64,000 nt of DNA from Micavibrio sp. Its GTDB lineage: Bacteria > Pseudomonadota > Alphaproteobacteria > Micavibrionales > UBA9664. The position numbers were made by a program, and so were the translations under genes. Position 1 is the first letter of the stretch, and each line of letters opens with the position of its first letter. Location: NCBI GenBank assembly GCA_002699085.1, contig PAAR01000016.1, forward strand, positions 1-64,000. The letters run 5' to 3'. Of the stretch, positions 1 to 64,000 are shown one piece after another. The notes beneath the pieces are model-generated. The model was not told where the DNA came from. It saw nothing but the letters and a program-made list of their open reading frames with translations, and did not search any database.

Positions 1-909
1 CTGCCGCCCTATTTCAAACAGCCGGACATCATCGCCTTTCAGGACATCGATGAAGGTATGGATCTGGACAAATACAGTTTTGTTCTGGTTATTCCCGAAG
101 AGTTCGAGGCTGATGTGTTGCGTAGCCGCCAGCCAACCCTTCAGGTCAATCTGGATGCCACCGCCGTTATGATCGCCGGGATCGGATCGGGCTATATTCA
201 AAATATCATAAATGATGAGATAACGCGTTTTACAAATAACGGCCCGTCCACATCGCAAAGTCCGGTCGATATGAGGCTTCGTTATGCCTTTAATCCGAAT
301 CTGTCATCCAAATGGTTTACGAGTATTATGGAGGTCATCTCCAACATCACGATGTTTGTTATTCTGCTCACCGGTGCCGCGCTGATCCGGGAGCGCGAAC
401 ATGGCACAATCGAACACCTTCTGGTCATGCCGGTGACGCCGATTGAGATTATGCTCTCCAAAGTTTGGGCCAATGGTCTGGTGATCCTCACGGCAACAGC
501 ATTTTGTTTGTGGGTGATGATTGAGGGCGTTTTGCAAGTACCGATTGCCGGATCGGTGCCACTTTTTTTGTTGGGAACCTTGCTTTATCTGTTTTTTGCC
601 TCGGCCTTGGGAATTTTTCTGGGGACGACTGCGCGTTCCATGCCGCAATTCGGCCTGCTGTTTATTATTACGATCCTGCCGATGAATCTGCTTTCGGGCG
701 GGCAAACGCCTCTGGAAAGCCAGCCGGACTGGCTGCAGCACATCATGTGGTTCGTGCCATCAACCCATTTTGTATCCTTCGCGCAGGCGATTTTGTATCG
801 CGGGGCGGGGCTTGATATTGTCTGGCCAAATTTTCTGGCCGTGAGCGTGGTGGGCTTATCACTGTTAACATTATCTGCTCTGGCTTTTCGCCGATCAATT
901 GCGGCTTAA
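1..909 (+). CDS. ABC-2 type transporter permease, C-terminal part (5' end outside window)
   Basis: Inner-membrane permease of an ABC-2 exporter. The frame is open from base 1, so the start lies upstream of the window; an internal ATG at 58 is not the start. The N-terminal part is a soluble, probably periplasmic, domain. It is followed by about five hydrophobic segments and the cytoplasmic stretch ALIREREHGTIEHLLVMPVT, which is characteristic of the YhhJ/ABC2_membrane_3 family (EREHGTxExLLVMP). The protein ends in a hydrophobic helix and RRS. YhhJ-type permeases usually follow an HlyD-like adaptor and a fused ATPase, so those partners are expected upstream. Substrate unknown. Family confident, exact role not. 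Confidence 0.85.
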   Translation: MPPYFKQPDIIAFQDIDEGMDLDKYSFVLVIPEEFEADVLRSRQPTLQVNLDATAVMIAGIGSGYIQNIINDEITRFTNNGPSTSQSPVDMRLRYAFNPNLSSKWFTSIMEVISNITMFVILLTGAALIREREHGTIEHLLVMPVTPIEIMLSKVWANGLVILTATAFCLWVMIEGVLQVPIAGSVPLFLLGTLLYLFFASALGIFLGTTARSMPQFGLLFIITILPMNLLSGGQTPLESQPDWLQHIMWFVPSTHFVSFAQAILYRGAGLDIVWPNFLAVSVVGLSLLTLSALAFRRSIAA

Positions 910-994
910 GTTGGAGAAAGCACCTCGATAAGATTTTAGAATGTGTCTAATGAAAAAAATGTTACAGTTGCCCAGCATAAAAGGAGAAAATACT

Positions 995-1201
995 ATGAAA
1001 AGAAAAGCCATACTTATGACAGGCCTGATAGCGATAATGCTGATGAGCGGTTGCGCGGGCGGTATGCGTCAAGACGGCGTCAAGCAAAAAGTGCAAGATG
1101 AATTTGTCTTTGAAAATATCGATAAGAATGCCGATGGAAATATTGACCCTCAGGAATTTGCTGCATTTAAGCAAAACCTGAAATCCTTAAAACGCTACTA
1201 G
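995..1201 (+). CDS. small EF-hand lipoprotein
   Basis: Predicted 68-residue lipoprotein. The start at 995 is chosen over the upstream in-frame ATG at 941 because AAGGAG at 981 precedes it and it gives a clean signal peptide. That peptide is MKRKA, a hydrophobic stretch, then the lipobox LMSGC. The mature part holds one canonical EF-hand loop, DKNADGNIDPQE, with Asp/Asn at positions 1, 3, 5 and 9 and Glu at 12, so it probably binds one calcium ion at the membrane. It stands alone between the ABC permease and the convergent LpxR-like gene. Function unknown; a single EF-hand may dimerise or bind a partner. Confidence 0.7.
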   Translation: MKRKAILMTGLIAIMLMSGCAGGMRQDGVKQKVQDEFVFENIDKNADGNIDPQEFAAFKQNLKSLKRY

Positions 1202-1228
1202 AATTTCTCAGTCGTCAGCTTTCGCAAT

Positions 1229-2287
1229 CTAAAACCTGTACCCTAAAGAGATCGCGCCGAAGAGAGACGGGTCGTCTTGCCCATCAAATTCCTTTGACCG
1301 CCAGTTGATGGTATAGGAAAACTGCGCTTTGCCGTAGGTAAAGCTCACGCCCGCGTTGGCATCAGCCACCAGGTATTTTTTATCAACCGAGGGGCTGTCC
1401 TCGAACGTATTGCCGTCCAGAAATATATTGCGTCCCATGGCGCGCCCCTCCACTCCGGCAAACAATGACCAAGCGAAACGATCCTCCGGCACGGCAAAAA
1501 AGCCGCTACCCGGAATGGCAGGGCGTACCCGCAAAGGGGTAGATTGCCATTTATACTGGCTGGGCGTGAGTTGAAAACTCAAACCACCGGAGCCGTATGT
1601 ATATATATTGCCAAGCGTAATGCCAGCATGAGGTGCCGCCCGAAATGTGAAGCCATCTATATCGGCTGCATAGGCCTCCGGCCATTGGCGCTGCCAGGAG
1701 AGCATCAGTCCCGGCTCATTCTCCAGTTGGTGATCCCAGCCCGAAGGGTCGTCTGCATCTAGAACGTCATGAACAAATTTTTGAGTCTGTTCCCCCAAAG
1801 CCCAGGGGCCGACGATCCCGATCGTGGCTTCCAGGTCATCCACGTGATTATCCGTCAAACTGGTCAGTCCGGCAGAAACATACAAAAACGCAGCATAAGG
1901 ACGATCTTTCGGATCGGGCGTACGCACCGTGATATTTTCTGGTGTATACAGGTTTTGTCCGAAAGAATAATAGGTTGAAGTCGTTTCATTAATTTCAAAC
2001 GTGGGGACATAGTGATCCAGTATGTCGGCAAACCACGGTGGATCGGCCCCATAATCGAAATAAGTAAGGCGTACCCCGCTTGTATAGTTCTCATCGGTGT
2101 TCCCGCCAAAGTTATCATTCTCAATCGTGAATGTAAAAAAATCAGCATCTTCGTTAAGAAGATCTTTAGGAATTCTATCTTTAAAATTATTGTCCTGCTC
2201 GTTGGCATAAGCATGTGACACAAGAAGGGAGTAGAATGTTATGAGGGCAAGAGATGTTATAAAAAAAAGAAATTTCCGCATATTCAT
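1229..2287 (-). CDS. LpxR-like outer-membrane lipid A deacylase (DUF2219)
   Basis: Outer-membrane beta-barrel of 352 residues with an N-terminal signal peptide ending near SHAYA. Family marks visible are the ENDNF...YTSGVRLTYF block after the signal peptide, a central GWDHQL segment, and a C-terminal strand ending GYRF, typical of Bam-assembled barrels. In LpxR an Asn-Asp pair, a Ser/Thr and a His form the active site, and all have candidates here. LpxR removes the 3' acyloxyacyl chain of lipid A. The gene lies 37 bp downstream of the TetR gene on the same strand, so the two are probably cotranscribed. This links envelope remodelling to the divergent efflux pump. The family is likely; the enzymatic activity is inferred. 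Confidence 0.75.
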   Translation of the reverse strand: MNMRKFLFFITSLALITFYSLLVSHAYANEQDNNFKDRIPKDLLNEDADFFTFTIENDNFGGNTDENYTSGVRLTYFDYGADPPWFADILDHYVPTFEINETTSTYYSFGQNLYTPENITVRTPDPKDRPYAAFLYVSAGLTSLTDNHVDDLEATIGIVGPWALGEQTQKFVHDVLDADDPSGWDHQLENEPGLMLSWQRQWPEAYAADIDGFTFRAAPHAGITLGNIYTYGSGGLSFQLTPSQYKWQSTPLRVRPAIPGSGFFAVPEDRFAWSLFAGVEGRAMGRNIFLDGNTFEDSPSVDKKYLVADANAGVSFTYGKAQFSYTINWRSKEFDGQDDPSLFGAISLGYRF

Positions 2288-2324
2288 CCCTTTTCCAATC
2301 CTAAATTGGAAAAAAACAAAGTGA

Positions 2325-2903
2325 TCAATTTAGGCGCTTTGTTTTCAATATCAAAGCCTTCCGGGTTATCCAGATATTCAAAAAGGTGCCTTTCATAAAG
2401 CACGAAATACACTGTGTTAAAAGTTCGGGATCGGCCTGTGTATTTAATTTTCCGGCTGTTTTGGCTTTTTCGATGTAACGTTTAAACAGGCGCATGCTCT
2501 CCGCTTTTTTCTCGCGGTGTTTGTCTTTATAGGGTGCAAGATCGCCGGAATAATCGCTTTTCATGAAAAACAGAATAAGGGTTTGCTGTCTTTGTTTGCC
2601 TTTTTCGATATCCAACATGATCTGGATACATAAATCACGAAGCTGCACCATCGGTTCTGGATGGTCTTTTTCCAGGTCTTCCAGGATCATATCAACAAAA
2701 GGGCGATGCAGACGCTCGTGTAAAGCCTCAAAAATCTGCGTTTTGTTTTCAAAGTGCCAATAGACAGCGCCCCGTGTAACGCCTGCTGCTTTTGCAATTT
2801 CATCCAACGTGCTGCGTGCCACCCCTTTTTCAGAAAAAATCCGAACAGCGGCGTTTAACAGGTCTTCACGCGTTTTCTCTGACTCTTCTTTCGTGCGTCT
2901 CAT
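2325..2903 (-). CDS. TetR/AcrR-family repressor of the RND pump
   Basis: TetR regulator of 192 residues. The start at 2903 (MRRTKEESEKTRE) is preferred to an upstream ATG at 2930 because the usual N-terminal arm begins there and the longer form would run into the operator. The HTH is clear: TLDEIAKAAGVTRGAVYWHF, the form seen in AcrR, TtgR and MexZ-like repressors. The C-terminal ligand domain is variable. It is divergent from the efflux operon, with a perfect inverted repeat CATACAT-AA-ATGTATG in between, so it very likely represses the pump and possibly itself. Inducer unknown. Confidence 0.9.
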   Translation of the reverse strand: MRRTKEESEKTREDLLNAAVRIFSEKGVARSTLDEIAKAAGVTRGAVYWHFENKTQIFEALHERLHRPFVDMILEDLEKDHPEPMVQLRDLCIQIMLDIEKGKQRQQTLILFFMKSDYSGDLAPYKDKHREKKAESMRLFKRYIEKAKTAGKLNTQADPELLTQCISCFMKGTFLNIWITRKALILKTKRLN

Positions 2904-2920
2904 AAGAGTTATCCTTTGTC

Positions 2921-2949
2921 TTGACATCATACATACATAAATGTATGGT
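2921..2949 (+). promoter_or_regulatory. promoter of the RND efflux operon
   Basis: TTGACA at 2921-2926 and TATGGT at 2944-2949 with a 17-bp spacer form a plausible sigma-70 promoter reading toward the adaptor gene at 3016. The repressor palindrome fills the 3' part of the spacer and overlaps the -10 box, so repressor binding would exclude RNA polymerase. Confidence 0.65.
2932..2947. promoter_or_regulatory. TetR operator (perfect inverted repeat)
   Basis: CATACAT (2932-2938), AA, ATGTATG (2941-2947): a perfect 7-bp inverted repeat between the divergent TetR gene and the efflux operon. Its position and its resemblance to AcrR/TtgR-type operators (TACATACATNNATGTATGTA-like) make it the likely repressor site. 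Confidence 0.75.
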
Positions 2950-3015
2950 TAAACATAGCTGTAATTTTTATATTTGTCCAGCTTCGAAAGACAGCAGGAA
3001 AAGGAAACACAAAAT

Positions 3016-4176
3016 ATGAAGAAAATATTCCCTTTATTAATGCTGGCGCTCCTGCTCGCCGGAGGTGGTTGGTATTGGTGGCTCAAGAACGACGACGGCA
3101 CACAGAATGCGTCTTCCGCTGCGGCAAGGCCGCCGCAGGCCGTGGCGGTTCTGGAATTAAAACCGCAAAGAATTACATTTACGCAACAACTTCCCGGCCG
3201 TGTTTCGCCCTACCGTCAATCGCAGGTGCGCCCTCAAGTGGATGGAATCATCACCGAGCGCCTGTTTGAAGAAGGGGCGGATGTTGAAAAAGGCCAGCAA
3301 CTGTATCAAATTGACGACGCCCGCTATAAGGCGGCGCTGAATAGCGCCAAGGCGGATCTGGCCAGCGCCCGCGCGAATGTAAAAACCGTTGAAGCCCGCG
3401 CAAAACGCTACGAAGAGCTTGTCAAAATCAATGCGGTGAGCGAGCAGGAATATGACGATGTGAAAGCCGAGTTCGATCAGGCCATGGCCGCTATTGCGGT
3501 CGCGCAGGCGGCTCTGGATGTGGCGCAAGTCAATCTGGATTATACGAAAGTGTATGCCCCGATTTCCGGGCGAATTAGCCGATCTTTTGTAACCGAAGGC
3601 ACTTTGGTAACAGCCAATCAGGAACAATTCCTGGCAACCATAACCCAGCTTGACCCGGTCTATATCGATATGCAGCAATCCGGATCGGAAGCAATTTATT
3701 TGCGTTCCCGCATGATGGGTAAGGAGACGGTCTCGGTCCATTTAATGCTGGATGAAAAAACAGGCATGGATTACCCCCATGAAGGCAGTTTGAAATTTTC
3801 CGAAGTGACGATTGATGAAACGACTGGTTCTATTGCTTTGCGCGCCCTGATTCCAAACCCGGATAGTTTACTGCTGCCGGGTCTCTTTGTGCGGGCAACG
3901 CTTGATCTGGGGCAGGATGATGTTCTCCTGGTGCCGCAGCGGGCGACAATTCGCACGCCGGAAGGCGATTTGACGGTCTGGGTTGTTGATGAATCCGGAA
4001 AAGCGCAGCCGCGTCCTGTTAAGGTTGAGCAAGCCTATACAGATAACTGGATTGTAAAGGATGGGTTAAAGGCCGGCGATACCATCATTGTCGAAGGCTA
4101 TCAGAAAGTCGGCCCCGGTGCGCCTGTCTCCTCTGTGCCTTGGCAGCAAAGCGAAACATCAGGCGGTAAGGAGTAA
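3016..4176 (+). CDS. acrA: RND efflux periplasmic adaptor (AcrA/MexA type)
   Basis: Membrane-fusion protein of 386 residues linking the inner-membrane pump to the outer-membrane channel. The ATG at 3016 follows an AAAGGAA site; a TTG at 2974 is open upstream but has no Shine-Dalgarno sequence. Visible are an N-terminal hydrophobic signal or anchor, a first lipoyl half (VRPQVDGIITERLFEEGADV), an alpha-hairpin (DLASARANVKTVEARAKRYEEL...), a second lipoyl half (VYAPISGRISRSFVTEGTLV), then beta-barrel and membrane-proximal domains. No lipobox cysteine was seen. It is first in a three-gene operon with the pump 5 bp downstream and is regulated by the divergent TetR protein. Confidence 0.93.
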   Translation: MKKIFPLLMLALLLAGGGWYWWLKNDDGTQNASSAAARPPQAVAVLELKPQRITFTQQLPGRVSPYRQSQVRPQVDGIITERLFEEGADVEKGQQLYQIDDARYKAALNSAKADLASARANVKTVEARAKRYEELVKINAVSEQEYDDVKAEFDQAMAAIAVAQAALDVAQVNLDYTKVYAPISGRISRSFVTEGTLVTANQEQFLATITQLDPVYIDMQQSGSEAIYLRSRMMGKETVSVHLMLDEKTGMDYPHEGSLKFSEVTIDETTGSIALRALIPNPDSLLLPGLFVRATLDLGQDDVLLVPQRATIRTPEGDLTVWVVDESGKAQPRPVKVEQAYTDNWIVKDGLKAGDTIIVEGYQKVGPGAPVSSVPWQQSETSGGKE

Positions 4177-4181
4177 AATTT

Positions 4182-7100
4182 ATGGCTCGTTTTTTTATTG
4201 ACCGCCCCGTTTTTGCATGGGTTATCGCCATTATCATTATGCTGGCCGGCGTTTTATCGATCCGCGCCTTGCCGATTGAGCAATATCCAAAAGTCGCTCC
4301 GCCCACTGTCGCTATTAATGCAAGTTACCCCGGTGCCTCCGCCGAAACGGTTGAAAATTCGGTCACGCAGGTCATTGAACAGCGCCTGACGGGGATCGAT
4401 CATTTGCGCTATTTCACCTCAAGCAGTCAGGACGGCTCTATGAGCATCACCTTGACGTTTGAGCCAGAGGCAGATCCCGATATTGCACAGGTGCAAACGC
4501 AAAACAAGGTGCAAGGCGCAGTCACGCAACTGCCGCAAGAGGTGCAAGCTCTTGGTGTTACCGTGACAAAATCCAATGACAGCTTCCTGCTGGTTGTTGG
4601 CGTTTATTCGGAAGACGGTGAAATGTCACAGGGCGAACTCGGCGATATGCTGGTTAGCACCTTCCGTGAGCCAATCTCGCGCGTGAACGGGGTCGGAAAT
4701 GTCCGTATATTCGGAGACCAACATGCGATGCGGATATGGCTCGATCCTGCCAAGCTCTATAGTTACAATTTGACCCCTTTGGATGTGCAAAGTGCCGTTC
4801 AAATCCAGAACACCGATATTTCGGCGGGTCAACTCGGCGGCATGCCCGCCGCCCCGAACCAGCAAATTAATGCGACGGTCAAAGCGCAGGCACGGCTGGA
4901 GTCCGTTGAAGATTTCGAACGTATCGTTTTGCGGGTCAATACGGATGGATCGCAAGTACGGCTCAGGGACGTAGCGACACTGGAACTTGGCTCCGAAAGT
5001 TACGACAGGATTGTGCGCTATAAAAGAAAACCGGCGGCGGGAATGGCCATCACACTTGCAACAGGTGCCAATGCATTGCAGACAGCCGAGCTTGTTAAGC
5101 ACAAGGTGGCAGAACTGTCGGAATATATGCCCGAAGGGGTAAAAGTCGTCTACCCCCTTGATGCAACACCTTTCATCGAACTCTCCATTGAATCCGTTGT
5201 TCACACACTGATAGAGGCGGTTGTTCTTGTCTTCTTCGTGATGCTGCTGTTTTTGCAAAATCTGCGGGCAACCTTGATCCCGACGATCGCCGTTCCTGTT
5301 GTTTTACTGGGAACTTTTGCAGTGCTTTTAGCTTTCGGGTTTTCAATCAATGTGCTGACTATGTTCGCCATGGTTCTGGCTATCGGGCTTTTGGTCGATG
5401 ATGCAATTGTGGTTGTGGAAAATGTCGAACGCATCATGAGCGAGGAAGACTTATCGCCCAAGGAGGCCACGCGTAAATCCATGGATCAGATTACAGGCGC
5501 TCTGGTCGGCATTGCCGTAGTGCTGTCTACGGTTTTTATCCCGATGGCCTTTTTCAGCGGCTCTGCCGGCGCGATTTACCGTCAATTCTCAATCACGATT
5601 GTATCGGCTATGGGACTGTCTGTCATCGTAGCACTCATTCTCTCTCCTTCACTTTGCGCGACACTTTTGAAACAACACAAGGGTGAGAAACGACGCGCGG
5701 ATACAGGATTCTTTGGTTGGTTTAATAAATATTTTAATAAGGGACGCGACGGGTATCAAAAAAGCGCCTCTTTTATAGCAGGTCGAGCATTTCGCTTCTT
5801 CATGGTATACATCGTTCTGGTCGGTGGGATGATGGGTATATTTATGCAGCTTCCCGGCTCGTTTCTGCCCAACGAAGATCAGGGGACAATGTATTTAATG
5901 GTTAATACTCCTCCCAGTTCAACGGCGGAGCGCACGCTGGAATCCGTTAAACAGGTTGAGGATTATTTCCTTGAGCAACAAAAGGACACGGTTGAACACC
6001 TCTTCACCGTTGTCGGCTTCAGCTTTGCGGGTTCCGCCCAAAACGCGGCGTTCGGTTTTGTTGGTTTAAAAGACTGGGATGAGCGCACGCAAGACGACCA
6101 AAGCGTATTCGCTATCGCGCAGGCCGCAGGCGGCGCTTTGTATCAGATCAAGGATGCCATGGCTTTTGCTTTCTTTCCGCCGCCAATCCGCGAACTGGGA
6201 AACTCGTCCGGTTTTGATTTTCAGCTTGTCGACCGTAGTGGAATTGGGCACGAAGCATTGATGAATGCGCGGAATCAGCTTTTGGGCGCCGCAGGGCAGA
6301 ACCCAAAACTTACCAGTGTCCGCCCCAACGGCCTCAGCGATGTTCCTCAATTTAAAATTGATATTGATAGCGAAAAAGCCTCTGCTCTCGGTTTGTCTTT
6401 AAGTGATATCAACCGGACCCTGCAAATCGCATGGGGATCCAGTTATGTGAATGACTTTGTAGACAAGGGACGGATCAAGCGCGTCTATCTACAAGCTGAT
6501 GCGCCGCACCGCATGATGCCGGAGGATCTTGATAACTGGTATGTTCGTAATAATGAGGGGGAAATGGTGCCATTCAACACCTTCTCTAGCGCCGAGTGGA
6601 CATATGGCTCGCCCAAGCTGGAGCGCTTTAACGGAAATTCATCTGTCAATATCCAGGGATCTCCTGCATCTGGTATAAGCACCGGCGTGGCGATGGAGGA
6701 GATACAGAAAATTGTTAGCACCTTACCGGAAGGGCTAGGTCTTGAATGGTATGGCCTGTCTTATGAAGAACGCCAGACAGGAGCGCAGGCCCCGGCACTA
6801 TACGCGCTCTCGGTTTTGATCGTATTCCTGTGTTTGGCTGCGCTTTATGAGAGCTGGGCTGTACCGCTAGCAGTGATGCTGGTTGTTCCCTTGGGTGTTT
6901 TAGGGGCAGTTATCGCCGCTTATATTTTTGGTCTTCCCAATGATGTATATCTACAGGTAGCATTGCTGACGACAGTCGGGCTAGCATCCAAGAACGCTAT
7001 TCTGATCGTTGAATTTGCCAAGGATCTGCGGAAACAGGGACATAGTTTGATGGAATCTGTTTCTATTGCGGCCAAGCAGCGTTTTCGTCCCATCATTATG

Positions 7101-7325
7101 ACCTCAATGGCCTTTATGCTAGGTGTAACACCGCTTGCTCTGGCCAGCGGTGCGGGCGCCGCCAGCCAGAACGCTATCGGAATTGCCGTTATGGGCGGTA
7201 TGGCGGCGGCTACGTTCCTAGCTATATTTTTTGTACCGATGTTTTATGTGATGGTTGAAAACATCTTCCACCGCGGTGAAAAACAATCAGAAGAGAAAAA
7301 GAAAGAGCAAGAGCATGACACGTAA
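4182..7325 (+). CDS. acrB: RND multidrug efflux pump (HAE1, AcrB/MexB type)
   Basis: Proton-driven inner-membrane drug exporter of 1047 residues, the normal length for HAE1 pumps. The N-terminus MARFFIDRPVFAWVIAIIIM is typical. TM4 carries the paired aspartates of the proton relay in GLLVDDAIVVVEN, and TM10 carries the matching lysine in VGLASKNAILIVEFAK. Two large periplasmic loops and twelve transmembrane segments are visible. The double Asp and the Lys separate it from the metal pumps further along the window. Its 3' end overlaps the outer-membrane channel gene by 11 bp. Substrate range cannot be read from sequence; hydrophobic drugs, solvents or bile-like compounds are likely. Confidence 0.95.
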   Translation: MARFFIDRPVFAWVIAIIIMLAGVLSIRALPIEQYPKVAPPTVAINASYPGASAETVENSVTQVIEQRLTGIDHLRYFTSSSQDGSMSITLTFEPEADPDIAQVQTQNKVQGAVTQLPQEVQALGVTVTKSNDSFLLVVGVYSEDGEMSQGELGDMLVSTFREPISRVNGVGNVRIFGDQHAMRIWLDPAKLYSYNLTPLDVQSAVQIQNTDISAGQLGGMPAAPNQQINATVKAQARLESVEDFERIVLRVNTDGSQVRLRDVATLELGSESYDRIVRYKRKPAAGMAITLATGANALQTAELVKHKVAELSEYMPEGVKVVYPLDATPFIELSIESVVHTLIEAVVLVFFVMLLFLQNLRATLIPTIAVPVVLLGTFAVLLAFGFSINVLTMFAMVLAIGLLVDDAIVVVENVERIMSEEDLSPKEATRKSMDQITGALVGIAVVLSTVFIPMAFFSGSAGAIYRQFSITIVSAMGLSVIVALILSPSLCATLLKQHKGEKRRADTGFFGWFNKYFNKGRDGYQKSASFIAGRAFRFFMVYIVLVGGMMGIFMQLPGSFLPNEDQGTMYLMVNTPPSSTAERTLESVKQVEDYFLEQQKDTVEHLFTVVGFSFAGSAQNAAFGFVGLKDWDERTQDDQSVFAIAQAAGGALYQIKDAMAFAFFPPPIRELGNSSGFDFQLVDRSGIGHEALMNARNQLLGAAGQNPKLTSVRPNGLSDVPQFKIDIDSEKASALGLSLSDINRTLQIAWGSSYVNDFVDKGRIKRVYLQADAPHRMMPEDLDNWYVRNNEGEMVPFNTFSSAEWTYGSPKLERFNGNSSVNIQGSPASGISTGVAMEEIQKIVSTLPEGLGLEWYGLSYEERQTGAQAPALYALSVLIVFLCLAALYESWAVPLAVMLVVPLGVLGAVIAAYIFGLPNDVYLQVALLTTVGLASKNAILIVEFAKDLRKQGHSLMESVSIAAKQRFRPIIMTSMAFMLGVTPLALASGAGAASQNAIGIAVMGGMAAATFLAIFFVPMFYVMVENIFHRGEKQSEEKKKEQEHDT

Positions 7326-8724
7326 ACCCTTATCCTTTTTACTTCTGGCAACGATGTTGTCAGGCTGCACCATGATCCCTGATTTTTCCAGGCCGGATTT
7401 TTCAGCCGCCCAAAACTGGAATGACGTACCGGGTTATGAATCGGAGACAGGAGAAAAGCTGGCTGTTGAAATGGACTGGAAGGCGTTTTTTAATTCTTCG
7501 GAGTTTCATTTGGTTATTGGAACGGCACTGCAAAACAACAAAGACCTAAAGACTGTGGCTCTCAACATTGAGGAGGCTCGCGCGCTCTACCGGATTGAAC
7601 GTGCCGATTTGTTCCCCAGTGTTAATGCCAATGGAGACGGAACGATTGCCGAAAGCTCGGATGAAAGCAGCGCGACAGGCCGGGCGCAAAAAACAGAGCT
7701 GTATGAGGCCAATCTGGGCGTTGCCGCATATGAATTGGATCTCTTCGGCAAAATCCGCAGCAATAATGAATCGACCATCAACGAATATCTGGCGACAACG
7801 GAAGCGCACGCAGTGGTTCGCAATGCTCTGATTGCGGAGACGGCCAATGCCTATCTACAGCTTTTGTCCGATCAGAAACTGTTGGCTTTGACACAAAAAA
7901 CACTGACGGCACAACAGCGCACCTATGATATTTTGTCTCAAAGCTTGGAAAAAGGCGTATCCACCGAGCAGGACGTGGCTCGGGCCGCCACAGCCGTTGA
8001 AACCGCACGGGTGAACCAGCATCAATATAGCCGCTTCGTCGCACAGGATAAAAACGCATTGTTTTTACTGATGGGCGTGGCTCAGGACGATGCATTTTTA
8101 CCGAAAACGACACTGGATGAGGTGGCAATCAAGGATAGCCTTGATCCCGGTCTTCCTTCCGAAGTGCTACTCATGCGTCCGGATATTCGTCAGGCAGAAT
8201 ATAACCTGTTATCACGCAATGCCGACATCGGTGCCGCCAGAGCCGCCTTTTTCCCCAGTATCACATTGACCGGTACATACGGATTTGCCAGCCAAAGCCT
8301 AGGTGATCTCTTCGCCAGTGGCGCAGGCGGTGCCTGGGCCTTTTTGCCGAAAATTACTCTGCCGATCTTTCAGGGCGGGCGCAATAAAGCCAATCTCGAT
8401 CTGGCTGAAATTCGCAAAGAAAAAGCCGTTGTTGGTTATGAGAAAGCCATTCAGGTTGCTTTCCGCGAGGTTTCTGATGAACTGGCGGCGCGGGAAACGC
8501 TTGATGAGCAACTAAAATCACAGCGCCGTCTCGTCGCCGCCGCACAGAAAGTTTATGATATTTCTCAGGCGCGTTATAAATCCGGGATCGACAGTTTTCT
8601 CAGTGTCCTTGATGCACAACGTGAACTTTATGTTTTCCAGCAAAATGAAATCCAGATCGAACGGCAGCGCCTGGCCAATCTGGTTAATCTTTATAAGGTG
8701 CTCGGCGGGGGGAGTGAAATTTAA
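7315..8724 (+). CDS. oprM: outer-membrane efflux channel, NodT/OprM family lipoprotein
   Basis: TolC-like outer-membrane factor of 469 residues. The ATG at 7315 overlaps the end of acrB and yields a lipoprotein signal peptide with lipobox MLSGC; the reading upstream of it is acrB in another frame. Two OEP repeats are recognisable, including the YELDLFGKIRS motif and the second-repeat LPSEVLLMRPDIRQAEYNL...ADIGAARAAFFPSITLTG block that defines the NodT group. It completes the tripartite pump with the two preceding genes. The 3' end overlaps the GTG start of a degenerate TetR gene. Confidence 0.94.
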   Translation: MTRKPLSFLLLATMLSGCTMIPDFSRPDFSAAQNWNDVPGYESETGEKLAVEMDWKAFFNSSEFHLVIGTALQNNKDLKTVALNIEEARALYRIERADLFPSVNANGDGTIAESSDESSATGRAQKTELYEANLGVAAYELDLFGKIRSNNESTINEYLATTEAHAVVRNALIAETANAYLQLLSDQKLLALTQKTLTAQQRTYDILSQSLEKGVSTEQDVARAATAVETARVNQHQYSRFVAQDKNALFLLMGVAQDDAFLPKTTLDEVAIKDSLDPGLPSEVLLMRPDIRQAEYNLLSRNADIGAARAAFFPSITLTGTYGFASQSLGDLFASGAGGAWAFLPKITLPIFQGGRNKANLDLAEIRKEKAVVGYEKAIQVAFREVSDELAARETLDEQLKSQRRLVAAAQKVYDISQARYKSGIDSFLSVLDAQRELYVFQQNEIQIERQRLANLVNLYKVLGGGSEI

Positions 8725-9179
8725 CACGACTCGGGAAACATTATTTCATACCTCTAGGGAATTAATGCTGCAAAACGGTTACCATGCTGTCAGCGTTGAC
8801 GATATTTGCGCCCGGGCAAATGTTAAAAAGGGAAGCTTCTACCATTTTTTTGATTCCAAAATGAATTTAGCACTGCAAACAATGGATGAAGAGCATCAGG
8901 AATCGAAAAGCGTATGTGGTGTGTGACACTATTTTTTCTTCCGTTTCTTCTCCAACAGAAAGATTTCAGAACTTTTTTGAGTACATCTATGAAACGCAGG
9001 CCGATCTCTACAAGAGGACAGGTCATGTATGCGGTGCCTTGCCCGTTACTTTGAGGCTGGGAATGGCGTGCAACGATGAAATCAGGAAAAAATCCAGCCA
9101 GATTATCTGTTTCTACGAAAAATATTATAAAACTGTCTTAGGTGATTTGATCAATGCCGGAGACATATGCATGTTGTAA
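8714..9179 (+). pseudogene. TetR-family regulator, frameshifted and truncated
   Basis: Reads from GTG at 8714, behind a GGGGGGA stretch and overlapping the end of the channel gene. The first part is a normal TetR N-terminus (TRETLFHTSRELMLQNGYH...) with HTH VDDICARANVKKGSFYHFF. The frame then stops at 8926. The rest of the family (SSPTERFQNFFEYIY, GHVCGALPVTLRLG) continues in another frame from about 8886 to 9179, so one indel has broken the gene. The product would also end early, after about 155 residues in total, where unrelated GC-rich intergenic sequence begins. It was probably once a second regulator of the pump. Confidence 0.75.
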
Positions 9180-9309
9180 AACGTGGCGGCGTGTGGACGG
9201 AAATTGATCCGGATACGCGCAGAGCAGAAATTCTGGTGCGTCTGCCGTCTGCATTTCTGTCTGTAAGGCTTAGTGTATATGGGCTTGAGGCATGTAAGCA
9301 GATGTCACT

Positions 9310-9380
9310 CTCTCCACCCCTTCCTAAAGGGAGGGGGCGTGGTACACAGATCCACGCACCCCATCCCGGTCGGGTCAGGG
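9310..9380. repeat. GC-rich palindromic intergenic element
   Basis: Holds the near-palindrome CCCCTTCC-TAAA-GGGAGGGG (9317-9336), then GCGTGG...CCACGC (9338-9357) and CCCGGTCGGG (9365-9374). Nested inverted repeats of this kind occur as dispersed intergenic elements in many proteobacteria. It lies directly after the truncated TetR fragment and may mark a rearrangement point. The open frames crossing it are low-complexity and are not called as genes. Confidence 0.4.
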
Positions 9381-9716
9381 TTTTATGCCGAGTAGTGTAC
9401 GAATCTCTTCCCACGTGACAAAATGAACGGTGTTTTCTTCAAACCCCAGATCTCGCGTCCAGTTTTCCGTAGGTGTAAACACGGCAGCATCATTCGTGAC
9501 GCCAAGGATGGTTCCGACAACAGTGCCGTTCTGCTCAACGTAAATCTCCAGCGCAGCATCGACCTGTCCCATGTTGAGTTTGTTCATGCCCAGGATGATG
9601 GTCTCCAATGGGTGGCCGCGTGAGTAAATCGTGATGGTCGGTATCTCATCCATGCACACATGAATGCTTCCTTCTCCCGCAATAGCCAGTGGAATATGCA
9701 GAGTTTCGCAGGTCAT
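9375..9716 (-). CDS. hypothetical protein, 113 residues
   Basis: A plausible small soluble acidic protein with ordinary amino-acid composition and beta-rich character (THPLETIILGMNKL-like middle, EEIRTLLGIKP end). No signal peptide, membrane segment, metal ligand cluster or known motif was recognised. It stands alone on the minus strand at the left edge of the defence island, with its 5' end facing the repeat-rich region at 9840-9980. Gene call moderately sure; function unknown. Confidence 0.5.
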   Translation of the reverse strand: MTCETLHIPLAIAGEGSIHVCMDEIPTITIYSRGHPLETIILGMNKLNMGQVDAALEIYVEQNGTVVGTILGVTNDAAVFTPTENWTRDLGFEENTVHFVTWEEIRTLLGIKP

Positions 9717-9843
9717 TCAGTGACGCACGCAAGCCTGCGCAGAGCGGTCTGGCATCCTCGCAGGAATTCGCGCGGGTCCTGTGGGGGCATTTTCTATAGG
9801 GGCGGGGAACGTGCGGGACTTTTTTAGCGTCAGTACTTTCAAC

Positions 9844-9976
9844 TTAGTTGACTCGCTTACTTGACAGATTTTGCACAAGCCTTTGTTTTATTTGAATAAA
9901 ATCGTCAAGTAACGGGGAAAGCTGTCAACTTACTTGACACGATAAGCGTTTGATTTTCTTAAATAATTTAGTTGAC
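9844..9976. repeat. cluster of five TTA[C/G]TTGAC motifs
   Basis: The 9-mer TTA[C/G]TTGAC occurs at 9844-9852, 9857-9865, 9904-9912 (inverted), 9930-9938 and 9968-9976. The second and fourth copies share 11 bp (CTTACTTGACA). A GTAAAC...GTTTAC pair follows at about 9980-9997. The stretch 9717-10184 holds no convincing gene; it contains this cluster and the ATGCAT sites. Possible roles are a regulator-binding array, an iteron-like replication or partition site, or tandem TTGACA-type promoters. Confidence 0.55.
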
Positions 9977-10108
9977 CGGTAAACGGCCCCAGTTTACCCC
10001 TTGGTTTACTTATTCTGACAAATATCCTGAAATTTGCTTTTCGCAGAAATTCGCGCAGCAAAAATCCTCCCCCGCAAAATTTGAAAAAATTTCAGTAGAG
10101 ATTGCCAT

Positions 10109-10164
10109 ATGCATATTTATGATGCATTATTCATCTTAAATATGCATTTTAATGTATTATGCAT
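10109..10164. promoter_or_regulatory. four ATGCAT sites upstream of the restriction operon
   Basis: ATGCAT is present at 10109-10114, 10122-10127, 10142-10147 and 10159-10164 in very AT-rich sequence, ending 20 bp before the start of a ribbon-helix-helix gene. Ribbon-helix-helix proteins typically bind short palindromes in tandem, so this is a candidate autoregulatory operator and promoter region for the type I operon. No single -35/-10 pair stands out. Confidence 0.45.
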
Positions 10165-10184
10165 ACTTAATTTTAGGGCAGAGA

Positions 10185-10373
10185 ATGCTTAAGGACAGTC
10201 AAAAAATGGTTCGAACATCTGTGATCTTGCCGGAAGACAAGCGGGATCATCTGGAGCGACTAGCCAAGGAAAACGGCTTTTCGGTTGCTCTCGTTATCCG
10301 GTGCGCAATCGATGAATTTATTGAAAACACCAAGAACAACAAAAAGCTGAAGATCAAATCGGTGAAGGAGTGA
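10185..10373 (+). CDS. ribbon-helix-helix DNA-binding protein, first gene of the type I RM operon
   Basis: Protein of 62 residues. The ATG at 10185 ([19 protein letters not shown]) follows AGGGCAGAG. The beta strand [19 protein letters not shown] followed by two helices ([17 protein letters not shown]) fits the Arc/MetJ/CopG fold. It is 2 bp from hsdM, whose Shine-Dalgarno sequence lies inside its last codons, so the two are translationally linked. It probably controls the restriction operon through the ATGCAT array just upstream. The function is inferred from fold and position. Confidence 0.7.
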
Positions 10374-10375
10374 AT

Positions 10376-11953
10376 ATGAGTTCTCAAACACAGGCAAAAT
10401 CATCCGGTGCAAATATTGGCTTTGAGCAACAGCTCTGGGCTGCTGCCGATAAGATGCGCGGCCATATGGATCCTTCGGAATACAAACACGTTGCCCTCGG
10501 ACTTATTTTCTTGAAATACATCTCTGATGCGTTTGAAGAAAAATTTAATGAGTTGAGCGATGAACCCGGCGCCGATCCGGAAGATCGCGACGAATATCTG
10601 GCCGAAAATGTGTTCTGGGTTCCCAAAGGCGCGCGCTGGGGCAATATCAAAGCTAATGCCCGGTCTGCCAATATAGGCAAGATCATTGATGAAGCGATGG
10701 CTGAGATTGAAAAAGAAAACTCATCCCTTAAGGGTGTTCTTCCCAAGGACTACTCTCGCCCGGCTCTGGATAAACAGCGCCTGGGTGACCTCGTTGATTT
10801 GATGAGCTCTATCAGCATGAAAGCCCAAGGACAAAAAGATGTTCTGGGCCGTGTTTATGAATACTTTCTGGCGCGCTTTGCTGGCGTTGAAGGTAAAGGT
10901 GGCGGTGAGTTTTATACGCCACAATCTGTTGTGCGCTTGCTGGTGGAAATGCTGGAGCCGTATAAGGGGCGAATATATGACCCCTGTTGCGGTTCGGGCG
11001 GTATGTTTGTGCAGTCTGAAAAATTTGTCGAAGAACATGGTGGTCGGCTCGGTGATATTTCCGTGTACGGGCAAGAGTCAAATTTTACGACATGGCGTCT
11101 TTGCAAAATGAACCTTGCCATCCGCCAGATCGAAGGAAATATCGGTCCTAAAAATGCTGATACATTTCACAATGATTTGCACAAAGATCTGAAGGCTGAT
11201 TACATCATCGCCAACCCGCCATTTAATATTTCCGATTGGGGCGGTGACCGTCTGCGCGATGACATGCGGTGGAAGTACGGCGCGCCACCTGCTACTAATG
11301 CCAACTATGCCTGGGTGCAGCATATCGTGCATCATCTGGCGCCACGTGGTTTTGCCGGTTTTGTTCTGGCCAACGGCTCTATGAGCTCGACCACCGGCGG
11401 CGAAGGAGAAATTCGTCAACGCCTCATTGAGGATGATATGGTTGATTGCATGGTTGCCCTGCCGGGCCAGCTGTTCTATTCCACGCAGATTCCGGTGTGT
11501 TTGTGGTTTTTGGCTAAAGACCGTAGCAATGGTCTGGTGAAACATAGCAAGTTGCGCGACCGGCGCGGTGAAGTTTTGTTCATTGATGCCCGCAAGTTGG
11601 GGTATATGGCCGACCGTACCCATAAAGACTTCGATCCCGTAAAGGATATTTCTTATATCGTCGATGCCTATCATTCATGGCGTGGTGAGGAAGTTGAGCA
11701 TGAAGTCTTCAAAAAAGGTTATCAGGACATACCCGGTTTTTGTAAATCAACGCCCGTAGAGGAGATCAAGGAGCATGGTTATGTTTTAACGCCGGGGCGC
11801 TATGTTGGTGCGGCTGCAGCTGAAGAAGACAGCGTTTCTTTTGAAGAGAAAATGCAATATCTCTCGGATCAGATCGCGGAGCAGATGGCAATATCGCAAG
11901 ATTTAGACAAAGAAATTCGTAAACAATTGGCAAGGGTTGGCTATGCCTTCTGA
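10376..11953 (+). CDS. hsdM: type I restriction-modification methyltransferase subunit
   Basis: N6-adenine methyltransferase subunit of 525 residues. The ATG at 10376 sits 5 nt after GAAGGAG. The N-terminal HsdM domain ([20 protein letters not shown]...[16 protein letters not shown]) precedes the catalytic domain. That domain has SAM motif [13 protein letters not shown] and motif [11 protein letters not shown]. It assembles as M2S for methylation and R2M2S for restriction. Its end overlaps hsdS by 11 bp. Confidence 0.96.
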
Positions 11954-13229
11954 ATGGGAAGAAATATCTTTAGATAAGGCATTGGAAATAAATCCATCTG
12001 TTAAAATGGAGCGAGGAAAAGTCTATTCCTTTGTTGATATGCAATCAGTAGAGGCTGGATATAAATTTGTAGAGCCTCAGCAAAAGAGAGAATTTAAAGG
12101 CAGTGGTTCACGGTTTATAGATGGCGATACGCTAATGGCAAGAATTACGCCTTGCTTGGAAAATGGGAAAATTAGCAAATATCGCTCAAAAGATGATATT
12201 CCAGCTCATGGTTCTACTGAATTTATAGTAATGCGACATAGGAAAAATGTAACGCATCCTGAATTCGTATATTATTTAGTAATTTCAGACATAGTGAAGG
12301 CGTATGCTATTTCCCAAATGACAGGTAGTTCCGGCAGGCAAAGAGTGCCCGTTGATTCACTAAAGCATCTAACTATCAAGTTACCTTCTATTACTGAACA
12401 AAAGGCTATAGCTCAGATCCTGAAAGCGCTGGATGATAAAATCGAACTAAATCGGAAAATGTGCAAAGCGTTGGAGGATGCGGGGTCGGCAATATTTAAA
12501 AGCTGGTTTGTTGATTTTGACCCAGTTAGAGCTAAAGAAAATGAAGGCGAGCTAGGAGATCTTTCACCCGATATTTTGTCTTTGTTTCCCAATAGTTTTA
12601 CGGATAGCAAAATTGGTGATTTGCCAACGGGCTGGGATATCTCTGTCGTTTATGATTGGGCTGAGTATATTAATGGCGCTGCATACAAAAATATGCATTT
12701 CTCTGAAGAGCCAGATGCGCTGCCGGTCATTAAAATTGCAGAACTCAAAAATGGAATAGGCCCTGGCACAAAATTTACAAATACTGATTTAGGCGATAAA
12801 TATCTTTTGGACACAGGGGATATATTGTTTTCTTGGTCGGGCAGTCCAGAAACTTCCATTGATACTTTTCTTTGGGTAGATGGAAAAGGATGGCTGAATC
12901 AGCACATTTTCAAAGTGGTGCCAAAAGGTAGTGGAACCAGAGCATTTTGTTATTTTCTTTTAAAACACTTAAAACCAACTTTTATTCACATAGCAAAAAA
13001 CAAGCAAACAACAGGCTTGGGTCATGTAACAGTTAAAGATTTGAAAGAGTTAAAAGTTGCCAATCCAGGAAAAAAACTGATTAACGCGTTTGATGAAGTG
13101 ATAAATCCTATTTTTACAAGAATACAGGAAATTCTAGAGCAAAACGCGGCTCTTGCTAAAACACGTGATGCTCTTTTGCCTCAGCTAATGTCCGGTGAAC
13201 TGCGCGTTGAAGACGTTGGGGAGGTATAA
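11943..13229 (+). CDS. hsdS: type I restriction specificity subunit
   Basis: Specificity subunit of 428 residues with two target-recognition domains and conserved spacer helices. TRD1 ends in the typical [24 protein letters not shown]-like helix, and the C-terminus ends in [16 protein letters not shown]. The ATG at 11943 is chosen; an in-frame TTG at 11937 is possible. Base composition is clearly more AT-rich than hsdM and hsdR, as expected for hsdS genes whose recognition domains are exchanged by recombination. The target sequence cannot be read from the protein. Confidence 0.94.
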
Positions 13230-13237
13230 GAAAAGTT

Positions 13238-13903
13238 ATGGCCTTTATTCTGCAAGCCTCACGTCAAGTCTCGGAAATGGCAGCCGGTGCCGTGCATATT
13301 AAGGCACAGATACAGGCAATTGAAACAGCCATTGATCAGTCCCCTGCCTTTGTATTCGATTTATCCAAATCCCTGATTGATACGGTCTGCAAAACCATTC
13401 TTGAAGACCGGGGTGTAAAGCTGCCGGGCAAACCGGAAAGTCCGGCTCTATTGCGGGAAACACTTAAAGTTTTGAAAATGCATCATGATGATGTGGATCA
13501 GACGGAAAAAACTTATGAGAGCCTGAAGAAAACAGCCAACGGCCTTCAAACCGCGATGGCTGGAATTTGTGAGCTCCGTAATACACATGGCCTGATTGGT
13601 CATGGCCGCGACGGTTATGCGCCGGCTTTGGAATCTATTCAGGCGCAATTTGTTGCCAGTACGGCGGATACCATCATTCATATTTTATATCGTTCCCATA
13701 AAGGTTATGGTAACGGTGGTGCTGTTAGTCGTATATTTTATCAAGATTATGATGCCGAGAATGCTCAGATTGATGAATCATATGACGATGATGCTTTGAC
13801 TGAATTTGTTAAGCAGTTCAGACCCAGTGAAGTTTTGTTTAATATGGATAAAGATGCATATAAAGCGGCGATTGAAGATATAAAGAATGAGGATCAGGCA
13901 TGA
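13238..13903 (+). CDS. abortive-infection C-terminal domain protein (Abi_C-like) inside the hsd operon
   Basis: Protein of 221 residues between hsdS (8 bp gap) and hsdR (ATGA overlap), so it is translated as part of the type I operon. The mark of the Abi_C family (PF14355) is seen at residues 113-123, [11 protein letters not shown], after a helical region with a [19 protein letters not shown]-type helix. The RN...GHG pattern resembles HEPN-type RNase motifs. An abortive-infection role behind restriction is plausible but not shown. The protein has no transmembrane segment and no HTH. Confidence 0.7.
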
Positions 13904-16900
13904 GCGGAGGTATGTTTACAGAGGATGTCGTTGAACAAGCGGCTTTAGCTTGGTTTGAAAATCTGGGTTATGAGCTTATTCACGGTCCGGACATTGCCCC
14001 CGGCGGTGAAGATCAGCAGCGCGCAGATTACGCCGATGTGGTGCTGGATCAAAAACTGCGTTCCGCGCTGGCGACTATCAATCCTGAAATCCCCGCAGAT
14101 GTTATTGACGAGGTATACCGAAAGGTCAGCACGTCGGCCACACCGGATTTATTTGAAGACAACCAGCTCTTTCACAACATGCTGGTTAACGGTGTTGATG
14201 TTGAATACGCAAAGGAAGATGGCCGTATCACGGGTGATAAAGTCTGGCTTATCGATTTTGACAAACTGGAAAACAATAGTTTTTATGCCGTTAATCAGTT
14301 TACCGTTGTCGAGAACAGGCAAAACCGCCGGCCCGATATTGTTGTTTTTGTTAACGGTCTGCCATTAGCGATTGTCGAGCTTAAAAATGCCGTAAACGAG
14401 AACACGACCAATCATCATGCTTACAACCAGCTGCAAACCTACAAAAAGGACATTCCTTCTCTTTTTAGAACCAATGAGGTTTTGGTCATATCGGACGGCA
14501 TAGAAGCCCGTGTGGGTTCTCTGACGGCCAATAAAGAGCGGTTTATGCCCTGGCGCACGATTGACGGTGTGGCGATTGCACCTAAGGGTTCTGCGGAGCT
14601 AGAAACGCTTCTTAAGGGATTGTTTGATCGTCAGGTTTTCTTGGATTTTATTCGGAATTTTATTGTTTTTGAAACCGACGCGCAGCGCATTGTTAAAAAG
14701 ATCGCGGCTTATCACCAGTATCATGCGGTCAACAAGGCGGTTGAGTGCACTATCGATGCGTCCGGCGAAGAAGGAGATAAGCGTGCCGGTGTTATCTGGC
14801 ACACACAAGGATCGGGGAAAAGTCTGTCGATGGCTTTTTATGCCGGAAAGATCATTCAACAGAAGGAAATGAAAAACCCGACGCTGGTTGTGTTGACGGA
14901 CCGGAATGATCTGGACGATCAATTATTCGCCACGTTTTGCACCTGTGAAAAACTGCTGCGGCAGACACCGGTTCAAGCCAAAGACCGAAAGCATTTGAAA
15001 GAAATACTGTCTGTTGCCTCCGGTGGCGTTGTATTCACGACTATACAAAAATTTGCACCTGAGAAGGGAGAATCCTTTCCTTTACTGTCTGATCGACGGA
15101 ATATTGTTGTCATCGCGGATGAGGCTCACCGTAGCCAATATGATTTTATCGATGGCTTTGCCCGGCATATGCGCGACGGATTACCTAAGGCCTCTTTTAT
15201 CGGCTTTACCGGAACGCCAATTGAGTTGTCGGATAAAGATACGTATGCCGTATTCGGCGATAATATTCACACATACGATATTCAGCAGGCAGTCGAAGAT
15301 GGGGCGACCGTTCGTATTTATTACGAAAGCCGCCTGGCAAAAATTGAACTTGATGAAGAAGAACGCCCTCATATCGAGGAAGACTTCCAAGAGGTCACGG
15401 AAGGCGAAGAAGTAGAGCGCAAAGAGAAGTTAAAAAGCAAATGGGCGCGTTTGGAGGCTCTTGTTGGAGCTGAAAAGCGTGTAGATCTTATTGCTCAGGA
15501 TCTGGTTGATCATTTTGAACGGCGCTTGGAGGCTATGGATGGTAAGGGCATGGCCGTATGTATGAGCCGCCGTATATGCGTCAATTTGTATAATGCTATT
15601 ATTAAATTGCGACCGGACTGGCACAGTGATGATGATGAAAAAGGTGCCATCAAAGTTATTATGACCGGCTCTGCCAGCGATCCTGATTCATTCCAGCCTC
15701 ATGTTCGTAATAAGGCAGGTCGAGATCTTTTGGCAAAACGCGCAAAAGATCCAACGGATCCACTTAAGCTTGTTATCGTTCGTGATATGTGGCTAACCGG
15801 CTTTGACGCCCCTTCAATGCACACAATGTATATTGATAAGCCTATGCAAGGACACGGCTTGATGCAAGCCATTGCCAGGGTCAACCGGGTCTTTAAAGAC
15901 AAACCCGGCGGGCTTGTGGTTGATTATTTGGGCATTGCGGACAGTCTTAAAAAGGCACTGGCAAATTATACGGAAGGTGATCGTAGCGAGACAGGTGTTC
16001 CGCAAGCTGATGCCATAGCTGTAATGCTCGAAAAATACGAAATCGTAAAACAGATTTTCCATGATTTTGATTATTCTTCCGCTGTTGATGGGAGCCCGGA
16101 AGAGCGCTTGCGAGCCATTCCAGCAGCTATGGAGCATATTCTTTCTCAAGAAAAAGGCAGAGAACGCTTTATGCAGGCTTCTCTTGATCTATCTAAGGCG
16201 TTTGCTTTATGTGCGGCAAGTGATGAAGCAAAAGAAATTCGTGATGAAGTAGGATTTTTCCAGAATATACGCTCTGCTTTCTCCAAATCCACCGCTGGAT
16301 CTGGGCGTGACATGGAGGATTTGAATACGGCTTTACAACAGATTGTTTCCAAAGCTGTAGCTTCTACGGAAATGGTTGATATTTTCGCGGCAGCGGGGCT
16401 CAAAAATCCGGATATATCCATTTTGTCAGATGAATTTCTGGCAGAAGTCCGAGGAATGGAGCGCAAAAACCTGGCATTGGAGATGCTCAAGAAATTAATC
16501 CAGGATGAAATAAAATCGCGTGCTAAGCGGAATGTCGTCCAAGCTCGAAATTTCACTGAAATGCTGGAGAACACCATTAAACGCTATCAAGGGCGTTTGA
16601 TAGAAGCCGCACAAGTAATTGAAGAGCTGATTAATCTTGCCAATGATATGCGAGAAGCTCAGGACAAAGGGGAAGATCTCGGCCTAAGCAGTGATGAATC
16701 TGCTTTTTATGATGCCCTCGCTGACAATATGAGTGCGCAAGATATTTTAGGAGATGATCAGCTTAGAACGATTGCACGCGAATTAACTGAATCAGTAAAA
16801 AACAGTACGAGCATTGATTGGACTGTAAAAGAGAGTGTTAAAGCTAAAATAAGGGTTACTGTTAAACGTATTCTAAGAAAATACGGCTACCCGCCAGATT

Positions 16901-16971
16901 TGCAAGAAAAGGCTACACAAACCGTTCTGGAGCAAGCAGAGCTTTTATCTGAAGAATGGTCAGTTAAGTAG
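13900..16971 (+). CDS. hsdR: type I restriction endonuclease/translocase subunit
   Basis: Motor and nuclease subunit of 1023 residues. The N-terminal PD-(D/E)xK nuclease is visible as [20 protein letters not shown] near residue 150. The SF2 translocase follows with Walker A TQGSGKS, DEAD-box [19 protein letters not shown], and later motifs including [20 protein letters not shown] and RVNRVF. A C-terminal helical HsdM-contact region ends the protein. It starts by ATGA overlap with the Abi_C-like gene. All catalytic motifs look intact, so the system should be functional. Confidence 0.96.
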
Positions 16972-16973
16972 GT

Positions 16974-17564
16974 TTAATTGGAGCTAATTTTGCTGTCTTT
17001 TGTACTGTGCGTAAAAGTTTTGCCGTATATGCATTCATAAGTGAAATCCGCATCAAATTTATCGACGAAATCTTGATACGGTTTTTTATCAAACTGCATG
17101 TCTGTGGGGATCTGTATTTCCAGCAGGGTATGTTCTGCACCGGCTGGAAAAGGATAATCTTTACCGAAGACGGCAACGCTTTTTCTGATAATGCCGCCTT
17201 GCGCCTCTATCTTTTCCTCAATAGCCGCTTCAAGAGCTTTTCGGTTTTCATTACTGCCGATTTTATGGCCTTCGTAAAAGACAGAATAATCCCTGATGAT
17301 AGCCGGGCCAATGCCATTATTTTTGACATCGCAACGAACGATATAATAACCACCGGCATTATCTTCGTTTATCCAGGTGGTGACGTCTGGTTTGACTGAA
17401 AGGCGGTTGTGCTTGCGCGTCAGAAACGCTTGATAGGCGGTAAAAATTCCGGTGAACAGTGCCACAAGCATGGCCATAGCCGCGATGATATTATCCGCAC
17501 CATAGGATGCAATGGCATCCATAGTTTGTGTCATAAAATCTGCTGCGCTATTTGTAATGTCCAT
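16974..17564 (-). CDS. membrane-anchored protein of unknown function, last gene of the RloC-like operon
   Basis: Protein of 196 residues with one N-terminal transmembrane helix (IIAAMAMLVALFTGIFTAYQ). A short basic linker (RKHNR) and a cytoplasmic beta-rich domain follow (VKPDVTTWINEDNAGGYYIVRCDVKNNGIGPA... in form). The pattern of a TM helix followed by a domain reading VKNNGxGPAxI is common in uncharacterised proteins near defence genes. It is 3 bp downstream of the AAA_13 gene and so cotranscribed. It converges on hsdR with 2 bp between stop codons. Function unknown; a membrane partner or effector of the ATPase is conceivable. Confidence 0.6.
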   Translation of the reverse strand: MDITNSAADFMTQTMDAIASYGADNIIAAMAMLVALFTGIFTAYQAFLTRKHNRLSVKPDVTTWINEDNAGGYYIVRCDVKNNGIGPAIIRDYSVFYEGHKIGSNENRKALEAAIEEKIEAQGGIIRKSVAVFGKDYPFPAGAEHTLLEIQIPTDMQFDKKPYQDFVDKFDADFTYECIYGKTFTHSTKDSKISSN

Positions 17565-17567
17565 GCT

Positions 17568-19922
17568 CTAAATCTTCTCCAATAATGCCAGTGTATCTCT
17601 CACTTCTGGCAAAATTTCATCTCGCGATAATGTTGCAGAAACGGGCGCGGGAAGATTGCCATGGTGGGCATCATTGGATAATCCCGCCAGCTCCTTAATT
17701 TTGGCGCAGTGTTCTACAGTGATTTTATTCAGACCTTGAAGAGTGTCCGCGATTGTGCCCAGACCAATTAATCCTCTGCCTTTCAAGTGCAGGTAAAATT
17801 TAAATTTCAAATGAACTTCTAATGTTTCACGGATCATGTCCTGAATATCAGCCGTGGTTTTATGATCTGACGTGAGATACGTATTCAAATCATCGATGTT
17901 TTTGTGGTGCTGCTCTTTTCTTTCTTCTTCGATATCAAGAGCCACAATCTCGCTGTCCTTCGTCGCTTTGCGCTGGATTTTGATAAAGCGCGGAGATGTT
18001 AGATTTTTCTTTTTGTAAACTTCTTCCATCTGGAGAACAAAGTGCCTGTTATGCGATAGGGTGATAACCTGTGCGCATTGCTGAGAGAGTTCGGCCAGTT
18101 TTTTGCAAGTATTGTAACGTCTGTGCTCATCCATGCTGGAAAGTGGATCATCGAAAACGACAAGCGCATTGGATAAAGAAGGGTCGTTTTTTAAAGAGGT
18201 TAAAAATAGCGCAAACGCCAATGTTCCTTTATCGCCTTCGCTGAGGGTGTTTTTGAAGTTGGGCTGGTTCTGATTAGCGGCGGCCAGAGACACCGATTGC
18301 CCTAATATCTCAAGAGCAAAAATTGTTTGGGACGCCGTTTTTTTACGGCCATCCATTTTGATTTCCAGCTTCTTGATGCGAAACTCTGCACCGAGATCCT
18401 CAAGTACCTGGTTTATATCGGATTCAAAGAGCGGATTGGAATCATCGCCCAGAATGGATTTGGCATGTTGATCCAGTTGTATTGTTAGTGTCTCAACGTC
18501 TTGTGCGAGTTTCTCAGATTCTGTTTTTAAAGCTTTGTACTCTGTACAGAATGTTTCCTCTTCTGTCGTAAGGCGCTTTTTGATGAGGTTAAGCTCTTCC
18601 AATTTTAACTGCAGAGTATCCAAATTCGCTGTATCCAAACCGGCTCTTAGGGCAGAGATTTTGGGAGCCATGTCATCTATAGACTGATTATATGTTGTTA
18701 CCGCGTCTGTAATAGCAGTGATTTTTTCGATGAACCCGTCAAATAAGGGTTCATTAATTTCCGAGCGAGGATTTTGCTCTTTTTGTAAAAGTTCTGCAGC
18801 AATTTGCTTATACTCTGTTTCCAGTTCTGTTTTCGCTGCTGCTATTAGTTGCGATATATCGGGATACGCGATTTTACCAATGTGTTTTTCCCATGGTTCG
18901 ATGCGGTCTTTTGATGCCAGATATTCTGTTCCCAGTTCATTTATGCGGGCTTCCATATTCCAGTTGCGGAAGATATCTCCAGACTGTTTGAGGGTGGTGA
19001 TAAAATCATCATACAGGCCATCAAAGCATGACCTGTAGGCATCAAGAAGCGCAGTGATATCACTGCCCGTTAGTGACTGGCTGCAGAGCGGACATGCATC
19101 ATCTTTTATTTGCTCCAAACCTTGCTTTATAAAGTGAGCGCTGTTTGCCGGTTTTGCATGATGGTGTTGAATATGCGCATCAACTCGTTTTTTTGCCTCT
19201 TCATGTGAAGCATCAATATTTTGACCGTAAGCGTTTTTCAGCGCCAGGAGATCAGGGGCATTAAAATTGATTTTGGTCGCCAACGGTAATGATTGTATTT
19301 CCTGCAGATTTTGGAAGTTTTGAATTTCTATAGTCGTCGCCTGAATCTGGTTTCCAACATCTTCGGATGTATGCCCTTCTGCTATCTGCAAATAGCGGTC
19401 GATATCAACAGTCTGCCCGTTCAGCATGGGTTGGTTTCGAGTGTAAGACTGTTTTTTCTGCTTTAGCTCTGTGTCCTTGGTCGTTTTTTGCTGCTTTTTT
19501 TCTTCTAACTGATTGGCTAAAGCGACCCCCTGATGCCCCAAAACTATCCTGCTAAGCTTGGTTTGGTGCTCATCAGTAATTGTTTGAGTGAACAAATTTT
19601 CTGAAATATAGACAGGATCAAAAATATGAATGCGGCCTGAGGGTAATACAGTTCCCCAAGTCTGATTTTCAAAATTATAGGTCTGGCCACTGATGCTAAT
19701 GCTGACTTTTGGCGAAACGGTTTCCCCCAATCGCTTTCTGCCTAGAATATAATCAGGGTTCTTTTCGGAAAGAGAGCGAATAATATCGGTTAATGTGGTC
19801 TTGCCATGCCCGTTTGGCGCAAAAATAACAGTTGATTGTTCGAAATGACAGCTAGGATCATTTGCGCTACAGTTTTGAAACTTTCCCAATCTCTCAATTA
19901 TATTAATTTTTTGCAGTATCAT
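17568..19922 (-). CDS. AAA_13/RloC-like ATPase with zinc-hook motif
   Basis: Rad50-like ATPase of 784 residues. The ATG at 19922 is used because it overlaps the upstream stop as TAATG and follows AGAAGGAG. Walker A is APNGHGKTT (residues 35-43). Coiled coils flank CPLC at 277-280, a zinc-hook motif. The ABC signature is LSEGDKGTLAFAL and Walker B is ALVVFDDPLSSMD. The C-terminal region carries RETLE (R-x3-E), then several histidines (VEHC, DAHHG). This resembles the Arg-Glu-His layout of the PrrC/RloC anticodon nuclease domain. RloC proteins are known partners of type I RM loci, and one lies next door here. The nuclease assignment is inference; an SMC-like defence ATPase without nuclease is the alternative. 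Confidence 0.75.
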   Translation of the reverse strand: MILQKINIIERLGKFQNCSANDPSCHFEQSTVIFAPNGHGKTTLTDIIRSLSEKNPDYILGRKRLGETVSPKVSISISGQTYNFENQTWGTVLPSGRIHIFDPVYISENLFTQTITDEHQTKLSRIVLGHQGVALANQLEEKKQQKTTKDTELKQKKQSYTRNQPMLNGQTVDIDRYLQIAEGHTSEDVGNQIQATTIEIQNFQNLQEIQSLPLATKINFNAPDLLALKNAYGQNIDASHEEAKKRVDAHIQHHHAKPANSAHFIKQGLEQIKDDACPLCSQSLTGSDITALLDAYRSCFDGLYDDFITTLKQSGDIFRNWNMEARINELGTEYLASKDRIEPWEKHIGKIAYPDISQLIAAAKTELETEYKQIAAELLQKEQNPRSEINEPLFDGFIEKITAITDAVTTYNQSIDDMAPKISALRAGLDTANLDTLQLKLEELNLIKKRLTTEEETFCTEYKALKTESEKLAQDVETLTIQLDQHAKSILGDDSNPLFESDINQVLEDLGAEFRIKKLEIKMDGRKKTASQTIFALEILGQSVSLAAANQNQPNFKNTLSEGDKGTLAFALFLTSLKNDPSLSNALVVFDDPLSSMDEHRRYNTCKKLAELSQQCAQVITLSHNRHFVLQMEEVYKKKNLTSPRFIKIQRKATKDSEIVALDIEEERKEQHHKNIDDLNTYLTSDHKTTADIQDMIRETLEVHLKFKFYLHLKGRGLIGLGTIADTLQGLNKITVEHCAKIKELAGLSNDAHHGNLPAPVSATLSRDEILPEVRDTLALLEKI

Positions 19923-20110
19923 TAGGCGGCGCTCCTTCTGCTTTGCTGGATAGTCCAGTCCACAATATCCTCGCGTCGGAAACGCCAAGCGGCACCGACT
20001 TTAAACCCTGGAATTTTTCCTTCCAGCGCAAAGCGATATGTCGTTTTCTCCGTCAGGCGCAGATATTCCGCCACCTCACGGATCGTCATAATGTCCGGCT
20101 CGTCCGTCAT
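19922..20110 (-). CDS. excisionase/AlpA-type HTH protein (HTH_17)
   Basis: DNA-binding protein of 62 residues with a MerR-like winged helix: MTIREVAEYLRLTEKTTYRF, GKIPGFKVGAAWRFRREDI, the classic HTH_17/excisionase pattern. It is the first gene of a three-gene minus-strand operon and is joined to the ATPase by a TAATG stop/start overlap. Small HTH_17 proteins act as excisionases or as transcription regulators. Here control of the RloC-like operon or a leftover of island mobility is possible. Confidence 0.75.
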   Translation of the reverse strand: MTDEPDIMTIREVAEYLRLTEKTTYRFALEGKIPGFKVGAAWRFRREDIVDWTIQQSRRSAA

Positions 20111-20261
20111 CGTAATCCTTCGGATAAAAAGGTTATGTTTGAGAAAATAAAGGAAGTGGCATGAAGGAGCAAGGTAAGAAGTTGAGATATCAAGAATATT
20201 TTACTTCGATGATGAATAGCCCAAAAGTAACTTAAAGACTTTTTTAGGCGAATAGTGTATT

Positions 20262-20663
20262 ATGAGATTTATGCGCAGAATAATGCTAGGATTTATGACG
20301 CTTTTGATGCTCACGCCTGTTTTGACGTGCGTAATGGCGTTTTGTCCGATGCAATCTGCGCAGGCTGCTGAGCCTAAACCCTGCCATCAAAGCGATGATG
20401 CACAAAAAGACGGCCAGAAATCAGGCCCGATGTTTGCGCTGGACTGTATGGGTGTTGATCTTTTCCAGTCCGATGTTCAAGCCGATCTAGTGCAACCTGA
20501 CCTATCCGTTGATCATATTGATTTCGCATGGGCAGACATTACACCTGACTATGGTTTCCTTTTGACATCCGGCCATTTTATTCGTGGGCCGCCTTTTGGT
20601 GCTAGCCCGCCCTATCTCAATAATCACGACCTTTATCTGACAACGCAGCGTCTGCGTATCTAA
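20262..20663 (+). CDS. Cys/Met-containing secreted protein heading the copper operon
   Basis: Protein of 133 residues with a strong signal peptide (RRIMLGFMTLLMLTPVLTCV... cleaved near SAQA). The mature part is short and acidic with CHQSDD and a further Cys (ALDCMG), and the C-terminus runs ...LTTQRLRI. No family name is certain. Similar small exported proteins head many metal RND operons and may bind metal ions in the periplasm. A second protein of the same type (signal peptide, Cys/His motif, basic C-terminus) heads the czc operon at 39681. It is 53 bp upstream of cusB. Confidence 0.6.
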   Translation: MRFMRRIMLGFMTLLMLTPVLTCVMAFCPMQSAQAAEPKPCHQSDDAQKDGQKSGPMFALDCMGVDLFQSDVQADLVQPDLSVDHIDFAWADITPDYGFLLTSGHFIRGPPFGASPPYLNNHDLYLTTQRLRI

Positions 20664-20716
20664 ACACGCTCTTTTCTTGACGGTTTTTCACGCCTTATAA
20701 GAAAGGATCTTTAGCT

Positions 20717-22072
20717 ATGCGTGTTTTATTTTTTACCTTAATTTTATTTGCCTTCGTGCCGGGAGCTATGGCGGCAGAAAACAGTTCTGCTGTCGCACAA
20801 AGCGAGGCGCAGGCTCATACCCATTATTGTCCAATGCATCCCGAAGAAACAGGAATGGAGGGCGATAATTGCCCGATCTGCGGTATGCATCTTGTTCCCA
20901 TGGAAGATAAAGCCATGGACATGGATGCCGAACATGAGCACGAAATGCATTCCCCCGCCGCACCCACAAAAGATGCTGATGGCCAACAGGTTTATATCTG
21001 CCCGATGCATCCCCATATTACGGGCGAAGAAGGCGATAATTGTCCGATTTGCGGTATGCATTTGGTGCCAAAGAATGAGGTCAGCGGGTCTCATGAAGGC
21101 CATGAAGACAAGCCGGAAGGTGCGTTTTTGATTGATCCGTCCTACATTCAGACGCTGGGGGTAAAAACGCACCAAGTTGCCCACCATGAATTTGGCCGAA
21201 ATATTCGTGCATTTGGTCGGGTAGCGCCTAGCACACGGATGGAATATGCTGTCGATGTTCGCACGAAGGGCTGGATTGTTGATCTGGCCGTTGATGCTGT
21301 CGGCGATACGGTCAAAAAAGGCGATCTGCTTTTCACCTATTACAGCCCGGATTTAATGAACGCCCAGTCAGATTTTCTGATTGGCTCGCGTGTAGGAAAT
21401 GCCGCGCAAAGACTGCGACTTTACGGCATGGATGATAAAGCGATTGCTGAGTTAAAAGAGCGCGGAAAATTTTTTGAAGAAACCCCGTTTTACGCAGTCG
21501 TTGATGGAACCGTCACGATGTTGAACGTGCGGAAAGGTGGACACGTGAATGAGGGTGGAAGTGTTTTAAAATTACAGGATTTTTCTAAGGTCTGGGTCAA
21601 TGCCGATGTTCCGATCCGGGACGTTCAGTTTTTAGAGGTGGGTGCGCCCGCAACAGTTACTATGCCTGAAACGGGCAAAGCGTACGAAACGAAAATAGAC
21701 TTTATCCATCCGGTGAATGACTCCAAAAGCCGGACGGTGCCTGTGCGCCTGATCCTCGATAATCCGGACGGCGCATTAAAGCCTGAGACCTATGTCGATG
21801 CGGCTTTTAGCGCCAACATAAAATCTCGATTAGCTGTGCCGAGTGAAGCCGTGCTTTACGGCAAAATGGGCGCTTATGTGATTGAGGATTTAGGCGATGG
21901 GTATTTCCGCCCGGTTATGGTGAAGACTGGGATAACAGCAGACGGACTGACAGAAATTACAAGAGGACTGTCTCACGGACAAACAATCGTGGAAACGGGG
22001 CAATTTATGCTGGATGCCGAAAGCAATCTGAAAGGCGGCATGGCCGCGATGGGGCATGATCATGGACAATAA
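20717..22072 (+). CDS. cusB: copper/silver RND periplasmic adaptor with two heavy-metal-binding modules
   Basis: Membrane-fusion protein of 451 residues with a signal peptide ending near AMAAE. It has two copies of the metal-binding module CPMHP...DNCPICGMHLVP, at about residues 36-56 and 94-113, separated by a Met/His-rich linker. After these come the usual adaptor domains: YSPDLMNAQSDF hairpin, lipoyl halves, beta-barrel. Two N-terminal modules rather than one is a mild peculiarity and would add periplasmic Cu/Ag capture. The 3' end overlaps cusA. Confidence 0.93.
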   Translation: MRVLFFTLILFAFVPGAMAAENSSAVAQSEAQAHTHYCPMHPEETGMEGDNCPICGMHLVPMEDKAMDMDAEHEHEMHSPAAPTKDADGQQVYICPMHPHITGEEGDNCPICGMHLVPKNEVSGSHEGHEDKPEGAFLIDPSYIQTLGVKTHQVAHHEFGRNIRAFGRVAPSTRMEYAVDVRTKGWIVDLAVDAVGDTVKKGDLLFTYYSPDLMNAQSDFLIGSRVGNAAQRLRLYGMDDKAIAELKERGKFFEETPFYAVVDGTVTMLNVRKGGHVNEGGSVLKLQDFSKVWVNADVPIRDVQFLEVGAPATVTMPETGKAYETKIDFIHPVNDSKSRTVPVRLILDNPDGALKPETYVDAAFSANIKSRLAVPSEAVLYGKMGAYVIEDLGDGYFRPVMVKTGITADGLTEITRGLSHGQTIVETGQFMLDAESNLKGGMAAMGHDHGQ

Positions 22073-25000
22073 TAATCACCTGCACGATCCGTCCAAAAGT
22101 TTTGCGGCCAAAATCATAGACTGGTCGGTGGCAAATCAGTTTTTTGTGATGCTAGGCGCTTTGGTCTTGCTGGTGGCAGGCATGGTGTCGGTTACCAAAA
22201 TTCCGCTGGATGCCATTCCCGATTTGTCGGATACGCAAGTTATCATCCGCACAGATTTCCCCGGACAGGCACCGCAGGTCATTGAGGATCAGATTACCTA
22301 TCCCCTTTCCACGCAGATGCTCTCCCTGCCGAAAACGAAGGTCGTGCGCGGTTTTTCGATGTTCGGGACAAGTTTTGTTTACATTATTTTTGAAGATAAC
22401 GTTGACATGTACTGGGCGCGCAGCCGAACGCTCGAATATCTTTCACAGGCGCGCGGCCTTTTACCCGAAGGGGTGGAGCCGGAACTGGGGCCGGATGCAA
22501 CAGGTGTGGGTTGGGTGTTTCAATATGCGCTGTTTGATAAAACAGGTCAGCACGATCTGTCTGAATTACGGAGTTTGCAGGACTGGTTTGTTCGCTTTGA
22601 GCTGGCTACCATTGACGGCGTGGCGGAAGTCGCCAGTGTCGGCGGGTTTGTCAAAGAATATCAGGTGCAGGTCGATCCGAATAAACTCCGCGCCTATGAT
22701 ATACCCTTACAAAAAGTGATTGAAGCCGTGCGCGGCGCCAATGCCGAAACAGGCGGACGGACGCTGGAAATGGCCGAGACGGAATATCTGATCCGTTCCT
22801 ACGGCTATGTGAATAAGCCGGAAGATTTAGCGCAAGCTGTTCTAAAAAGCGTGAACGGCACGCCGATTACGATTGGCGATGTGGCGCGTGTGGTGGAAGG
22901 GCCAGCGATCCGGCGCGGTATTACCGAACTTAATGGTGAGGGTGAAGCGGTCGGCGGGATTGTCGTGATGCGCCCCGGCGCGAATGCGCTTGATGTCATT
23001 CACAATGTCAAAGAACGTTTGGAAAGCGTACGGCAGGGATTGCCGGACGGCGTGGAACTCAAAGTCGTTTACGACCGCAGTAAGTTGATCGAAGGCTCGG
23101 TGGACTATCTCAAAGACAAGCTGATTGAAGAAAGCCTGATGGTTGCGCTGATTACCTTTCTTTTTCTGCTTCATGCCCGCAGTGCGCTTGTGGCCATTAT
23201 TACCATTCCGCTCGGCATTCTGGCGGCATTCATCATTATGAATGCGCAAGGGATTACAGCCAACATCATGTCGCTCGGCGGGATTGCCATTGCGATTGGC
23301 GCGATGGTTGATGCCTCGATTGTCATGGTTGAAAACGCACACCGGAAATTATCGGGGATGGCGGATGCTGGTAAAGAAGAAAAACAAAAAGCGCTGGTGC
23401 AGGCCGCCAAAGAGGTGGGGCCAGGGCTGTTTTTCTCATTGCTGATTATTACCGTTTCGTTCTTTCCCGTTTTCGCCCTGACCGGACAATCGGAACGTCT
23501 GTTTACGCCACTGGCTTTTACTAAAACCTACGCCATGGCGGCGGCGGCACTGTTATCGGTTACGGTTGTGCCTGTTCTTATGCTCTGGCTGATACGCGGG
23601 AAAATCAGGCGTGAGGATGAAAATCCGATCAACCGCTTTTTTATTGCTCTTTATAAGCCGTTTCTGAATGCGGCTTTAAAATGGCGCAAGACAACGATTG
23701 TTTTGGCACTGGCCGCGCTGATCTCGACAGCGTTTCCGGCGTCAAAGTTGGGCAGTGAATTTATGCCACCGCTTTATGAAGGCGGGCTGCTCTATATGCC
23801 GATGACTTTGCCGGGGGTTTCTCCGGCTAAAGCGCGGGAGATATTGCAGGTTACCAATCGCCAATTGATGCAAGCCCCGGAAATCGAGCATGTCTTTGGT
23901 AAAGCCGGACGGGCAAACACGGCAACCGACCCTGCGCCGCTGGCCATGATTGAAACATGGATTGAACTCAAACCACGCGACCAATGGCGCGCAGGTATGA
24001 CGCCGCAAAAACTGATTGCGGACCTCAATGAGCGTGTCGGCCTGCCGGGCATGATGGATAGCTGGGGCTATCCGATTAAAATTCGTCTGGATATGTTGAC
24101 CACAGGTATTCGCACGCCTGTAGGCATCAAGATTGCCGGATCGGACTTGCAGGAAATTGACCGCATCGCCAAAGAGGTGGAAGGACGTGCCAAAGACGTG
24201 CCTGGCACACGCAGTGCCATTGCCGACCGTGTTGTTGGCGGGAAATATATCGAGATTATCCCAGACCGCCGCAAACTTGCCCGCTATGGCATTGCCCTGA
24301 AAACCGTGCAACAGGTTATCCAGACCGCGCTCGGTGGCATGCAGCTTGATGAGGCGGTGGAAGGGCGTGAGCGTTATCCGATTATGCTGCGTTATGACCG
24401 CCCCTACCGCGAGCATATCAACGATCTGGATAATATTCTGGTCAGTAGTCCGAATGGAGCGCATATTCCACTGGCTGATCTGGCCGATATCCGTATCGCC
24501 GAGGGGCCGTCGATGATCAAATCTGAAGATGCGCGCCTGAACGGCTGGGTGTTCGTGGATATTGAGGATCGGGATATCGGGTCTTATATAGCAGATCTGC
24601 AAGAAGCCCTTAAAACGCTGGATTTACCGCAAGGCTACACACTGAAATTTTCCGGTCAGTTTGAACAAATGCAGGAAGCCAATGAACGATTAAAAATCGC
24701 TGTTCCGGCGACGATTTTGATCATCCTCACATTGTTGTACCTGCATTTTGGCCGTTGGGATCGCACAATCCTGATTATGCTGTCCGTGCCGTTCGGGATT
24801 ACCGGCGGCGTATGGTGGCTATGGCTGGCAGGGTATAACCTTTCAGTGGCTGTGGCCGTCGGCTTTATTGCACTGGCCGGGATTGCCGTAGAAACCGCCA
24901 TCGTGATGCTCATTTATATCGATCATGAAATGCGTGAGCACTGGCCCGATACATTTGAAGGTTTGCTAGAAAATGTGCGCCATGGCGCCATTCAGAGGCT

Positions 25001-25217
25001 CCGCCCGAAACTGATGACGGTCAGTACAATCATCCTCGGCCTGATCCCGATCTTCCTGACGGATGGGCCAGGATCGGATGTCATGCGCCGGATTGCCCTG
25101 CCGATGGTCGGCGGTATGGTCAGCACACTTGTTTTAACATTAATCCTGATCCCTGTACTCTACGCTGTGTATATGCAATGGAAACTGAAATTACCTTTAA
25201 AAGAAGAAAGGACTTAA
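22062..25217 (+). CDS. cusA: copper/silver RND efflux pump (HME, CusA type)
   Basis: Heavy-metal RND pump of about 1051 residues. Two ATGs, 22056 and 22062, are in frame inside the end of cusB; the second is better spaced from GGGG at 22051. TM4 reads IAIGAMVDASIVMVENAHRK with a single Asp. TM10 reads IALAGIAVETAIVMLIYID, the Cus-type glutamate signature, which separates it from CzcA-like pumps. It exports Cu(I)/Ag(I) from periplasm and cytoplasm with CusB and the channel encoded at 25806. Confidence 0.93.
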   Translation: MDNNNHLHDPSKSFAAKIIDWSVANQFFVMLGALVLLVAGMVSVTKIPLDAIPDLSDTQVIIRTDFPGQAPQVIEDQITYPLSTQMLSLPKTKVVRGFSMFGTSFVYIIFEDNVDMYWARSRTLEYLSQARGLLPEGVEPELGPDATGVGWVFQYALFDKTGQHDLSELRSLQDWFVRFELATIDGVAEVASVGGFVKEYQVQVDPNKLRAYDIPLQKVIEAVRGANAETGGRTLEMAETEYLIRSYGYVNKPEDLAQAVLKSVNGTPITIGDVARVVEGPAIRRGITELNGEGEAVGGIVVMRPGANALDVIHNVKERLESVRQGLPDGVELKVVYDRSKLIEGSVDYLKDKLIEESLMVALITFLFLLHARSALVAIITIPLGILAAFIIMNAQGITANIMSLGGIAIAIGAMVDASIVMVENAHRKLSGMADAGKEEKQKALVQAAKEVGPGLFFSLLIITVSFFPVFALTGQSERLFTPLAFTKTYAMAAAALLSVTVVPVLMLWLIRGKIRREDENPINRFFIALYKPFLNAALKWRKTTIVLALAALISTAFPASKLGSEFMPPLYEGGLLYMPMTLPGVSPAKAREILQVTNRQLMQAPEIEHVFGKAGRANTATDPAPLAMIETWIELKPRDQWRAGMTPQKLIADLNERVGLPGMMDSWGYPIKIRLDMLTTGIRTPVGIKIAGSDLQEIDRIAKEVEGRAKDVPGTRSAIADRVVGGKYIEIIPDRRKLARYGIALKTVQQVIQTALGGMQLDEAVEGRERYPIMLRYDRPYREHINDLDNILVSSPNGAHIPLADLADIRIAEGPSMIKSEDARLNGWVFVDIEDRDIGSYIADLQEALKTLDLPQGYTLKFSGQFEQMQEANERLKIAVPATILIILTLLYLHFGRWDRTILIMLSVPFGITGGVWWLWLAGYNLSVAVAVGFIALAGIAVETAIVMLIYIDHEMREHWPDTFEGLLENVRHGAIQRLRPKLMTVSTIILGLIPIFLTDGPGSDVMRRIALPMVGGMVSTLVLTLILIPVLYAVYMQWKLKLPLKEERT

Positions 25218-25220
25218 GCA

Positions 25221-25787
25221 ATGATGGACATGAACATAGAAATCATTCCCAACTATCACCCGATTTTCGTGCATTTCACGATTGGCTTGCTGAGTGTTTC
25301 AGGGCTTTTGTATCTGCTGGGAAGTATCCTTAAAAAAGAAAACCTGTTTATAGCTGCGCGGTGGAATTTATGGATTGGTGCGGTTCTTACTGTCGGTACA
25401 GTGATTGCCGGATTTGATGCTTATAACACGGTCGGACATGATGCAGCTTCACACGCCGCTATGACAGATCATAAAAATTGGGCGCTGCCGACTGCCGGAA
25501 TATTTTTAGCCTTAGCTGTATGGGCCGCCTGTAAACAACGCGGTGCTAAAGCGGTTAGTCCTATATTTGTAGGTATTATTGTTCTGGCCTCGGTCTTGCT
25601 AGCCGTGACCGGATATAAAGGCGGCGAAGTTGTTTATCGTCATGGCACAGGGGTTATGAGCCTTCCTGAGATTCAGGGTGATGGTGGCCATGGTAGTCAT
25701 GATCACGGCGGTGCACGCGATCACCACGAGGCCGAAAAACAACCACAGCAGGAAGATGAGCATGATCACAGTGCTCATGAGCATTAA
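25221..25787 (+). CDS. DUF2231 membrane protein with His-rich tail
   Basis: Protein of 188 residues with four hydrophobic segments. The N-terminus (IIPNYHPIFVHFTIGLLSVSG) is the DUF2231 hallmark, with HP and H residues that could bind haem or metal. The C-terminal 35 residues are mostly His, Asp, Gly and Glu (HGSHDHGGARDHHEAE) and would bind metal. It lies 3 bp after cusA inside the operon. DUF2231 proteins are frequent neighbours of Cu-efflux genes; the biochemical role is unknown. Confidence 0.8.
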   Translation: MMDMNIEIIPNYHPIFVHFTIGLLSVSGLLYLLGSILKKENLFIAARWNLWIGAVLTVGTVIAGFDAYNTVGHDAASHAAMTDHKNWALPTAGIFLALAVWAACKQRGAKAVSPIFVGIIVLASVLLAVTGYKGGEVVYRHGTGVMSLPEIQGDGGHGSHDHGGARDHHEAEKQPQQEDEHDHSAHEH

Positions 25788-25805
25788 ATTTGAAGGATTA
25801 TCCAG

Positions 25806-27176
25806 ATGAATAATTTTACAAAACTCGTATCTATATCAACAACGCTTTTGTTATTAGCAGGCTGCTCCATGACGCCGGACTATCAAAGACCGGAAGTAGA
25901 AACACCTGCCTGGCAAAGTGCGCAGAGCATTCAAAATACTGAAATCGCCGCCGATTGGTGGACGGGGGTTGAAAGCACAGAATTAAATGCCCTGATTGAG
26001 CGTGCACTTAAAAATAACAACAATCTGCAAGCCTCGCTTCAACGCATTGAACAGGCGCGGGCCGATTTAAAAGTTGCAGGCGCTTCATTGCTTCCCTCGG
26101 CGGATGTGACGGCGAGTTACATGAGTGGTTCTACCCAAGCCATGAATATTACCGATATGCGCAATAAAGGCATTCCCGAATACACGGCGGATATCGGCAT
26201 ATCCTATGAGCTGGATTTATTTGGAGCCAACCGCGCAAAAGCGGACGCTGCGGAAGGGCGGCTTCTTAGCTCTACTTACCGGCATGATGCGTTGGCGCTC
26301 GTAATTATGGGGGATGTGGCGCAGAATTATTTCAATGTCCTGAATTTAAAAGAACGCGTGCGTATTGCCAAAGATAATTTTCGCACGAGCAAAGATTTGC
26401 TGGATGTAGCCGAGGCGCGTTTTCAAACTGGAGCACGCACGCAGCTCGATATAACACGTCAGGAAACGCAAGTAGCCAGAGCCAAGGCGGCTGTTACAGC
26501 ATTAGAGCAGGAACTGGCTTTGGCGCAAAACGCGCTGGCGGTGCTGGTCGGTGAGCCGCCACAGAGCTTTAATGTTGGTGATGAAAATATAAACGGCCTT
26601 CATCTTCCCGATCCGGCGGCCTTGCAACCTGCCGCATTTTTGGAGCGCAGGCCGGATGTCAAAAGCATGGAGGCTATGCTTATTGCTGCAAATGCCGATA
26701 TTGGCGCAGCACGGGCCGCGTTTTATCCATCCGTCAATATCGGCCCCAGCCTATTGCTGGCCGCGAACCCATCAGCTTCTGCACTGACTTTGGCTGGATC
26801 GATTATTGCTCCCATTTTTCAAGGTGGCCGCCTGGAAGGCAATCTGGACCGCGTGACTGCCCGCCAAAAAGAGCTGGCGGAGAATTATCAGCAAACGATT
26901 TTGGTTGCGTTTCAGGAAGCTGAAAATGCCATGACAAAAGTGCAAAAGACACAGGAACGGGAGCAAGCCTTAAAGCAGGCTGTGAGTAAAGCACGAAAAG
27001 CGTATGATATTGCCGAACAACAATATTCCTTAAGCGTTATAGAGTTTCAGGATGTTTTGGATGCACAGCGCACTCTGCTAGAGTCCGAAGATCAGCATGA
27101 ACGGGCACGATACGAAACACTGGCTGCGCGCATAGAATTATTCAAAGCTATGGGCGGCGGGTGGAAAGAAGAATAG
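25806..27176 (+). CDS. cusC: outer-membrane efflux channel, NodT/CusC family lipoprotein
   Basis: Outer-membrane factor of 456 residues with lipobox LLLAGCSMTPDYQRP. It has the YELDLFGANRAKADAAEGR motif of repeat one and LERRPDVKSMEAMLIAANAD of repeat two. It completes the CusCBA tripartite pump, although here it comes after cusA and the DUF2231 gene rather than first. It starts 18 bp after the DUF2231 stop codon. Confidence 0.93.
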   Translation: MNNFTKLVSISTTLLLLAGCSMTPDYQRPEVETPAWQSAQSIQNTEIAADWWTGVESTELNALIERALKNNNNLQASLQRIEQARADLKVAGASLLPSADVTASYMSGSTQAMNITDMRNKGIPEYTADIGISYELDLFGANRAKADAAEGRLLSSTYRHDALALVIMGDVAQNYFNVLNLKERVRIAKDNFRTSKDLLDVAEARFQTGARTQLDITRQETQVARAKAAVTALEQELALAQNALAVLVGEPPQSFNVGDENINGLHLPDPAALQPAAFLERRPDVKSMEAMLIAANADIGAARAAFYPSVNIGPSLLLAANPSASALTLAGSIIAPIFQGGRLEGNLDRVTARQKELAENYQQTILVAFQEAENAMTKVQKTQEREQALKQAVSKARKAYDIAEQQYSLSVIEFQDVLDAQRTLLESEDQHERARYETLAARIELFKAMGGGWKEE

Positions 27177-27194
27177 AATATAAGGAGAATATGC

Positions 27195-27533
27195 ATGTTT
27201 TTTACCGCAGCAAAAATAACAATCGCCGCATTGGTGATCGCGTTCGCCTCATGGCTGTCCGGCAAGAAGCCGGAGCTGGCCGGGTTTATCACGGCCCTGC
27301 CGCTGGTGTCCATTCTGGCGATTGCCTTTTCTTACATGCAGCATCATGACACCGCTATTTCGGCGCAATATGCCCGCAGCATTATTCTGGCCGTGCCGGT
27401 GTCCTGGCTGTTTTTCGCGCCGTTTTTCTTTACTGAGAAATGGGGCACAGGGTTCTGGGCGAGCTATGTTGTAGGATTGGCGCTTTTGGTCGTGGGCTAT
27501 TTCCTGCATCAACAAATCATGCGCTTTTTTTAG
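27195..27533 (+). CDS. small membrane protein, DUF3147-like
   Basis: Protein of 112 residues with four hydrophobic segments and very few charges. Features are KKPELAGFITALPLVSILAI after the first helix and WASYVVGLALLVVGYFL at the end. The GFxTALPLxSxLA stretch resembles DUF3147. AAGGAG stands just before the ATG at 27195. Role in the copper operon unknown. Confidence 0.65.
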   Translation: MFFTAAKITIAALVIAFASWLSGKKPELAGFITALPLVSILAIAFSYMQHHDTAISAQYARSIILAVPVSWLFFAPFFFTEKWGTGFWASYVVGLALLVVGYFLHQQIMRFF

Positions 27534-27546
27534 AAAGGAAACAGAA

Positions 27547-27792
27547 ATGTCTCATCATCACGATAAAAGTTGTACTCATCAGCATAAAGGCTTGTTGGCT
27601 TTTATGCTGTCATGGAAGGGCGTGGCGCTGATTTTGGCTTTAGCCGGAGTTAGCTATTACCTTCTTACACAGCACCTGGAACATCTGGCTGTGGCCTTGC
27701 CGTATCTGATTCTGCTGGCCTGCCCTCTCATGCACATATTTGGGCATGGTCATGGCGGACATGGAGCACATAACAAGGAGGACAAGGAATGA
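27547..27792 (+). CDS. DUF2933 membrane protein, His-rich
   Basis: Protein of 81 residues. The cytoplasmic N-terminus is His-rich (MSHHHDKSCTHQHKG). Two transmembrane helices follow, then the DUF2933 signature PYLILLACPLMHIFGHGHGG. The AGGAAAC site precedes the ATG at 27547. DUF2933 proteins are common companions of copper and mercury resistance genes. The Cys-Pro-Leu-Met-His cluster and His tail suggest metal handling at the membrane. The next gene starts inside its stop codon (ATGA). Confidence 0.8.
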   Translation: MSHHHDKSCTHQHKGLLAFMLSWKGVALILALAGVSYYLLTQHLEHLAVALPYLILLACPLMHIFGHGHGGHGAHNKEDKE

Positions 27793-29126
27793 GCCATAAC
27801 CATGACCGATCAGCAAAATATAAAGAAAACAGCCTGACTTTGACCGGGGCGGTTGCTATGGGAACGGGCGTCATGATCGGGGCCGGGATATTTGCCCTGA
27901 CCGGACAAGTGGCGGAACTGGCGCGGGAATGGTTCCCACTGGCTTTTCTGGCGGCAGCGGTCATTACGGGCTTTAGCGCTTATTCTTACGTGAAAATGTC
28001 GAATGCTTATCCATCCGCAGGCGGCATAGCGATGTTCTTAGAGAAAGCCTACGGCAAAACCTTTATGACAGCAGGCTGCGCTTTGCTCATGTATTTTTCC
28101 ATGGTGATCAATGAAAGCCTTGTTGCGCGAACCTTCGGCACATATACGCTTCAGTTATTTGATGTTGAAAAAGGCAGTTGGCTTGTTCCGGCGCTTGGGG
28201 TCGGACTTTTATTTTTTGCCTTTATCGTGAATATTCTGGGTAACAAATTTATTCAGACATTTTCATTCTTTATGGCTTTTATCAAAATCGGGGGTCTGGC
28301 TCTATTGGCTGTTGGCGGCCTCTGGGCATCCGGCTTTGATTTTGAAAGCATTTCAGTTGCGCCTGAGAATACAACGGCCAGTGGCTTTTTAGGGGCGGTT
28401 GCGCTCGGCATTTTGGCCTATAAGGGCTTTACCACCATCACCAACAGCGGCGGTGAAATTAAAAATCCCCATCAAAATGTGGGACGGGCGATTATTATCT
28501 CTATTGGGATTTGTATTGCCGTTTATATGCTTGTTGCTTTTGCCGTTGGCGGGAATTTGACGATTGATGAAATCGTACAGGCTAAAGACTATGCATTGGC
28601 GGAAGCTGCGCGCCCTGCTTACGGGCAATATGGTTTATGGATTACAGTCGGATTTGCGATTGTGGCCACTGTTTCCGGCGTAATCGCAAGCGTATTTGCA
28701 GTATCACGTATGTTGGCCATGCTCACTGACATGAAATTAGTGCCGCACAGTCATTTCGGCATGCCGGGCGATATTCAAAAACACACATTGGTCTATACGA
28801 TTGTACTGGCCATGTTATTGACGGTGTTTTTTGATCTTAGCCGGATTGCCTCACTTGGAGCAATTTTTTATATCATCATGGATATTGCCATTCATTGGGG
28901 TGTTTTTCGATATCTAAGAAAAGAAATTAATGCCAATGCCTTCATTCTTATCACGGCAATTATTCTCGATGTGATTGTATTGGGCGCTTTTCTGATCGTG
29001 AAAGCGCAAAGCGATATACTGGTTATCTATGTCGCGCTGGCGGGTATGGCAATAATATTCGCTGGGGAACGGTTATTTTTAAGACACTACTCAACAGAAA
29101 ACGAAGGAGAGCCTCATGGGACATGA
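27789..29126 (+). CDS. APC-superfamily permease within the copper operon
   Basis: Twelve-TM transporter of 445 residues. The N-terminus has [20 protein letters not shown], the TM1 signature of amino acid/polyamine/organocation permeases (GxGxxIGAGIF). A glycine-rich YPSAGG follows in TM2, and [23 protein letters not shown] lies in the middle. It is fused to the operon on both sides by overlaps (ATGA with DUF2933, 11 bp with copA). The substrate cannot be read; an amino acid or amine that chelates copper is one possibility. A His-containing N-terminus (MSHNHD) echoes the preceding gene. Confidence 0.88.
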
Positions 29127-31323
29127 ACAGCATAAACACGGGGCTGAAAACCATTCTTGCTGTCATCACGGCGGGGACGAGAAAAAAGACCAGCAAACGC
29201 CACCGCCGGGCGCAAATGTGATTTATACCTGTCCTATGCACCCGGAAATCCGGCAGGAAGGCCCTGGCAATTGCCCGATTTGTGGCATGGCTTTAGAGCC
29301 GGAAACGATTACGGGCGAAGAAGGTGAAAACCCCGAGTTGAAGGATTTCCGCCGCCGCTTTTGGATCGGTCTTGTTTTAACGCTCCCTGTTTTCCTTTTA
29401 GAAATGGGCGCGCATGTGTTCGGCCTGCATTTCATCGGCCCGCACCTGTCAAACTGGATACAGCTGGCCTTTGGCACCCCGGTTGTTTTATGGGCGGGCT
29501 GGCCGTTTTTTGAACGCGCGTGGTTTTCGGTGAAACACCGCAGCCTCAATATGTTTACCCTTATTGCTATGGGAACGGGCGTGGCCTGGGTTTACAGCGT
29601 CATTGCTACGGCAGCGCCCGGCTTGTTCCCCGACACATTCAAAGGGGCGGAGGGCGCAGTCGCCGTTTATTTTGAAGCGGCGGCGGTCATTGTCGTGCTT
29701 GTCCTGCTCGGCCAGCTATTGGAATTAAAAGCGCGCGAACAGACAGGCGGCGCTATTCGTGCGCTGCTTGATCTAGCGCCAAAAACCGCGCGCCGGATCA
29801 ATGCAAACGGCGAGGATGAAGATGTGCCGCTCGATCAGGTCAAGGCGGGCGATTTACTCCGCGTCCGGCCCGGCGAGAAAGTGCCGCTGGACGGTATTGT
29901 GACCGAGGGCAGCAGTGCGGTCGATGAATCTATGGTCACCGGGGAATCCATGCCTGTTAAAAAAGAGCAGGATAGTAAAGTGATCGGCGGCACGATGAAC
30001 CAGACCGGAAGCTTTGTCATGAAGGCCGAGCGCGTGGGCAAGGACACGATGCTCTCGCAGATCGTACAGATGGTGGCGGAAGCGCAGCGCAGCCGTGCTC
30101 CGATTCAGCGTATGGCCGACCTTGTCGCCTCGTGGTTCGTTCCAGCTGTTATACTGGTTGCCGTGATTGCCTTTATTTTCTGGATGGTCTTCGGCCCGGC
30201 CCCGGCTTTTACCTATGCTCTGATTGCGGCTGTTAGCGTTTTAATTATTGCCTGTCCCTGCGCCTTGGGGCTGGCCACGCCCATGTCGATCATGGTCGGG
30301 GTCGGCAAGGGCGCGCAAGGCGGCGTGTTGATTAAAAACGCGGAAAGCCTGGAACGTATGGAAAAGGTCGATACGCTGGTGGTGGACAAGACCGGCACTC
30401 TGACCGAGGGCAAACCAACCGTGACAAAAATTGTGGCGGCTGAAAGTTTCGGCGAGGATGAGTTGTTGATGCTGGCCGCATCGTTGGAACAGGGCAGCGA
30501 ACACCCGCTGGCTCATGCCATTGTGATGGCCGCGAAGGACAAGGGGCTGGATTTAGCGCAGACTCAAGATTTTGACTCGCCTACTGGCAAAGGCGTGATT
30601 GGTACAATCAACGGGCGGGATGTTGCGCTTGGCAACGTGATGTTGATGGAAGAAAAGTCCATTGATGTATCGTCTTTATCGGCGCAGGCGGATGAGTTGC
30701 GCGCGGACGGTGCAACGGCAATTTTTATGGCTGTGGAGGGTAAAGCCGCCGGGATACTGGCGATTGCCGATCCGATCAAGGAAACTACGAAGGAAGCTAT
30801 TGATGCCCTGCATAAACTAGGAATCCGCATCGTCATGCTGACCGGCGATAACCGCCGCACAGCGGAAGCGGTCGCTAGAATGCTGAAGATCGAAGAAGTG
30901 GAAGCAGAAGTCCTGCCGGAGGATAAAAGTAAAATTGTTAAAAAGTTACAGGACGAAGGCAAGATTGTGGCTATGGCTGGAGACGGTACCAATGACGCTC
31001 CGGCGCTGGCCGCCGCCGATGTGGGCATTGCCATGGGGACGGGAACGGACGTGGCCATGGAAAGCGCGGGTGTGACTTTGCTTAAGGGGGATCTGACAGG
31101 CATCGTCCGCGCGCGTAAACTGTCTGTGGCGACCATGAATAATATCCGGCAAAACCTGTTCTTTGCGTTCATATATAACGCGGCAGGTGTGCCAATTGCG
31201 GCGGGGGTCTTGTATCCTGTTTTTGGCATTCTGCTCTCGCCCATTATTGCTGCTGCAGCTATGTCACTCTCTTCTGTGAGCGTGGTTGCGAATGCTCTAA
31301 GGTTACGCTTGCTTAAAATATGA
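29116..31323 (+). CDS. copA: copper-exporting P1B-type ATPase
   Basis: Cu(I) export ATPase of 735 residues. The N-terminus is His-rich and carries one CPMHPEIRQ...[11 protein letters not shown] metal module in place of classical CxxC HMA domains. Motifs seen in order are VTGESMPV (actuator), [12 protein letters not shown] (ion-binding CPC), [11 protein letters not shown] (phosphorylated Asp), SEHPLAHAI (P1B His-Pro), LTGDN and [11 protein letters not shown]. The order and CPC motif place it in the Cu+/Ag+ group. It is last in the operon and overlaps the APC permease gene by 11 bp. Confidence 0.94.
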
Positions 31324-31371
31324 GACACGCAGCTTTGCATCGATAGCGGTGTGGCTTTAAGCGCAGCCAGT

Positions 31372-32859
31372 CTATTCTTTATAAAGTTTCAGCCGCACGC
31401 CTTGTTCATCCGCTTCCGCCGGATCCATGAAGGCATTGGTTGCTGTGAGCTGGGCTCTGGCTTCTTCGAAATCATTCCAATCGACGCTTTGGGTGTATTT
31501 CTGGGCAAAATCCAGCGTGCGGATGAGCGGATCAGCCAGGCCGCTGTGAGTCAGTGCTTTTAGCGACGAAAGATAATTGCTGCGGTAAATGGTCGGAATG
31601 ATAATTTTTTGCTCATCTGCTGCCACCAGTTCTGCGTTCATCATGATGCGCGCGGCGCGGCCATTGCCGTCTGTGAAGGGATGAACTTCACTGATCAGAA
31701 ACATCATAAAAACAGCGCGGTGGAGCGGCACTTGCAGTCCCTGATAAATCTCAAAACCCTTTTCCAAAGTGCCTTCTACGAGATCCGGTATTACGAATTG
31801 CGTGGATCCGGCCTGATTGTTTTTAATTTTGAAATTGCCCGGGTGTTTATCGGGGCGCAGCTCCATAAAAACATGATGGCGTGATTTCAGAAGGTTGAAC
31901 AGCTCTTCGTTATTACGTGGCAGTTTCGACATTTCCTTTTGGTCGGAGACGATCCTAAAAGTGCCCAGAACGTCATGCGCATCTTCCGGCCGGTCGTTGG
32001 GGATGCGCCCGTTGAAAACGATATCGACGGCTTCCTCGATTTCAAATTCAGTGCCTTCGATGAAGTTGGAGAAATAGGCCTCGAAAAATGCCAGATTGCT
32101 TTGCGCCTGAGCACTCATATTTTTAGCCGGGCGCTGGCCAGGCGCAGTTGCTTTGAGGGCTTCAAATAGTTTCAGGAATACATCCAGACGCGCGGGATCA
32201 TAAGGTGCTCCTTTTTTGCGCGCCTGTCCGATATCGCTTTTCATCTCGGCATCTCTTGTGCCAAGCAAGGAGCCGATCAACTCATCCAGTTTTTTAAACT
32301 CTTTTTCCAGATCCAGATGTGGCGCAATCTGTCGTGCATCATCACGGATTTTATTAATGGCGCTTTCACCGCCCTGCCGGAGCAAGCGGTCGAGCTTCTC
32401 TTCAATGTCCTGCCGCGATAGGGTTCGCGGTATACTATCTCCGCGCGCGCGTGAAATACGCATGTTCTCCAGATAGGCGCGTGCGGTAGAGGATAAACGC
32501 ACGCCGCCTAAAAATTGCCGATCCTCATCCAGAGGTGCCGGTCCGGGACGGGGTTTAAAGGTAATACCCGGCAATTCCGTATCTCTTTTTTTCGAAGAGA
32601 TGATAAATACGCTGCCATCGGCGGCAGGCTGGTTTTCCATGGCCGTGCGGTCGGCTATCAGCGCATCGGGATAATAATCTTTGAGCAGAAAATACCAGTT
32701 CCTTTTAACAATCTCTTCCGGTGAGGCCGTCATATTTTTGGTATAAAGTCGTGTGCCCAGCTTGCGCAGTTTCCCGGCGCGCGTATACTTGCTGACGAGA
32801 TCTGTAATCTCGGTATTTGACACAAACACTTCCGGCAAGTCTTCATATAAAGTGGGCAT
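31372..32859 (-). CDS. class II Fic protein (AMPylase-type) with N-terminal winged-helix domain
   Basis: Protein of 495 residues. The catalytic Fic motif HPFTDGNGR lies at residues 393-401. An inhibitory-helix motif S-x3-E-G (SNFIEG, residues 264-269) precedes the Fic core, as in class II Fic enzymes that are auto-inhibited within one chain. The N-terminal ~80 residues (EITDLVSKYTRAGKLRKLGT, then LYTKNMTASPEEIVKRNWYF) resemble the winged-helix of AbiEi-type antitoxins, suggesting DNA binding and autoregulation. It probably transfers AMP from ATP to a protein hydroxyl group; target unknown. It converges on copA and stands alone near the island edge. Confidence 0.85.
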   Translation of the reverse strand: MPTLYEDLPEVFVSNTEITDLVSKYTRAGKLRKLGTRLYTKNMTASPEEIVKRNWYFLLKDYYPDALIADRTAMENQPAADGSVFIISSKKRDTELPGITFKPRPGPAPLDEDRQFLGGVRLSSTARAYLENMRISRARGDSIPRTLSRQDIEEKLDRLLRQGGESAINKIRDDARQIAPHLDLEKEFKKLDELIGSLLGTRDAEMKSDIGQARKKGAPYDPARLDVFLKLFEALKATAPGQRPAKNMSAQAQSNLAFFEAYFSNFIEGTEFEIEEAVDIVFNGRIPNDRPEDAHDVLGTFRIVSDQKEMSKLPRNNEELFNLLKSRHHVFMELRPDKHPGNFKIKNNQAGSTQFVIPDLVEGTLEKGFEIYQGLQVPLHRAVFMMFLISEVHPFTDGNGRAARIMMNAELVAADEQKIIIPTIYRSNYLSSLKALTHSGLADPLIRTLDFAQKYTQSVDWNDFEEARAQLTATNAFMDPAEADEQGVRLKLYKE

Positions 32860-32950
32860 TAAAAACTCCTTACACCTCCATTTTATATGTTTTTTGGGGT
32901 TTATAAAGTTAAAAATTCTATTTTTCGGGATTTAATATTGGAGAGATTAT

Positions 32951-32997
32951 ACTGTCCCAAGGGACACTGGCGGGACAGTTGAAAACAAAAAGGGACA
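32951..32997. repeat. GGGACA repeats upstream of the Fic gene
   Basis: ACTGTCCC (32951-32958) and GGGACAGT (32972-32979) form an 8-bp inverted repeat, with further GGGACA copies at 32961 and 32992. All lie within 47 bp in the 5' region of the Fic gene. A regulator site is plausible. The rest of 32860-33095 holds nothing recognisable. Confidence 0.4.
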
Positions 32998-33095
32998 ATA
33001 ATTTACGACTTACGACAAAACCACTTTCACGCTAACCTTTTGATTTGTTTGTTATATTCTGTTTTTGGCTGTTGTGGTTAATTGCCAGAATCCCC

Positions 33096-33140
33096 CTCAT
33101 AACCTGAAGGTCGTAGGTTCAAATCCTACTCCCGCAACCA
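33096..33140 (+). other. 3' half of an initiator tRNA-Met gene (integration scar)
   Basis: From CTCATAA (anticodon loop, CAU anticodon) the sequence follows a tRNA exactly. The 3' anticodon strand is CCTGA, the variable loop AGGTC, the T arm GTAGG-TTCAAAT-CCTAC (33113-33129), the acceptor 3' strand TCCCGCA, then A and encoded CCA. A72 fits the C1-A72 mismatch of bacterial initiator tRNAs. The bases 5' of the loop cannot pair, so the tRNA is truncated and non-functional. Identity beginning at the anticodon loop and ending at the gene end is the usual core of an att site in a tRNA gene. Confidence 0.75.
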
Positions 33141-33154
33141 ATTTACTAATTACG

Positions 33155-33187
33155 AACCGTTCTAACGCCAGTTATGAGCGGTTTTTT
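33155..33187 (+). terminator. intrinsic terminator after the tRNA fragment
   Basis: AACCGTTC-TAAC...GTTA-GAGCGGTT pairs with one or two mismatches, followed by TTTTTT ending at 33187. It lies 15 bp after the CCA, where a tRNA gene terminator is expected, which supports the view that the 3' flank of a real tRNA gene is kept here. Confidence 0.7.
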
Positions 33188-33438
33188 AATGCCTAAAACC
33201 CCAGTTTCCGTGCCGTTTTCGGGTGCAACCTGTTCACAAGCTCAGTCCATCATTTCTGTGAAAACAGGCTTTGTACCCTCAAAATACCCCCATCCGTCTA
33301 AAAACCTGTCGGCTACTTTGTAAACGACCAACAGGTTGTGAAGTAAGGTTTTTCAACGGTTTCAGCGCATCAGAATTTTTTGCAGTTCGAAAGAATAATC
33401 GCCCATCAAAAAAAACTTTCGAAAAGTTTTATTTTTTA
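33188..33438. other. non-coding leader of the recombinase region
   Basis: No convincing gene. An open frame from 33271 runs into the DUF2924 gene but its first ~90 codons look random. Present are an inverted pair CAACCTGTT (about 33218) / AACAGGTTG (about 33330) and a perfect 8-bp inverted repeat TTCGAAAG (33386-33393) / CTTTCGAA (33416-33423). They could be recombinase or regulator sites next to the attachment region. Confidence 0.35.
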
Positions 33439-33467
33439 TCGTCGTTTTTCAAACCCTTTGCAGACCT
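33439..33467 (+). promoter_or_regulatory. TCGTC-N16-GCAGACCT element, copy A
   Basis: TCGTC at 33439, exactly 16 nt, then GCAGACCT ending at 33467. It lies 73 bp before the DUF2924-recombinase operon. It shares both boxes, a GTTTTT after TCGTC, and the exact spacing with copies at 35741 and 36691. The layout resembles a two-box promoter. Confidence 0.6.
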
Positions 33468-33540
33468 GAAGAAACAGAGAGTTTTCGCTGGACTAAGTAC
33501 CAAAGCGAAGCATTTATGTCTAAAAACCAAGGGAAAAACA

Positions 33541-33972
33541 ATGCAAAACAACACCTTAGAAAGAGATATTGCCGAGTTGAATTACATGCCGATGGCACAT
33601 CTCAAAGAGCTTTGGCAAAGCTATTACAATACGCCCGCCCCACATTTTAATAAGCTCACGCTGGTAAATAAGCTCGCCTACCGCATGCAAGAATTAGAAT
33701 ATGGTGGCCTGACGCAAGAGGTCATCAATTTGCTGATGGATTACGGTAATGGCGTAAAGAAGAAACGCAAACGCAAAGCCATGAAACCCGTCGTTGGCAC
33801 ACGCCTGATGCGGGAATATGAAGGCGAAGAGCATTATGTCACTGTTCTGTCAAAGGGCTATGAATATCAGGGTAAAACCTATAAAAGCCTCAGCGCTATA
33901 GCCAAGCGGATCACAGGCACAAACTGGAACGGCAATTTGTTCTTTGGCCTGATTGCACGGGGGCATGCGTAA
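33541..33972 (+). CDS. DUF2924 protein, recombinase partner
   Basis: Protein of 143 residues. The ATG at 33541 is chosen over 33271 because family similarity (LERDIAELNYMPMAHLKELW) begins there and AGGGA precedes it. The DUF2924 body is followed by a basic stretch (KKKRKRKAMKP) and a second half, GTRLMREYEGEEHYVTVL, with a GKTYKSLSAIAKRITGTNWN segment like the DNA-binding SAP/RAMA-type end. DUF2924 genes almost always precede phage serine recombinases, as here with a TAATG overlap. Role unknown; probably a DNA-binding helper. Confidence 0.85.
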   Translation: MQNNTLERDIAELNYMPMAHLKELWQSYYNTPAPHFNKLTLVNKLAYRMQELEYGGLTQEVINLLMDYGNGVKKKRKRKAMKPVVGTRLMREYEGEEHYVTVLSKGYEYQGKTYKSLSAIAKRITGTNWNGNLFFGLIARGHA

Positions 33973-35309
33973 TGGATAAGAAAAAAGTTATTCGTTGCGC
34001 GGTTTATACGCGTAAATCAACCGAAGAAGGACTCGAGCAGCAATATAACACGCTGGATGCACAGCGCGATGCCGGTGAGAGTTATATCCAGTCCCAGCGC
34101 CATGAAGGCTGGGAGGTACTGTCCACGCGGTATGATGATGGTGGCTTCACGGGTGGAAATATGGATCGACCCGCTTTAAAGCGCCTGATTGAAGATATTA
34201 AGGCCAAAAAGATTGATGTGGTGGTGGTCTATAAAATTGACCGTCTTTCACGCTCCTTAGCTGACTTTGCTCAGATGGTGCAGATTTTTGATGCGCATGA
34301 TGTGAGCTTTGTATCCGTCACCCAGCACTTTAACACCAAAGACTCTATGGGCCGTTTAACGCTGAACATCCTGTTCAGCTTTGCCCAGTTTGAACGTGAA
34401 GTTATTGGCGAGCGTATTCGCGATAAGTTTGCCGCCTCCAAACAAAAAGGCATCTTTATGGGCGGGGCATTGCCGCTTGGATATAACTCAGTGGATCGTA
34501 AACTGGTTGTTGTGCGGGAAGAAGCTGCGCTGGTGGAGCATATTTTCAAACGCTATGTGCAGATAAAATCAATCGGGCAAATTATCAAAGAGCTCGACCT
34601 TAAAGGCTATAGAACCAAGATGTATGAAAGTGGCACTGGTAATTTACGCGGTGGGCGTAAGTTTAACAGGCAATATATCTATCGGATTTTGAATAACCCG
34701 CTTTATCTTGGCCAGATTGTTCACAAAGATAAAATCTATCCAGGCCAGCATGATGCCATTATTTCTCAAGCGCTTTGGGATAATGTTCACGCTATTTTAT
34801 CGCAAGATCGTGTGAAACGAGGCAATCACAACAAAAATACTAACCCGTCTCTTTTGCGGGGCATGGTGCGGTGCGGATGTTGTGACAGTGCGATGACACC
34901 AACCTTTACCAAAAAAGATCGGCGCATTTACCGCTATTATACCCCCACCAGCGCCATACACAGGGGCTATGATGCCTGCAAGGTTGGTCCGGTGCCGGCA
35001 GCAGAGATTGATGCGCTGGTGGTCGGCCACATCCGTAAATTTATAGAAAGCCCTGAGGTCATCACCCAAACACATGTCAAACTTCAATCCAGTGATGAAT
35101 GTCCGCATGATTTTGGCTTGCGAGAGCTTCGTGAGCATATCGGCGATTTTGATGGCTTTTGGAAATCATTAAAACCAAGAGAACGAAATAGGATTGCAGA
35201 GATTTTGGTGAAGAATGTCACCATCACCAATGACGAAGTGGCCATTGATATGCGTCTGGATGGTTTCACCACAATTACCAACACATTTACGAAAGGAGAT
35301 TTTTTATAA
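33972..35309 (+). CDS. serine recombinase (phage integrase)
   Basis: Large serine recombinase of 445 residues. The catalytic N-terminal resolvase domain has the nucleophile Ser16 in AVYTRKSTEEG, the YKIDRLSRSLADFAQM motif, and FAQFEREVIGERIRDK. The recombinase domain follows (GALPLGYN..., KSIGQIIKELDLKG), then a zinc-ribbon-like cluster (RCGCCDSAM ... DACKVG). It should catalyse integration and excision of the prophage. It is coupled by TAATG overlaps to the genes on either side. Confidence 0.93.
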   Translation: MDKKKVIRCAVYTRKSTEEGLEQQYNTLDAQRDAGESYIQSQRHEGWEVLSTRYDDGGFTGGNMDRPALKRLIEDIKAKKIDVVVVYKIDRLSRSLADFAQMVQIFDAHDVSFVSVTQHFNTKDSMGRLTLNILFSFAQFEREVIGERIRDKFAASKQKGIFMGGALPLGYNSVDRKLVVVREEAALVEHIFKRYVQIKSIGQIIKELDLKGYRTKMYESGTGNLRGGRKFNRQYIYRILNNPLYLGQIVHKDKIYPGQHDAIISQALWDNVHAILSQDRVKRGNHNKNTNPSLLRGMVRCGCCDSAMTPTFTKKDRRIYRYYTPTSAIHRGYDACKVGPVPAAEIDALVVGHIRKFIESPEVITQTHVKLQSSDECPHDFGLRELREHIGDFDGFWKSLKPRERNRIAEILVKNVTITNDEVAIDMRLDGFTTITNTFTKGDFL

Positions 35310-35734
35310 TGACAACCATATCTGTAAATGCTGCGCTGGACACGCTGCATATTCGTATCCCGATGCAATTTAGCCGTCGAAGCTCCCGCAAGATGATCGT
35401 AGGGCCAGACGGCAAAACAATCAGTGAAATGATTGACGCAGAGGCTGACAATACGGATTACACGTTCATCTCAGCGCTGGGCAAAGCGTTCTCGTGGCAA
35501 CGCATGCTTGATGAAGGAAAATACCAGACGCCTAAGGAGCTGGCTGAAAAGGAAAAGGTTGAAGTCACCCATATGTATCGTGTGATGCGTCTAACACTTC
35601 TTGCCCCCGATATTATCGAAGCGGTTTTAAACGGCAAACAGCCTCGCACGCTGACACTGCAAAATGTGGTGCGTGGTTTTCCGATTTCTTGGCAGGAGCA
35701 AAGAAAAGTTTTCGGGTTTTTAACGGACACATAA
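35309..35734 (+). CDS. phage ParB-like HTH protein downstream of the recombinase
   Basis: Protein of 141 residues. The N-terminal half contains RRSSRKMIVGPDGKTISEM. The C-terminal half is an HTH resembling the ParB/KorB central helices: TPKELAEKEKVEVTHMYRVM, LLAPDIIEAVLNGKQP. It starts in the recombinase stop codon (TAATG). Such proteins regularly follow DUF2924 and a recombinase in alphaproteobacterial prophages. A role as directionality or regulatory factor is inferred. Confidence 0.7.
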   Translation: MTTISVNAALDTLHIRIPMQFSRRSSRKMIVGPDGKTISEMIDAEADNTDYTFISALGKAFSWQRMLDEGKYQTPKELAEKEKVEVTHMYRVMRLTLLAPDIIEAVLNGKQPRTLTLQNVVRGFPISWQEQRKVFGFLTDT

Positions 35735-35740
35735 AAACTT

Positions 35741-35769
35741 TCGTCATTTTCTAAAAATTTTGCAGACCT
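35741..35769 (+). promoter_or_regulatory. TCGTC-N16-GCAGACCT element, copy B
   Basis: TCGTC at 35741, 16 nt, GCAGACCT ending at 35769; 35 bp before the ATG of a 54-residue ORF. Downstream of the box, ...AGGACAAACC matches AGGACCAAC after copy C, so the similarity extends beyond the two boxes. Confidence 0.65.
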
Positions 35770-35804
35770 AACCCATCAGGACAAACCAAGATTGGAGAAA
35801 CCTG

Positions 35805-35969
35805 ATGGAAACAAACATAAAAACAGACAACCATAATCATATTTTTGAAATTGCCGAGATATTGGCAGCGGCAATCATTCGCCAAGTAAAAAGCCCTTCG
35901 ATTCGCTTGGAAAACACATCTTTGTATGATGATAAAGATCATACAACCGCAACCAAAAAACATGAATGA
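35805..35969 (+). CDS. small phage protein, 54 residues
   Basis: Begins METNIKTDNHNHIFEIAEIL and ends KKHE, with a central helix AEILAAAIIRQVKSP. A GGAG at 35794 is well spaced from the ATG at 35805. It is acidic and basic in alternation, with no known motif. It lies between the ParB-like gene and the sigma-like gene, directly after conserved element copy B, which supports it being expressed. Function unknown. Confidence 0.55.
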   Translation: METNIKTDNHNHIFEIAEILAAAIIRQVKSPSIRLENTSLYDDKDHTTATKKHE

Positions 35970-36107
35970 TTTGAGCTATTTCCTTGGTAATAAGGCTTTC
36001 TCATACATCATGCATAATATGATTGTATTTTTAGAAGATTAACAGCTTCTAATTGAACCATTTTTTGCTTTTTTTCTTTCTGAGTTCCACAACTTGGAGA
36101 AGAAAAA

Positions 36108-36683
36108 ATGCCAAAGAACCGTTACGGCGGCGTGGATACCCACGCCGCTTTTTTTGTGTCTATAAAAGCTAAAAGCATGATCAAGACTGGGCTTTTCAGG
36201 CCAGAAGACAAAGAGGACATCGAGCAAGAGTTAATGATGGCCTACTTGAAGGACGAAGGAAATTTTAAAGGTGATCGGGCTGAAAAAGATGTCTTTACAC
36301 GCATGGTGATTAATCACCGCAGCATTCAAATGATCCGGGAGATTACGGCTGATAAACGGAAGGTCAGAATAAAAGAAGTTTCATTGGATCAACCTGCTTT
36401 TGATGATGAAGATACATTACTCATCGATCAGCTTGATGACACGGGTGGCTTGTGGGGTGACAAACCTTTTGAGAGCTATGCAGATTTATCGATCCAGCGC
36501 ATCGATATTTTGAAAATCAGAGAGTCATTGCCAGGGGAGCTTCAACAAACATTTGATCTTGTTATGGAGCATACAATCAGTGAAGCAGCGGAAATCTTAA
36601 AAATACCGCGCACCACATTTTCATCGCGTGTCAAAAAACTGAAGGAGTATCTGATGCAAAGTCAGTTCAAAAATTATTTTTGA
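36108..36683 (+). CDS. sigma-70-like factor of the prophage
   Basis: Protein of 191 residues with a region-2-like start (AAFFVSIKAKSMIKTG...EDKEDIEQELMMAYLK). A variable middle follows, then a region-4-like HTH at the end (SLPGELQQTFDLVMEHTISE, AAEILKIPRTTFSSRVKKLK). Sigma-like proteins of this type occur in early regions of alphaproteobacterial prophages. GGAG at 36095 precedes the ATG. Codons 7-16 lie inside a strong terminator-like hairpin. Three conserved two-box elements nearby are candidate targets; this is inference. Confidence 0.7.
   Translation: MPKNRYGGVDTHAAFFVSIKAKSMIKTGLFRPEDKEDIEQELMMAYLKDEGNFKGDRAEKDVFTRMVINHRSIQMIREITADKRKVRIKEVSLDQPAFDDEDTLLIDQLDDTGGLWGDKPFESYADLSIQRIDILKIRESLPGELQQTFDLVMEHTISEAAEILKIPRTTFSSRVKKLKEYLMQSQFKNYF
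36127..36155 (+). terminator. terminator-like hairpin inside the sigma-like coding sequence
   Basis: GCGGCGTGG (36127-36135), loop ATAC, CCACGCCGC (36140-36148), then seven T (36149-36155). The stem is a perfect 9 bp. It starts 19 nt after the A of the ATG and is translated as GGVDTHAAF. It has every mark of an intrinsic terminator, so it may act as an attenuator dependent on translation. Confidence 0.75.
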
Positions 36684-36690
36684 TTATTTT

Positions 36691-36719
36691 TCGTCGTTTT
36701 TAGGCGTTATCGCAGACCT
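36691..36719 (+). promoter_or_regulatory. TCGTC-N16-GCAGACCT element, copy C
   Basis: TCGTC at 36691, 16 nt, GCAGACCT ending at 36719; 36 bp before the ATG at 36756. This is almost the same distance to the start codon as in copy B (35 bp). Confidence 0.65.
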
Positions 36720-36755
36720 GCCTTTTAGGACCAACAAAACCTAGAAGGAGCAGAT

Positions 36756-37013
36756 ATGACTATGTCCGTACAAGAAAAAATCAACCTTGGTGATGCCGTT
36801 TTTAAATGGGTGCAACACACTCCGGTGGGGCATCTAAAAGATTTGAGCGATGACGATCTGGAAATGATCCGTCAGCAACTGATCAAGGAAGTCCGTGAGG
36901 TGGGACGAGCCTTGCATTGGATTGATGGGATTATCAAACTCAAATTGATTGAGCGCGCGAACAACTCCTCAAATCCTATTGTGCCAAATCCTATTAAAGG
37001 AGTGCGCTCATGA
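36756..37013 (+). CDS. phage protein of unknown function, 85 residues
   Basis: Mostly helical: VQEKINLGDAVFKWVQHTPV, then LSDDDLEMIRQQLIKEVREV, then ALHWIDGIIKLKL. AAGGAG is well placed before 36756. It is the first of three early genes joined by ATGA overlaps (with the DUF6362 gene, then the HTH gene). No motif recognised; the operon position suggests a replication-region accessory. Confidence 0.65.
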   Translation: MTMSVQEKINLGDAVFKWVQHTPVGHLKDLSDDDLEMIRQQLIKEVREVGRALHWIDGIIKLKLIERANNSSNPIVPNPIKGVRS

Positions 37014-37393
37014 AACAAGCCAAGACCGTCACCGTAAAACAAAAATACGTGGAAGACCGCATTCATGACGCAGCGCGCACGCTTCGCCGATTACCCGAGG
37101 AGCGTGTTCAGGGATATTTCAGCACATGGCCAAAAATCAAGCGCGATGAAATGGAAATCCTGCAGATGGAAAAAGAGCCGATGCGGATCAGGCCAAGTAT
37201 GGACGATATCACCGAAATGGAGGAAGTCCTGTTTGTGTGGCTGCGCTGGTTGGAGGTGGACGAGCGTAAGCTCGTCTGGCAACGGGCGGAACGTGTGCGC
37301 TGGAAGCTGATATGCGTGCAGTTTGGCGTGGGTCGCACAAAGGCGTGGGAGATGTATAAATGCGCGCTAGGTAAGATCGCCGCCCGCATATGA
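37010..37393 (+). CDS. DUF6362-like phage protein
   Basis: Protein of 127 residues with strong similarity in form to DUF6362: VEDRIHDAARTLRRLP near the start, RIRPSMDDITEMEEVLFVWL in the middle, and WKLICVQFGVGRTKAWEMYK at the end. The last block looks like an HTH. It overlaps its neighbours by ATGA on both sides. In related prophages it lies near DNA methylase and terminase genes, which here are found only after the metal-resistance block. Function unknown; DNA binding likely. Confidence 0.7.
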   Translation: MKQAKTVTVKQKYVEDRIHDAARTLRRLPEERVQGYFSTWPKIKRDEMEILQMEKEPMRIRPSMDDITEMEEVLFVWLRWLEVDERKLVWQRAERVRWKLICVQFGVGRTKAWEMYKCALGKIAARI

Positions 37394-37836
37394 GCCAACT
37401 AACCTTTGCCCCAATCCCGAATGAGATACTGCGCCGGACAGATTTGAGTCACGGCGCAAAGCTCTGTTGTGCGCGTCTTATTCAGTATGCGGGCAAGGAT
37501 GGACAGGCTTTCCCAAAACTCGCCACGCTGGGGGAAGAGCTGGGTATGTCGCCCCGTGCGGTTCAAAGATTCCTAACTGAATTGGAAAGCTATAAACTGC
37601 TGACAACGCAACAACGGGGGCGTGGTCAATCGAATATCTACCATGTGGATAAGTCGATACTTATCCACAGCCCCAAACTTACCACGACAGAAGTGTCGTG
37701 TTTAGACACGCCGAAACTGTCCACTCTAGGCACGCCAGAAGTGTCCACACCATATAAAGGAAGAAAAGAAAACTTTAAAAAAGAAATAGAAAAGATAACA
37801 GCAGGCCTTGTGCATAACATGCGAATGCCGCGCTGA
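37390..37836 (+). CDS. HTH protein, probable replication initiator carrying the origin
   Basis: Protein of 148 residues. The N-terminal HTH_36-type domain (PIPNEILRRTDLSHGAKLCC, then FPKLATLGEELGMSPRAVQR) is typical of phage replication initiators. The C-terminal half is low complexity with repeats (TPKLST, TPEVST) and basic residues. These repeats are translated from 24-bp DNA iterons. The inverted DnaA boxes at 37644-37669 also lie inside the gene. The layout mirrors the O gene of lambda, where the origin is inside the initiator. Shorter than most initiators, so it may be truncated. Confidence 0.65.
   Translation: MSQLTFAPIPNEILRRTDLSHGAKLCCARLIQYAGKDGQAFPKLATLGEELGMSPRAVQRFLTELESYKLLTTQQRGRGQSNIYHVDKSILIHSPKLTTTEVSCLDTPKLSTLGTPEVSTPYKGRKENFKKEIEKITAGLVHNMRMPR
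37644..37748. other. candidate prophage replication origin (DnaA boxes plus iterons)
   Basis: TGTGGATAAGT (37644-37654), CGAT, ACTTATCCACA (37659-37669) is a perfect 11-bp inverted repeat. It contains two head-to-head consensus DnaA boxes, TTATCCACA. Downstream are three related 20-bp units at a strict 24-bp period: 37681-37700 (degenerate), 37705-37724 and 37729-37748. The last two match at 16 of 20 positions around CACGCC...TGTCCAC. An A-rich stretch (about 37750-37800) follows and could be the unwinding element. Confidence 0.6.
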
Positions 37837-37867
37837 TCCAAAAAAGAATAAGCAAAAACGGATGCTA

Positions 37868-37880
37868 ATTGACTTGATAA
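37868..37880 (+). promoter_or_regulatory. shared promoter-like motif ATTGACTTGATAA, copy 1
   Basis: ATTGACTTGATAA, with TGAAGCGTT 10 nt later, 46 bp before the ATG at 37927. The same 13-mer with TGAAGCATT at the same spacing precedes the minus-strand DUF3489 gene at 50767-50755. TTGACT could serve as a -35 box. Confidence 0.5.
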
Positions 37881-37926
37881 CCCTCGGAAATGAAGCGTTA
37901 CTGGTGTTAACAAAGGAGCAAAAACG

Positions 37927-38145
37927 ATGACAAACACACAAGAAAAAAGAACGGCGCTGGACGCCTTTATCGAACACAAAACCCGCATTGACGAGATGCT
38001 GGAGCGCCTGCAAGCGGCAAGCGCAGATCATTTTGAAACCAACCCCGATGACATACGCTGGGGCGACGCAGGGTTTTTGGCAGACATTGCTGGCGACCTG
38101 CAACACATCACCGACCGTGTTTTCAAGGAGGGTGAATATGCCTAA
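37927..38145 (+). CDS. small phage protein, 72 residues
   Basis: Mostly helical, starting TNTQEKRTALDAFIEHKTRI, with a Trp-containing loop (DDIRWGDAGFLADIAGDLQH). AAAGGAGC precedes the ATG. It overlaps the DUF6900 gene by 8 bp, whose Shine-Dalgarno sequence AAGGAGG lies in its 3' end. This pairing with DUF6900 is common on mobile elements. No known function. Confidence 0.65.
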   Translation: MTNTQEKRTALDAFIEHKTRIDEMLERLQAASADHFETNPDDIRWGDAGFLADIAGDLQHITDRVFKEGEYA

Positions 38146-38314
38146 AGCCAGCCAACAGAATATTGATCAGCTTTTGACTGAAATCGCCAAGAAGGATTTG
38201 AACCTTGAAACGCTGGAAACCCGAAACAGCGACAGCCTCGATTTTCACGACGTGGCCGTCTGGTCTTTGAAAGAGGCTTTGCAGGAGGCGTATGAGGCAA
38301 GAAAACAGGGCTAA
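38138..38314 (+). CDS. DUF6900 protein
   Basis: Protein of 58 residues with the DUF6900 signature LETLETRNSDSLDFHDVAVW in the middle. The start at 38138 is fixed by AAGGAGGGTGAAT just upstream; a longer open frame from 37988 overlaps the preceding gene and is not used. DUF6900 proteins are frequent on phages and plasmids and are of unknown function. This is the last gene before the base composition shifts to AT-rich. Confidence 0.75.
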   Translation: MPKASQQNIDQLLTEIAKKDLNLETLETRNSDSLDFHDVAVWSLKEALQEAYEARKQG

Positions 38315-38321
38315 AAAAATC

Positions 38322-38349
38322 TTGCAAATATAAAAGTTTGTTTTATAAT
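38322..38349 (+). promoter_or_regulatory. sigma-70 promoter of the AAA/DUF4143 gene
   Basis: TTGCAA (38322-38327), 16-bp spacer, TATAAT (38344-38349), 44 bp before the ATG at 38394. The -10 box is a perfect consensus, suggesting that the gene is expressed independently of the phage early operon. Confidence 0.6.
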
Positions 38350-38393
38350 TTATAAAAGATAGATTTATACGAACAAATTAAAAAGGTATAGCA

Positions 38394-39638
38394 ATGGCGC
38401 ATATTAACCGGCATATCAGGAGCAAGCTTCTCAAGGCTCTAGAAGTTAGTCCTGTTGTTTTTCTCAACGGCCCCCGTCAGGCCGGTAAAAGCACGCTGGT
38501 TCAAGCGATTGCACAAAAAGAATACCCTGCCGAATATGTAACATTTGATAGTACAACGCAAATGGCTGCTGCTGCCAATGCACCAGAGAGTTATCTCAGA
38601 GAACGTAAGGGCGCATTGATTATCGATGAAGTGCAGCTGGTGCCTGAGATTTTCAGAGCTTTAAAAGTTGTTGTTGATGAGTTGCGTCAAGCGCAAGGCT
38701 CCAGACTTAAAGGTCGTTTTCTTCTTACAGGATCAGCCAATATCATGGCTTTGCCAAAACTCTCAGATCCGCTGGTCGGGCGCATGAATGTTCTCACACT
38801 CTATCCTGTCTCAGGCGCAGAAGCGCTGGGCGGTAATGGTGATTTTATAGAACGATTATTCAATAAAGACTTTGAAGTAGATAAAAACAAACAAAATCTC
38901 TCTGACATTATTCGAACTGCAACATTTCCTGAAATATCGGGGGCAGATATCCACGAGCGCACAACTTGGTTTGATGGCTATCTCACAACGATTTTGCAAA
39001 GAGATGTCCGTGCGCTAGCTGAAATTGAGAAACTCAGCACACTTCCTAACTTGCTTCGTATTCTGGCTAATCGTGCAGGTGGCTTGGTCAATGATGCGGA
39101 TATTGCTCGAGACGCGGGCCTTAATCCTGTGACCTCACGTAATTACAAAACATTGTTTAAGATGCTGTTCCTGACCTTTGAGTTAGCACCATGGTATCGC
39201 AATATTGGCAAACGGCTGGTAAAATCTCCCAAAGGGTATATGACAGATACGTTGTTGCTCTGTCACCTAATGCAATATGAATTAAGCGATCTGGAGAAAA
39301 ACAGACCAGAGCTATTTGGTCATGTACTTGAAAATTTTGTGGCGACAGAACTCCTTAAATTGATGACATTTTGTGATGATAAAATGGACTTATTTCATTT
39401 CAGAACAAGCGATAACAAAGAAGTTGATTTTGTTGTAGAAAAGCCAAATGGGCAATTGGTCGCCATTGAGGTGAAACAACGTGATAGTGTTTCGAAATCT
39501 GATTTCAAAGGATTAGAAGAACTGCAAAACATTACAAGCGATGATTTCGTTTGTGGTGTTGTGCTGTATCGTGGCAAAGATGTCGTGCCTTTTGGGCAGA
39601 ATTTATGGGCTATCCCGATAAGCAATTTATGGGGATAA
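38394..39638 (+). CDS. ATP-binding protein with AAA_14 and DUF4143 domains
   Basis: Protein of 414 residues. Walker A is NGPRQAGKSTLVQAI near residues 25-39. Walker B is ALIIDEVQLVPEIF, and LLTGSANIMAL is sensor-1-like. The DUF4143 domain follows, with a nuclease-like end: RTSDNKEVDFVVEKPNGQLV, VAIEVKQ, similar to a PD-(D/E)xK fold. These proteins are widespread in bacteria and on mobile elements and their job is unclear. It is monocistronic behind its own promoter, AT-rich, and first in the inserted block between phage genes. Confidence 0.88.
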   Translation: MAHINRHIRSKLLKALEVSPVVFLNGPRQAGKSTLVQAIAQKEYPAEYVTFDSTTQMAAAANAPESYLRERKGALIIDEVQLVPEIFRALKVVVDELRQAQGSRLKGRFLLTGSANIMALPKLSDPLVGRMNVLTLYPVSGAEALGGNGDFIERLFNKDFEVDKNKQNLSDIIRTATFPEISGADIHERTTWFDGYLTTILQRDVRALAEIEKLSTLPNLLRILANRAGGLVNDADIARDAGLNPVTSRNYKTLFKMLFLTFELAPWYRNIGKRLVKSPKGYMTDTLLLCHLMQYELSDLEKNRPELFGHVLENFVATELLKLMTFCDDKMDLFHFRTSDNKEVDFVVEKPNGQLVAIEVKQRDSVSKSDFKGLEELQNITSDDFVCGVVLYRGKDVVPFGQNLWAIPISNLWG

Positions 39639-39680
39639 TTTCTCTTGTTATTTTTTTGAATCAAAGTTATTATTAAGATA

Positions 39681-40043
39681 ATGAAAAATTTTATGCACAT
39701 ATTTGTACTGGCTACTTTTTTGCTGGGTGGGTTTTTATCCTCCCCGGCTGTGCATGCTTTTGACGACGCTGGATCTTTGAGTTGTGTCACGGCTGATTGT
39801 GAACAATCGCAATCAGCTGATAACCAAAGTACAGATGATAGCTTTCCCAATGAAGAATCTGCGGATAACCATTTGTGCGGTCACTGTGGGCATGGTTGTC
39901 ATCACACTCATTTTTATGGGAACGCATCTGACTTAGGTCATAGCTTAAATGCTAATAAAAACAAGCAATTCAGCCTGAATTCCTCTATGGTCGCTTCTCA
40001 ACTTATTTACGGTCTCAAGCGCCCACCTCGTATCTTTGCCTAA
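39681..40043 (+). CDS. Cys/His-rich secreted protein heading the czc operon
   Basis: Protein of 120 residues with a signal peptide (FVLATFLLGGFLSS, cleavage near AVHA). The mature part is acidic, with a Cys pair (SCVTADC) and a dense metal-ligand cluster, HLCGHCGHGCHHTHF. The C-terminus is LKRPPRIFA. It resembles CzcI/CnrX-like small periplasmic proteins in position and composition, but no family is certain. It precedes czcC by 107 bp containing two hairpins. Its general plan parallels the protein at 20262. Confidence 0.6.
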   Translation: MKNFMHIFVLATFLLGGFLSSPAVHAFDDAGSLSCVTADCEQSQSADNQSTDDSFPNEESADNHLCGHCGHGCHHTHFYGNASDLGHSLNANKNKQFSLNSSMVASQLIYGLKRPPRIFA

Positions 40044-40114
40044 GGGCAAAGTGCGTCTAGATTTATCCTTATTATCATAGACTTTTGCCCGATCTAGGCC
40101 AGCGGCTTTGCTGG
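40044..40114 (+). promoter_or_regulatory. two stem-loops in the leader of czcC
   Basis: GGGCAAA...GTCTA (40044-40059) pairs with TAGAC-TTTTGCCC (40078-40090). A second stem CCAGC-GGCTTT-GCTGG spans 40099-40114. Neither has a T tract, so they are more likely mRNA processing, stability or regulatory structures than terminators. Confidence 0.4.
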
Positions 40115-40150
40115 TATTAATTCCTATCAATCGAGCAAAAGAGATAAACT

Positions 40151-41433
40151 ATGAATAAAAAAATACTTACTTTATTAACCTGTACGGCTCTGTTCTCTAT
40201 GCCGTTACAGAGTAAGGCGCAGAATTTGGAAACAGATCTGCATCCTGTATTCCAAATTGTTTTAGAAAACAATCCCGATATAAAAACGAACCTTGCTTCT
40301 ATCATGTCTGCTGAAGGACAGGCTCTTCAGGCAGGTCTTCGTCCCAACCCTCAAGCAATTATGGAGTTTGAAAACTTTGGGGGCGATGATGATTTTTCCG
40401 GCGTTGATGGCGCTGAATTAACCTTAGGGGTGGAACAGGAAATCGAGATCGCAGGGAAGCGTACATATAGAAAAGATGTTGCAAACTATGCTCTCGCTGC
40501 TGCTAAGCAAGAAGCGGTTTCTCAAATTTTGGCGACATTGGCAAGCACGCATCAATCATATGCAGGTTATGTCATCGCTCAAGAAAGACTGAGGCTCGCC
40601 GAAAGACGTCTGGCATTGGCTGATAAAACCCATGAAGCCGTTAAGAAGCGTGTGAGTACAGCAGCTGCTTCTGATATTCAACACACCAAGGTAGATATCG
40701 AGCAAAAAGCCGCTGCGATTGAAAAAGCGCAAGCCATAGAAGAATTAGCCTCTGCAAAAGCGCAACTAGAGCGTATTTTAGCCAGTGGCGTTGATCAAAT
40801 CAATGAAGGGAGTGGTTTTCTTCAGACGGCTTTTGATGTGCCTGAAAAAGAGCAACTGATTAAGGCGCTAGAAAACCTGCCACAAGCTGAAATGATGAAG
40901 CTGAAAGAACTGCAGGCGCAAAGCAATATAGAACTGGCCAAGGCTTATGGTGTGCCAAATCCTACAATAGGCTTAGGTATTCGCCGTTTTAACGAAACCG
41001 ACAGCAATGCATTTATGGCGACACTTTCTATACCAATTCCTATTTCTGATCGTAATCAGGGGAATATAGCTCAGGCGCGCGCCGAACGGATAGTGGCTGA
41101 GAGTGAAAACAGGTCAACTTTACTGTCGCTGCAAGAAGCTTCAGAAAAAGTGTATCAACAGCTTCTTGCAGCATCTCAGGAAGTTAAATCCTATAAAAAT
41201 GACATTATTCCAAGTGCTCAGAAAGCGTATGAACAGGCCTCTGAAGGTTATAATTCTGGTCGATTCTCCTTTCTAGAGTTATTGGATGCGCAACGAACAC
41301 TCTATGAGATGCAGGAAGCTCAGCTTGATAGCCTGTTGAAGTTACATCAGGCAAAAGCACAAGCTGATTTTCTTATGAATGCCCATGCGCATTTAATTCA
41401 ACAAACAATTTCTCTAAAAACAGGAGACCAAAA

Positions 41434-41437
<4 letters not shown>
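40151..41437 (+). CDS. czcC: outer-membrane factor of the Czc-type metal efflux system
   Basis: TolC-like channel of 428 residues with signal peptide (MKKILTLLTCTALFSMPLQS-like, cleaved near SKAQ) and no lipobox. It starts with the CzcC-type NNPDIKTNLASIMSAEGQ and GLRPNPQAIMEFENFGG block. The second repeat contains FNETDSNAFMATLSIPIPIS and SFLELLDAQRTLYEMQEAQL. It is joined to czcB by ATGA overlap. It is distinct from the NodT-type channels earlier in the window. Confidence 0.92.
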
Positions 41438-46643
<5,206 letters not shown>

Positions 46644-46683
46644 GAGCGGACAGGACGAACAGAATCGCCTAGTCTAATCAATA

Positions 46684-46787
46684 CAATCGCCGGAGTAGCA
46701 TCTCAAGGCCACGCAATCATTCACTTTGGGCGTGGCTTTTGCTTTTTCCCTTCCCTGTTATAGCAGATAAGGTACTTCCGGCGATTG
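46684..46787. repeat. 11-bp perfect inverted repeat flanking the czc terminator
   Basis: CAATCGCCGGA (46684-46694) and TCCGGCGATTG (46777-46787) are exact reverse complements. With one gap the match extends through GCTAC/GGTAC. The repeats enclose the terminator at 46708-46740. They lie where the cargo block meets the methyltransferase genes. They could be ends of a lost small insertion, a REP-like element or a bulky mRNA 3' structure. Confidence 0.5.
46708..46745 (+). terminator. intrinsic terminator of the czc operon
   Basis: GCCACGC (46708-46714) and GCGTGGC (46730-46736) form a perfect 7-bp stem followed by TTTTGCTTTTT. It lies 65 bp after the CDF stop codon. Confidence 0.8.
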
Positions 46788-46844
46788 AACCCTATGCGGC
46801 GGGCTTAGGCGCAAGAGTTTTTTAGCGCCAGAAGATTTTTTTGG

Positions 46845-46928
46845 GTACGCGCCCCCACCGCCAATCATCAAAAAACCAGTCAGAGCAACGTGTTCAAGGT
46901 GCGTACCTTGGCGCGTACTCATGCGTAC
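46845..46928. promoter_or_regulatory. GCGTAC repeats upstream of the cytosine methyltransferase
   Basis: GCGTAC at 46901-46906, 46913-46918 and 46923-46928 (about one helical turn apart) and inverted GTACGC at 46845-46850. One copy is inside AAGGT-GCGT-ACCTT. A 6-bp pair AGTCAG (46878) / CTGACT (46929) encloses the three direct copies. Probable operator in the leader of the methyltransferase gene. Confidence 0.4.
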
Positions 46929-46955
46929 CTGACTGCAAAAAAGGAATTTGAATTT

Positions 46956-48152
46956 GTGGATCATCATTCCCTTAACATTTTGTCCTTGTGCGCCGGTGTC
47001 GGCGGACTCGACCTCGGCATCCGAGTGGCGCAGCCAAATGCTCGAGCAGTCTGTTTTGTCGAGATCGAAGCCTTTGCGTGCGAAATCCTGGCAACGCGCA
47101 TGGAAGACAAAAGCCTGGACGAAGCGCCTATTTGGACGGATTTACGATCCTTTGACGGCAAGCCATGGCGTGGCATCGTGGATTGCATCACTGCAGGATA
47201 TCCATGCCAACCATTCTCCGTCGCCGGAAAACAAAAAGGCAAAGACGACCCGCGTCACCTCTGGCCAGATGTGTACAGGATTGTGCGGGAGATACGCCCA
47301 CGGATCTGCTTCTTCGAAAACGTCCCCGGACATTTACGATTGGGGTTTGAACAAGTCCATGATGACCTTCGAGAATTGGGTTACAGCGTTAAGGCAGGCC
47401 TGTTCTCAGCGGAGGAAATCGGTGCATCTCACAAACGCGAACGCCTCTTCATTTTGGCGTACCGTGAAAGCGACCGAGCCAACGAGTGGCTGTCTGAGCT
47501 CAGAGAAATTCAAAGAACGGATGAATGCGGGCATGCCCTTGAGCCTGCGGGATCAGGTGAAGCATCTCTGGCCGACAGTCCGTGTTTCTTCTGCGAATGG
47601 CCCGTGCCAAAAGGAAATCCAGAACAACAATCCGAAATGCCGTCTGGAAGTATCAGTGGTGAATTGGCCGACACCGACGGCACAAGACTTCAAGAAACGC
47701 GGTCCGAATTCATCACAGAAGGGATTGGCGGAGACATCGGTCAACTGGGCAACGCCGAACACGCTGGATCATTTACCTGTGAGATCTCCCGAGGCGATGG
47801 ACAGGCTGATGGGGCCAAATGGCCAGCGTGCAGGCAGATCCCGCCCGAGCAATCTGCGGGAGCAGATCATGTGGCCAACGGTGACCGCTCAGGATTCCAA
47901 GAACAATGCGGGGCCGAGCCAATTTGTGCGGAACACCAAACCATTGAATGTGGAAGCTGTTTGCCATTCCCACCCGGACCCGAAGGTGATTGGGAGGGAA
48001 TCCCAGCCGGTCTTAAACCCGCAATTTGTCGAATGGCTGATGGGCTGGCCAATCGGGTGGACAGAATTCGCGCCTGTGGAAACGGTGTCGTCCCATTGGC
48101 TGCCGCTCATGCGTGGGTCGTTCTTACAACTGCAGCAAATGGAGGAAAATAG
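46956..48152 (+). CDS. dcm: phage DNA (cytosine-5) methyltransferase
   Basis: C5-methyltransferase of 398 residues. GTG at 46956 is chosen because it follows AAGGAA and gives the usual N-terminus (HSLNILSLCAGVGGLDLGI); the frame is open back to 46890. Motif I is LCAGVGGLDLGI and motif IV is GYPCQPFSVAG with the catalytic Cys. Motif VI is FFENVPG, motif VIII GASHKRERLFIL and motif X RACGNGVVP. The region between VIII and X is low-complexity, with repeated LADT/LGNA/VANG phrases, and is also open in frame 1 (see the overlapping entry). It protects phage DNA from host restriction or modifies its own targets. Confidence 0.9.
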   Translation: MDHHSLNILSLCAGVGGLDLGIRVAQPNARAVCFVEIEAFACEILATRMEDKSLDEAPIWTDLRSFDGKPWRGIVDCITAGYPCQPFSVAGKQKGKDDPRHLWPDVYRIVREIRPRICFFENVPGHLRLGFEQVHDDLRELGYSVKAGLFSAEEIGASHKRERLFILAYRESDRANEWLSELREIQRTDECGHALEPAGSGEASLADSPCFFCEWPVPKGNPEQQSEMPSGSISGELADTDGTRLQETRSEFITEGIGGDIGQLGNAEHAGSFTCEISRGDGQADGAKWPACRQIPPEQSAGADHVANGDRSGFQEQCGAEPICAEHQTIECGSCLPFPPGPEGDWEGIPAGLKPAICRMADGLANRVDRIRACGNGVVPLAAAHAWVVLTTAANGGK

Positions 48153-48165
48153 AAACCATGACTGA
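47521..48165 (+). other. overlapping reading frame with WPTP/LNPxFVEWLMGWP motifs inside the methyltransferase gene
   Basis: In frame 1, within the methyltransferase gene (frame 3), an ATG at 47521 opens 214 codons. They read LRDQVKHLWPTV, VVNWPTPTAQD, NWATPNTLD, LREQIMWPTVTAQD and LNPQFVEWLMGWPIGWTEF. These repeated W(P/A)T phrases and the LNPxFVEWLMGWPxGWT motif are well known from phage methyltransferase C-terminal regions. The frame has no stop from 46948 and ends over the start of the next gene. Either both frames are used or one is a relic; sequence alone does not decide. Confidence 0.5.
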
Positions 48166-49408
48166 TGCAAAATCAAAAGAATTGAAAATCGAACATGTAT
48201 CGGTTGATGAACTGATCCCTTATGCCAAAAATGCCCGCACCCATTCTGATACGCAGGTGTCGCAGATTGCCGCGTCCATGACAGAGTTTGGCTTTGTGAA
48301 TCCTATTCTGCTGGGTGAGGATAATATCATCATTGCAGGGCATGGGCGTTTGATGGCGGCGAAATTGCTGGGCATGAAAAATGTACCGACCATTCGCCTC
48401 AACCATTTGAATGAGGCACAACGTCGTGCGCTGGTGATTGCCGATAATAAAATCGCCGAGAATGCCGGTTGGGATGAAAGCCTGCTGCGTGAAGAATTAT
48501 CAGCACTCGAAGATCTGGATTTCAACATAGATCTGCTTGGTTTTAATATTGAAGAGCTTGATAATCTGTTCTTGGATGATGCTAACGCCTCTGGCGGTTT
48601 AACCGATGAGGATGCTGCGCCTGAGGTGCCGGAAACGCCTGTCAGTGTCCCTGGCGATATCTGGATTTGCGGAGATCACAAGGTGCTGTGCGGCGATTCC
48701 ACGATGATTGATAGCTATAACGCCCTGTTGGGTGAGGAGCTGGCCGATATGGTCTTTACCGATCCGCCTTATAACGTTAATTACGCCAATTCCATGAAAG
48801 ACAAAATGCGCGGTAAAGCCCGCCCAATCCAAAATGATAATCTGGGCGAAGGCTTTGGCGAATTTCTCTATGATGTTTGCACTAACCTGATGATGGTGTG
48901 CAAAGGCGCGATGTATGTGTGCATGAGCTCATCGGAGCTTCATACCCTGCACGGCGCGTTTGTTGGCGCGGGTGGCAAATGGTCAACCTTTATCATCTGG
49001 GCAAAAAATACCTTCACGCTGGGGCGTGCGGATTACCAACGCCAGTACGAGCCGATCCTTTATGGCTGGAAAGATGGGCATGAGCATTTTTGGTGCGGGG
49101 CAAGAGATCAAAGCGATGTCTGGTTTGTAAACAAGCCCGTAAAAAACGACCTGCACCCGACCATGAAACCTGTGGAGCTGGTGGAACGCGCTATTCATAA
49201 TTCCAGCAAGACTAAAGATATTGTGCTGGATGCGTTTGGCGGGTCAGGATCAACCATGATCGCCTGCGAAAAAACAGGTCGCCGCGCCCGCTTAATTGAG
49301 CTTGATCCGAAATATGTTGATGTGATCGTCAAACGCTGGGAGGATTTTACGGGGAAGAAAGCAATTCATGCTGAAAAAGGAGAAGAATTTGGTATAATGG
49401 CAAAATGA
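48158..49408 (+). CDS. ParB-domain N6-adenine/N4-cytosine DNA methyltransferase
   Basis: Protein of 416 residues. The ATG at 48158 follows GGAGGAAAAT. The ParB/sulfiredoxin-like N-terminal domain contains VDELIPYAKNARTHSDTQVS and IIAGHGRLMAAKLLGM. The methyltransferase domain has catalytic FTDPPYNVNYAN (motif IV) before SAM motif I DAFGGSGSTMIACEKTGR, the beta-group order. Such fused enzymes are typical phage orphan methyltransferases located just before terminase genes. It overlaps the next gene by ATGA. Confidence 0.92.
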   Translation: MTDAKSKELKIEHVSVDELIPYAKNARTHSDTQVSQIAASMTEFGFVNPILLGEDNIIIAGHGRLMAAKLLGMKNVPTIRLNHLNEAQRRALVIADNKIAENAGWDESLLREELSALEDLDFNIDLLGFNIEELDNLFLDDANASGGLTDEDAAPEVPETPVSVPGDIWICGDHKVLCGDSTMIDSYNALLGEELADMVFTDPPYNVNYANSMKDKMRGKARPIQNDNLGEGFGEFLYDVCTNLMMVCKGAMYVCMSSSELHTLHGAFVGAGGKWSTFIIWAKNTFTLGRADYQRQYEPILYGWKDGHEHFWCGARDQSDVWFVNKPVKNDLHPTMKPVELVERAIHNSSKTKDIVLDAFGGSGSTMIACEKTGRRARLIELDPKYVDVIVKRWEDFTGKKAIHAEKGEEFGIMAK

Positions 49409-50424
49409 TTAGTAAAAGTGCAATAGATAGGCAACGTGAGAGCGCCATCACTTTAGAAGTGGGTGGTGACGATGATAATTCTCAGATTAGAGAATTTTTA
49501 TCTCTATCACACGCTCTTTATACGATTACAGATCAAGCGGTTTACAGGGTTCTTTTAGCAGATGATATTGATCCAGACAGAACAAATCCTAATATTCCAA
49601 ATCAGAGCCAAAAAGTTATTCCATTCGGTTATAACGACCCTGTTGTTGCAAAAACATTATTAACTGCGAAATATTTATTTGATAAAAACAATGCAACTGC
49701 AGACCATCTCTTAGATGATTTTTTTGAAACTGTTATTGATTTAACAAAACATGCTCTAGAACTGCAAAAGATGGTTGCTGAATTAAAAGGTGAAATTTCA
49801 GAAAAAGAAGATTTCATTGCAAACACCAAGCAAAAACCAAATGGATATACCGTACCAGCCATCACCGACTTGAAAACAAAAGTACATAATATTTTGGTTA
49901 AAGCAGATAAAGCTAAAGACGCCATCTTAAAGCTTTACAAGATTCACTTTTTACCAAACGAAGGTGATAAGCCAAAGTTAGAAAAATATACAAAAGCTTT
50001 AAAAGATCTTTCGAATATTGATGATGAAGTATTGAAGGTTTGGGAGGAAAAGAAAAAGTTTTTAGATTTAATAAGAAATGCTCGAAATAGTAGTGAACAC
50101 CCAAAACCTAATCAGCAAGTTTTATTAAATGATTTTACGATGCAATCTGATGGATCAGTTGCCCCGCCTCTTGTTCAAATTGAGCATAAAGATACGCCTA
50201 TAGGCTTATTACCACTCGTAGAATTTATAGAGTTCTTGGAAAAAATGATAATTGATTATTCTGAATTATCGCCTGTTTTTATAAAACAGCTGCTTTTAAT
50301 CAATAGTGAGAAAAATCCATTGGGTGAATGGGTGACAGAATTTCCTGAAAAAGAACGCCGTCACCCACATGTTCGATTTTACCGTTCAATTAATATGGGC
50401 GGAACAGAGCGTATTTTAGGCTGA
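49405..50424 (+). CDS. AT-rich cargo protein with HEPN-like motif, 339 residues
   Basis: Not recognised as a family. It is mostly helical, with a coiled-coil-like middle (LELQKMVAELKGEISEKEDF). A motif RNARNSSEH at residues 224-232 fits the R-x4-H/RNxxxH pattern of HEPN RNases. The C-terminal 40 residues contain RRHPHVRFYRS. It begins by ATGA overlap with the methyltransferase and its 3' end overlaps the convergent DUF3489 gene by 9 bp. It is clearly more AT-rich than both neighbours. An antiphage or toxin-like cargo gene is possible but unproven. Confidence 0.6.
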   Translation: MISKSAIDRQRESAITLEVGGDDDNSQIREFLSLSHALYTITDQAVYRVLLADDIDPDRTNPNIPNQSQKVIPFGYNDPVVAKTLLTAKYLFDKNNATADHLLDDFFETVIDLTKHALELQKMVAELKGEISEKEDFIANTKQKPNGYTVPAITDLKTKVHNILVKADKAKDAILKLYKIHFLPNEGDKPKLEKYTKALKDLSNIDDEVLKVWEEKKKFLDLIRNARNSSEHPKPNQQVLLNDFTMQSDGSVAPPLVQIEHKDTPIGLLPLVEFIEFLEKMIIDYSELSPVFIKQLLLINSEKNPLGEWVTEFPEKERRHPHVRFYRSINMGGTERILG

Positions 50425-50706
50425 TTGAATCATATAATACCGCACCCCATCAACTCGTTCGCTGATAATCTCTGTGCCTGATTTTTTGAGGATGGAGAGA
50501 TGCCCGCGCACGGTGTGCGCTTGCCAGCCGGTTTGTTTGGATAGTTCCTCAATCGTTGCGCCTTTGTTTGATGTGAGCAGTTGTTCAACCAGTGCTTTCT
50601 TGGTGATTTTTGGCGCTGGTTCTGCGTTAGCCTCTGGCGTTGTTTCGACGGCCTCGGCTGGCTTGGCTTCGACTGATGTGATTGGTTTTTTGCTTTGTTT
50701 TGTCAT
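50416..50706 (-). CDS. DUF3489 HTH protein
   Basis: Protein of 96 residues. The ATG at 50706 is chosen over 50745 because AGAAAGGAAAC precedes it. The N-terminal half is Ala/Pro/Glu-rich and disordered. The C-terminal half is the DUF3489 winged helix: KGATIEELSKQTGWQAHTVR, GHLSILKKSG, VRYYMI. It is the only minus-strand gene in this part of the prophage. Its promoter region carries the ATTGACTTGATAA element shared with the gene at 37927. Likely a DNA-binding regulator; targets unknown. Confidence 0.82.
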   Translation of the reverse strand: MTKQSKKPITSVEAKPAEAVETTPEANAEPAPKITKKALVEQLLTSNKGATIEELSKQTGWQAHTVRGHLSILKKSGTEIISERVDGVRYYMIQSA

Positions 50707-50754
50707 GGTGTTTCCTTTCTGTTGTGATGTCCATGAATGCTTCAATAGGCACGC

Positions 50755-50767
50755 TTATCAAGTCAAT
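50755..50767 (-). promoter_or_regulatory. shared promoter-like motif ATTGACTTGATAA, copy 2
   Basis: On the minus strand, ATTGACTTGATAA (50767-50755) with TGAAGCATT 10 nt later, 48 bp before the DUF3489 ATG. It matches the element at 37868 in sequence, internal spacing and distance to the start codon. Confidence 0.5.
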
Positions 50768-50789
50768 AATCCTTAAAAAGTGAGAGAAT

Positions 50790-51290
50790 ATGGGACTTTC
50801 AATCAGAAAATACGCCACATTGCGCGGTGTGACCGAAGGCGCGGTGCGCAAAGCCATCAATTCAGGGCGGATCACGCCGAATGAGGATGGCACAATCGAT
50901 GTCGAACGGGCGGATCGTGAATGGAAAGAAAACACTGATGAAGCCAAAATCAATACTGGCCTGCCTGTGATGACCGAAAATATGCCCGCCGCAAACGGCA
51001 AACCATCTTTTACCAAAATCAAAACCGCGCATGAGCTTTACAAGGCGCAGCTGACGCAGCTTGCCCTACAGGAAAAGAAAGGACAGCTCATCAACAAAGA
51101 CATGGTGAAAACGCAAGTCTATCGCCTGGGGCGGCAGGTTCGGGATAGCTGGCTGAATTGGCCTGCGCGTGTGTCGGCCTTGATGGCTGCTGATCTGGGC
51201 ATTGACGAACACGCTCTTCATCAGGCGTTAGAGCGCTATGTGAGGGAGCATTTAAATGACATTGGAGAGGGAAAACTCAATTTCGATTGA
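50790..51290 (+). CDS. terS: phage terminase small subunit (Nu1-like)
   Basis: Protein of 166 residues. The N-terminal winged-helix MerR-like domain (IRKYATLRGVTEGAVRKAIN, SGRITPNEDGTIDVERADRE) binds packaging sites. A helical oligomerisation region and a C-terminal segment for TerL contact follow. It overlaps terL by 35 bp, as in lambda-like packaging modules. Confidence 0.88.
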   Translation: MGLSIRKYATLRGVTEGAVRKAINSGRITPNEDGTIDVERADREWKENTDEAKINTGLPVMTENMPAANGKPSFTKIKTAHELYKAQLTQLALQEKKGQLINKDMVKTQVYRLGRQVRDSWLNWPARVSALMAADLGIDEHALHQALERYVREHLNDIGEGKLNFD

Positions 51291-53274
51291 GTATGACGCG
51301 GCATTTGTTCAAAACGTCTACCTCAAAAGTTTCACACCCGAACCCCATTATGATGTTGCCGATTGGGCCGATAAATATCGCCTTCTGTCGGGTAAATCTG
51401 CAGCCGAACCCGGGGAATGGAAAACCGCGCGCACGCCATATCTCAAGGAGGTGATGAACCAGCTTTCCACCAGCTCACCCGCACAGCGCATTGTGTTTAT
51501 GAAGGGCGCGCAGGTCGGCGGGACGGAAGCCGGTAATAACTGGATTGGCTATATCGTGCATATGGCGCCAGGGCCGATGATGGCGGTATCGCCGACGGTG
51601 GAGCTGGCCAAGCGTAATTCCAAACAACGGATTGAGCCGTTGTTGCAGGAAACGCCAGAATTACGGGAACGTGTAAAGCCTGCCCGTGAGCGGGATAGTG
51701 GCAATACGATCCTAAGCAAAGAGTTTGACGGTGGTCTTCTGATTATGACGGGGGCGAATTCGGCGGCGGGTCTGCGTTCCATGCCTGCGCGGTATTTGTT
51801 CATGGATGAGATTGATGCGTATCCAGGTGACGTTGGCGGCGAAGGTGATCCGATCCTGCTGGCCGAACGCCGAAGCGCAACATTCCGCCTGCGCCGTAAG
51901 ATTTTTATGGTGAGTACACCAACAGTGAAAGGAATATCCCGTGTGCAACGTGAGTTTGAAAAAAGCGATCAGCGCTATTTTTTTGTTCCTTGCACGAAAT
52001 GTGGCCATTACCAGCATTTGCGCTTTACGCAATTGCGCTGGCCAGAAGGCGAACCAGAAGAAGCAAAATACGCCTGTGAATCCTGTGGGCATCTCATGCA
52101 TAATCATGAGAAAACCTTGCTACTTTCCAAGGGTGAATGGCGGGCAACAGCGGAAAGTGTGGATGGCACGGTTGGGTATCATTTGTCATCGCTCTACAGT
52201 CCCGTCGGGTGGTTTAGCTGGTCGGATGCGGCAACGCTATTTGAAGAAGCCAAGCGCAACCCTGATTTAATGAAGGGTTTTGTCAATACGGTGCTGGGTG
52301 AGCCTTACGAGGAATCCTCCGAAGCGCCCGAATGGCAACGCATTTATGAACGCCGTGAAAAATACAGCCAAGGCATCGTGCCGATGGGCGGTTTATTCCT
52401 CACCGCTGGGGTGGATGTGCAAAAAGACCGCCTTGAATGTGAAGTGGTGGCTTGGGGACGCAACAAACAAAACTGGTCGGTGGATTATATCATCATCGAT
52501 GGAGATACCGCCCGCCAGGACACGTGGGATCGTCTTTCGGTCGAAGTCTTGAATCGGGATTGGCCTCACGCCTCTGGTCACAGCCTCCCCATTCGGGTGA
52601 TGGCGGTGGATTCCGGTTATGCGACGCAAGATGTTTACGCCTTTGTGCGCCAGCATCCACAGGCCGTTTGGGGTGGTTCGGGCGCACGCGCCAGCCAGCC
52701 TCGCACGGTTGTAGCGATTAAGGGACAAGAACGCAATACAGCGCTGATCTTGAGCGTATCCAAAGCTGATACGGGCGGCAAACGTCGAGGTCTTCGAGTT
52801 TGGAATGTTTCTGGCCCCGTGGCGAAGATGGAGCTTTATCGCTGGCTCAAACTGGAGTGGCCAACCGATAAAGATTTAGAAGACGGCGTGGCGTATCCTC
52901 CCGGCAGTTGTCACTTCCCGCAATATGGTGAGGAGTTCTTCAAACAGCTGACGGCAGAGCGTTGTATCACCCGTGTTGTGCGCGGCTTTCCAAAACAGGT
53001 TTGGGAGAAAGACCCCAGCCGTAATAACGAAGCCTTGGATTGTCGTGTTTATGCGCGGGCAGCGGCCAGCATTTATGGGCTGGATCGCATGTCTGATTAT
53101 AAATGGCGCGCGCTGGAAAAAAGCCTCGGACAAGAGGTCATTATTCCAACCAAAGGTGTGGAAATGCCCGTGCCTGTGGTAACCGCGCCAGAACAAGAAC
53201 AGACGCAACAACCGAAACTAACGCCGAGAGTGCCTCAACGCAAGGTGATCAAGGCCGATGATCCGTATTTATAA
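51256..53274 (+). CDS. terL: phage terminase large subunit, GpA family
   Basis: Packaging motor and nuclease of 672 residues. The Walker-A-like loop KGAQVGGTEAG lies at residues 83-93 and Walker B is RYLFMDEIDAYPG. A zinc-ribbon insertion (CTKCGHY ... CESCGH) follows. The C-terminal nuclease has acidic residues in GVDVQKDRLECEVVAWG and MAVDSGYATQDVY. Length and order match GpA of lambda, so the phage probably packages by cos cleavage, though no cos site was identified. Confidence 0.95.
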   Translation: MTLERENSISIEYDAAFVQNVYLKSFTPEPHYDVADWADKYRLLSGKSAAEPGEWKTARTPYLKEVMNQLSTSSPAQRIVFMKGAQVGGTEAGNNWIGYIVHMAPGPMMAVSPTVELAKRNSKQRIEPLLQETPELRERVKPARERDSGNTILSKEFDGGLLIMTGANSAAGLRSMPARYLFMDEIDAYPGDVGGEGDPILLAERRSATFRLRRKIFMVSTPTVKGISRVQREFEKSDQRYFFVPCTKCGHYQHLRFTQLRWPEGEPEEAKYACESCGHLMHNHEKTLLLSKGEWRATAESVDGTVGYHLSSLYSPVGWFSWSDAATLFEEAKRNPDLMKGFVNTVLGEPYEESSEAPEWQRIYERREKYSQGIVPMGGLFLTAGVDVQKDRLECEVVAWGRNKQNWSVDYIIIDGDTARQDTWDRLSVEVLNRDWPHASGHSLPIRVMAVDSGYATQDVYAFVRQHPQAVWGGSGARASQPRTVVAIKGQERNTALILSVSKADTGGKRRGLRVWNVSGPVAKMELYRWLKLEWPTDKDLEDGVAYPPGSCHFPQYGEEFFKQLTAERCITRVVRGFPKQVWEKDPSRNNEALDCRVYARAAASIYGLDRMSDYKWRALEKSLGQEVIIPTKGVEMPVPVVTAPEQEQTQQPKLTPRVPQRKVIKADDPYL

Positions 53275-53286
53275 GGAGTATCTCTT

Positions 53287-53517
53287 ATGACCAACACATT
53301 GCTGGAATTGCAAAGCCGATTGGTGCAGGCGAAAGAAGCTCGCCATCGCCTGCTGACAGGATCACAGGAAGTGACCGTCAGCTTGCATGGATATGGCTCA
53401 ACCACCTATAGCGCCGCCAATGTCGAGGCGCTGGAACGTTATATTCACGAGCTTGAAGCAGAAATCGCCAAGAAAAGCGGGTCTGCCCGCCGTGGCATTA
53501 TCCGCACCAGTTTTTAA
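53287..53517 (+). CDS. head-tail joining protein gpW
   Basis: Protein of 76 residues with the gpW pattern: LLELQSRLVQAKEARHRLLTG, a beta hairpin VTVSLHGYGSTTYS, and a second helix NVEALERYIHELEAEIAKK. It lies between terL and portal exactly as in lambda. It plugs the portal after DNA packaging. Confidence 0.88.
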   Translation: MTNTLLELQSRLVQAKEARHRLLTGSQEVTVSLHGYGSTTYSAANVEALERYIHELEAEIAKKSGSARRGIIRTSF

Positions 53518-53529
53518 GGACATTCAAAT

Positions 53530-55074
53530 ATGGTTCAAATTTTAGACAGCGCAGGCAATCCGCTAAAGGCGAGCGATACGGCGCACCGTGCGGCATCGCA
53601 TCGTGCGCGGGAGCTTTCCAGCTGGCTGCCGCCTTTAGGGTCTGCAGATAGTGATTTGCTGGGCGAATTGCCGACGCTGGTATCGCGCTCTCGTGATTTA
53701 AGCCGTAACCATGGTGTGGCGGCTGGTGCGATGCAAACGCTCACCGATAATGTTGTCGGCACGGGCTTGCGTTTATCGGCAACGCCTGATTATCGAGCAT
53801 TGGGTAAAGATAAGAAATGGGCGGATGAATGGTCACGCGGGGTGGAATCCCTCTGGCGGGCATGGGCGGAAAGCACCGATTGTGATGCCGCCAAAAGCCT
53901 GACTTTTGCAGGAATGACATGCCTCGTGTTCCGCTCCAGTATTGTGAATGGTGAAGCATTGGCTTTGCCATTGTGGCTGGAAAACAGAGGCACAAAATTC
54001 GCAACCACCATTCAGCTGGTAGAAGCGGATCGCTTATGTAATCCAAACGGTAAGCAGGATAGTAAATATCTTCGCGCTGGGATTGAGATTGATGCGTATG
54101 GCGCGCCGCGCGCCTATCATATCCGCAAGAGCCATCCCGGTGATGCGTATTTGGGTTTTGGTGTTGATATCAGCGATTGGGAGCGCATTCCAACAGTGAC
54201 AAGTTTTGGTCGTCGCCGTGTTCTGCATATCCATGATAAAGAGCGCACAGGCCAGCATCGAGGGAAGCCGCTTCTGACCTCCATCATGCCGATGTTTAAA
54301 ATGCTGGATCATTATGAGCGATCTGAGCTTCAGGCGGCGGTGGTGAATGCCATGATTGCGGCGTTTATTGAAACACCGCTAGACGGCGAAAGCATCGGCG
54401 AGATGTTTGGCGGATCGGTTGATGATTATCTCGCTGCCCGTAATGAATGGGATATTCGCCTGCAGGGCGGATCAATCATTCCGATCTTCCCGGGTGATAA
54501 GGTCGCGCCCTTTACGCCAAGTCGTCCGAACAGCGGATACGGCCAGTTTGTAGAAAATGTCCTGCGTCACATTGGTGCGGGTCTGAATATCCCGTTTGAA
54601 TTGTTGATGAAGGATTTTTCCAAAACCAATTATTCAAGCGCCCGTGCAGCGCTCTTGGAAGCGTGGCGCTATTTCTCGGCACAACGCCAGTGGCTTGCGA
54701 CTTACTGGGCAAGGCCTGTTTATGAATTGTGGCTGGAAGAAGCGATTAACAAGAGGCTCATTGAAACTCCTGATTTTTATGAGAACAAAGCTGCATGGAC
54801 GCGGTGCAAATGGATCGGCCCCGGTCGTGGCTGGGTTGATCCAGTTAAAGAAGCCAAAGCCGCCCATCTTCGTATGCAAATCGGTCTCTCCACGCTGGAA
54901 GATGAATGTGCCAGCCAAGGCTTGGATTGGGAAGAAGTCTTGGAACAGCTTGCACGTGAAAAAGCCAAGATCACTGAGCTTGGCCTCACGATCAATGATG
55001 TGAACAGCATCTTAAACACCAACACTCAAGAAAAAGAGGATAATGATGAGAATCTGGAACCGCATAACCGGTGA
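53530..55074 (+). CDS. phage portal protein, lambda gpB family
   Basis: Portal protein of 514 residues forming the dodecameric DNA channel. Family marks are RAASHRARELSSWLPPLGSA, RDLSRNHGVAAGAMQTLTDN, VIHIHDKERTGQHRGKP-like and LMKDFSKTNYSSARAALLEA (the strongly conserved portal-end motif). It overlaps the protease gene by 32 bp. Confidence 0.94.
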   Translation: MVQILDSAGNPLKASDTAHRAASHRARELSSWLPPLGSADSDLLGELPTLVSRSRDLSRNHGVAAGAMQTLTDNVVGTGLRLSATPDYRALGKDKKWADEWSRGVESLWRAWAESTDCDAAKSLTFAGMTCLVFRSSIVNGEALALPLWLENRGTKFATTIQLVEADRLCNPNGKQDSKYLRAGIEIDAYGAPRAYHIRKSHPGDAYLGFGVDISDWERIPTVTSFGRRRVLHIHDKERTGQHRGKPLLTSIMPMFKMLDHYERSELQAAVVNAMIAAFIETPLDGESIGEMFGGSVDDYLAARNEWDIRLQGGSIIPIFPGDKVAPFTPSRPNSGYGQFVENVLRHIGAGLNIPFELLMKDFSKTNYSSARAALLEAWRYFSAQRQWLATYWARPVYELWLEEAINKRLIETPDFYENKAAWTRCKWIGPGRGWVDPVKEAKAAHLRMQIGLSTLEDECASQGLDWEEVLEQLAREKAKITELGLTINDVNSILNTNTQEKEDNDENLEPHNR

Positions 55075-56266
55075 TCCATGGGCGATCACGGAAACAGCTT
55101 TGCACACGATTTTGGAGGTGGCCGCGCGTGAAAATGAAGCGCCCGAGGCGGTTGCTGCCAAACTCGGTCGTCAATTGCAAAACAGCTATAACGCTACCGA
55201 ACGTGATGGTGTCGCCATTATTCCCGTGACAGGGCCGCTCTTTCGGTACGCCAATATCTTCACGGCGATCAGCGGTGCGTCCAGCTATGAATTGATTGCG
55301 CGTGATTTTATGAGCGCCCTTGAAAACCCGCAAATCAACTCGATTATTTTGGATATTGATTCCCCTGGCGGTGAAGTCAACGGTGTGTCGGAGCTTGCCA
55401 GTATGATCTTTGAAGCGCGCGGCACAAAGCCTGTGATTGCTTATGCTTCGGGTGATGCGGCATCTGGTGCATATTGGATTGCCTCCGCCGCTGATGAAAT
55501 CGTGGTATCGGAAACATCGGCGCTGGGATCAATTGGTGTGGTTGGTATTTATCGTGGAAAGTCAGCAAAAGAATCCGCTGAAACAGTGGAGATCGTGTCC
55601 TCGCAAAGCCCCCACAAACGCCTTGATCCGATGAGTGATGATGGTCGTGCGAAACTGCAAACGCGCATTGATTCCATGGCCGATGTTTTTGTGTCCACCA
55701 TTGCCCGCAACCGATCTGTCACGCCTGATCATGTGCTGGAGCATTATGGCGGTGGTGATGTCATGATTGGCGCAAATGCCGTCAATGCCGGTTTGGCAGA
55801 TCGCATCGGATCGCTCGAACGCCTCATCATAGAACTTTCATCCCCGAAAACCCAAAGCCCTCGCACTACTACCATGGTGGAGGGCTTTTTTAGTTCAACC
55901 CAACCGAAAAAGGAGAAAAAGCCTATGAACCTTGAACAACTGAAAACCGATCATCCCGATCTGGTTGCATCACTGCATGCGGAAGGATCAGCTAAGGAAA
56001 AGCAGCGATTGAAAGACATTCTAAGCTGTGAAGCCGCAGAAGGTCGTCAAAAGCTGGCGCAGGAAATTGCGCTCCATACCGAGATCAATGCCATGGATGC
56101 CCAGCATTTGATGAAGAGCGCGCCAAAAGATGAGCCAGAGAAATCGCAATCATCTTCCTTTGAGCGGGTGATGTCGTCCATCCCCAATCCCGAAATTGCC
56201 CCTGATGGGGATGATCATATCGCCACTGCCGATACGGTCGCCGACCGTATCGCTTCAACCCGCTAA
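55043..56266 (+). CDS. S49 capsid maturation protease with fused scaffold (gpC-like)
   Basis: Protein of 407 residues. The ClpP/SppA-like N-terminal domain has DIDSPGGEVNG at residues 104-114 and the nucleophile Ser141 in SGDAASGAYWIAS. This is the S49 capsid protease fold of lambda gpC. From about residue 295 a separate helical, charged region follows (MNLEQLKTDHPDLVASLHAE), which matches scaffold-type ends and has its own start site. A terminator-like hairpin lies in the linker. The 5' end overlaps the portal gene. Confidence 0.92.
   Translation: MMRIWNRITGDPWAITETALHTILEVAARENEAPEAVAAKLGRQLQNSYNATERDGVAIIPVTGPLFRYANIFTAISGASSYELIARDFMSALENPQINSIILDIDSPGGEVNGVSELASMIFEARGTKPVIAYASGDAASGAYWIASAADEIVVSETSALGSIGVVGIYRGKSAKESAETVEIVSSQSPHKRLDPMSDDGRAKLQTRIDSMADVFVSTIARNRSVTPDHVLEHYGGGDVMIGANAVNAGLADRIGSLERLIIELSSPKTQSPRTTTMVEGFFSSTQPKKEKKPMNLEQLKTDHPDLVASLHAEGSAKEKQRLKDILSCEAAEGRQKLAQEIALHTEINAMDAQHLMKSAPKDEPEKSQSSSFERVMSSIPNPEIAPDGDDHIATADTVADRIASTR
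55857..55891 (+). terminator. terminator-like hairpin inside the protease/scaffold gene
   Basis: AAAGCCCTC (55854-55862) pairs with GAGGGCTTT (55880-55888), and the T run continues to 55891. The loop holds CAC/GTG that can extend the stem. It lies in the linker between protease and scaffold domains, 19 bp before the internal Shine-Dalgarno sequence of the scaffold. Confidence 0.65.
55925..56266 (+). CDS. nested scaffold protein (Nu3-like internal start)
   Basis: In-frame internal start: AAGGAG (55910-55915), 9 nt, ATG at 55925. It would yield a 113-residue helical acidic protein (MNLEQLKTDHPDLVASLHAE to ADTVADRIASTR), the size and character of a scaffold. In lambda the scaffold Nu3 is made from an internal start in gene C in the same way. 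Confidence 0.65.
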   Translation: MNLEQLKTDHPDLVASLHAEGSAKEKQRLKDILSCEAAEGRQKLAQEIALHTEINAMDAQHLMKSAPKDEPEKSQSSSFERVMSSIPNPEIAPDGDDHIATADTVADRIASTR

Positions 56267-56294
56267 CCCCAAAAAATAAAGGAGATCAAAACCC

Positions 56295-56681
56295 ATGAAC
56301 ACTACAATAGGACATGCTTCAGGTTTTACCGATCAGGGTGAATATAAACCCTGTAATTTACTGGCGGGGGAATATCCCCGCATTGAGCGCATCATCACCA
56401 TCGCTTCAGGCAGCAATCTGACCAAAGGCGCAGTGCTGGGGCGCATTACCGCATCCGGCAAGTTTGTCTTAAGTGCATCTGGCGCAAATGATGGCTCAGA
56501 AACGCCCGATGCCATTTTGGCCGAAAATATCGATGCAAGCGCCGAAGATAAACAAGCCGTTGTGTATTTCAGCGGGGAGTTTAACGAAAACGCGCTTCAG
56601 CTTGGTACAGGCCACACCGTGGAAAGTATCCGCGCTGGTTTACGCTCCAAAAGCATCTTCCTTCGCTCAAATCAATCTTAA
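56295..56681 (+). CDS. head decoration protein (gpD family)
   Basis: Protein of 128 residues. It contains LLAGEYPRIERIITIASGSN and LTKGAVLGRITASGKFV, the gpD/head-decoration core, and ends in VESIRAGLRSKSIFLRSNQS. It stabilises the expanded capsid. AAAGGAG precedes the ATG, and the gene lies between scaffold and major capsid genes as in lambda. Confidence 0.88.
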   Translation: MNTTIGHASGFTDQGEYKPCNLLAGEYPRIERIITIASGSNLTKGAVLGRITASGKFVLSASGANDGSETPDAILAENIDASAEDKQAVVYFSGEFNENALQLGTGHTVESIRAGLRSKSIFLRSNQS

Positions 56682-56701
56682 CCCATAAGGAGAACACTCA
56701 T

Positions 56702-57742
56702 ATGTCTGTAGATATTTTTAGCACCCATGTTCTGACCAAGGTGGTCGAACGGCTGGATCGTCCAAACTCGTTTTTGCTGGATGTCTTTTTTGGCCAGGAA
56801 CAAACCGAAGATAGCGAGGAAATTCACTTCGATATCGATAAATCCAAGCCACGTTTGACACCTTTTGTGTCACCTTTGGTGGCGGGTAAAGTCGTCGATG
56901 ATGAAGGCTATATCACCAAGAGCTTTAAGCCAGCTTACGCAAAAGATAAACGCCGTTTTGATCCAAGCCGTCCGCTCAAACGCTCCATTGGTGAAAAAAT
57001 CGGCGGGACATTATCCCCGCAGCAACGTCTTGAAGCCAATCTCAACCGCACACTGACCAAGCAGCTTGAAAACCTTACCCGCCGTGAGGAAGTGATGGCA
57101 GCAGAAGCCTTGCGAACTGGTAAAATCACTGTCGCCGGTGAAGATTACCCAACGGTGGTGGTTGATTTTCAGCGTGATCCTGAACTAACCGTGGCGCTGG
57201 CTGGTTCATCTCGCTGGGGTGAAACAGGCGTGAATGCACTCAATAACCTTGAAGACTGGGTTGCCAAAGTGCAGGAGAAATCAGGCGCAGTTGCCCGCAC
57301 AGTTGTCATGGACGCGCTGGCGTGGCGTGTGTTTAAGGCCGATGCGTCCGTTGAGAAGCTCCTTGATATTCGACGCTTGCGTGATAATGCCGGCATTAAT
57401 CTGGGGCCGATTGCTTTTGGTCAGGGCAATGAGCTGGCTCGTTATGTTGGCTCAATCGGTGATCTGGATTTCTGGGTTTATAATGATCGCTATGTCGATG
57501 AAAGCGATCAGGTGCAAAAACTGCTTCCTGATTACACGGTTTTAATCGGCAGCACGTCCCAGCTTGAAGGCACGCGTTGCTATGGTGTCATTCAAGATGA
57601 AAAAGCGGCGTATCGGGCGCAGCGTTTCTTCTCCAAATCATGGCTTGAGGAAGACCCAGCTGTGCGCTGGTTGCTGTTGCAATCTGCGCCACTTCTTGTG
57701 CCGTACCGTCCAAACGCATCATTTTGTGCAACTGTGCGCTAA
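56702..57742 (+). CDS. major capsid protein E
   Basis: HK97-fold coat protein of 346 residues of the lambda E family. It begins VDIFSTHVLTKVVERLDRPN and carries IHFDIDKSKPRLTPFVSPLV near residue 40. Later segments include PADYTVL-type strand LPDYTVLIGS and RAQRFFSKSWLEEDPAVRWL. The order protease/scaffold, decoration, capsid is the standard lambda order. Confidence 0.93.
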   Translation: MSVDIFSTHVLTKVVERLDRPNSFLLDVFFGQEQTEDSEEIHFDIDKSKPRLTPFVSPLVAGKVVDDEGYITKSFKPAYAKDKRRFDPSRPLKRSIGEKIGGTLSPQQRLEANLNRTLTKQLENLTRREEVMAAEALRTGKITVAGEDYPTVVVDFQRDPELTVALAGSSRWGETGVNALNNLEDWVAKVQEKSGAVARTVVMDALAWRVFKADASVEKLLDIRRLRDNAGINLGPIAFGQGNELARYVGSIGDLDFWVYNDRYVDESDQVQKLLPDYTVLIGSTSQLEGTRCYGVIQDEKAAYRAQRFFSKSWLEEDPAVRWLLLQSAPLLVPYRPNASFCATVR

Positions 57743-57756
57743 GGGAGGATTGAATT

Positions 57757-58131
57757 ATGAAGATAACAGCAATCATCACCCTGCACGTTGATGGTAAAAA
57801 TATTTTGCCTGGAAAATCGGTTGATATTTCCGATGAGGAGGCAAAATCACTGATTGAGCGTGGCTTTGCTAAATCTGCAGATGCATCGGCTGTGACAGAG
57901 CAGAAACCTGTCCAGACCCAGCAACCCGAACCCGCCATTGATGATGTGATCGAGGCGATTGAAATCCTCAATCCTGAAACCGACTTTGCCAAAAACGGCA
58001 AACCAAAGGTGGAAGCGATAGAGGCTGTGCTTGGTCAAAACATCTCTGCCGAAACACGGGATAAGGCGTGGGAGCTTTATCAAAAAGAGTTAGCGGCTGA
58101 TGAGGCATCAGGCGATGACGTTCAGGAATAG
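57757..58131 (+). CDS. phage structural accessory protein, DUF7210-like start
   Basis: Protein of 124 residues. The N-terminal ~45 residues form a small beta domain (VDGKNILPGKSVDISDEEAK, SLIERGFAKS) similar in form to DUF7210. A Gln/Pro linker and a helical tail (VIEAIEILNPETDFAKNGKP, KVEAIEAVLGQNISAETRD) follow. That tail resembles the lambda gpFI-type or Mu-like 'NPexdFtknGkP' domain of head-tail connector regions. It occupies the gpFI position after the capsid gene. Confidence 0.65.
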   Translation: MKITAIITLHVDGKNILPGKSVDISDEEAKSLIERGFAKSADASAVTEQKPVQTQQPEPAIDDVIEAIEILNPETDFAKNGKPKVEAIEAVLGQNISAETRDKAWELYQKELAADEASGDDVQE

Positions 58132-58441
58132 CGCCATAAAATCGGTGGACGTGCTGTTTAATCGTTTCGGGAAAACGGCACGTCTTATCTTTACGGATGA
58201 AACGGAAGTTGAGGCACTGGTGATCCATCGCCTGCCTGACAAAATCACGGATGTTTTTGATGCGCGGGTGCATTCGGAAACAGATATGTTTGAGATGCGC
58301 CTTGCTGATATTCCTGCAGGTAAAACGCTCCAAGCTATCGTTTGGGATGACAAGCGTTACACCATTCAGGGAGAGGCTGTTAAAGATCAGCATAATCTTA
58401 TTGTAAAGGTAGATGCCTATGCGGTTGAAAGCGGCGATTGA
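58115..58441 (+). CDS. head-tail joining protein, gpFII-like
   Basis: Protein of 108 residues. The ATG at 58115 is preferred to 58100 because GAGG lies 8 nt before it. Sequence: SAIKSVDVLFNRFGKTARLI near the start, IHRLPDKITDVFDARVHSET in the middle, and WDDKRYTIQGEAVKDQHNLI at the end. This is a small beta-sandwich pattern like the phage attachment protein FII. It overlaps genes on both sides. Confidence 0.68.
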   Translation: MTFRNSAIKSVDVLFNRFGKTARLIFTDETEVEALVIHRLPDKITDVFDARVHSETDMFEMRLADIPAGKTLQAIVWDDKRYTIQGEAVKDQHNLIVKVDAYAVESGD

Positions 58442-59075
58442 GGGTGACCTCAAACAATACATGAAGGAAGAATACCGCACGGCAGAACGTGCCGTGACGC
58501 TCGGCATTCGTGAGGCAACAAACGGTTTGAAGATGGCGATGCGTCGCCAGGTACATTCGTCTGGTCTGGGACAGCGCATGGCCAATACCTGGCGCGGTGA
58601 TATTTATCCGCGTGGGCAAAATTCTATTCGGGCGGCGGGTCTGGTTTATACCAAAGCCAGCAAGATCATGGCGGGTTTTGATGAAGGTGCGGTCATTAAA
58701 TCCAAAGATGGCTGGTGGCTGGCGATCCCAACCCCCAATGCGCCAAAGCGCGGTGTCGGCGGTAAGCGGATAAATCCCTCCAACTTTCCTGAGCATCGCT
58801 ATGGCAAGCTTCGTTTTGTGTATCGGCGGAATGGGCCGTCCTTGCTGGTGGTCGAAAATGTGCAGGCATCTTACAGCCGTAAAACAGGCGATATGCGCGG
58901 CTTTCGCAAAGCCAGTCAGAGAAACCTAAAAACAGGCCGTAATCTTTCAACCGCCGTGATGTTCTGGCTTGTGCCACAGGTCAAATTGCCAAAGCTGATC
59001 CGTTTCGATGAAGAAGCCAAGCGTTGGTATGACAAACTGCCAAGGCTGATTTTGAAAAACTGGCCAGATGATTAG
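58419..59075 (+). CDS. DUF6441 minor tail/head-tail protein
   Basis: Protein of 218 residues; the ATG at 58419 lies 9 nt after AAAGG, and an ATG at 58413 is possible. DUF6441 features are RTAERAVTLGIREATNGLKM, RMANTWRGDIYPRG, and WWLAIPTPNAPKRGVGGKRI. The basic, HK97-gp10-like character suggests a tail-completion role (gpZ analogue). It lies between the FII-like gene and the tail-terminator gene. Confidence 0.75.
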   Translation: MRLKAAIEGDLKQYMKEEYRTAERAVTLGIREATNGLKMAMRRQVHSSGLGQRMANTWRGDIYPRGQNSIRAAGLVYTKASKIMAGFDEGAVIKSKDGWWLAIPTPNAPKRGVGGKRINPSNFPEHRYGKLRFVYRRNGPSLLVVENVQASYSRKTGDMRGFRKASQRNLKTGRNLSTAVMFWLVPQVKLPKLIRFDEEAKRWYDKLPRLILKNWPDD

Positions 59076-59087
59076 GATAAAACAAAC

Positions 59088-59522
59088 ATGACATCAAAAC
59101 GAGAGCAGGCCTTAGCGGGCCTTTTTTTATGCCTGCAAAATGGGATGAGCGGTGTTGCGGTTTTACGGAATGAACCGTTACCCACCAAAATCCCTGCATC
59201 AGGATTGTTCATTTTGCGTGATGGCGATGCAGGCGAGCCTGAAATAACGCTCTCCCCGACACGGTATCACTATGCCCATGTCGCAGAAATTGAGGTGCTG
59301 GTGCAAAAGCCAAATCCTGACGCGCGTGATGCGGCATTGGATGCATTGCTGGTGGCGCTAGGCGATACGCTCGGCGCTGATGCAACACTCTCAGGTGCGG
59401 TGGATTACATGTCCATCGGCTCACCTGAATTTCTAACCGAAAACGTGGATGGTGCGCCCGCTATTAAGGCGGCAGTCGTGCCGATCACGCTTGAATATAC
59501 AACCCTTAACCCACTTCAATAA
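59088..59522 (+). CDS. tail terminator/minor tail protein (gpU-like)
   Basis: Protein of 144 residues. It starts TSKREQALAGLFLCLQNGMS, then alternates strands and helices (ITLSPTRYHYAHVAEIEVLV, ARDAALDALLVALGDTLGAD). This is the fold pattern of tail terminator proteins, and the protein occupies the gpU position before the tail tube. The first 15 codons overlap a terminator-like hairpin. Family by position; no single strong motif. Confidence 0.68.
   Translation: MTSKREQALAGLFLCLQNGMSGVAVLRNEPLPTKIPASGLFILRDGDAGEPEITLSPTRYHYAHVAEIEVLVQKPNPDARDAALDALLVALGDTLGADATLSGAVDYMSIGSPEFLTENVDGAPAIKAAVVPITLEYTTLNPLQ
59107..59136 (+). terminator. terminator-like hairpin with alternative pairing inside the tail terminator gene
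   Basis: AGGCC (59107-59111), loop TTAGCG, GGCCT (59118-59122), then TTTTTT to 59128. It starts 19 nt after the A of the ATG, as in the sigma-like gene. GCAGGC (59105-59110) can instead pair with GCCTGC (59131-59136), which would break the first stem, an attenuator-like arrangement. Confidence 0.5.
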
Positions 59523-59536
59523 AGGAGAAACAGAAT

Positions 59537-60478
59537 ATGTCACGCGCTTACGGGTGGAATGCCCGCATGTTACTTGGTTTTGAAACCACTTATGGTACGC
59601 CCCCAAATGCGGGGGCTTTTCATGTCATCCCCTTTGTGTCCTCCGATTTGGACTCCGCGCAAGGGTTGATTGAGTCCAATGTTCTGGGATTGGGTCGTGA
59701 TCCCACTGCCCCGTTTCAAGATGTGATCAATGTGGATGGTGATGTTGTTGTACCGGTTGATCTTCGCAATATCGGCTTATGGCTCAAAGCCATGTTTGGT
59801 GCGCCAACCACCACAGGTGATGATCCTTATACCCATGAATTTAAATCAGGGGCAATCACACTGCCCAGTATTGCGGTGGAAGTTGGTTTGCCTGAAATTC
59901 CTGATTTCCCTCTATTCACGGGTGTGCGTGCCAACAGCATGGCGTTTAACTTTGCCAGATCAGGTGAGGCTCAAATCACTGTTGGGCTCATTGGTCAGGG
60001 GGAAACACCGCAAACGGTCACCCGTGATGCCAACCCCAGCCAAGCGGATTACACACGGTTTTCACAATTCCAAGGATCGGTCAAACAAGGCGGTCAGGCG
60101 CTGGGGAATGTCACTTCAGCGGCGCTCACTTATAGCAACAATCTGGAGCGTATCGAAACCATTCGTGATGACGGCAAGATTGATGGCGTTGACCCCGGCG
60201 TTGCGTCCCTAAGCGGAAATATCACTGTGCGCTATGCCGATACCATATTGATGGATGCGGCGCGTGCCGGCACGCCGATTGATCTGGAATTATCCTACAT
60301 CATCGATGCAAATCGCCAGCTGGTCATTGAATGTCATGAGGTTTATTTGCCAAAGCCAAAACGATCCATTTCAGGGCCAAACGGCATTGAAGCCTCTTAC
60401 GACTATCAAGGCGCAAAAGATGCCGTTCTGGGCAACATGGCCACAATCACCCTTATCAACGATGTGGAGACTTATTAA
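59537..60478 (+). CDS. phage tail tube protein
   Basis: Protein of 313 residues. It starts [20 protein letters not shown] and continues with beta-rich repeats; [20 protein letters not shown] and [15 protein letters not shown] are typical of Tail_tube family members. It polymerises into the non-contractile tail tube of a siphovirus. The stop codon overlaps the start of the tail chaperone gene (TAATG). Confidence 0.82.
59599..59620 (+). terminator. hairpin with short T tract inside the tail tube gene
   Basis: GCCCCC (59599-59604), loop AAATGC, GGGGGC (59611-59616), TTTT to 59620: a perfect 6-bp all-GC stem starting 62 nt after the ATG. The T tract is shorter than in the other three intragenic hairpins. 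Confidence 0.45.
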
Positions 60479-61032
60479 TGCTAAAACTCAATATCCAAAC
60501 AGAAGCCTACTGGCTTGAACTGGGTTTGGGCGTGAAGGTTAAAGTGCGCCCATGCACCAGCCCGATTTTCTATGCCGCGCGTGCCTTTATGAACAAGCGT
60601 TTGACGGAGCTTGGCGAAGAATACCGCAAGCGAAAAGAGATCGGCGCATCGATGGAAGATCTTCCTGATGTTGAAAATCCTGAAATTCGTGAAGCGCTGG
60701 CCGAGGAATATCTCGCACGCGGTCTTGCCCGTGCGGCCATTGTTGATTGGGACGGTATTTTGGAATCTGACGGTGATGAAAAAGCACCTGTCACGCCTGA
60801 AAAGATTGATGAACTCATGACAGGGTTTTGGTCTATCGCTGCCAGTTTCTCTCAACAATACACAGGCGTACGGGAGTTGATTGAAGCTGAAAAAAAAGAC
60901 TTGAGCGCCGCGCCGAATGGCACTTCGGAGACGGCGCAGGATACTGCCAAAACTGCTCCCCCAGCGAAGCGGGTAAATTCAAAAAGTCGTGCGAAGACTG
61001 CCCGTTCGAAGTCAACGCACCGGAAAGCCTAG
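60478..61032 (+). CDS. tail assembly chaperone, unshifted product (gpG-like)
   Basis: Protein of 184 residues read without frameshift. The N-terminal domain ([20 protein letters not shown], helix [20 protein letters not shown]) is followed by a second helical part and a basic, low-complexity C-terminus ([20 protein letters not shown]). The position between tail tube and tape measure is that of lambda gene G. A slippery heptamer at codons 138-140 allows a -1 shift to a longer product; the low-complexity tail is the part that would be replaced. Confidence 0.78.
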
Positions 61033-61211
61033 AGGGTTTTCAAGCGTGGGATATTGCTTGTCGCGTATCCCCACAAATCAGAAACAGCTTTCCCTTGTCT
61101 GAAGCTATAAGCCTTGCCTCTGCGCTGGGCTATGACATGGCCGTTATGGGAGAGCTGTTGCCCGCACTATCAACCGGTATCACCAAAGCCTTGATGGCTC
61201 ATAAGGAATAA
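60478..61211 (+). CDS. tail assembly chaperone, -1 frameshift fusion (gpGT-like)
   Basis: Reading frame 1 to 60897 and then, after a -1 shift, frame 3 from 60897 to the stop at 61209-61211, gives about 244 residues. The shifted part is a well-formed domain: [66 protein letters not shown]. Its Cys pairs and ELLP end are typical of the T part of tail chaperones in alphaproteobacterial phages. No good independent start codon exists for this frame, which favours frameshifting. Confidence 0.7.
60891..60897 (+). other. -1 programmed frameshift site (A AAA AAA)
   Basis: Codons GAA AAA AAA GAC (60889-60900) contain the heptamer A_AAA_AAA in zero frame, followed by G. This is one of the most efficient -1 slippery sites in bacteria. 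It lies exactly where the downstream frame opens into the T-like domain. Confidence 0.75.
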
Positions 61212-61222
61212 ACAAACTTACA

Positions 61223-64000
61223 ATGCGTCGTTCTCAAAAAAATATGTCGATCCGTCTTGCCGTGGTGGATGGGAAAAAGGTTGAAGATACCTTTTCTCGC
61301 ATCGGTAATAAAGGACAGCGGGCATTTGAGCGCATTGAGCGTTCTACCAAGCCTGCAAGCGCTGGATTAAAAGCCGTTGATACCACGGCGCGTGCCTTGA
61401 ATAACGTGTTTCGTCAAGCAGCAGGACTTGTGGCAGCTTACGCTGGGATTACGGGTATTCTTGCCTCCGTGCGTTCCGTTAATGAAACCGGTATGGCGTT
61501 TCAGGGATTAGGCACGGCGCTGGAAACCATCACAGGATCAAGTGCTGGCGCACGCGCAGAACTGAAATTCCTTGAAGAACAAGCCGAACGCTTAGGGCTT
61601 AATCTGCTGGAAACCGCGCAATCTTATATGCAGATTGCTGCCGCCGCCAAAGGGACTGAGCTGGCGGGCGATGGTACGCGCCAGATATTCACCGCCATTG
61701 CTGAAGCCTCCACTGTGCTTCAGCTTTCTGTTGATCAAACAAATGGTGCGCTCAGAGCTATCGGGCAAATCATGTCCAAGGGTAAGGTGCAGGCCGAAGA
61801 ATTGCGCGGGCAATTGGGTGAGCGGCTTTATGGTGCATTCCAGCTTGCTGCACGCGGTATGGGCATTACCACGGCAGAGCTTGATAAAATGCTGGAGCAA
61901 GGCCAAGTGGTGGCCGAAGACTTCCTGCCGAAATTCGCCGCTGAAATCCGTAAGACTTTCTCCGATGGTGTGCCTGCTGCCTCGATGACGGCGCGCGCGG
62001 AAATGAACCGCTTTAATAATGTAATTTTAGAGATTGAACGCACTATCGCCGCATCCGGCTTTTTGGATGGTGTGACACAAGGTTACCGCACCCTTAACAA
62101 AACACTCGAAGACCCTGCGGTCGTGGATGCCGCGCGAGAATTAGGGCAAACATTAGGCTCTGCCATTGCAACAGCAGCGGAAGGCCTTGCGTTTCTGATA
62201 GAAAATGCCGATTTGGCTGTCACGGCACTTGGAGTACTGGTGATTGCCCGCACAGTTGCGGGTGCGGTAACGCTTCTCAATGCATCCATTGCAAGTAATG
62301 CAGGATTGATTGTCGGCCTTCACATGGCCAACAGCATTTCCACTGCCTTTGCCATCCGTCTTGTGGCGGTGGAAGCGGCAACCAAACTGGCAACATTGGC
62401 GATGGTGGGATTTCGTTCTGCCTTAATGTTGGTGGGTGGCCCCGTGGGGCTGGCCGTATTGGCTGGTATTGCCGTTTTGAAACTCGCATCCGGTCATGAT
62501 GCCGCAGCAAAAGCCGCCCGTGATCACGCCGAAGAATTAAAGGAGATCAAAGAAGAACTTGGCAAAACCGCCGAAGCCGCATCGGATTTAAGCGAGGCAT
62601 TGAGTGAAAGTGAGAGCGTTTACCGTTTTACCAAGCAGCTGGAAACAGCCAAAGAAAATATCATCGATCTGCAAAAAGAATTAAAGTTCGGCGGCATAGG
62701 TGGGTTTTGGGATCAATTTAGCCGTTTTGGCAAACCTCTTCAGAACGACCTTTACCAAATTCGCCAAGCCTTCAATCAGGGCAAGTTATCGGCGACGGAG
62801 TATTCCGAAGCGTTATTCAAGCTGGCAACCAAATATCCTGACTTCGGTGAACAAGCTGAGGAAGTACAACGCCAAGTTTTTGCGTTACTGGCGGCAGAAC
62901 GTGCCGCTAAAAAAGCCGCCGCCGCGCTGGATGAATTGCGGAATCCAAAAACCAAGAATGCTGCGCCAGATGCTCCAACGCCATCTGCCCCAGCAGAGGT
63001 GATCCCTGAATTATCGGACGCCGATAAAAAACGGATTACAGATCGCATCACGGAATTGCACGCAGAAGAACAAGCGCTTCAACGCTTAAATGCTGCACGC
63101 AATCAAGGCGAAACGGCAGTACGCCGTGCCATGATTGCCAATGAACAGGATCAGGCATTGCGTCGCTTGGGGCTGGATGTCACAGGCGCACAAAGTGATG
63201 AGCAAAAAGAATATGCCCAGCAGATTAAATCGCTGGTGGGTGATATCTATCAATTACAAGAAGCGGATAAAAGTTACCAAGACACCATCCGTGAAAATAA
63301 TAAGTTAGCGCAAGAACGTGAACGGCTGGTTGAAGATGTCCGCCAAAAATATGATGCGCTGGATACGTCTTTATCGGCGGCAATTAAACGTGCAGGTGAA
63401 TGGCGCAGTGAAGCTTTAACAGGTCTTGATAGCACCAAGGCGGGCTATGCTGATTTTGCCGCGCAGGTGGATGCGGTTTATAACGATATGATCGCCAAAG
63501 CTCGTGATGAGGATTTGCAAAATTCGAAACGCTGGGAAGACGGCATTAAACGCGGTTTGCAAAGCGTTATAGATGAAGCCGATGATATGGCGAGCAAAGC
63601 CGAGCGCGGTGTCACCTCTATGTTTAAAAGCATGGAAGATGCGCTGGTTAGTTTTGTTACAACGGGTAAGCTGGATTTTAAATCCATGGCTGATTCCATC
63701 ATCGCCGATATGGTGCGGATGCAAATCCAGTCCAGTATCACAAAACCACTGGCGGGTGCGCTGGGTGGTTTTCTGGGTGATATTGCAGGCTCAATCTTTG
63801 GTGCGCCTGCGGGCGCTGGCACGGCCTCCACAGCCACTGCTCACACTGGTGGTGTGATTGGCAACGACACTTTACGCATGCGCTCTGTCAATCCTGCGGT
63901 GTTTACAGGTGCGCCTCGTTTTCACACTGGCGGTATTGTCGGCAATGAAGTGCCGATTATCGCCAAACAAGGTGAAGCCGTCTTTACGCCAGGGCAGATG
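61223..64000 (+). CDS. tail tape measure protein, lambda family (3' end outside window)
   Basis: Open for 926 codons to the window edge. The ATG at 61223 is used; an ATG at 61244 is possible. The N-terminal tape-measure domain (GQRAFERIERSTKPASAGLK, SYMQIAAAAKGTELAGDGTR, AEELRGQLGERLYGAFQLAA) is followed by hydrophobic segments near residues 320-430 and a coiled coil. The lambda-type C-terminal motif is SMEDALVSFVTTGKLDFKSM...IIADMVRMQIQS. Near the edge, FHTGGIVGNEVPIIAKQGEA is the usual end signature, so little is missing. It sets tail length. Confidence 0.92.
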   Translation, partial: MRRSQKNMSIRLAVVDGKKVEDTFSRIGNKGQRAFERIERSTKPASAGLKAVDTTARALNNVFRQAAGLVAAYAGITGILASVRSVNETGMAFQGLGTALETITGSSAGARAELKFLEEQAERLGLNLLETAQSYMQIAAAAKGTELAGDGTRQIFTAIAEASTVLQLSVDQTNGALRAIGQIMSKGKVQAEELRGQLGERLYGAFQLAARGMGITTAELDKMLEQGQVVAEDFLPKFAAEIRKTFSDGVPAASMTARAEMNRFNNVILEIERTIAASGFLDGVTQGYRTLNKTLEDPAVVDAARELGQTLGSAIATAAEGLAFLIENADLAVTALGVLVIARTVAGAVTLLNASIASNAGLIVGLHMANSISTAFAIRLVAVEAATKLATLAMVGFRSALMLVGGPVGLAVLAGIAVLKLASGHDAAAKAARDHAEELKEIKEELGKTAEAASDLSEALSESESVYRFTKQLETAKENIIDLQKELKFGGIGGFWDQFSRFGKPLQNDLYQIRQAFNQGKLSATEYSEALFKLATKYPDFGEQAEEVQRQVFALLAAERAAKKAAAALDELRNPKTKNAAPDAPTPSAPAEVIPELSDADKKRITDRITELHAEEQALQRLNAARNQGETAVRRAMIANEQDQALRRLGLDVTGAQSDEQKEYAQQIKSLVGDIYQLQEADKSYQDTIRENNKLAQERERLVEDVRQKYDALDTSLSAAIKRAGEWRSEALTGLDSTKAGYADFAAQVDAVYNDMIAKARDEDLQNSKRWEDGIKRGLQSVIDEADDMASKAERGVTSMFKSMEDALVSFVTTGKLDFKSMADSIIADMVRMQIQSSITKPLAGALGGFLGDIAGSIFGAPAGAGTASTATAHTGGVIGNDTLRMRSVNPAVFTGAPRFHTGGIVGNEVPIIAKQGEAVFTPGQM

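Follow-up and report, generated by a model that had tools for sequence, protein, structure and literature searches.

M.EcoHK31I, a heterodimeric C5-cytosine DNA methyltransferase (C5-MTase; YGGCCR) that requires both of its polypeptides to be active, is the closest precedent for the locus described here, and the gene for its small subunit overlaps in another frame. According to the relevant passages of PMC3404938, the large subunit of M.EcoHK31I contains motifs I-VIII, motif X and a predicted target recognition domain, and the small subunit contains motif IX. The same passages (PMC3404938) describe M.AquI, a two-subunit C5-MTase (CYCGRG), as split in the variable region, with motifs I-VIII on the large subunit and motifs IX and X on the small subunit, and assign the variable region of C5-MTases, which recognises the target, to the interval between motifs VIII and IX. 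Two overlapping C5-MTase frames were reported, in the pertinent part of PMC5601072, for Streptococcus thermophilus phages of the 5093 group, a Streptococcus pneumoniae phage and a conjugative transposon (Tn5252). The ShiLan domain of actinophage methylases is described in excerpts of PMC11855218 as an inserted, out-of-frame HNH homing endonuclease of 195 aa.

The locus compared with these systems lies in a 64,000-nucleotide stretch of DNA from a Micavibrio sp., the whole of which is referred to hereafter as the window. Two same-strand frames, alpha (frame 3) and beta (frame 1, +1 relative to alpha), are open over nearly the same 1.2 kb (Table 1). At a probability of roughly 0.78, we favour the reading that a prophage C5-MTase is encoded here as two nearly co-extensive overlapping genes and that alpha and beta would be subunits of one split enzyme. 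The likeness to M.EcoHK31I is that the large chain has motifs I-VIII and X without motif IX, which is on the second chain. The two differ in the place of the recognition region, which is in the large subunit of M.EcoHK31I whereas in the window the VIII-IX region is conserved in beta and not in alpha, and in the extent of overlap, the window genes being nearly co-extensive, unlike those of M.EcoHK31I as that enzyme is described. M.AquI also has motifs I-VIII on the large subunit and motif IX on the second, but its motif X is on the small subunit and that of the window is in alpha, so the M.AquI type was rejected for the window. Among the relatives, a split of this kind with motifs IX and X on a second chain was seen in L292, and AquI-like actinophage gene pairs were found in L007, L008 and L011.

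The pneumococcal phage with overlapping frames is presumably MM1. Phages MM1 and 5093 resemble the window in having two same-strand frames across one methyltransferase locus, but motifs IX and X lie in their main frame, a reading made by eye (i-E from the IX-X HMM was no better than 0.08-0.09), and their +1 ORF spans the N-domain only, without motif IX or LPTP words. The window does not fit this type, in which the main frame is complete. The +1 ORFs over the N-domain lie at 6067-7026 in L410 and at 7480-8637 in L411 (phages 5093 and MM1). The ShiLan domain is likewise an out-of-frame ORF within a phage methylase gene but is not part of the methyltransferase, and a ShiLan-type insertion was rejected for beta, which has no HNH-named family among its Pfam, PHROGs and NCBIfam matches. 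In Paenibacillus phage Diva (gp49/gp50) a relative of beta has already been annotated as 'g49 internal gene', but there beta starts inside the alpha N-domain. Measured against the family definition of C5-cytosine DNA methyltransferases (PF00145), alpha has motifs I-VIII and the PCQ but does not hold both IX and X in its chain. The open-access literature, subscription papers lying outside the search, yielded no paper on the three-piece form described below and none that treats this family's alpha and beta as subunits. What is new is the almost complete overlap and its nested starts, how far it has spread and the few loci that look three-piece.

Table 1. The alpha/beta locus and its parts, in positions of the 64,000-nucleotide window
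Feature	Positions	Strand	Basis
alpha: C5-cytosine DNA methyltransferase subunit (putative), 398 aa, GTG start, motifs I-VIII and X	46956..48152	+	PF00145 E 7.3e-39, residues 7-182
beta: 403-aa ORF, +1 frame; starts at a TTG that overlaps the alpha GTG; contains the W/LPTP region and motif IX	46954..48165	+	phrog_1008 E 3.2e-27; purifying selection in frame; M(x)W start kept in relatives
AAGGAA, candidate ribosome-binding site common to beta (TTG 46954) and alpha (GTG 46956)	46941..46946	+	read from the sequence
alpha catalytic motif IV, PCQ	47202..47210	+	invariant in 15/15 rows of alignment A3
beta-selected stretch, alpha drifting; contains most beta W/LPTP units	47490..47960	+	pN/pS beta 0.27, alpha 1.97 (five pairs summed)
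beta WPTPTAQD unit; alpha reading LADTDG	47665..47688	+	sequence
beta WATPNTLD unit	47746..47769	+	sequence
beta WPTVTAQD unit	47872..47895	+	sequence
beta motif IX LNPQFVEWLMGWPIGWT; alpha reading of the same bases KPAICRMADGLANRVD	48013..48063	+	profile comparison via one-frame relatives
alpha motif X DRIRACGNGVVPLAAAHA	48063..48116	+	CGNGVVPL invariant in 15/15 A3 rows; assigned by signature, hhalign did not recover motif X
next gene: ParB-like and N6/N4 DNA methyltransferase	48158..49408	+	PF01555 E 3.3e-27; phrog_498 E 3.2e-163

A first-pass annotation of this DNA, made from the letters alone, had quoted protein phrases from both frames, and all of them are present: LADTDGTRLQE, LGNAEHAGS, VANGDRSGFQE and VDRIRACGNGVVP in frame 3, and WPTPTAQD, WATPNTLD, WPTVTAQD and LNPQFVEWLMGWPIGWT in frame 1. 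It had also described frame 1 as free of stops for about 1.2 kb and as ending over the next start codon, which proved accurate. Between stops, frame 1 is open from 46933; it overruns the ATG of the next gene (48158-48160) before its stop at 48163-48165 (ATGACTGA); this ATG was adopted although the ORF list has an earlier GTG, 48113. The feature, placed at 47460-48165 by that annotation, is real but longer, and runs from 46954 to 48165. The impression that both frames look like real protein was borne out: the third frame has 20 stops (46890 to just beyond the frame-3 stop), and frame 1 has a PHROGs match and purifying selection of its own.

As judged by profile comparison and signatures, alpha has motifs I-VIII and X and no recognisable motif IX, and beta has the W/LPTP repeats and motif IX. 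When alpha was aligned to seven conventional C5-MTases by hhalign, only motifs I-VIII were covered, and motif X was read from the GNGVVP signature. Beta gave no match in NCBIfam and, in Pfam, only HGLS at E 0.07, below the cut-off and taken as chance. Its direct match to the seven conventional methyltransferases was weak (E 0.11) and fell at the motif IX columns. The C-terminus of beta aligned with the IX-X block of one-frame relatives at hhalign E 1e-14, and this block from six relatives aligned with motifs IX and X of the seven conventional enzymes at E 1.3e-5 (probability 81). On the Lentzea contig (L215) and others, one chain holds both the block LNPRFVEWLMGLPAGWVTD and, about 15 residues farther on, the GN of motif X. 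Eight one-frame relatives (L357, L369, L370, L376, L377, L381, L392 and L398; all eight aligned, six also read individually) have motifs I-VIII, LPTP units, the IX block and motif X together. In the predicted model of L369 the core and C-terminus are confident and residues 201-325 (mostly LPTP) have pLDDT <50; the model aligns to M.HhaI with Z 26.0 and an rmsd of 4.3 over 246 residues (24% identity; 6-413 on 10-327, a range giving the first and last aligned residue only).

Because these eight relatives hold all the blocks in one frame, and the L369 model aligns to M.HhaI near end to end, alpha and beta are most likely one split enzyme. The place of the beta stretch between motifs VIII and IX, together with motif IX itself, argues that beta holds the parts that alpha lacks, and the position of this stretch suggests that it is the recognition domain. 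The link to target recognition made in the first-pass annotation holds, in that the VIII-IX region, where C5-MTases keep recognition, lies in frame 1. Beta might instead be a real overprinted protein with a separate job, such as a regulator or a counter-defence protein, and not a methyltransferase subunit. It gave no confident fold when modelled alone (mean pLDDT 50.5, pTM 0.24) and its N-terminal half has no assigned role, as a protein with another job might, but its conserved C-terminus is a motif IX, of which alpha shows none, and the same block occurs inside one methyltransferase chain in relatives. We consider a separate job quite improbable, and we read alpha and beta as two subunits of one enzyme rather than as two alternative enzymes.

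Whole W/LPTP units have been gained or lost among relatives. L015 lacks one that is present in the window and L019 has one extra. These changes look module-like, and their lengths keep both frames open (window 47665-47895, L015, L019).

The frame under selection differs by stretch: it is mainly alpha to 47490, mainly beta from 47490 to 47960, and both afterwards. Codon alignments were built on alpha proteins, with L014 left out, and pN/pS was summed over five pairs, a subset of the fourfold-site pairs chosen so that each sequence was used once. In the N-domain (46956-47489) pN/pS was 0.22 for alpha and 0.86 for beta, the relation was reversed in the middle stretch (Table 1), and at 47961-48149 (IX/X) the values were 0.53 for alpha and 0.66 for beta. 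In the same five pairs, 6 of 178 fourfold sites of alpha and 114 of 256 of beta had changed at 47490-47960. Sliding windows over 12 pairs gave the same picture. Alpha third-position changes equalled or exceeded first-position changes up to ~47490, changes piled up at alpha first positions (which are beta third positions) from there to ~47910, with both after that. The codon-position analysis proposed in the first-pass annotation gave, at 47490-47960, drifting frame-3 amino acids and a kept frame 1, the reverse of the frame-1 stops in close homologues and synonymous-only constraint in frame 3 that it had named as speaking against two coding frames.

In the fourfold test of this middle stretch, 16 of 17 pairs had few alpha changes (0-14%) and more beta changes; the exception was L025-L031, with 7/13 alpha and 14/18 beta sites changed. 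Many distant pairs also show high alpha change there (window-L026, 10/14), and we take the alignment at such distances to be unreliable. Selection on beta amino acids in the N-domain is weak (pN/pS ~0.9). Relative to the next gene, the reference for synonymous change (378 of 703 fourfold sites changed), alpha synonymous sites in the N-domain are held back (107/373, five pairs), which fits a translated beta.

In 111 representatives with <75% ungapped identity in the N-domain, beta scored as best conserved from motif VIII to motif IX in 1643 of 1792 pairs, with alpha best in 55 and the third frame in 94, and the alpha reading there had the lowest summed score of the three frames. Beta motif IX was kept in alignments of 24 sequences with 31-95% identity to the window. 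By these measures both frames behave as protein-coding sequence, which supports the overprinting suggested in the first-pass annotation and shows dual coding at the level of sequence comparison. A methyltransferase once in a single frame could have been broken by an indel, leaving frame 1 as a decaying relic, and the existence of one-frame relatives makes an ancestral frame change plausible. A relic would decay, however, and the kept motif IX, the low beta pN/pS in five pairs and the standing of beta as best frame in the representatives all make this reading very unlikely.

Openness of the beta frame was compared with chance by resampling codons. A first null gave probabilities of 0.01-0.29 per sequence and region for the absence of a beta stop; because this is weak alone, the wider set of representatives was used. 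Within the alpha N-domain these had 188 beta stops against 458.6 expected, and 60 of the 111 had none, against 9.6 expected. A second null, for alpha stops given the beta codons, gave 0 observed and 430.7 expected but is not counted as proof because the loci were picked for an open alpha; the fairer figure is that alpha is uninterrupted in 240 of 249 loci having motif X in the alpha frame. Frame 1 might be open and full of words merely from the G+C-rich codon use of alpha, and untranslated. The G+C content of the locus (0.55 at 47001-48000) is above most of the window, which lengthens chance ORFs, and the first null leaves room for one, but selection acts on beta codons, alpha is the lowest-scoring frame between motifs VIII and IX, and beta is conserved where alpha has stopped (see below). 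Given the substitution pattern and the resampled-codon controls we regard such a chance ORF as ruled out.

The most likely beta start is TTG 46954, which precedes the alpha GTG (46956) by two bases. TTG is a weak start codon. Frame 3 is listed as 46890-48152, but in L014 alpha-frame stops lie just upstream of the start and therefore rule out a start at 46890 in that locus. Among relatives, beta starts two or five bases upstream of alpha, and in L031 a beta-frame stop immediately 5' of the beta GTG bounds its start. Beta begins with M(x)W in 55 of the 74 representatives in which it is open across the whole N-domain. The nested place in these 55 holds a standard alpha start codon in 43 and CTG in 12; 13 have ATGTGG with the alpha GTG inside, and the window has TTGTGG. 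These comparisons show that the start arrangement is conserved. The positions of the two stops vary. In 240 overlapped loci the beta stop falls anywhere from 140 bases before to 424 bases after that of alpha (median 14 before), and in a raw count of 106 of 236 overlapped loci the beta stop is within -14 to +12 bases of the start codon of an ORF of at least 60 codons.

We propose that alpha would supply the catalytic large domain (I-VIII) and motif X, its 47490-47960 stretch serving only as a bridge kept open so that the chain reaches motif X, and that beta would supply the VIII-IX region, where C5-MTases keep target recognition, and motif IX. With overlapping start codons two bases apart and probably one ribosome-binding site, both would be translated together and could then associate as a heterodimer to form one active DNA-methylating enzyme, which might protect phage DNA. 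A programmed +1 ribosomal frameshift near 47440-47490, the frame switch of the first-pass annotation, would instead fuse motifs I-VIII of alpha with motif IX and the recognition region of beta in one chain, the unshifted product either supplying motif X or being a by-product. Such an event would account for the change of selected frame at ~47490, and W/LPTP words are in +1 also in 39 of 51 single-ORF relatives. It does not need the conserved beta start beside that of alpha, nor a beta frame that lacks stops before the switch point in more loci than expected; moreover, the fused chain would be without motif X, and six loci have an alpha that stops after motif VIII while frame 1 stays conserved. 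The frame switch is thus unsupported, and we judge it unlikely.

To see how widely the arrangement is spread, 301 loci (the full number in public contigs being larger) and the window, 302 sources, were scored with alpha and beta profiles. Both matched in 287; the beta match was absent in 8, the alpha match in 5 and both in 2. These counts are not an unbiased sample because most loci other than 55 viral ones described next were found through beta. Nor are the loci all distinct: contigs of L012-L023 recur as L067-L070 and L072-L079, L030 recurs as L226, and the window recurs as L001, L012 and L067. Where both matched (287 loci), the beta HMM put motif IX in +1 in 282, and alpha was one ORF from the N-domain to motif X in 240 of the 302 sources. 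A search with the alpha protein gave 55 viral loci. In 49 of these a downstream stretch matched beta motif IX, in every case in +1; the other six (L023, L045, L057, L064-L066) were left unclassified. The beta alignment matched 14 of 193 genomes searched, the source genome included. The closest matches in named genomes were in Micavibrio and other alphaproteobacterial assemblies, and an IMG/VR contig (L012) has an identical alpha. Plasmids hold few relatives of the C-terminal 246 residues of beta (5 of 72,556 records at E 1e-3).

Other arrangements were examined in 89 loci selected for the IX-X block, 80 from one search and nine added. The block is in the same ORF as I-VIII in 51, in +1 in 35 and in another relation in 3. 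In the 35, +1 was the best frame in 378 of 446 pairs. Among the 51 single-ORF loci, LPTP words are commoner in that frame in 8, in +1 in 39 and equal in 4. In the 39, alpha was the best frame in 322 of 466 pairs (+1 in 124, third in 20); the better conservation of alpha means that the LPTP words in +1 may not be coding there. This is the main result against taking every LPTP frame as real. Most of these 39 loci, with IX and X in the alpha frame, are among L320-L399.

Alpha is interrupted in 9 of the 249 loci with motif X in the alpha frame. Seven of the nine, L030 (same contig as L226), L032, L158, L160, L161 and L241, take a three-piece form; L150 and L207 do not. In the three-piece loci alpha is terminated past motif VIII, at residue 172-177 of the aligned part, and meets more stops farther on; beta remains open as far as its end, and a short alpha-frame ORF with an ATG (87-122 codons) carries motif X. 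Across six pairs, the N part had a pN/pS of 0.15-0.35 and the X part one of 0.20-0.70, and beta, taken from VIII through IX, had 0.09-0.18; sequences were reused, one pair was with the uninterrupted L029, and the few loci are partly close relatives. The low values for beta indicate that it is kept where alpha no longer reads through. From its sequence, the enzyme of these loci looks cut into three pieces, with the X-piece ORF predicted. An AAGG- or AGGG-like stretch ends 7 bases before the ATG of the X-ORF in 5 of the 6 three-piece loci (not L032).

Taken jointly, phage C5-MTases of this kind might be graded by the number of chains, one, two or three, into which frame changes have cut a single enzyme, from one-frame enzymes through AquI-like and EcoHK31I-like pairs to three overlapping ORFs (I-VIII; recognition and IX; X alone). 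In the two-chain form, a nested start such as ATGTGG would allow both subunits to be initiated from a single ribosome-binding site and to run over nearly all of the 1.2 kb; the W/LPTP units of beta would be exchangeable recognition modules. We hold this joint reading tentatively, at somewhat less than an even chance. Such a series would be a natural model of a protein that is split yet kept working. The subunit reading also concerns a long, nearly complete same-strand overlap in which both proteins are recognisable as parts of one enzyme, so that each half is testable against the other. The database records examined often call one frame a methyltransferase and the other hypothetical, or give just one. 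Phage methyltransferases of this kind may thus be filed without their recognition half, and specificity predictions from the kept frame would rest on residues not under selection.

Downstream of the locus are the ParB-like/N6 methyltransferase gene and phage genes (terminase small and large subunits, portal, head maturation protease, major head, tail terminator and tail), which place alpha and beta in a prophage. The gene upstream has a translation that, we assume, makes it cation diffusion facilitator-like, and 42593-46643, directly before the prophage genes, presumably holds RND-type efflux and cation diffusion facilitator-like genes, named from their translations. A scan of promoters and terminators gave nothing above chance. 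A 339-aa ORF at 49405-50424, between the N6 methyltransferase and terminase genes, matched nothing in PHROGs or NCBIfam, and Pfam only below threshold. A second C5-MTase is present in the same genome (G000 contig 31, 39294-40487; L002, L003), where PF00145 is matched up to profile position 320 within one open frame.

What the first reader, a model, noticed from the sequence alone, without database searches (positions are those of the whole stretch)
60478..61211. Programmed -1 frameshift in the tail chaperone gene
A zero-frame A_AAA_AAA followed by G at 60891-60897 leads into a 104-codon -1 frame with a Cys-rich, conserved-looking domain and no start codon of its own. This is the gpG/gpGT arrangement, located as expected between tail tube and tape measure; the shifted domain would be missed by ordinary gene calling.
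Basis: partly seen in the sequence, partly recalled or inferred. Interest (0 to 1): 0.65.

Follow-up and report, generated by a model that had tools for sequence, protein, structure and literature searches.

The report
Frameshifted phage tail chaperone gene
A virus embedded in a bacterial chromosome makes a helper protein for building its tail in two lengths by having some ribosomes slip back one base at a run of A's; the mechanism is textbook, but relatives show its sequence signals kept wherever they are needed and lost in one lineage where the two halves became a single gene.

Summary
G ORF 60478-61032 carries zero-frame A_AAA_AAA at 60891-60897. The -1 frame opens immediately behind a TGA (60888-60890), runs to TAA at 61209-61211, and has no ATG/GTG/TTG in the overlap. 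The heptamer alone is unremarkable; comparison makes the case. About 115 two-frame relatives, with at least 87 distinct downstream sequences, all have a canonical slippery heptamer directly before the same Arg codon (A_AAA_AAA, A_AAA_AAC or G_GGA_AAC). A hairpin with covarying pairs follows 6-7 nt downstream. In the close clade a Shine-Dalgarno-like GGGAG lies 14 nt upstream. One monophyletic lineage (11 sequences) encodes G and T in ONE frame, joined at the same residue, and has lost both heptamer and hairpin: a natural control favouring -1 ribosomal frameshifting over transcriptional slippage or independent initiation. It is a lambda gpG/gpGT-type tail assembly chaperone of a lambda-organised prophage in a Micavibrio-like alphaproteobacterium: a known kind, already annotated in Rhodobacter phages. 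New details: the T domain has an invariant Cys4 motif and explains 'unknown' families DUF7697 and phrog_11212; the in-frame lineage appears to do without a separate G. Efficiency and products are untested.

The parts
59537..60478 (+). tail tube protein gene (upstream neighbour; its stop overlaps the G start)
   Evidence: PF18906 Phage_tube_2 1.7e-58; phrog_290 9.1e-62
60478..61032 (+). G frame: tail assembly chaperone, zero-frame product, 184 aa; residues after the heptamer are a low-complexity basic tail
   Evidence: phrog_313 Tail assembly chaperone 5.9e-22; ORF
60872..60876 (+). Shine-Dalgarno-like GGGAG, 14 nt before the heptamer (candidate upstream stimulator, as in dnaX)
   Evidence: kept in 30/31 close relatives at synonymous sites: Arg132 CGG/AGG 30/31 against 30/260 elsewhere, Glu133 GAG 30/31 against 127/465 elsewhere
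60888..60890 (+). TGA that closes the -1 frame immediately upstream, so the shift must occur at or after 60891
60891..60897 (+). slippery heptamer A_AAA_AAA (within A8 60890-60897)
   Evidence: canonical heptamer at this column in every two-frame relative
60905..60937 (+). stem-loop GCGCCG.GCCGAA-UGGCAC-UUCGG..CGGCGC, 7-nt spacer after the heptamer; the loop encodes the invariant Trp-His
   Evidence: 63 nt from 60898: -23.4 kcal/mol, z -2.5
60897..61211 (+). T frame (-1): 104-aa extension, stop TAA 61209-61211; fused product GT predicted 244 aa
   Evidence: homologues; DUF7697 in 45 of 48 T domains
60945..61001 (+). Cys4 motif of the T domain (C17, C20, C32, C35 of P0001), with an 8-residue insertion between the Cys pairs relative to most close relatives
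   Evidence: four Cys invariant in 60/60 aligned T domains
61223..64000 (+). tape measure protein gene (downstream neighbour, runs off the window)
   Evidence: phrog_1716 6.7e-123; PF20155, PF09718

Best explanation
This is a tail assembly chaperone gene of a lambda-organised prophage that makes two proteins. Most ribosomes finish G (184 aa). A minority decode E-K-K, pause at a stem-loop 7 nt downstream, probably helped by a Shine-Dalgarno-like GGGAG 14 nt upstream. Both tRNA-Lys then slip back one base on A_AAA_AAA and continue with R-L-E-R-R, giving a 244-aa GT protein. By analogy with lambda, many G and few GT coat the tape measure protein, and the T domain recruits the tail tube protein. 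Shown here: sequence anatomy, conservation, covariation of the hairpin, and coupled loss of the signals when G and T are fused in frame. Inferred: that slippage occurs, its efficiency, zinc binding by the four cysteines, and the binding roles of G and T.
For: Gene order and families. -1 frame conserved as protein, with substitutions at its third positions. 49 distinct two-frame homologues plus 73 further IMG/VR loci (7 of them repeats) all have A_AAA_AAA, A_AAA_AAC or G_GGA_AAC directly before the same Arg codon. GAA-AAA-AAA is synonymously invariant in 31/31. Downstream hairpin: 83.8% of cells paired against 37-52% in slid registers; 24 cells changed on both sides against 9.8 shuffled, 0 of 500 shuffles as high. 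An in-frame GT lineage joined at the same residue has no heptamer at the junction and no hairpin (mean z +0.19 against -1.98 in 87 two-frame sequences, p 2e-7 uncorrected for relatedness), while its sister sequences keep A_AAA_AAC and the hairpin. Rhodobacter phage homologues are annotated as joined CDS. Published: A_AAA_AAA gave 10% frameshifting in another cassette and phage tail chaperones 6-7% (PMC3711429).
Against: No experiment. A_AAA_AAA is less shift-prone than A_AAA_AAG in E. coli (PMC5009743). In this one window the heptamer could be chance and the hairpin z-score depends on segment length (-2.5 to -0.7). Within the close clade the hairpin shows only one-sided changes; the covariation comes from more distant relatives with a slightly different stem register. 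The hairpin region also encodes conserved protein.
Confidence: 0.95

Rival explanations
1. Transcriptional slippage: RNA polymerase adds an A in the A8 run, so some mRNAs carry the T frame in line with G and no ribosomal shift is needed.
For: The run is eight A's, and insertion of one A gives the same frame. Longer A runs raise apparent frameshifting in reporter cassettes (PMC3711429).
Against: Homologues with the same anatomy use G_GGA_AAC or A_AAA_AAC, without a run of seven or more. A conserved, covarying downstream hairpin and an SD-like element are expected for ribosomes. The 8th A is only the second base of the Glu codon.
Confidence: 0.04
2. T is a separately initiated protein with an overlapping start (translational coupling).
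For: Some homologues are annotated as a second short CDS, e.g. 234 nt in Nostoc phage Nsp-JY21.
Against: No ATG/GTG/TTG in the T frame within the overlap. The first candidates, TTG 61095 and ATG 61137, would omit the invariant Arg, Trp-His and all four Cys. Many relatives also lack a start there. In-frame fused relatives exist.
Confidence: 0.01
3. Sequencing error or decayed gene: the frame break is an artefact or mutation in the A run.
For: A homopolymer run at the frame transition; the window is from a draft assembly.
Against: The same arrangement occurs in over 100 records from isolates, genomes and metagenomes, with the junction at the same residue. An identical stretch is held in IMG/VR (L022), though possibly from the same assembly. 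The -1 frame is under purifying constraint.
Confidence: 0.005

Closest known systems
Phage lambda gpG/gpGT and the conserved tail-chaperone frameshift (Xu, Hendrix, Duda 2004, cited in PMC5009743)
   Same: Position between tail tube and tape measure genes, -1 shift near the end of G, long T extension, G_GGA_AA-type sites in some relatives.
   Different: Here A_AAA_AAA with a conserved hairpin and, in the close clade, an SD-like element; a Cys4 T domain matching DUF7697 rather than a lambda T family; no sequence match to lambda T found.
Rhodobacter capsulatus phages RcKemmy, RcOceanus, RcKvothe and others (joined 'tail assembly chaperone' CDS)
   Same: Homologous G (about 28%) and T (35-37%), joined at the same residue, same gene order, same hairpin position.
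   Different: Heptamer G_GGA_AAC instead of A_AAA_AAA; isolated phages rather than a prophage.
E. coli dnaX -1 frameshift cassette (A_AAA_AAG with SD and stem-loop)
   Same: Works alike: A-rich heptamer, upstream SD-like sequence, downstream stem-loop.
   Different: In dnaX the shift yields the shorter product; here it yields the longer one. Not homologous.

Membership tests
gpG/gpGT-type frameshifted tail assembly chaperone | gene lies between tail tube and tape measure genes | tested here: met
   PF18906 upstream; phrog_1716, PF20155 and PF09718 downstream
gpG/gpGT-type frameshifted tail assembly chaperone | G belongs to a tail assembly chaperone family | tested here: met
   phrog_313 5.9e-22
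gpG/gpGT-type frameshifted tail assembly chaperone | overlapping -1 frame without own start, opening at a canonical X_XXY_YYZ heptamer in the G frame | tested here: met
gpG/gpGT-type frameshifted tail assembly chaperone | heptamer conserved in homologues that keep two frames | tested here: met
   49 of 49 and 73 of 73; two loci, L154 and L156, have a disturbed upstream frame but keep the heptamer
gpG/gpGT-type frameshifted tail assembly chaperone | T domain homologous to lambda gpT by sequence (not required of all known members, which differ widely in sequence) | tested here: not met
   Pfam finds DUF7697 (45 of 48) and only weak DUF1799 matches; filed as a functional counterpart with its own T family
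gpG/gpGT-type frameshifted tail assembly chaperone | GT made at a low fixed ratio to G and absent from the virion | not testable with these tools
   needs expression data
transcriptional slippage site | long homopolymer run conserved across homologues | tested here: not met
   distant homologues have GGGAAAC or AAAAAAC

The most novel reading that the evidence does not exclude
One lineage of these phages has hard-wired the frameshift. G and T are a single reading frame with no free G detected elsewhere in three host genomes, so tail assembly there proceeds with GT alone or obtains G in another way. That would contradict the idea that a balanced G:GT ratio is always needed.
Probability: 0.45. 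Interest if true: 0.5.

Novelty: new member of a known kind. Interest (0 to 1): 0.3.

Why it matters
The frameshift itself is textbook. What is useful: the missing half of an essential tail chaperone can now be annotated in hundreds of phages (568 relatives of the T domain in IMG/VR). Two families listed as of unknown function (DUF7697, phrog_11212) can be named as T domains of tail chaperones. A natural lineage in which the shift was replaced by an in-frame fusion, with loss of both signals, makes the question of why phages need a G:GT ratio directly testable.

Tried and rejected
Chance heptamer: not excluded by the window alone, excluded by conservation. Fold search of the T domain (AlphaFold2 pLDDT 86) against PDB and BFVD: no match at E <= 0.001. 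Sequence search of PDB: only designed helical repeats, taken as spurious. The full-length in-frame GT model was weak (pLDDT 64); its best viral matches were a pre-tape-measure chaperone and tail assembly chaperones. Searches for a published in-frame GT fusion or for DUF7697 found nothing in the open library. A second G copy in three genomes with in-frame GT: none found.

Full report
Observation. The window carries a G ORF at 60478-61032 and an overlapping -1 frame to 61211. At 60889-60900 the G frame reads GAA AAA AAA GAC, so A_AAA_AAA lies at 60891-60897 and G follows. The -1 frame is closed by TGA at 60888-60890, directly against the heptamer, and then open to TAA at 61209-61211. The frame contains no ATG, GTG or TTG until TTG 61095 and ATG 61137, both downstream of the G stop at 61030-61032. 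After a -1 shift the product would read ...[18 protein letters not shown]..., 244 residues.

Is it more than chance? On the window alone, hardly. AAAAAAAG occurs 9 times against 8.6 expected, zero-frame slippery heptamers occur at about 18 places in ORFs, and 46% of synonymous redraws of G contain A_AAA_AAR. The evidence comes from relatives.

Context. The order of genes is that of lambda: terminase large subunit, portal, S49 protease, tail terminator, tail tube, G, T, tape measure. G matches phrog_313 'Tail assembly chaperone'. The window belongs to a 1.9-Mb draft genome whose prophage relatives lie mainly in alphaproteobacterial MAGs, several called Micavibrio. IMG/VR lists the stretch as part of a viral contig (L022).

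Conservation of the site. T-domain homologues were collected from phage records, GTDB genomes, IMG/VR and genomes of the same order. In 49 distinct two-frame homologues, and in 73 further IMG/VR loci (7 of which repeat earlier contigs), a canonical heptamer lies directly before the same Arg codon: A_AAA_AAA in the close clade, A_AAA_AAC or G_GGA_AAC in nearly all others. The arginine requirement of the search fixes only the last base of the heptamer. Two loci (L154, L156) have a disturbed upstream frame but keep the heptamer. In 31 close relatives GAA-AAA-AAA never varies, whereas comparable Lys and Glu codons do. In the overlap the -1 frame shows the codon-position pattern of a protein-coding frame.

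Stimulators. Seven nucleotides after the heptamer the window folds into GCGCCG.GCCGAA-UGGCAC-UUCGG..CGGCGC; the loop encodes the invariant Trp-His. The same hairpin position recurs across families with different stem sequences. In 33 diverse sequences the 14-pair stem has 83.8% of cells paired against 37-52% in slid registers, and 24 cells changed on both sides against 9.8 in shuffles. The stem register of the close clade is shifted by one in its outer part, and within that clade only one-sided changes are seen. Upstream, GGGAG at 60872-60876 is kept in 30/31 close relatives through codon choices that are unusual for the gene (Arg CGG/AGG, Glu GAG). It is not evident in distant families. The three elements together resemble the dnaX cassette (own knowledge; heptamer and shift described in PMC5009743).

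A natural control. L065, L067, L068 and IMG/VR loci L073-L083 encode G and T in a single frame of 257-287 codons; in L065 and L067 it lies between the tail tube and tape measure frames. On the tree these 11 distinct sequences form one group (support 99/94), sister to L063/L064/L066, which use A_AAA_AAC; the root is for drawing only. The fusion joins at the same residue as the frameshift product. It has no heptamer in the right phase at the junction, and the hairpin is gone: mean z +0.19 against -1.98 for 87 two-frame sequences (this is one evolutionary event, so the p-value overstates the case). Signals that vanish together exactly when the shift becomes unnecessary are best explained as frameshift signals. 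Genomes with the fused form show no second phrog_313 gene, so how, or whether, they make free G is open.

Mechanism. -1 ribosomal frameshifting is the best explanation (confidence 0.95). Transcriptional slippage on A8 is possible in principle but does not explain relatives with GGGAAAC, the hairpin or the coupled loss. Separate initiation fails because no standard start codon lies upstream of the conserved domain. Function by analogy with lambda: G and GT bind the tape measure protein and T recruits the tube protein, with G:GT about 30:1 in lambda (PMC5009743). Efficiency here is unknown; published reporter values are 6-7% for tail chaperones and 10% for one A_AAA_AAA cassette (PMC3711429).

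T domain. Four cysteines are invariant in 60/60 sequences, which suggests but does not show zinc binding. AlphaFold2 predicts a helical domain with a loop carrying the cysteines (pLDDT 86 overall, lower in the loop) without a known fold match. Pfam DUF7697 matches 45 of 48 T domains and phrog_11212 matches 10 of 11 in-frame GT proteins; both are listed as unknown and can be named T domains. The window's T has an extra 8 residues between the Cys pairs; L053 has an insertion of the same length. It keeps both frames.

Novelty. Already established in kind: joined annotation exists in Rhodobacter phages, the Rhodobacter phage paper speaks of the frameshift 'usually found' in these genes (PMC8601537), and thousands of joined tail chaperones are annotated in SEA-PHAGES genomes (PMC10885494). 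New member of a known kind; the in-frame lineage is the part worth pursuing.

Noticed in passing
window 46890-48152 (+) and 46948-48165 (+): A C5-cytosine methyltransferase ORF (PF00145 8.3e-39, phrog_363 3.5e-62) is overlapped almost entirely by a +1-frame ORF of 405 aa that matches phrog_1008 (2.2e-30) and 90 phage records. In Synechococcus phage Yong-M2-251 both frames match the same DNA, and Paenibacillus phage Tadhana annotates two overlapping CDS. Candidate conserved dual-coding pair; similarity that merely reflects a shifted reading of homologous genes was not excluded.
   Followed up: partly
L065:1084-1848, L067:1084-1866, L068, L073-L083: In-frame G-T fusions of the tail chaperone in one phage lineage, without heptamer or hairpin; no second G gene detected in three host genomes.
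   Followed up: yes
L013: A GTDB contig titled Waddliaceae (Chlamydiota) carries a near relative (81%) of this Micavibrio-type prophage module; probably a mis-binned contig.
   Followed up: no
G070, G077, G116, G119: Several genomes of the order hold two copies of this tail module, suggesting more than one related prophage per genome.
   Followed up: no
L003 (Nostoc phage Nsp-JY21), L004 (Synechococcus phage Sc-Yong805-1): Phages reported from different hosts have identical gene coordinates and match statistics in this region; their T frame is annotated as a separate short CDS from an internal ATG, leaving out the Cys motif.
   Followed up: no
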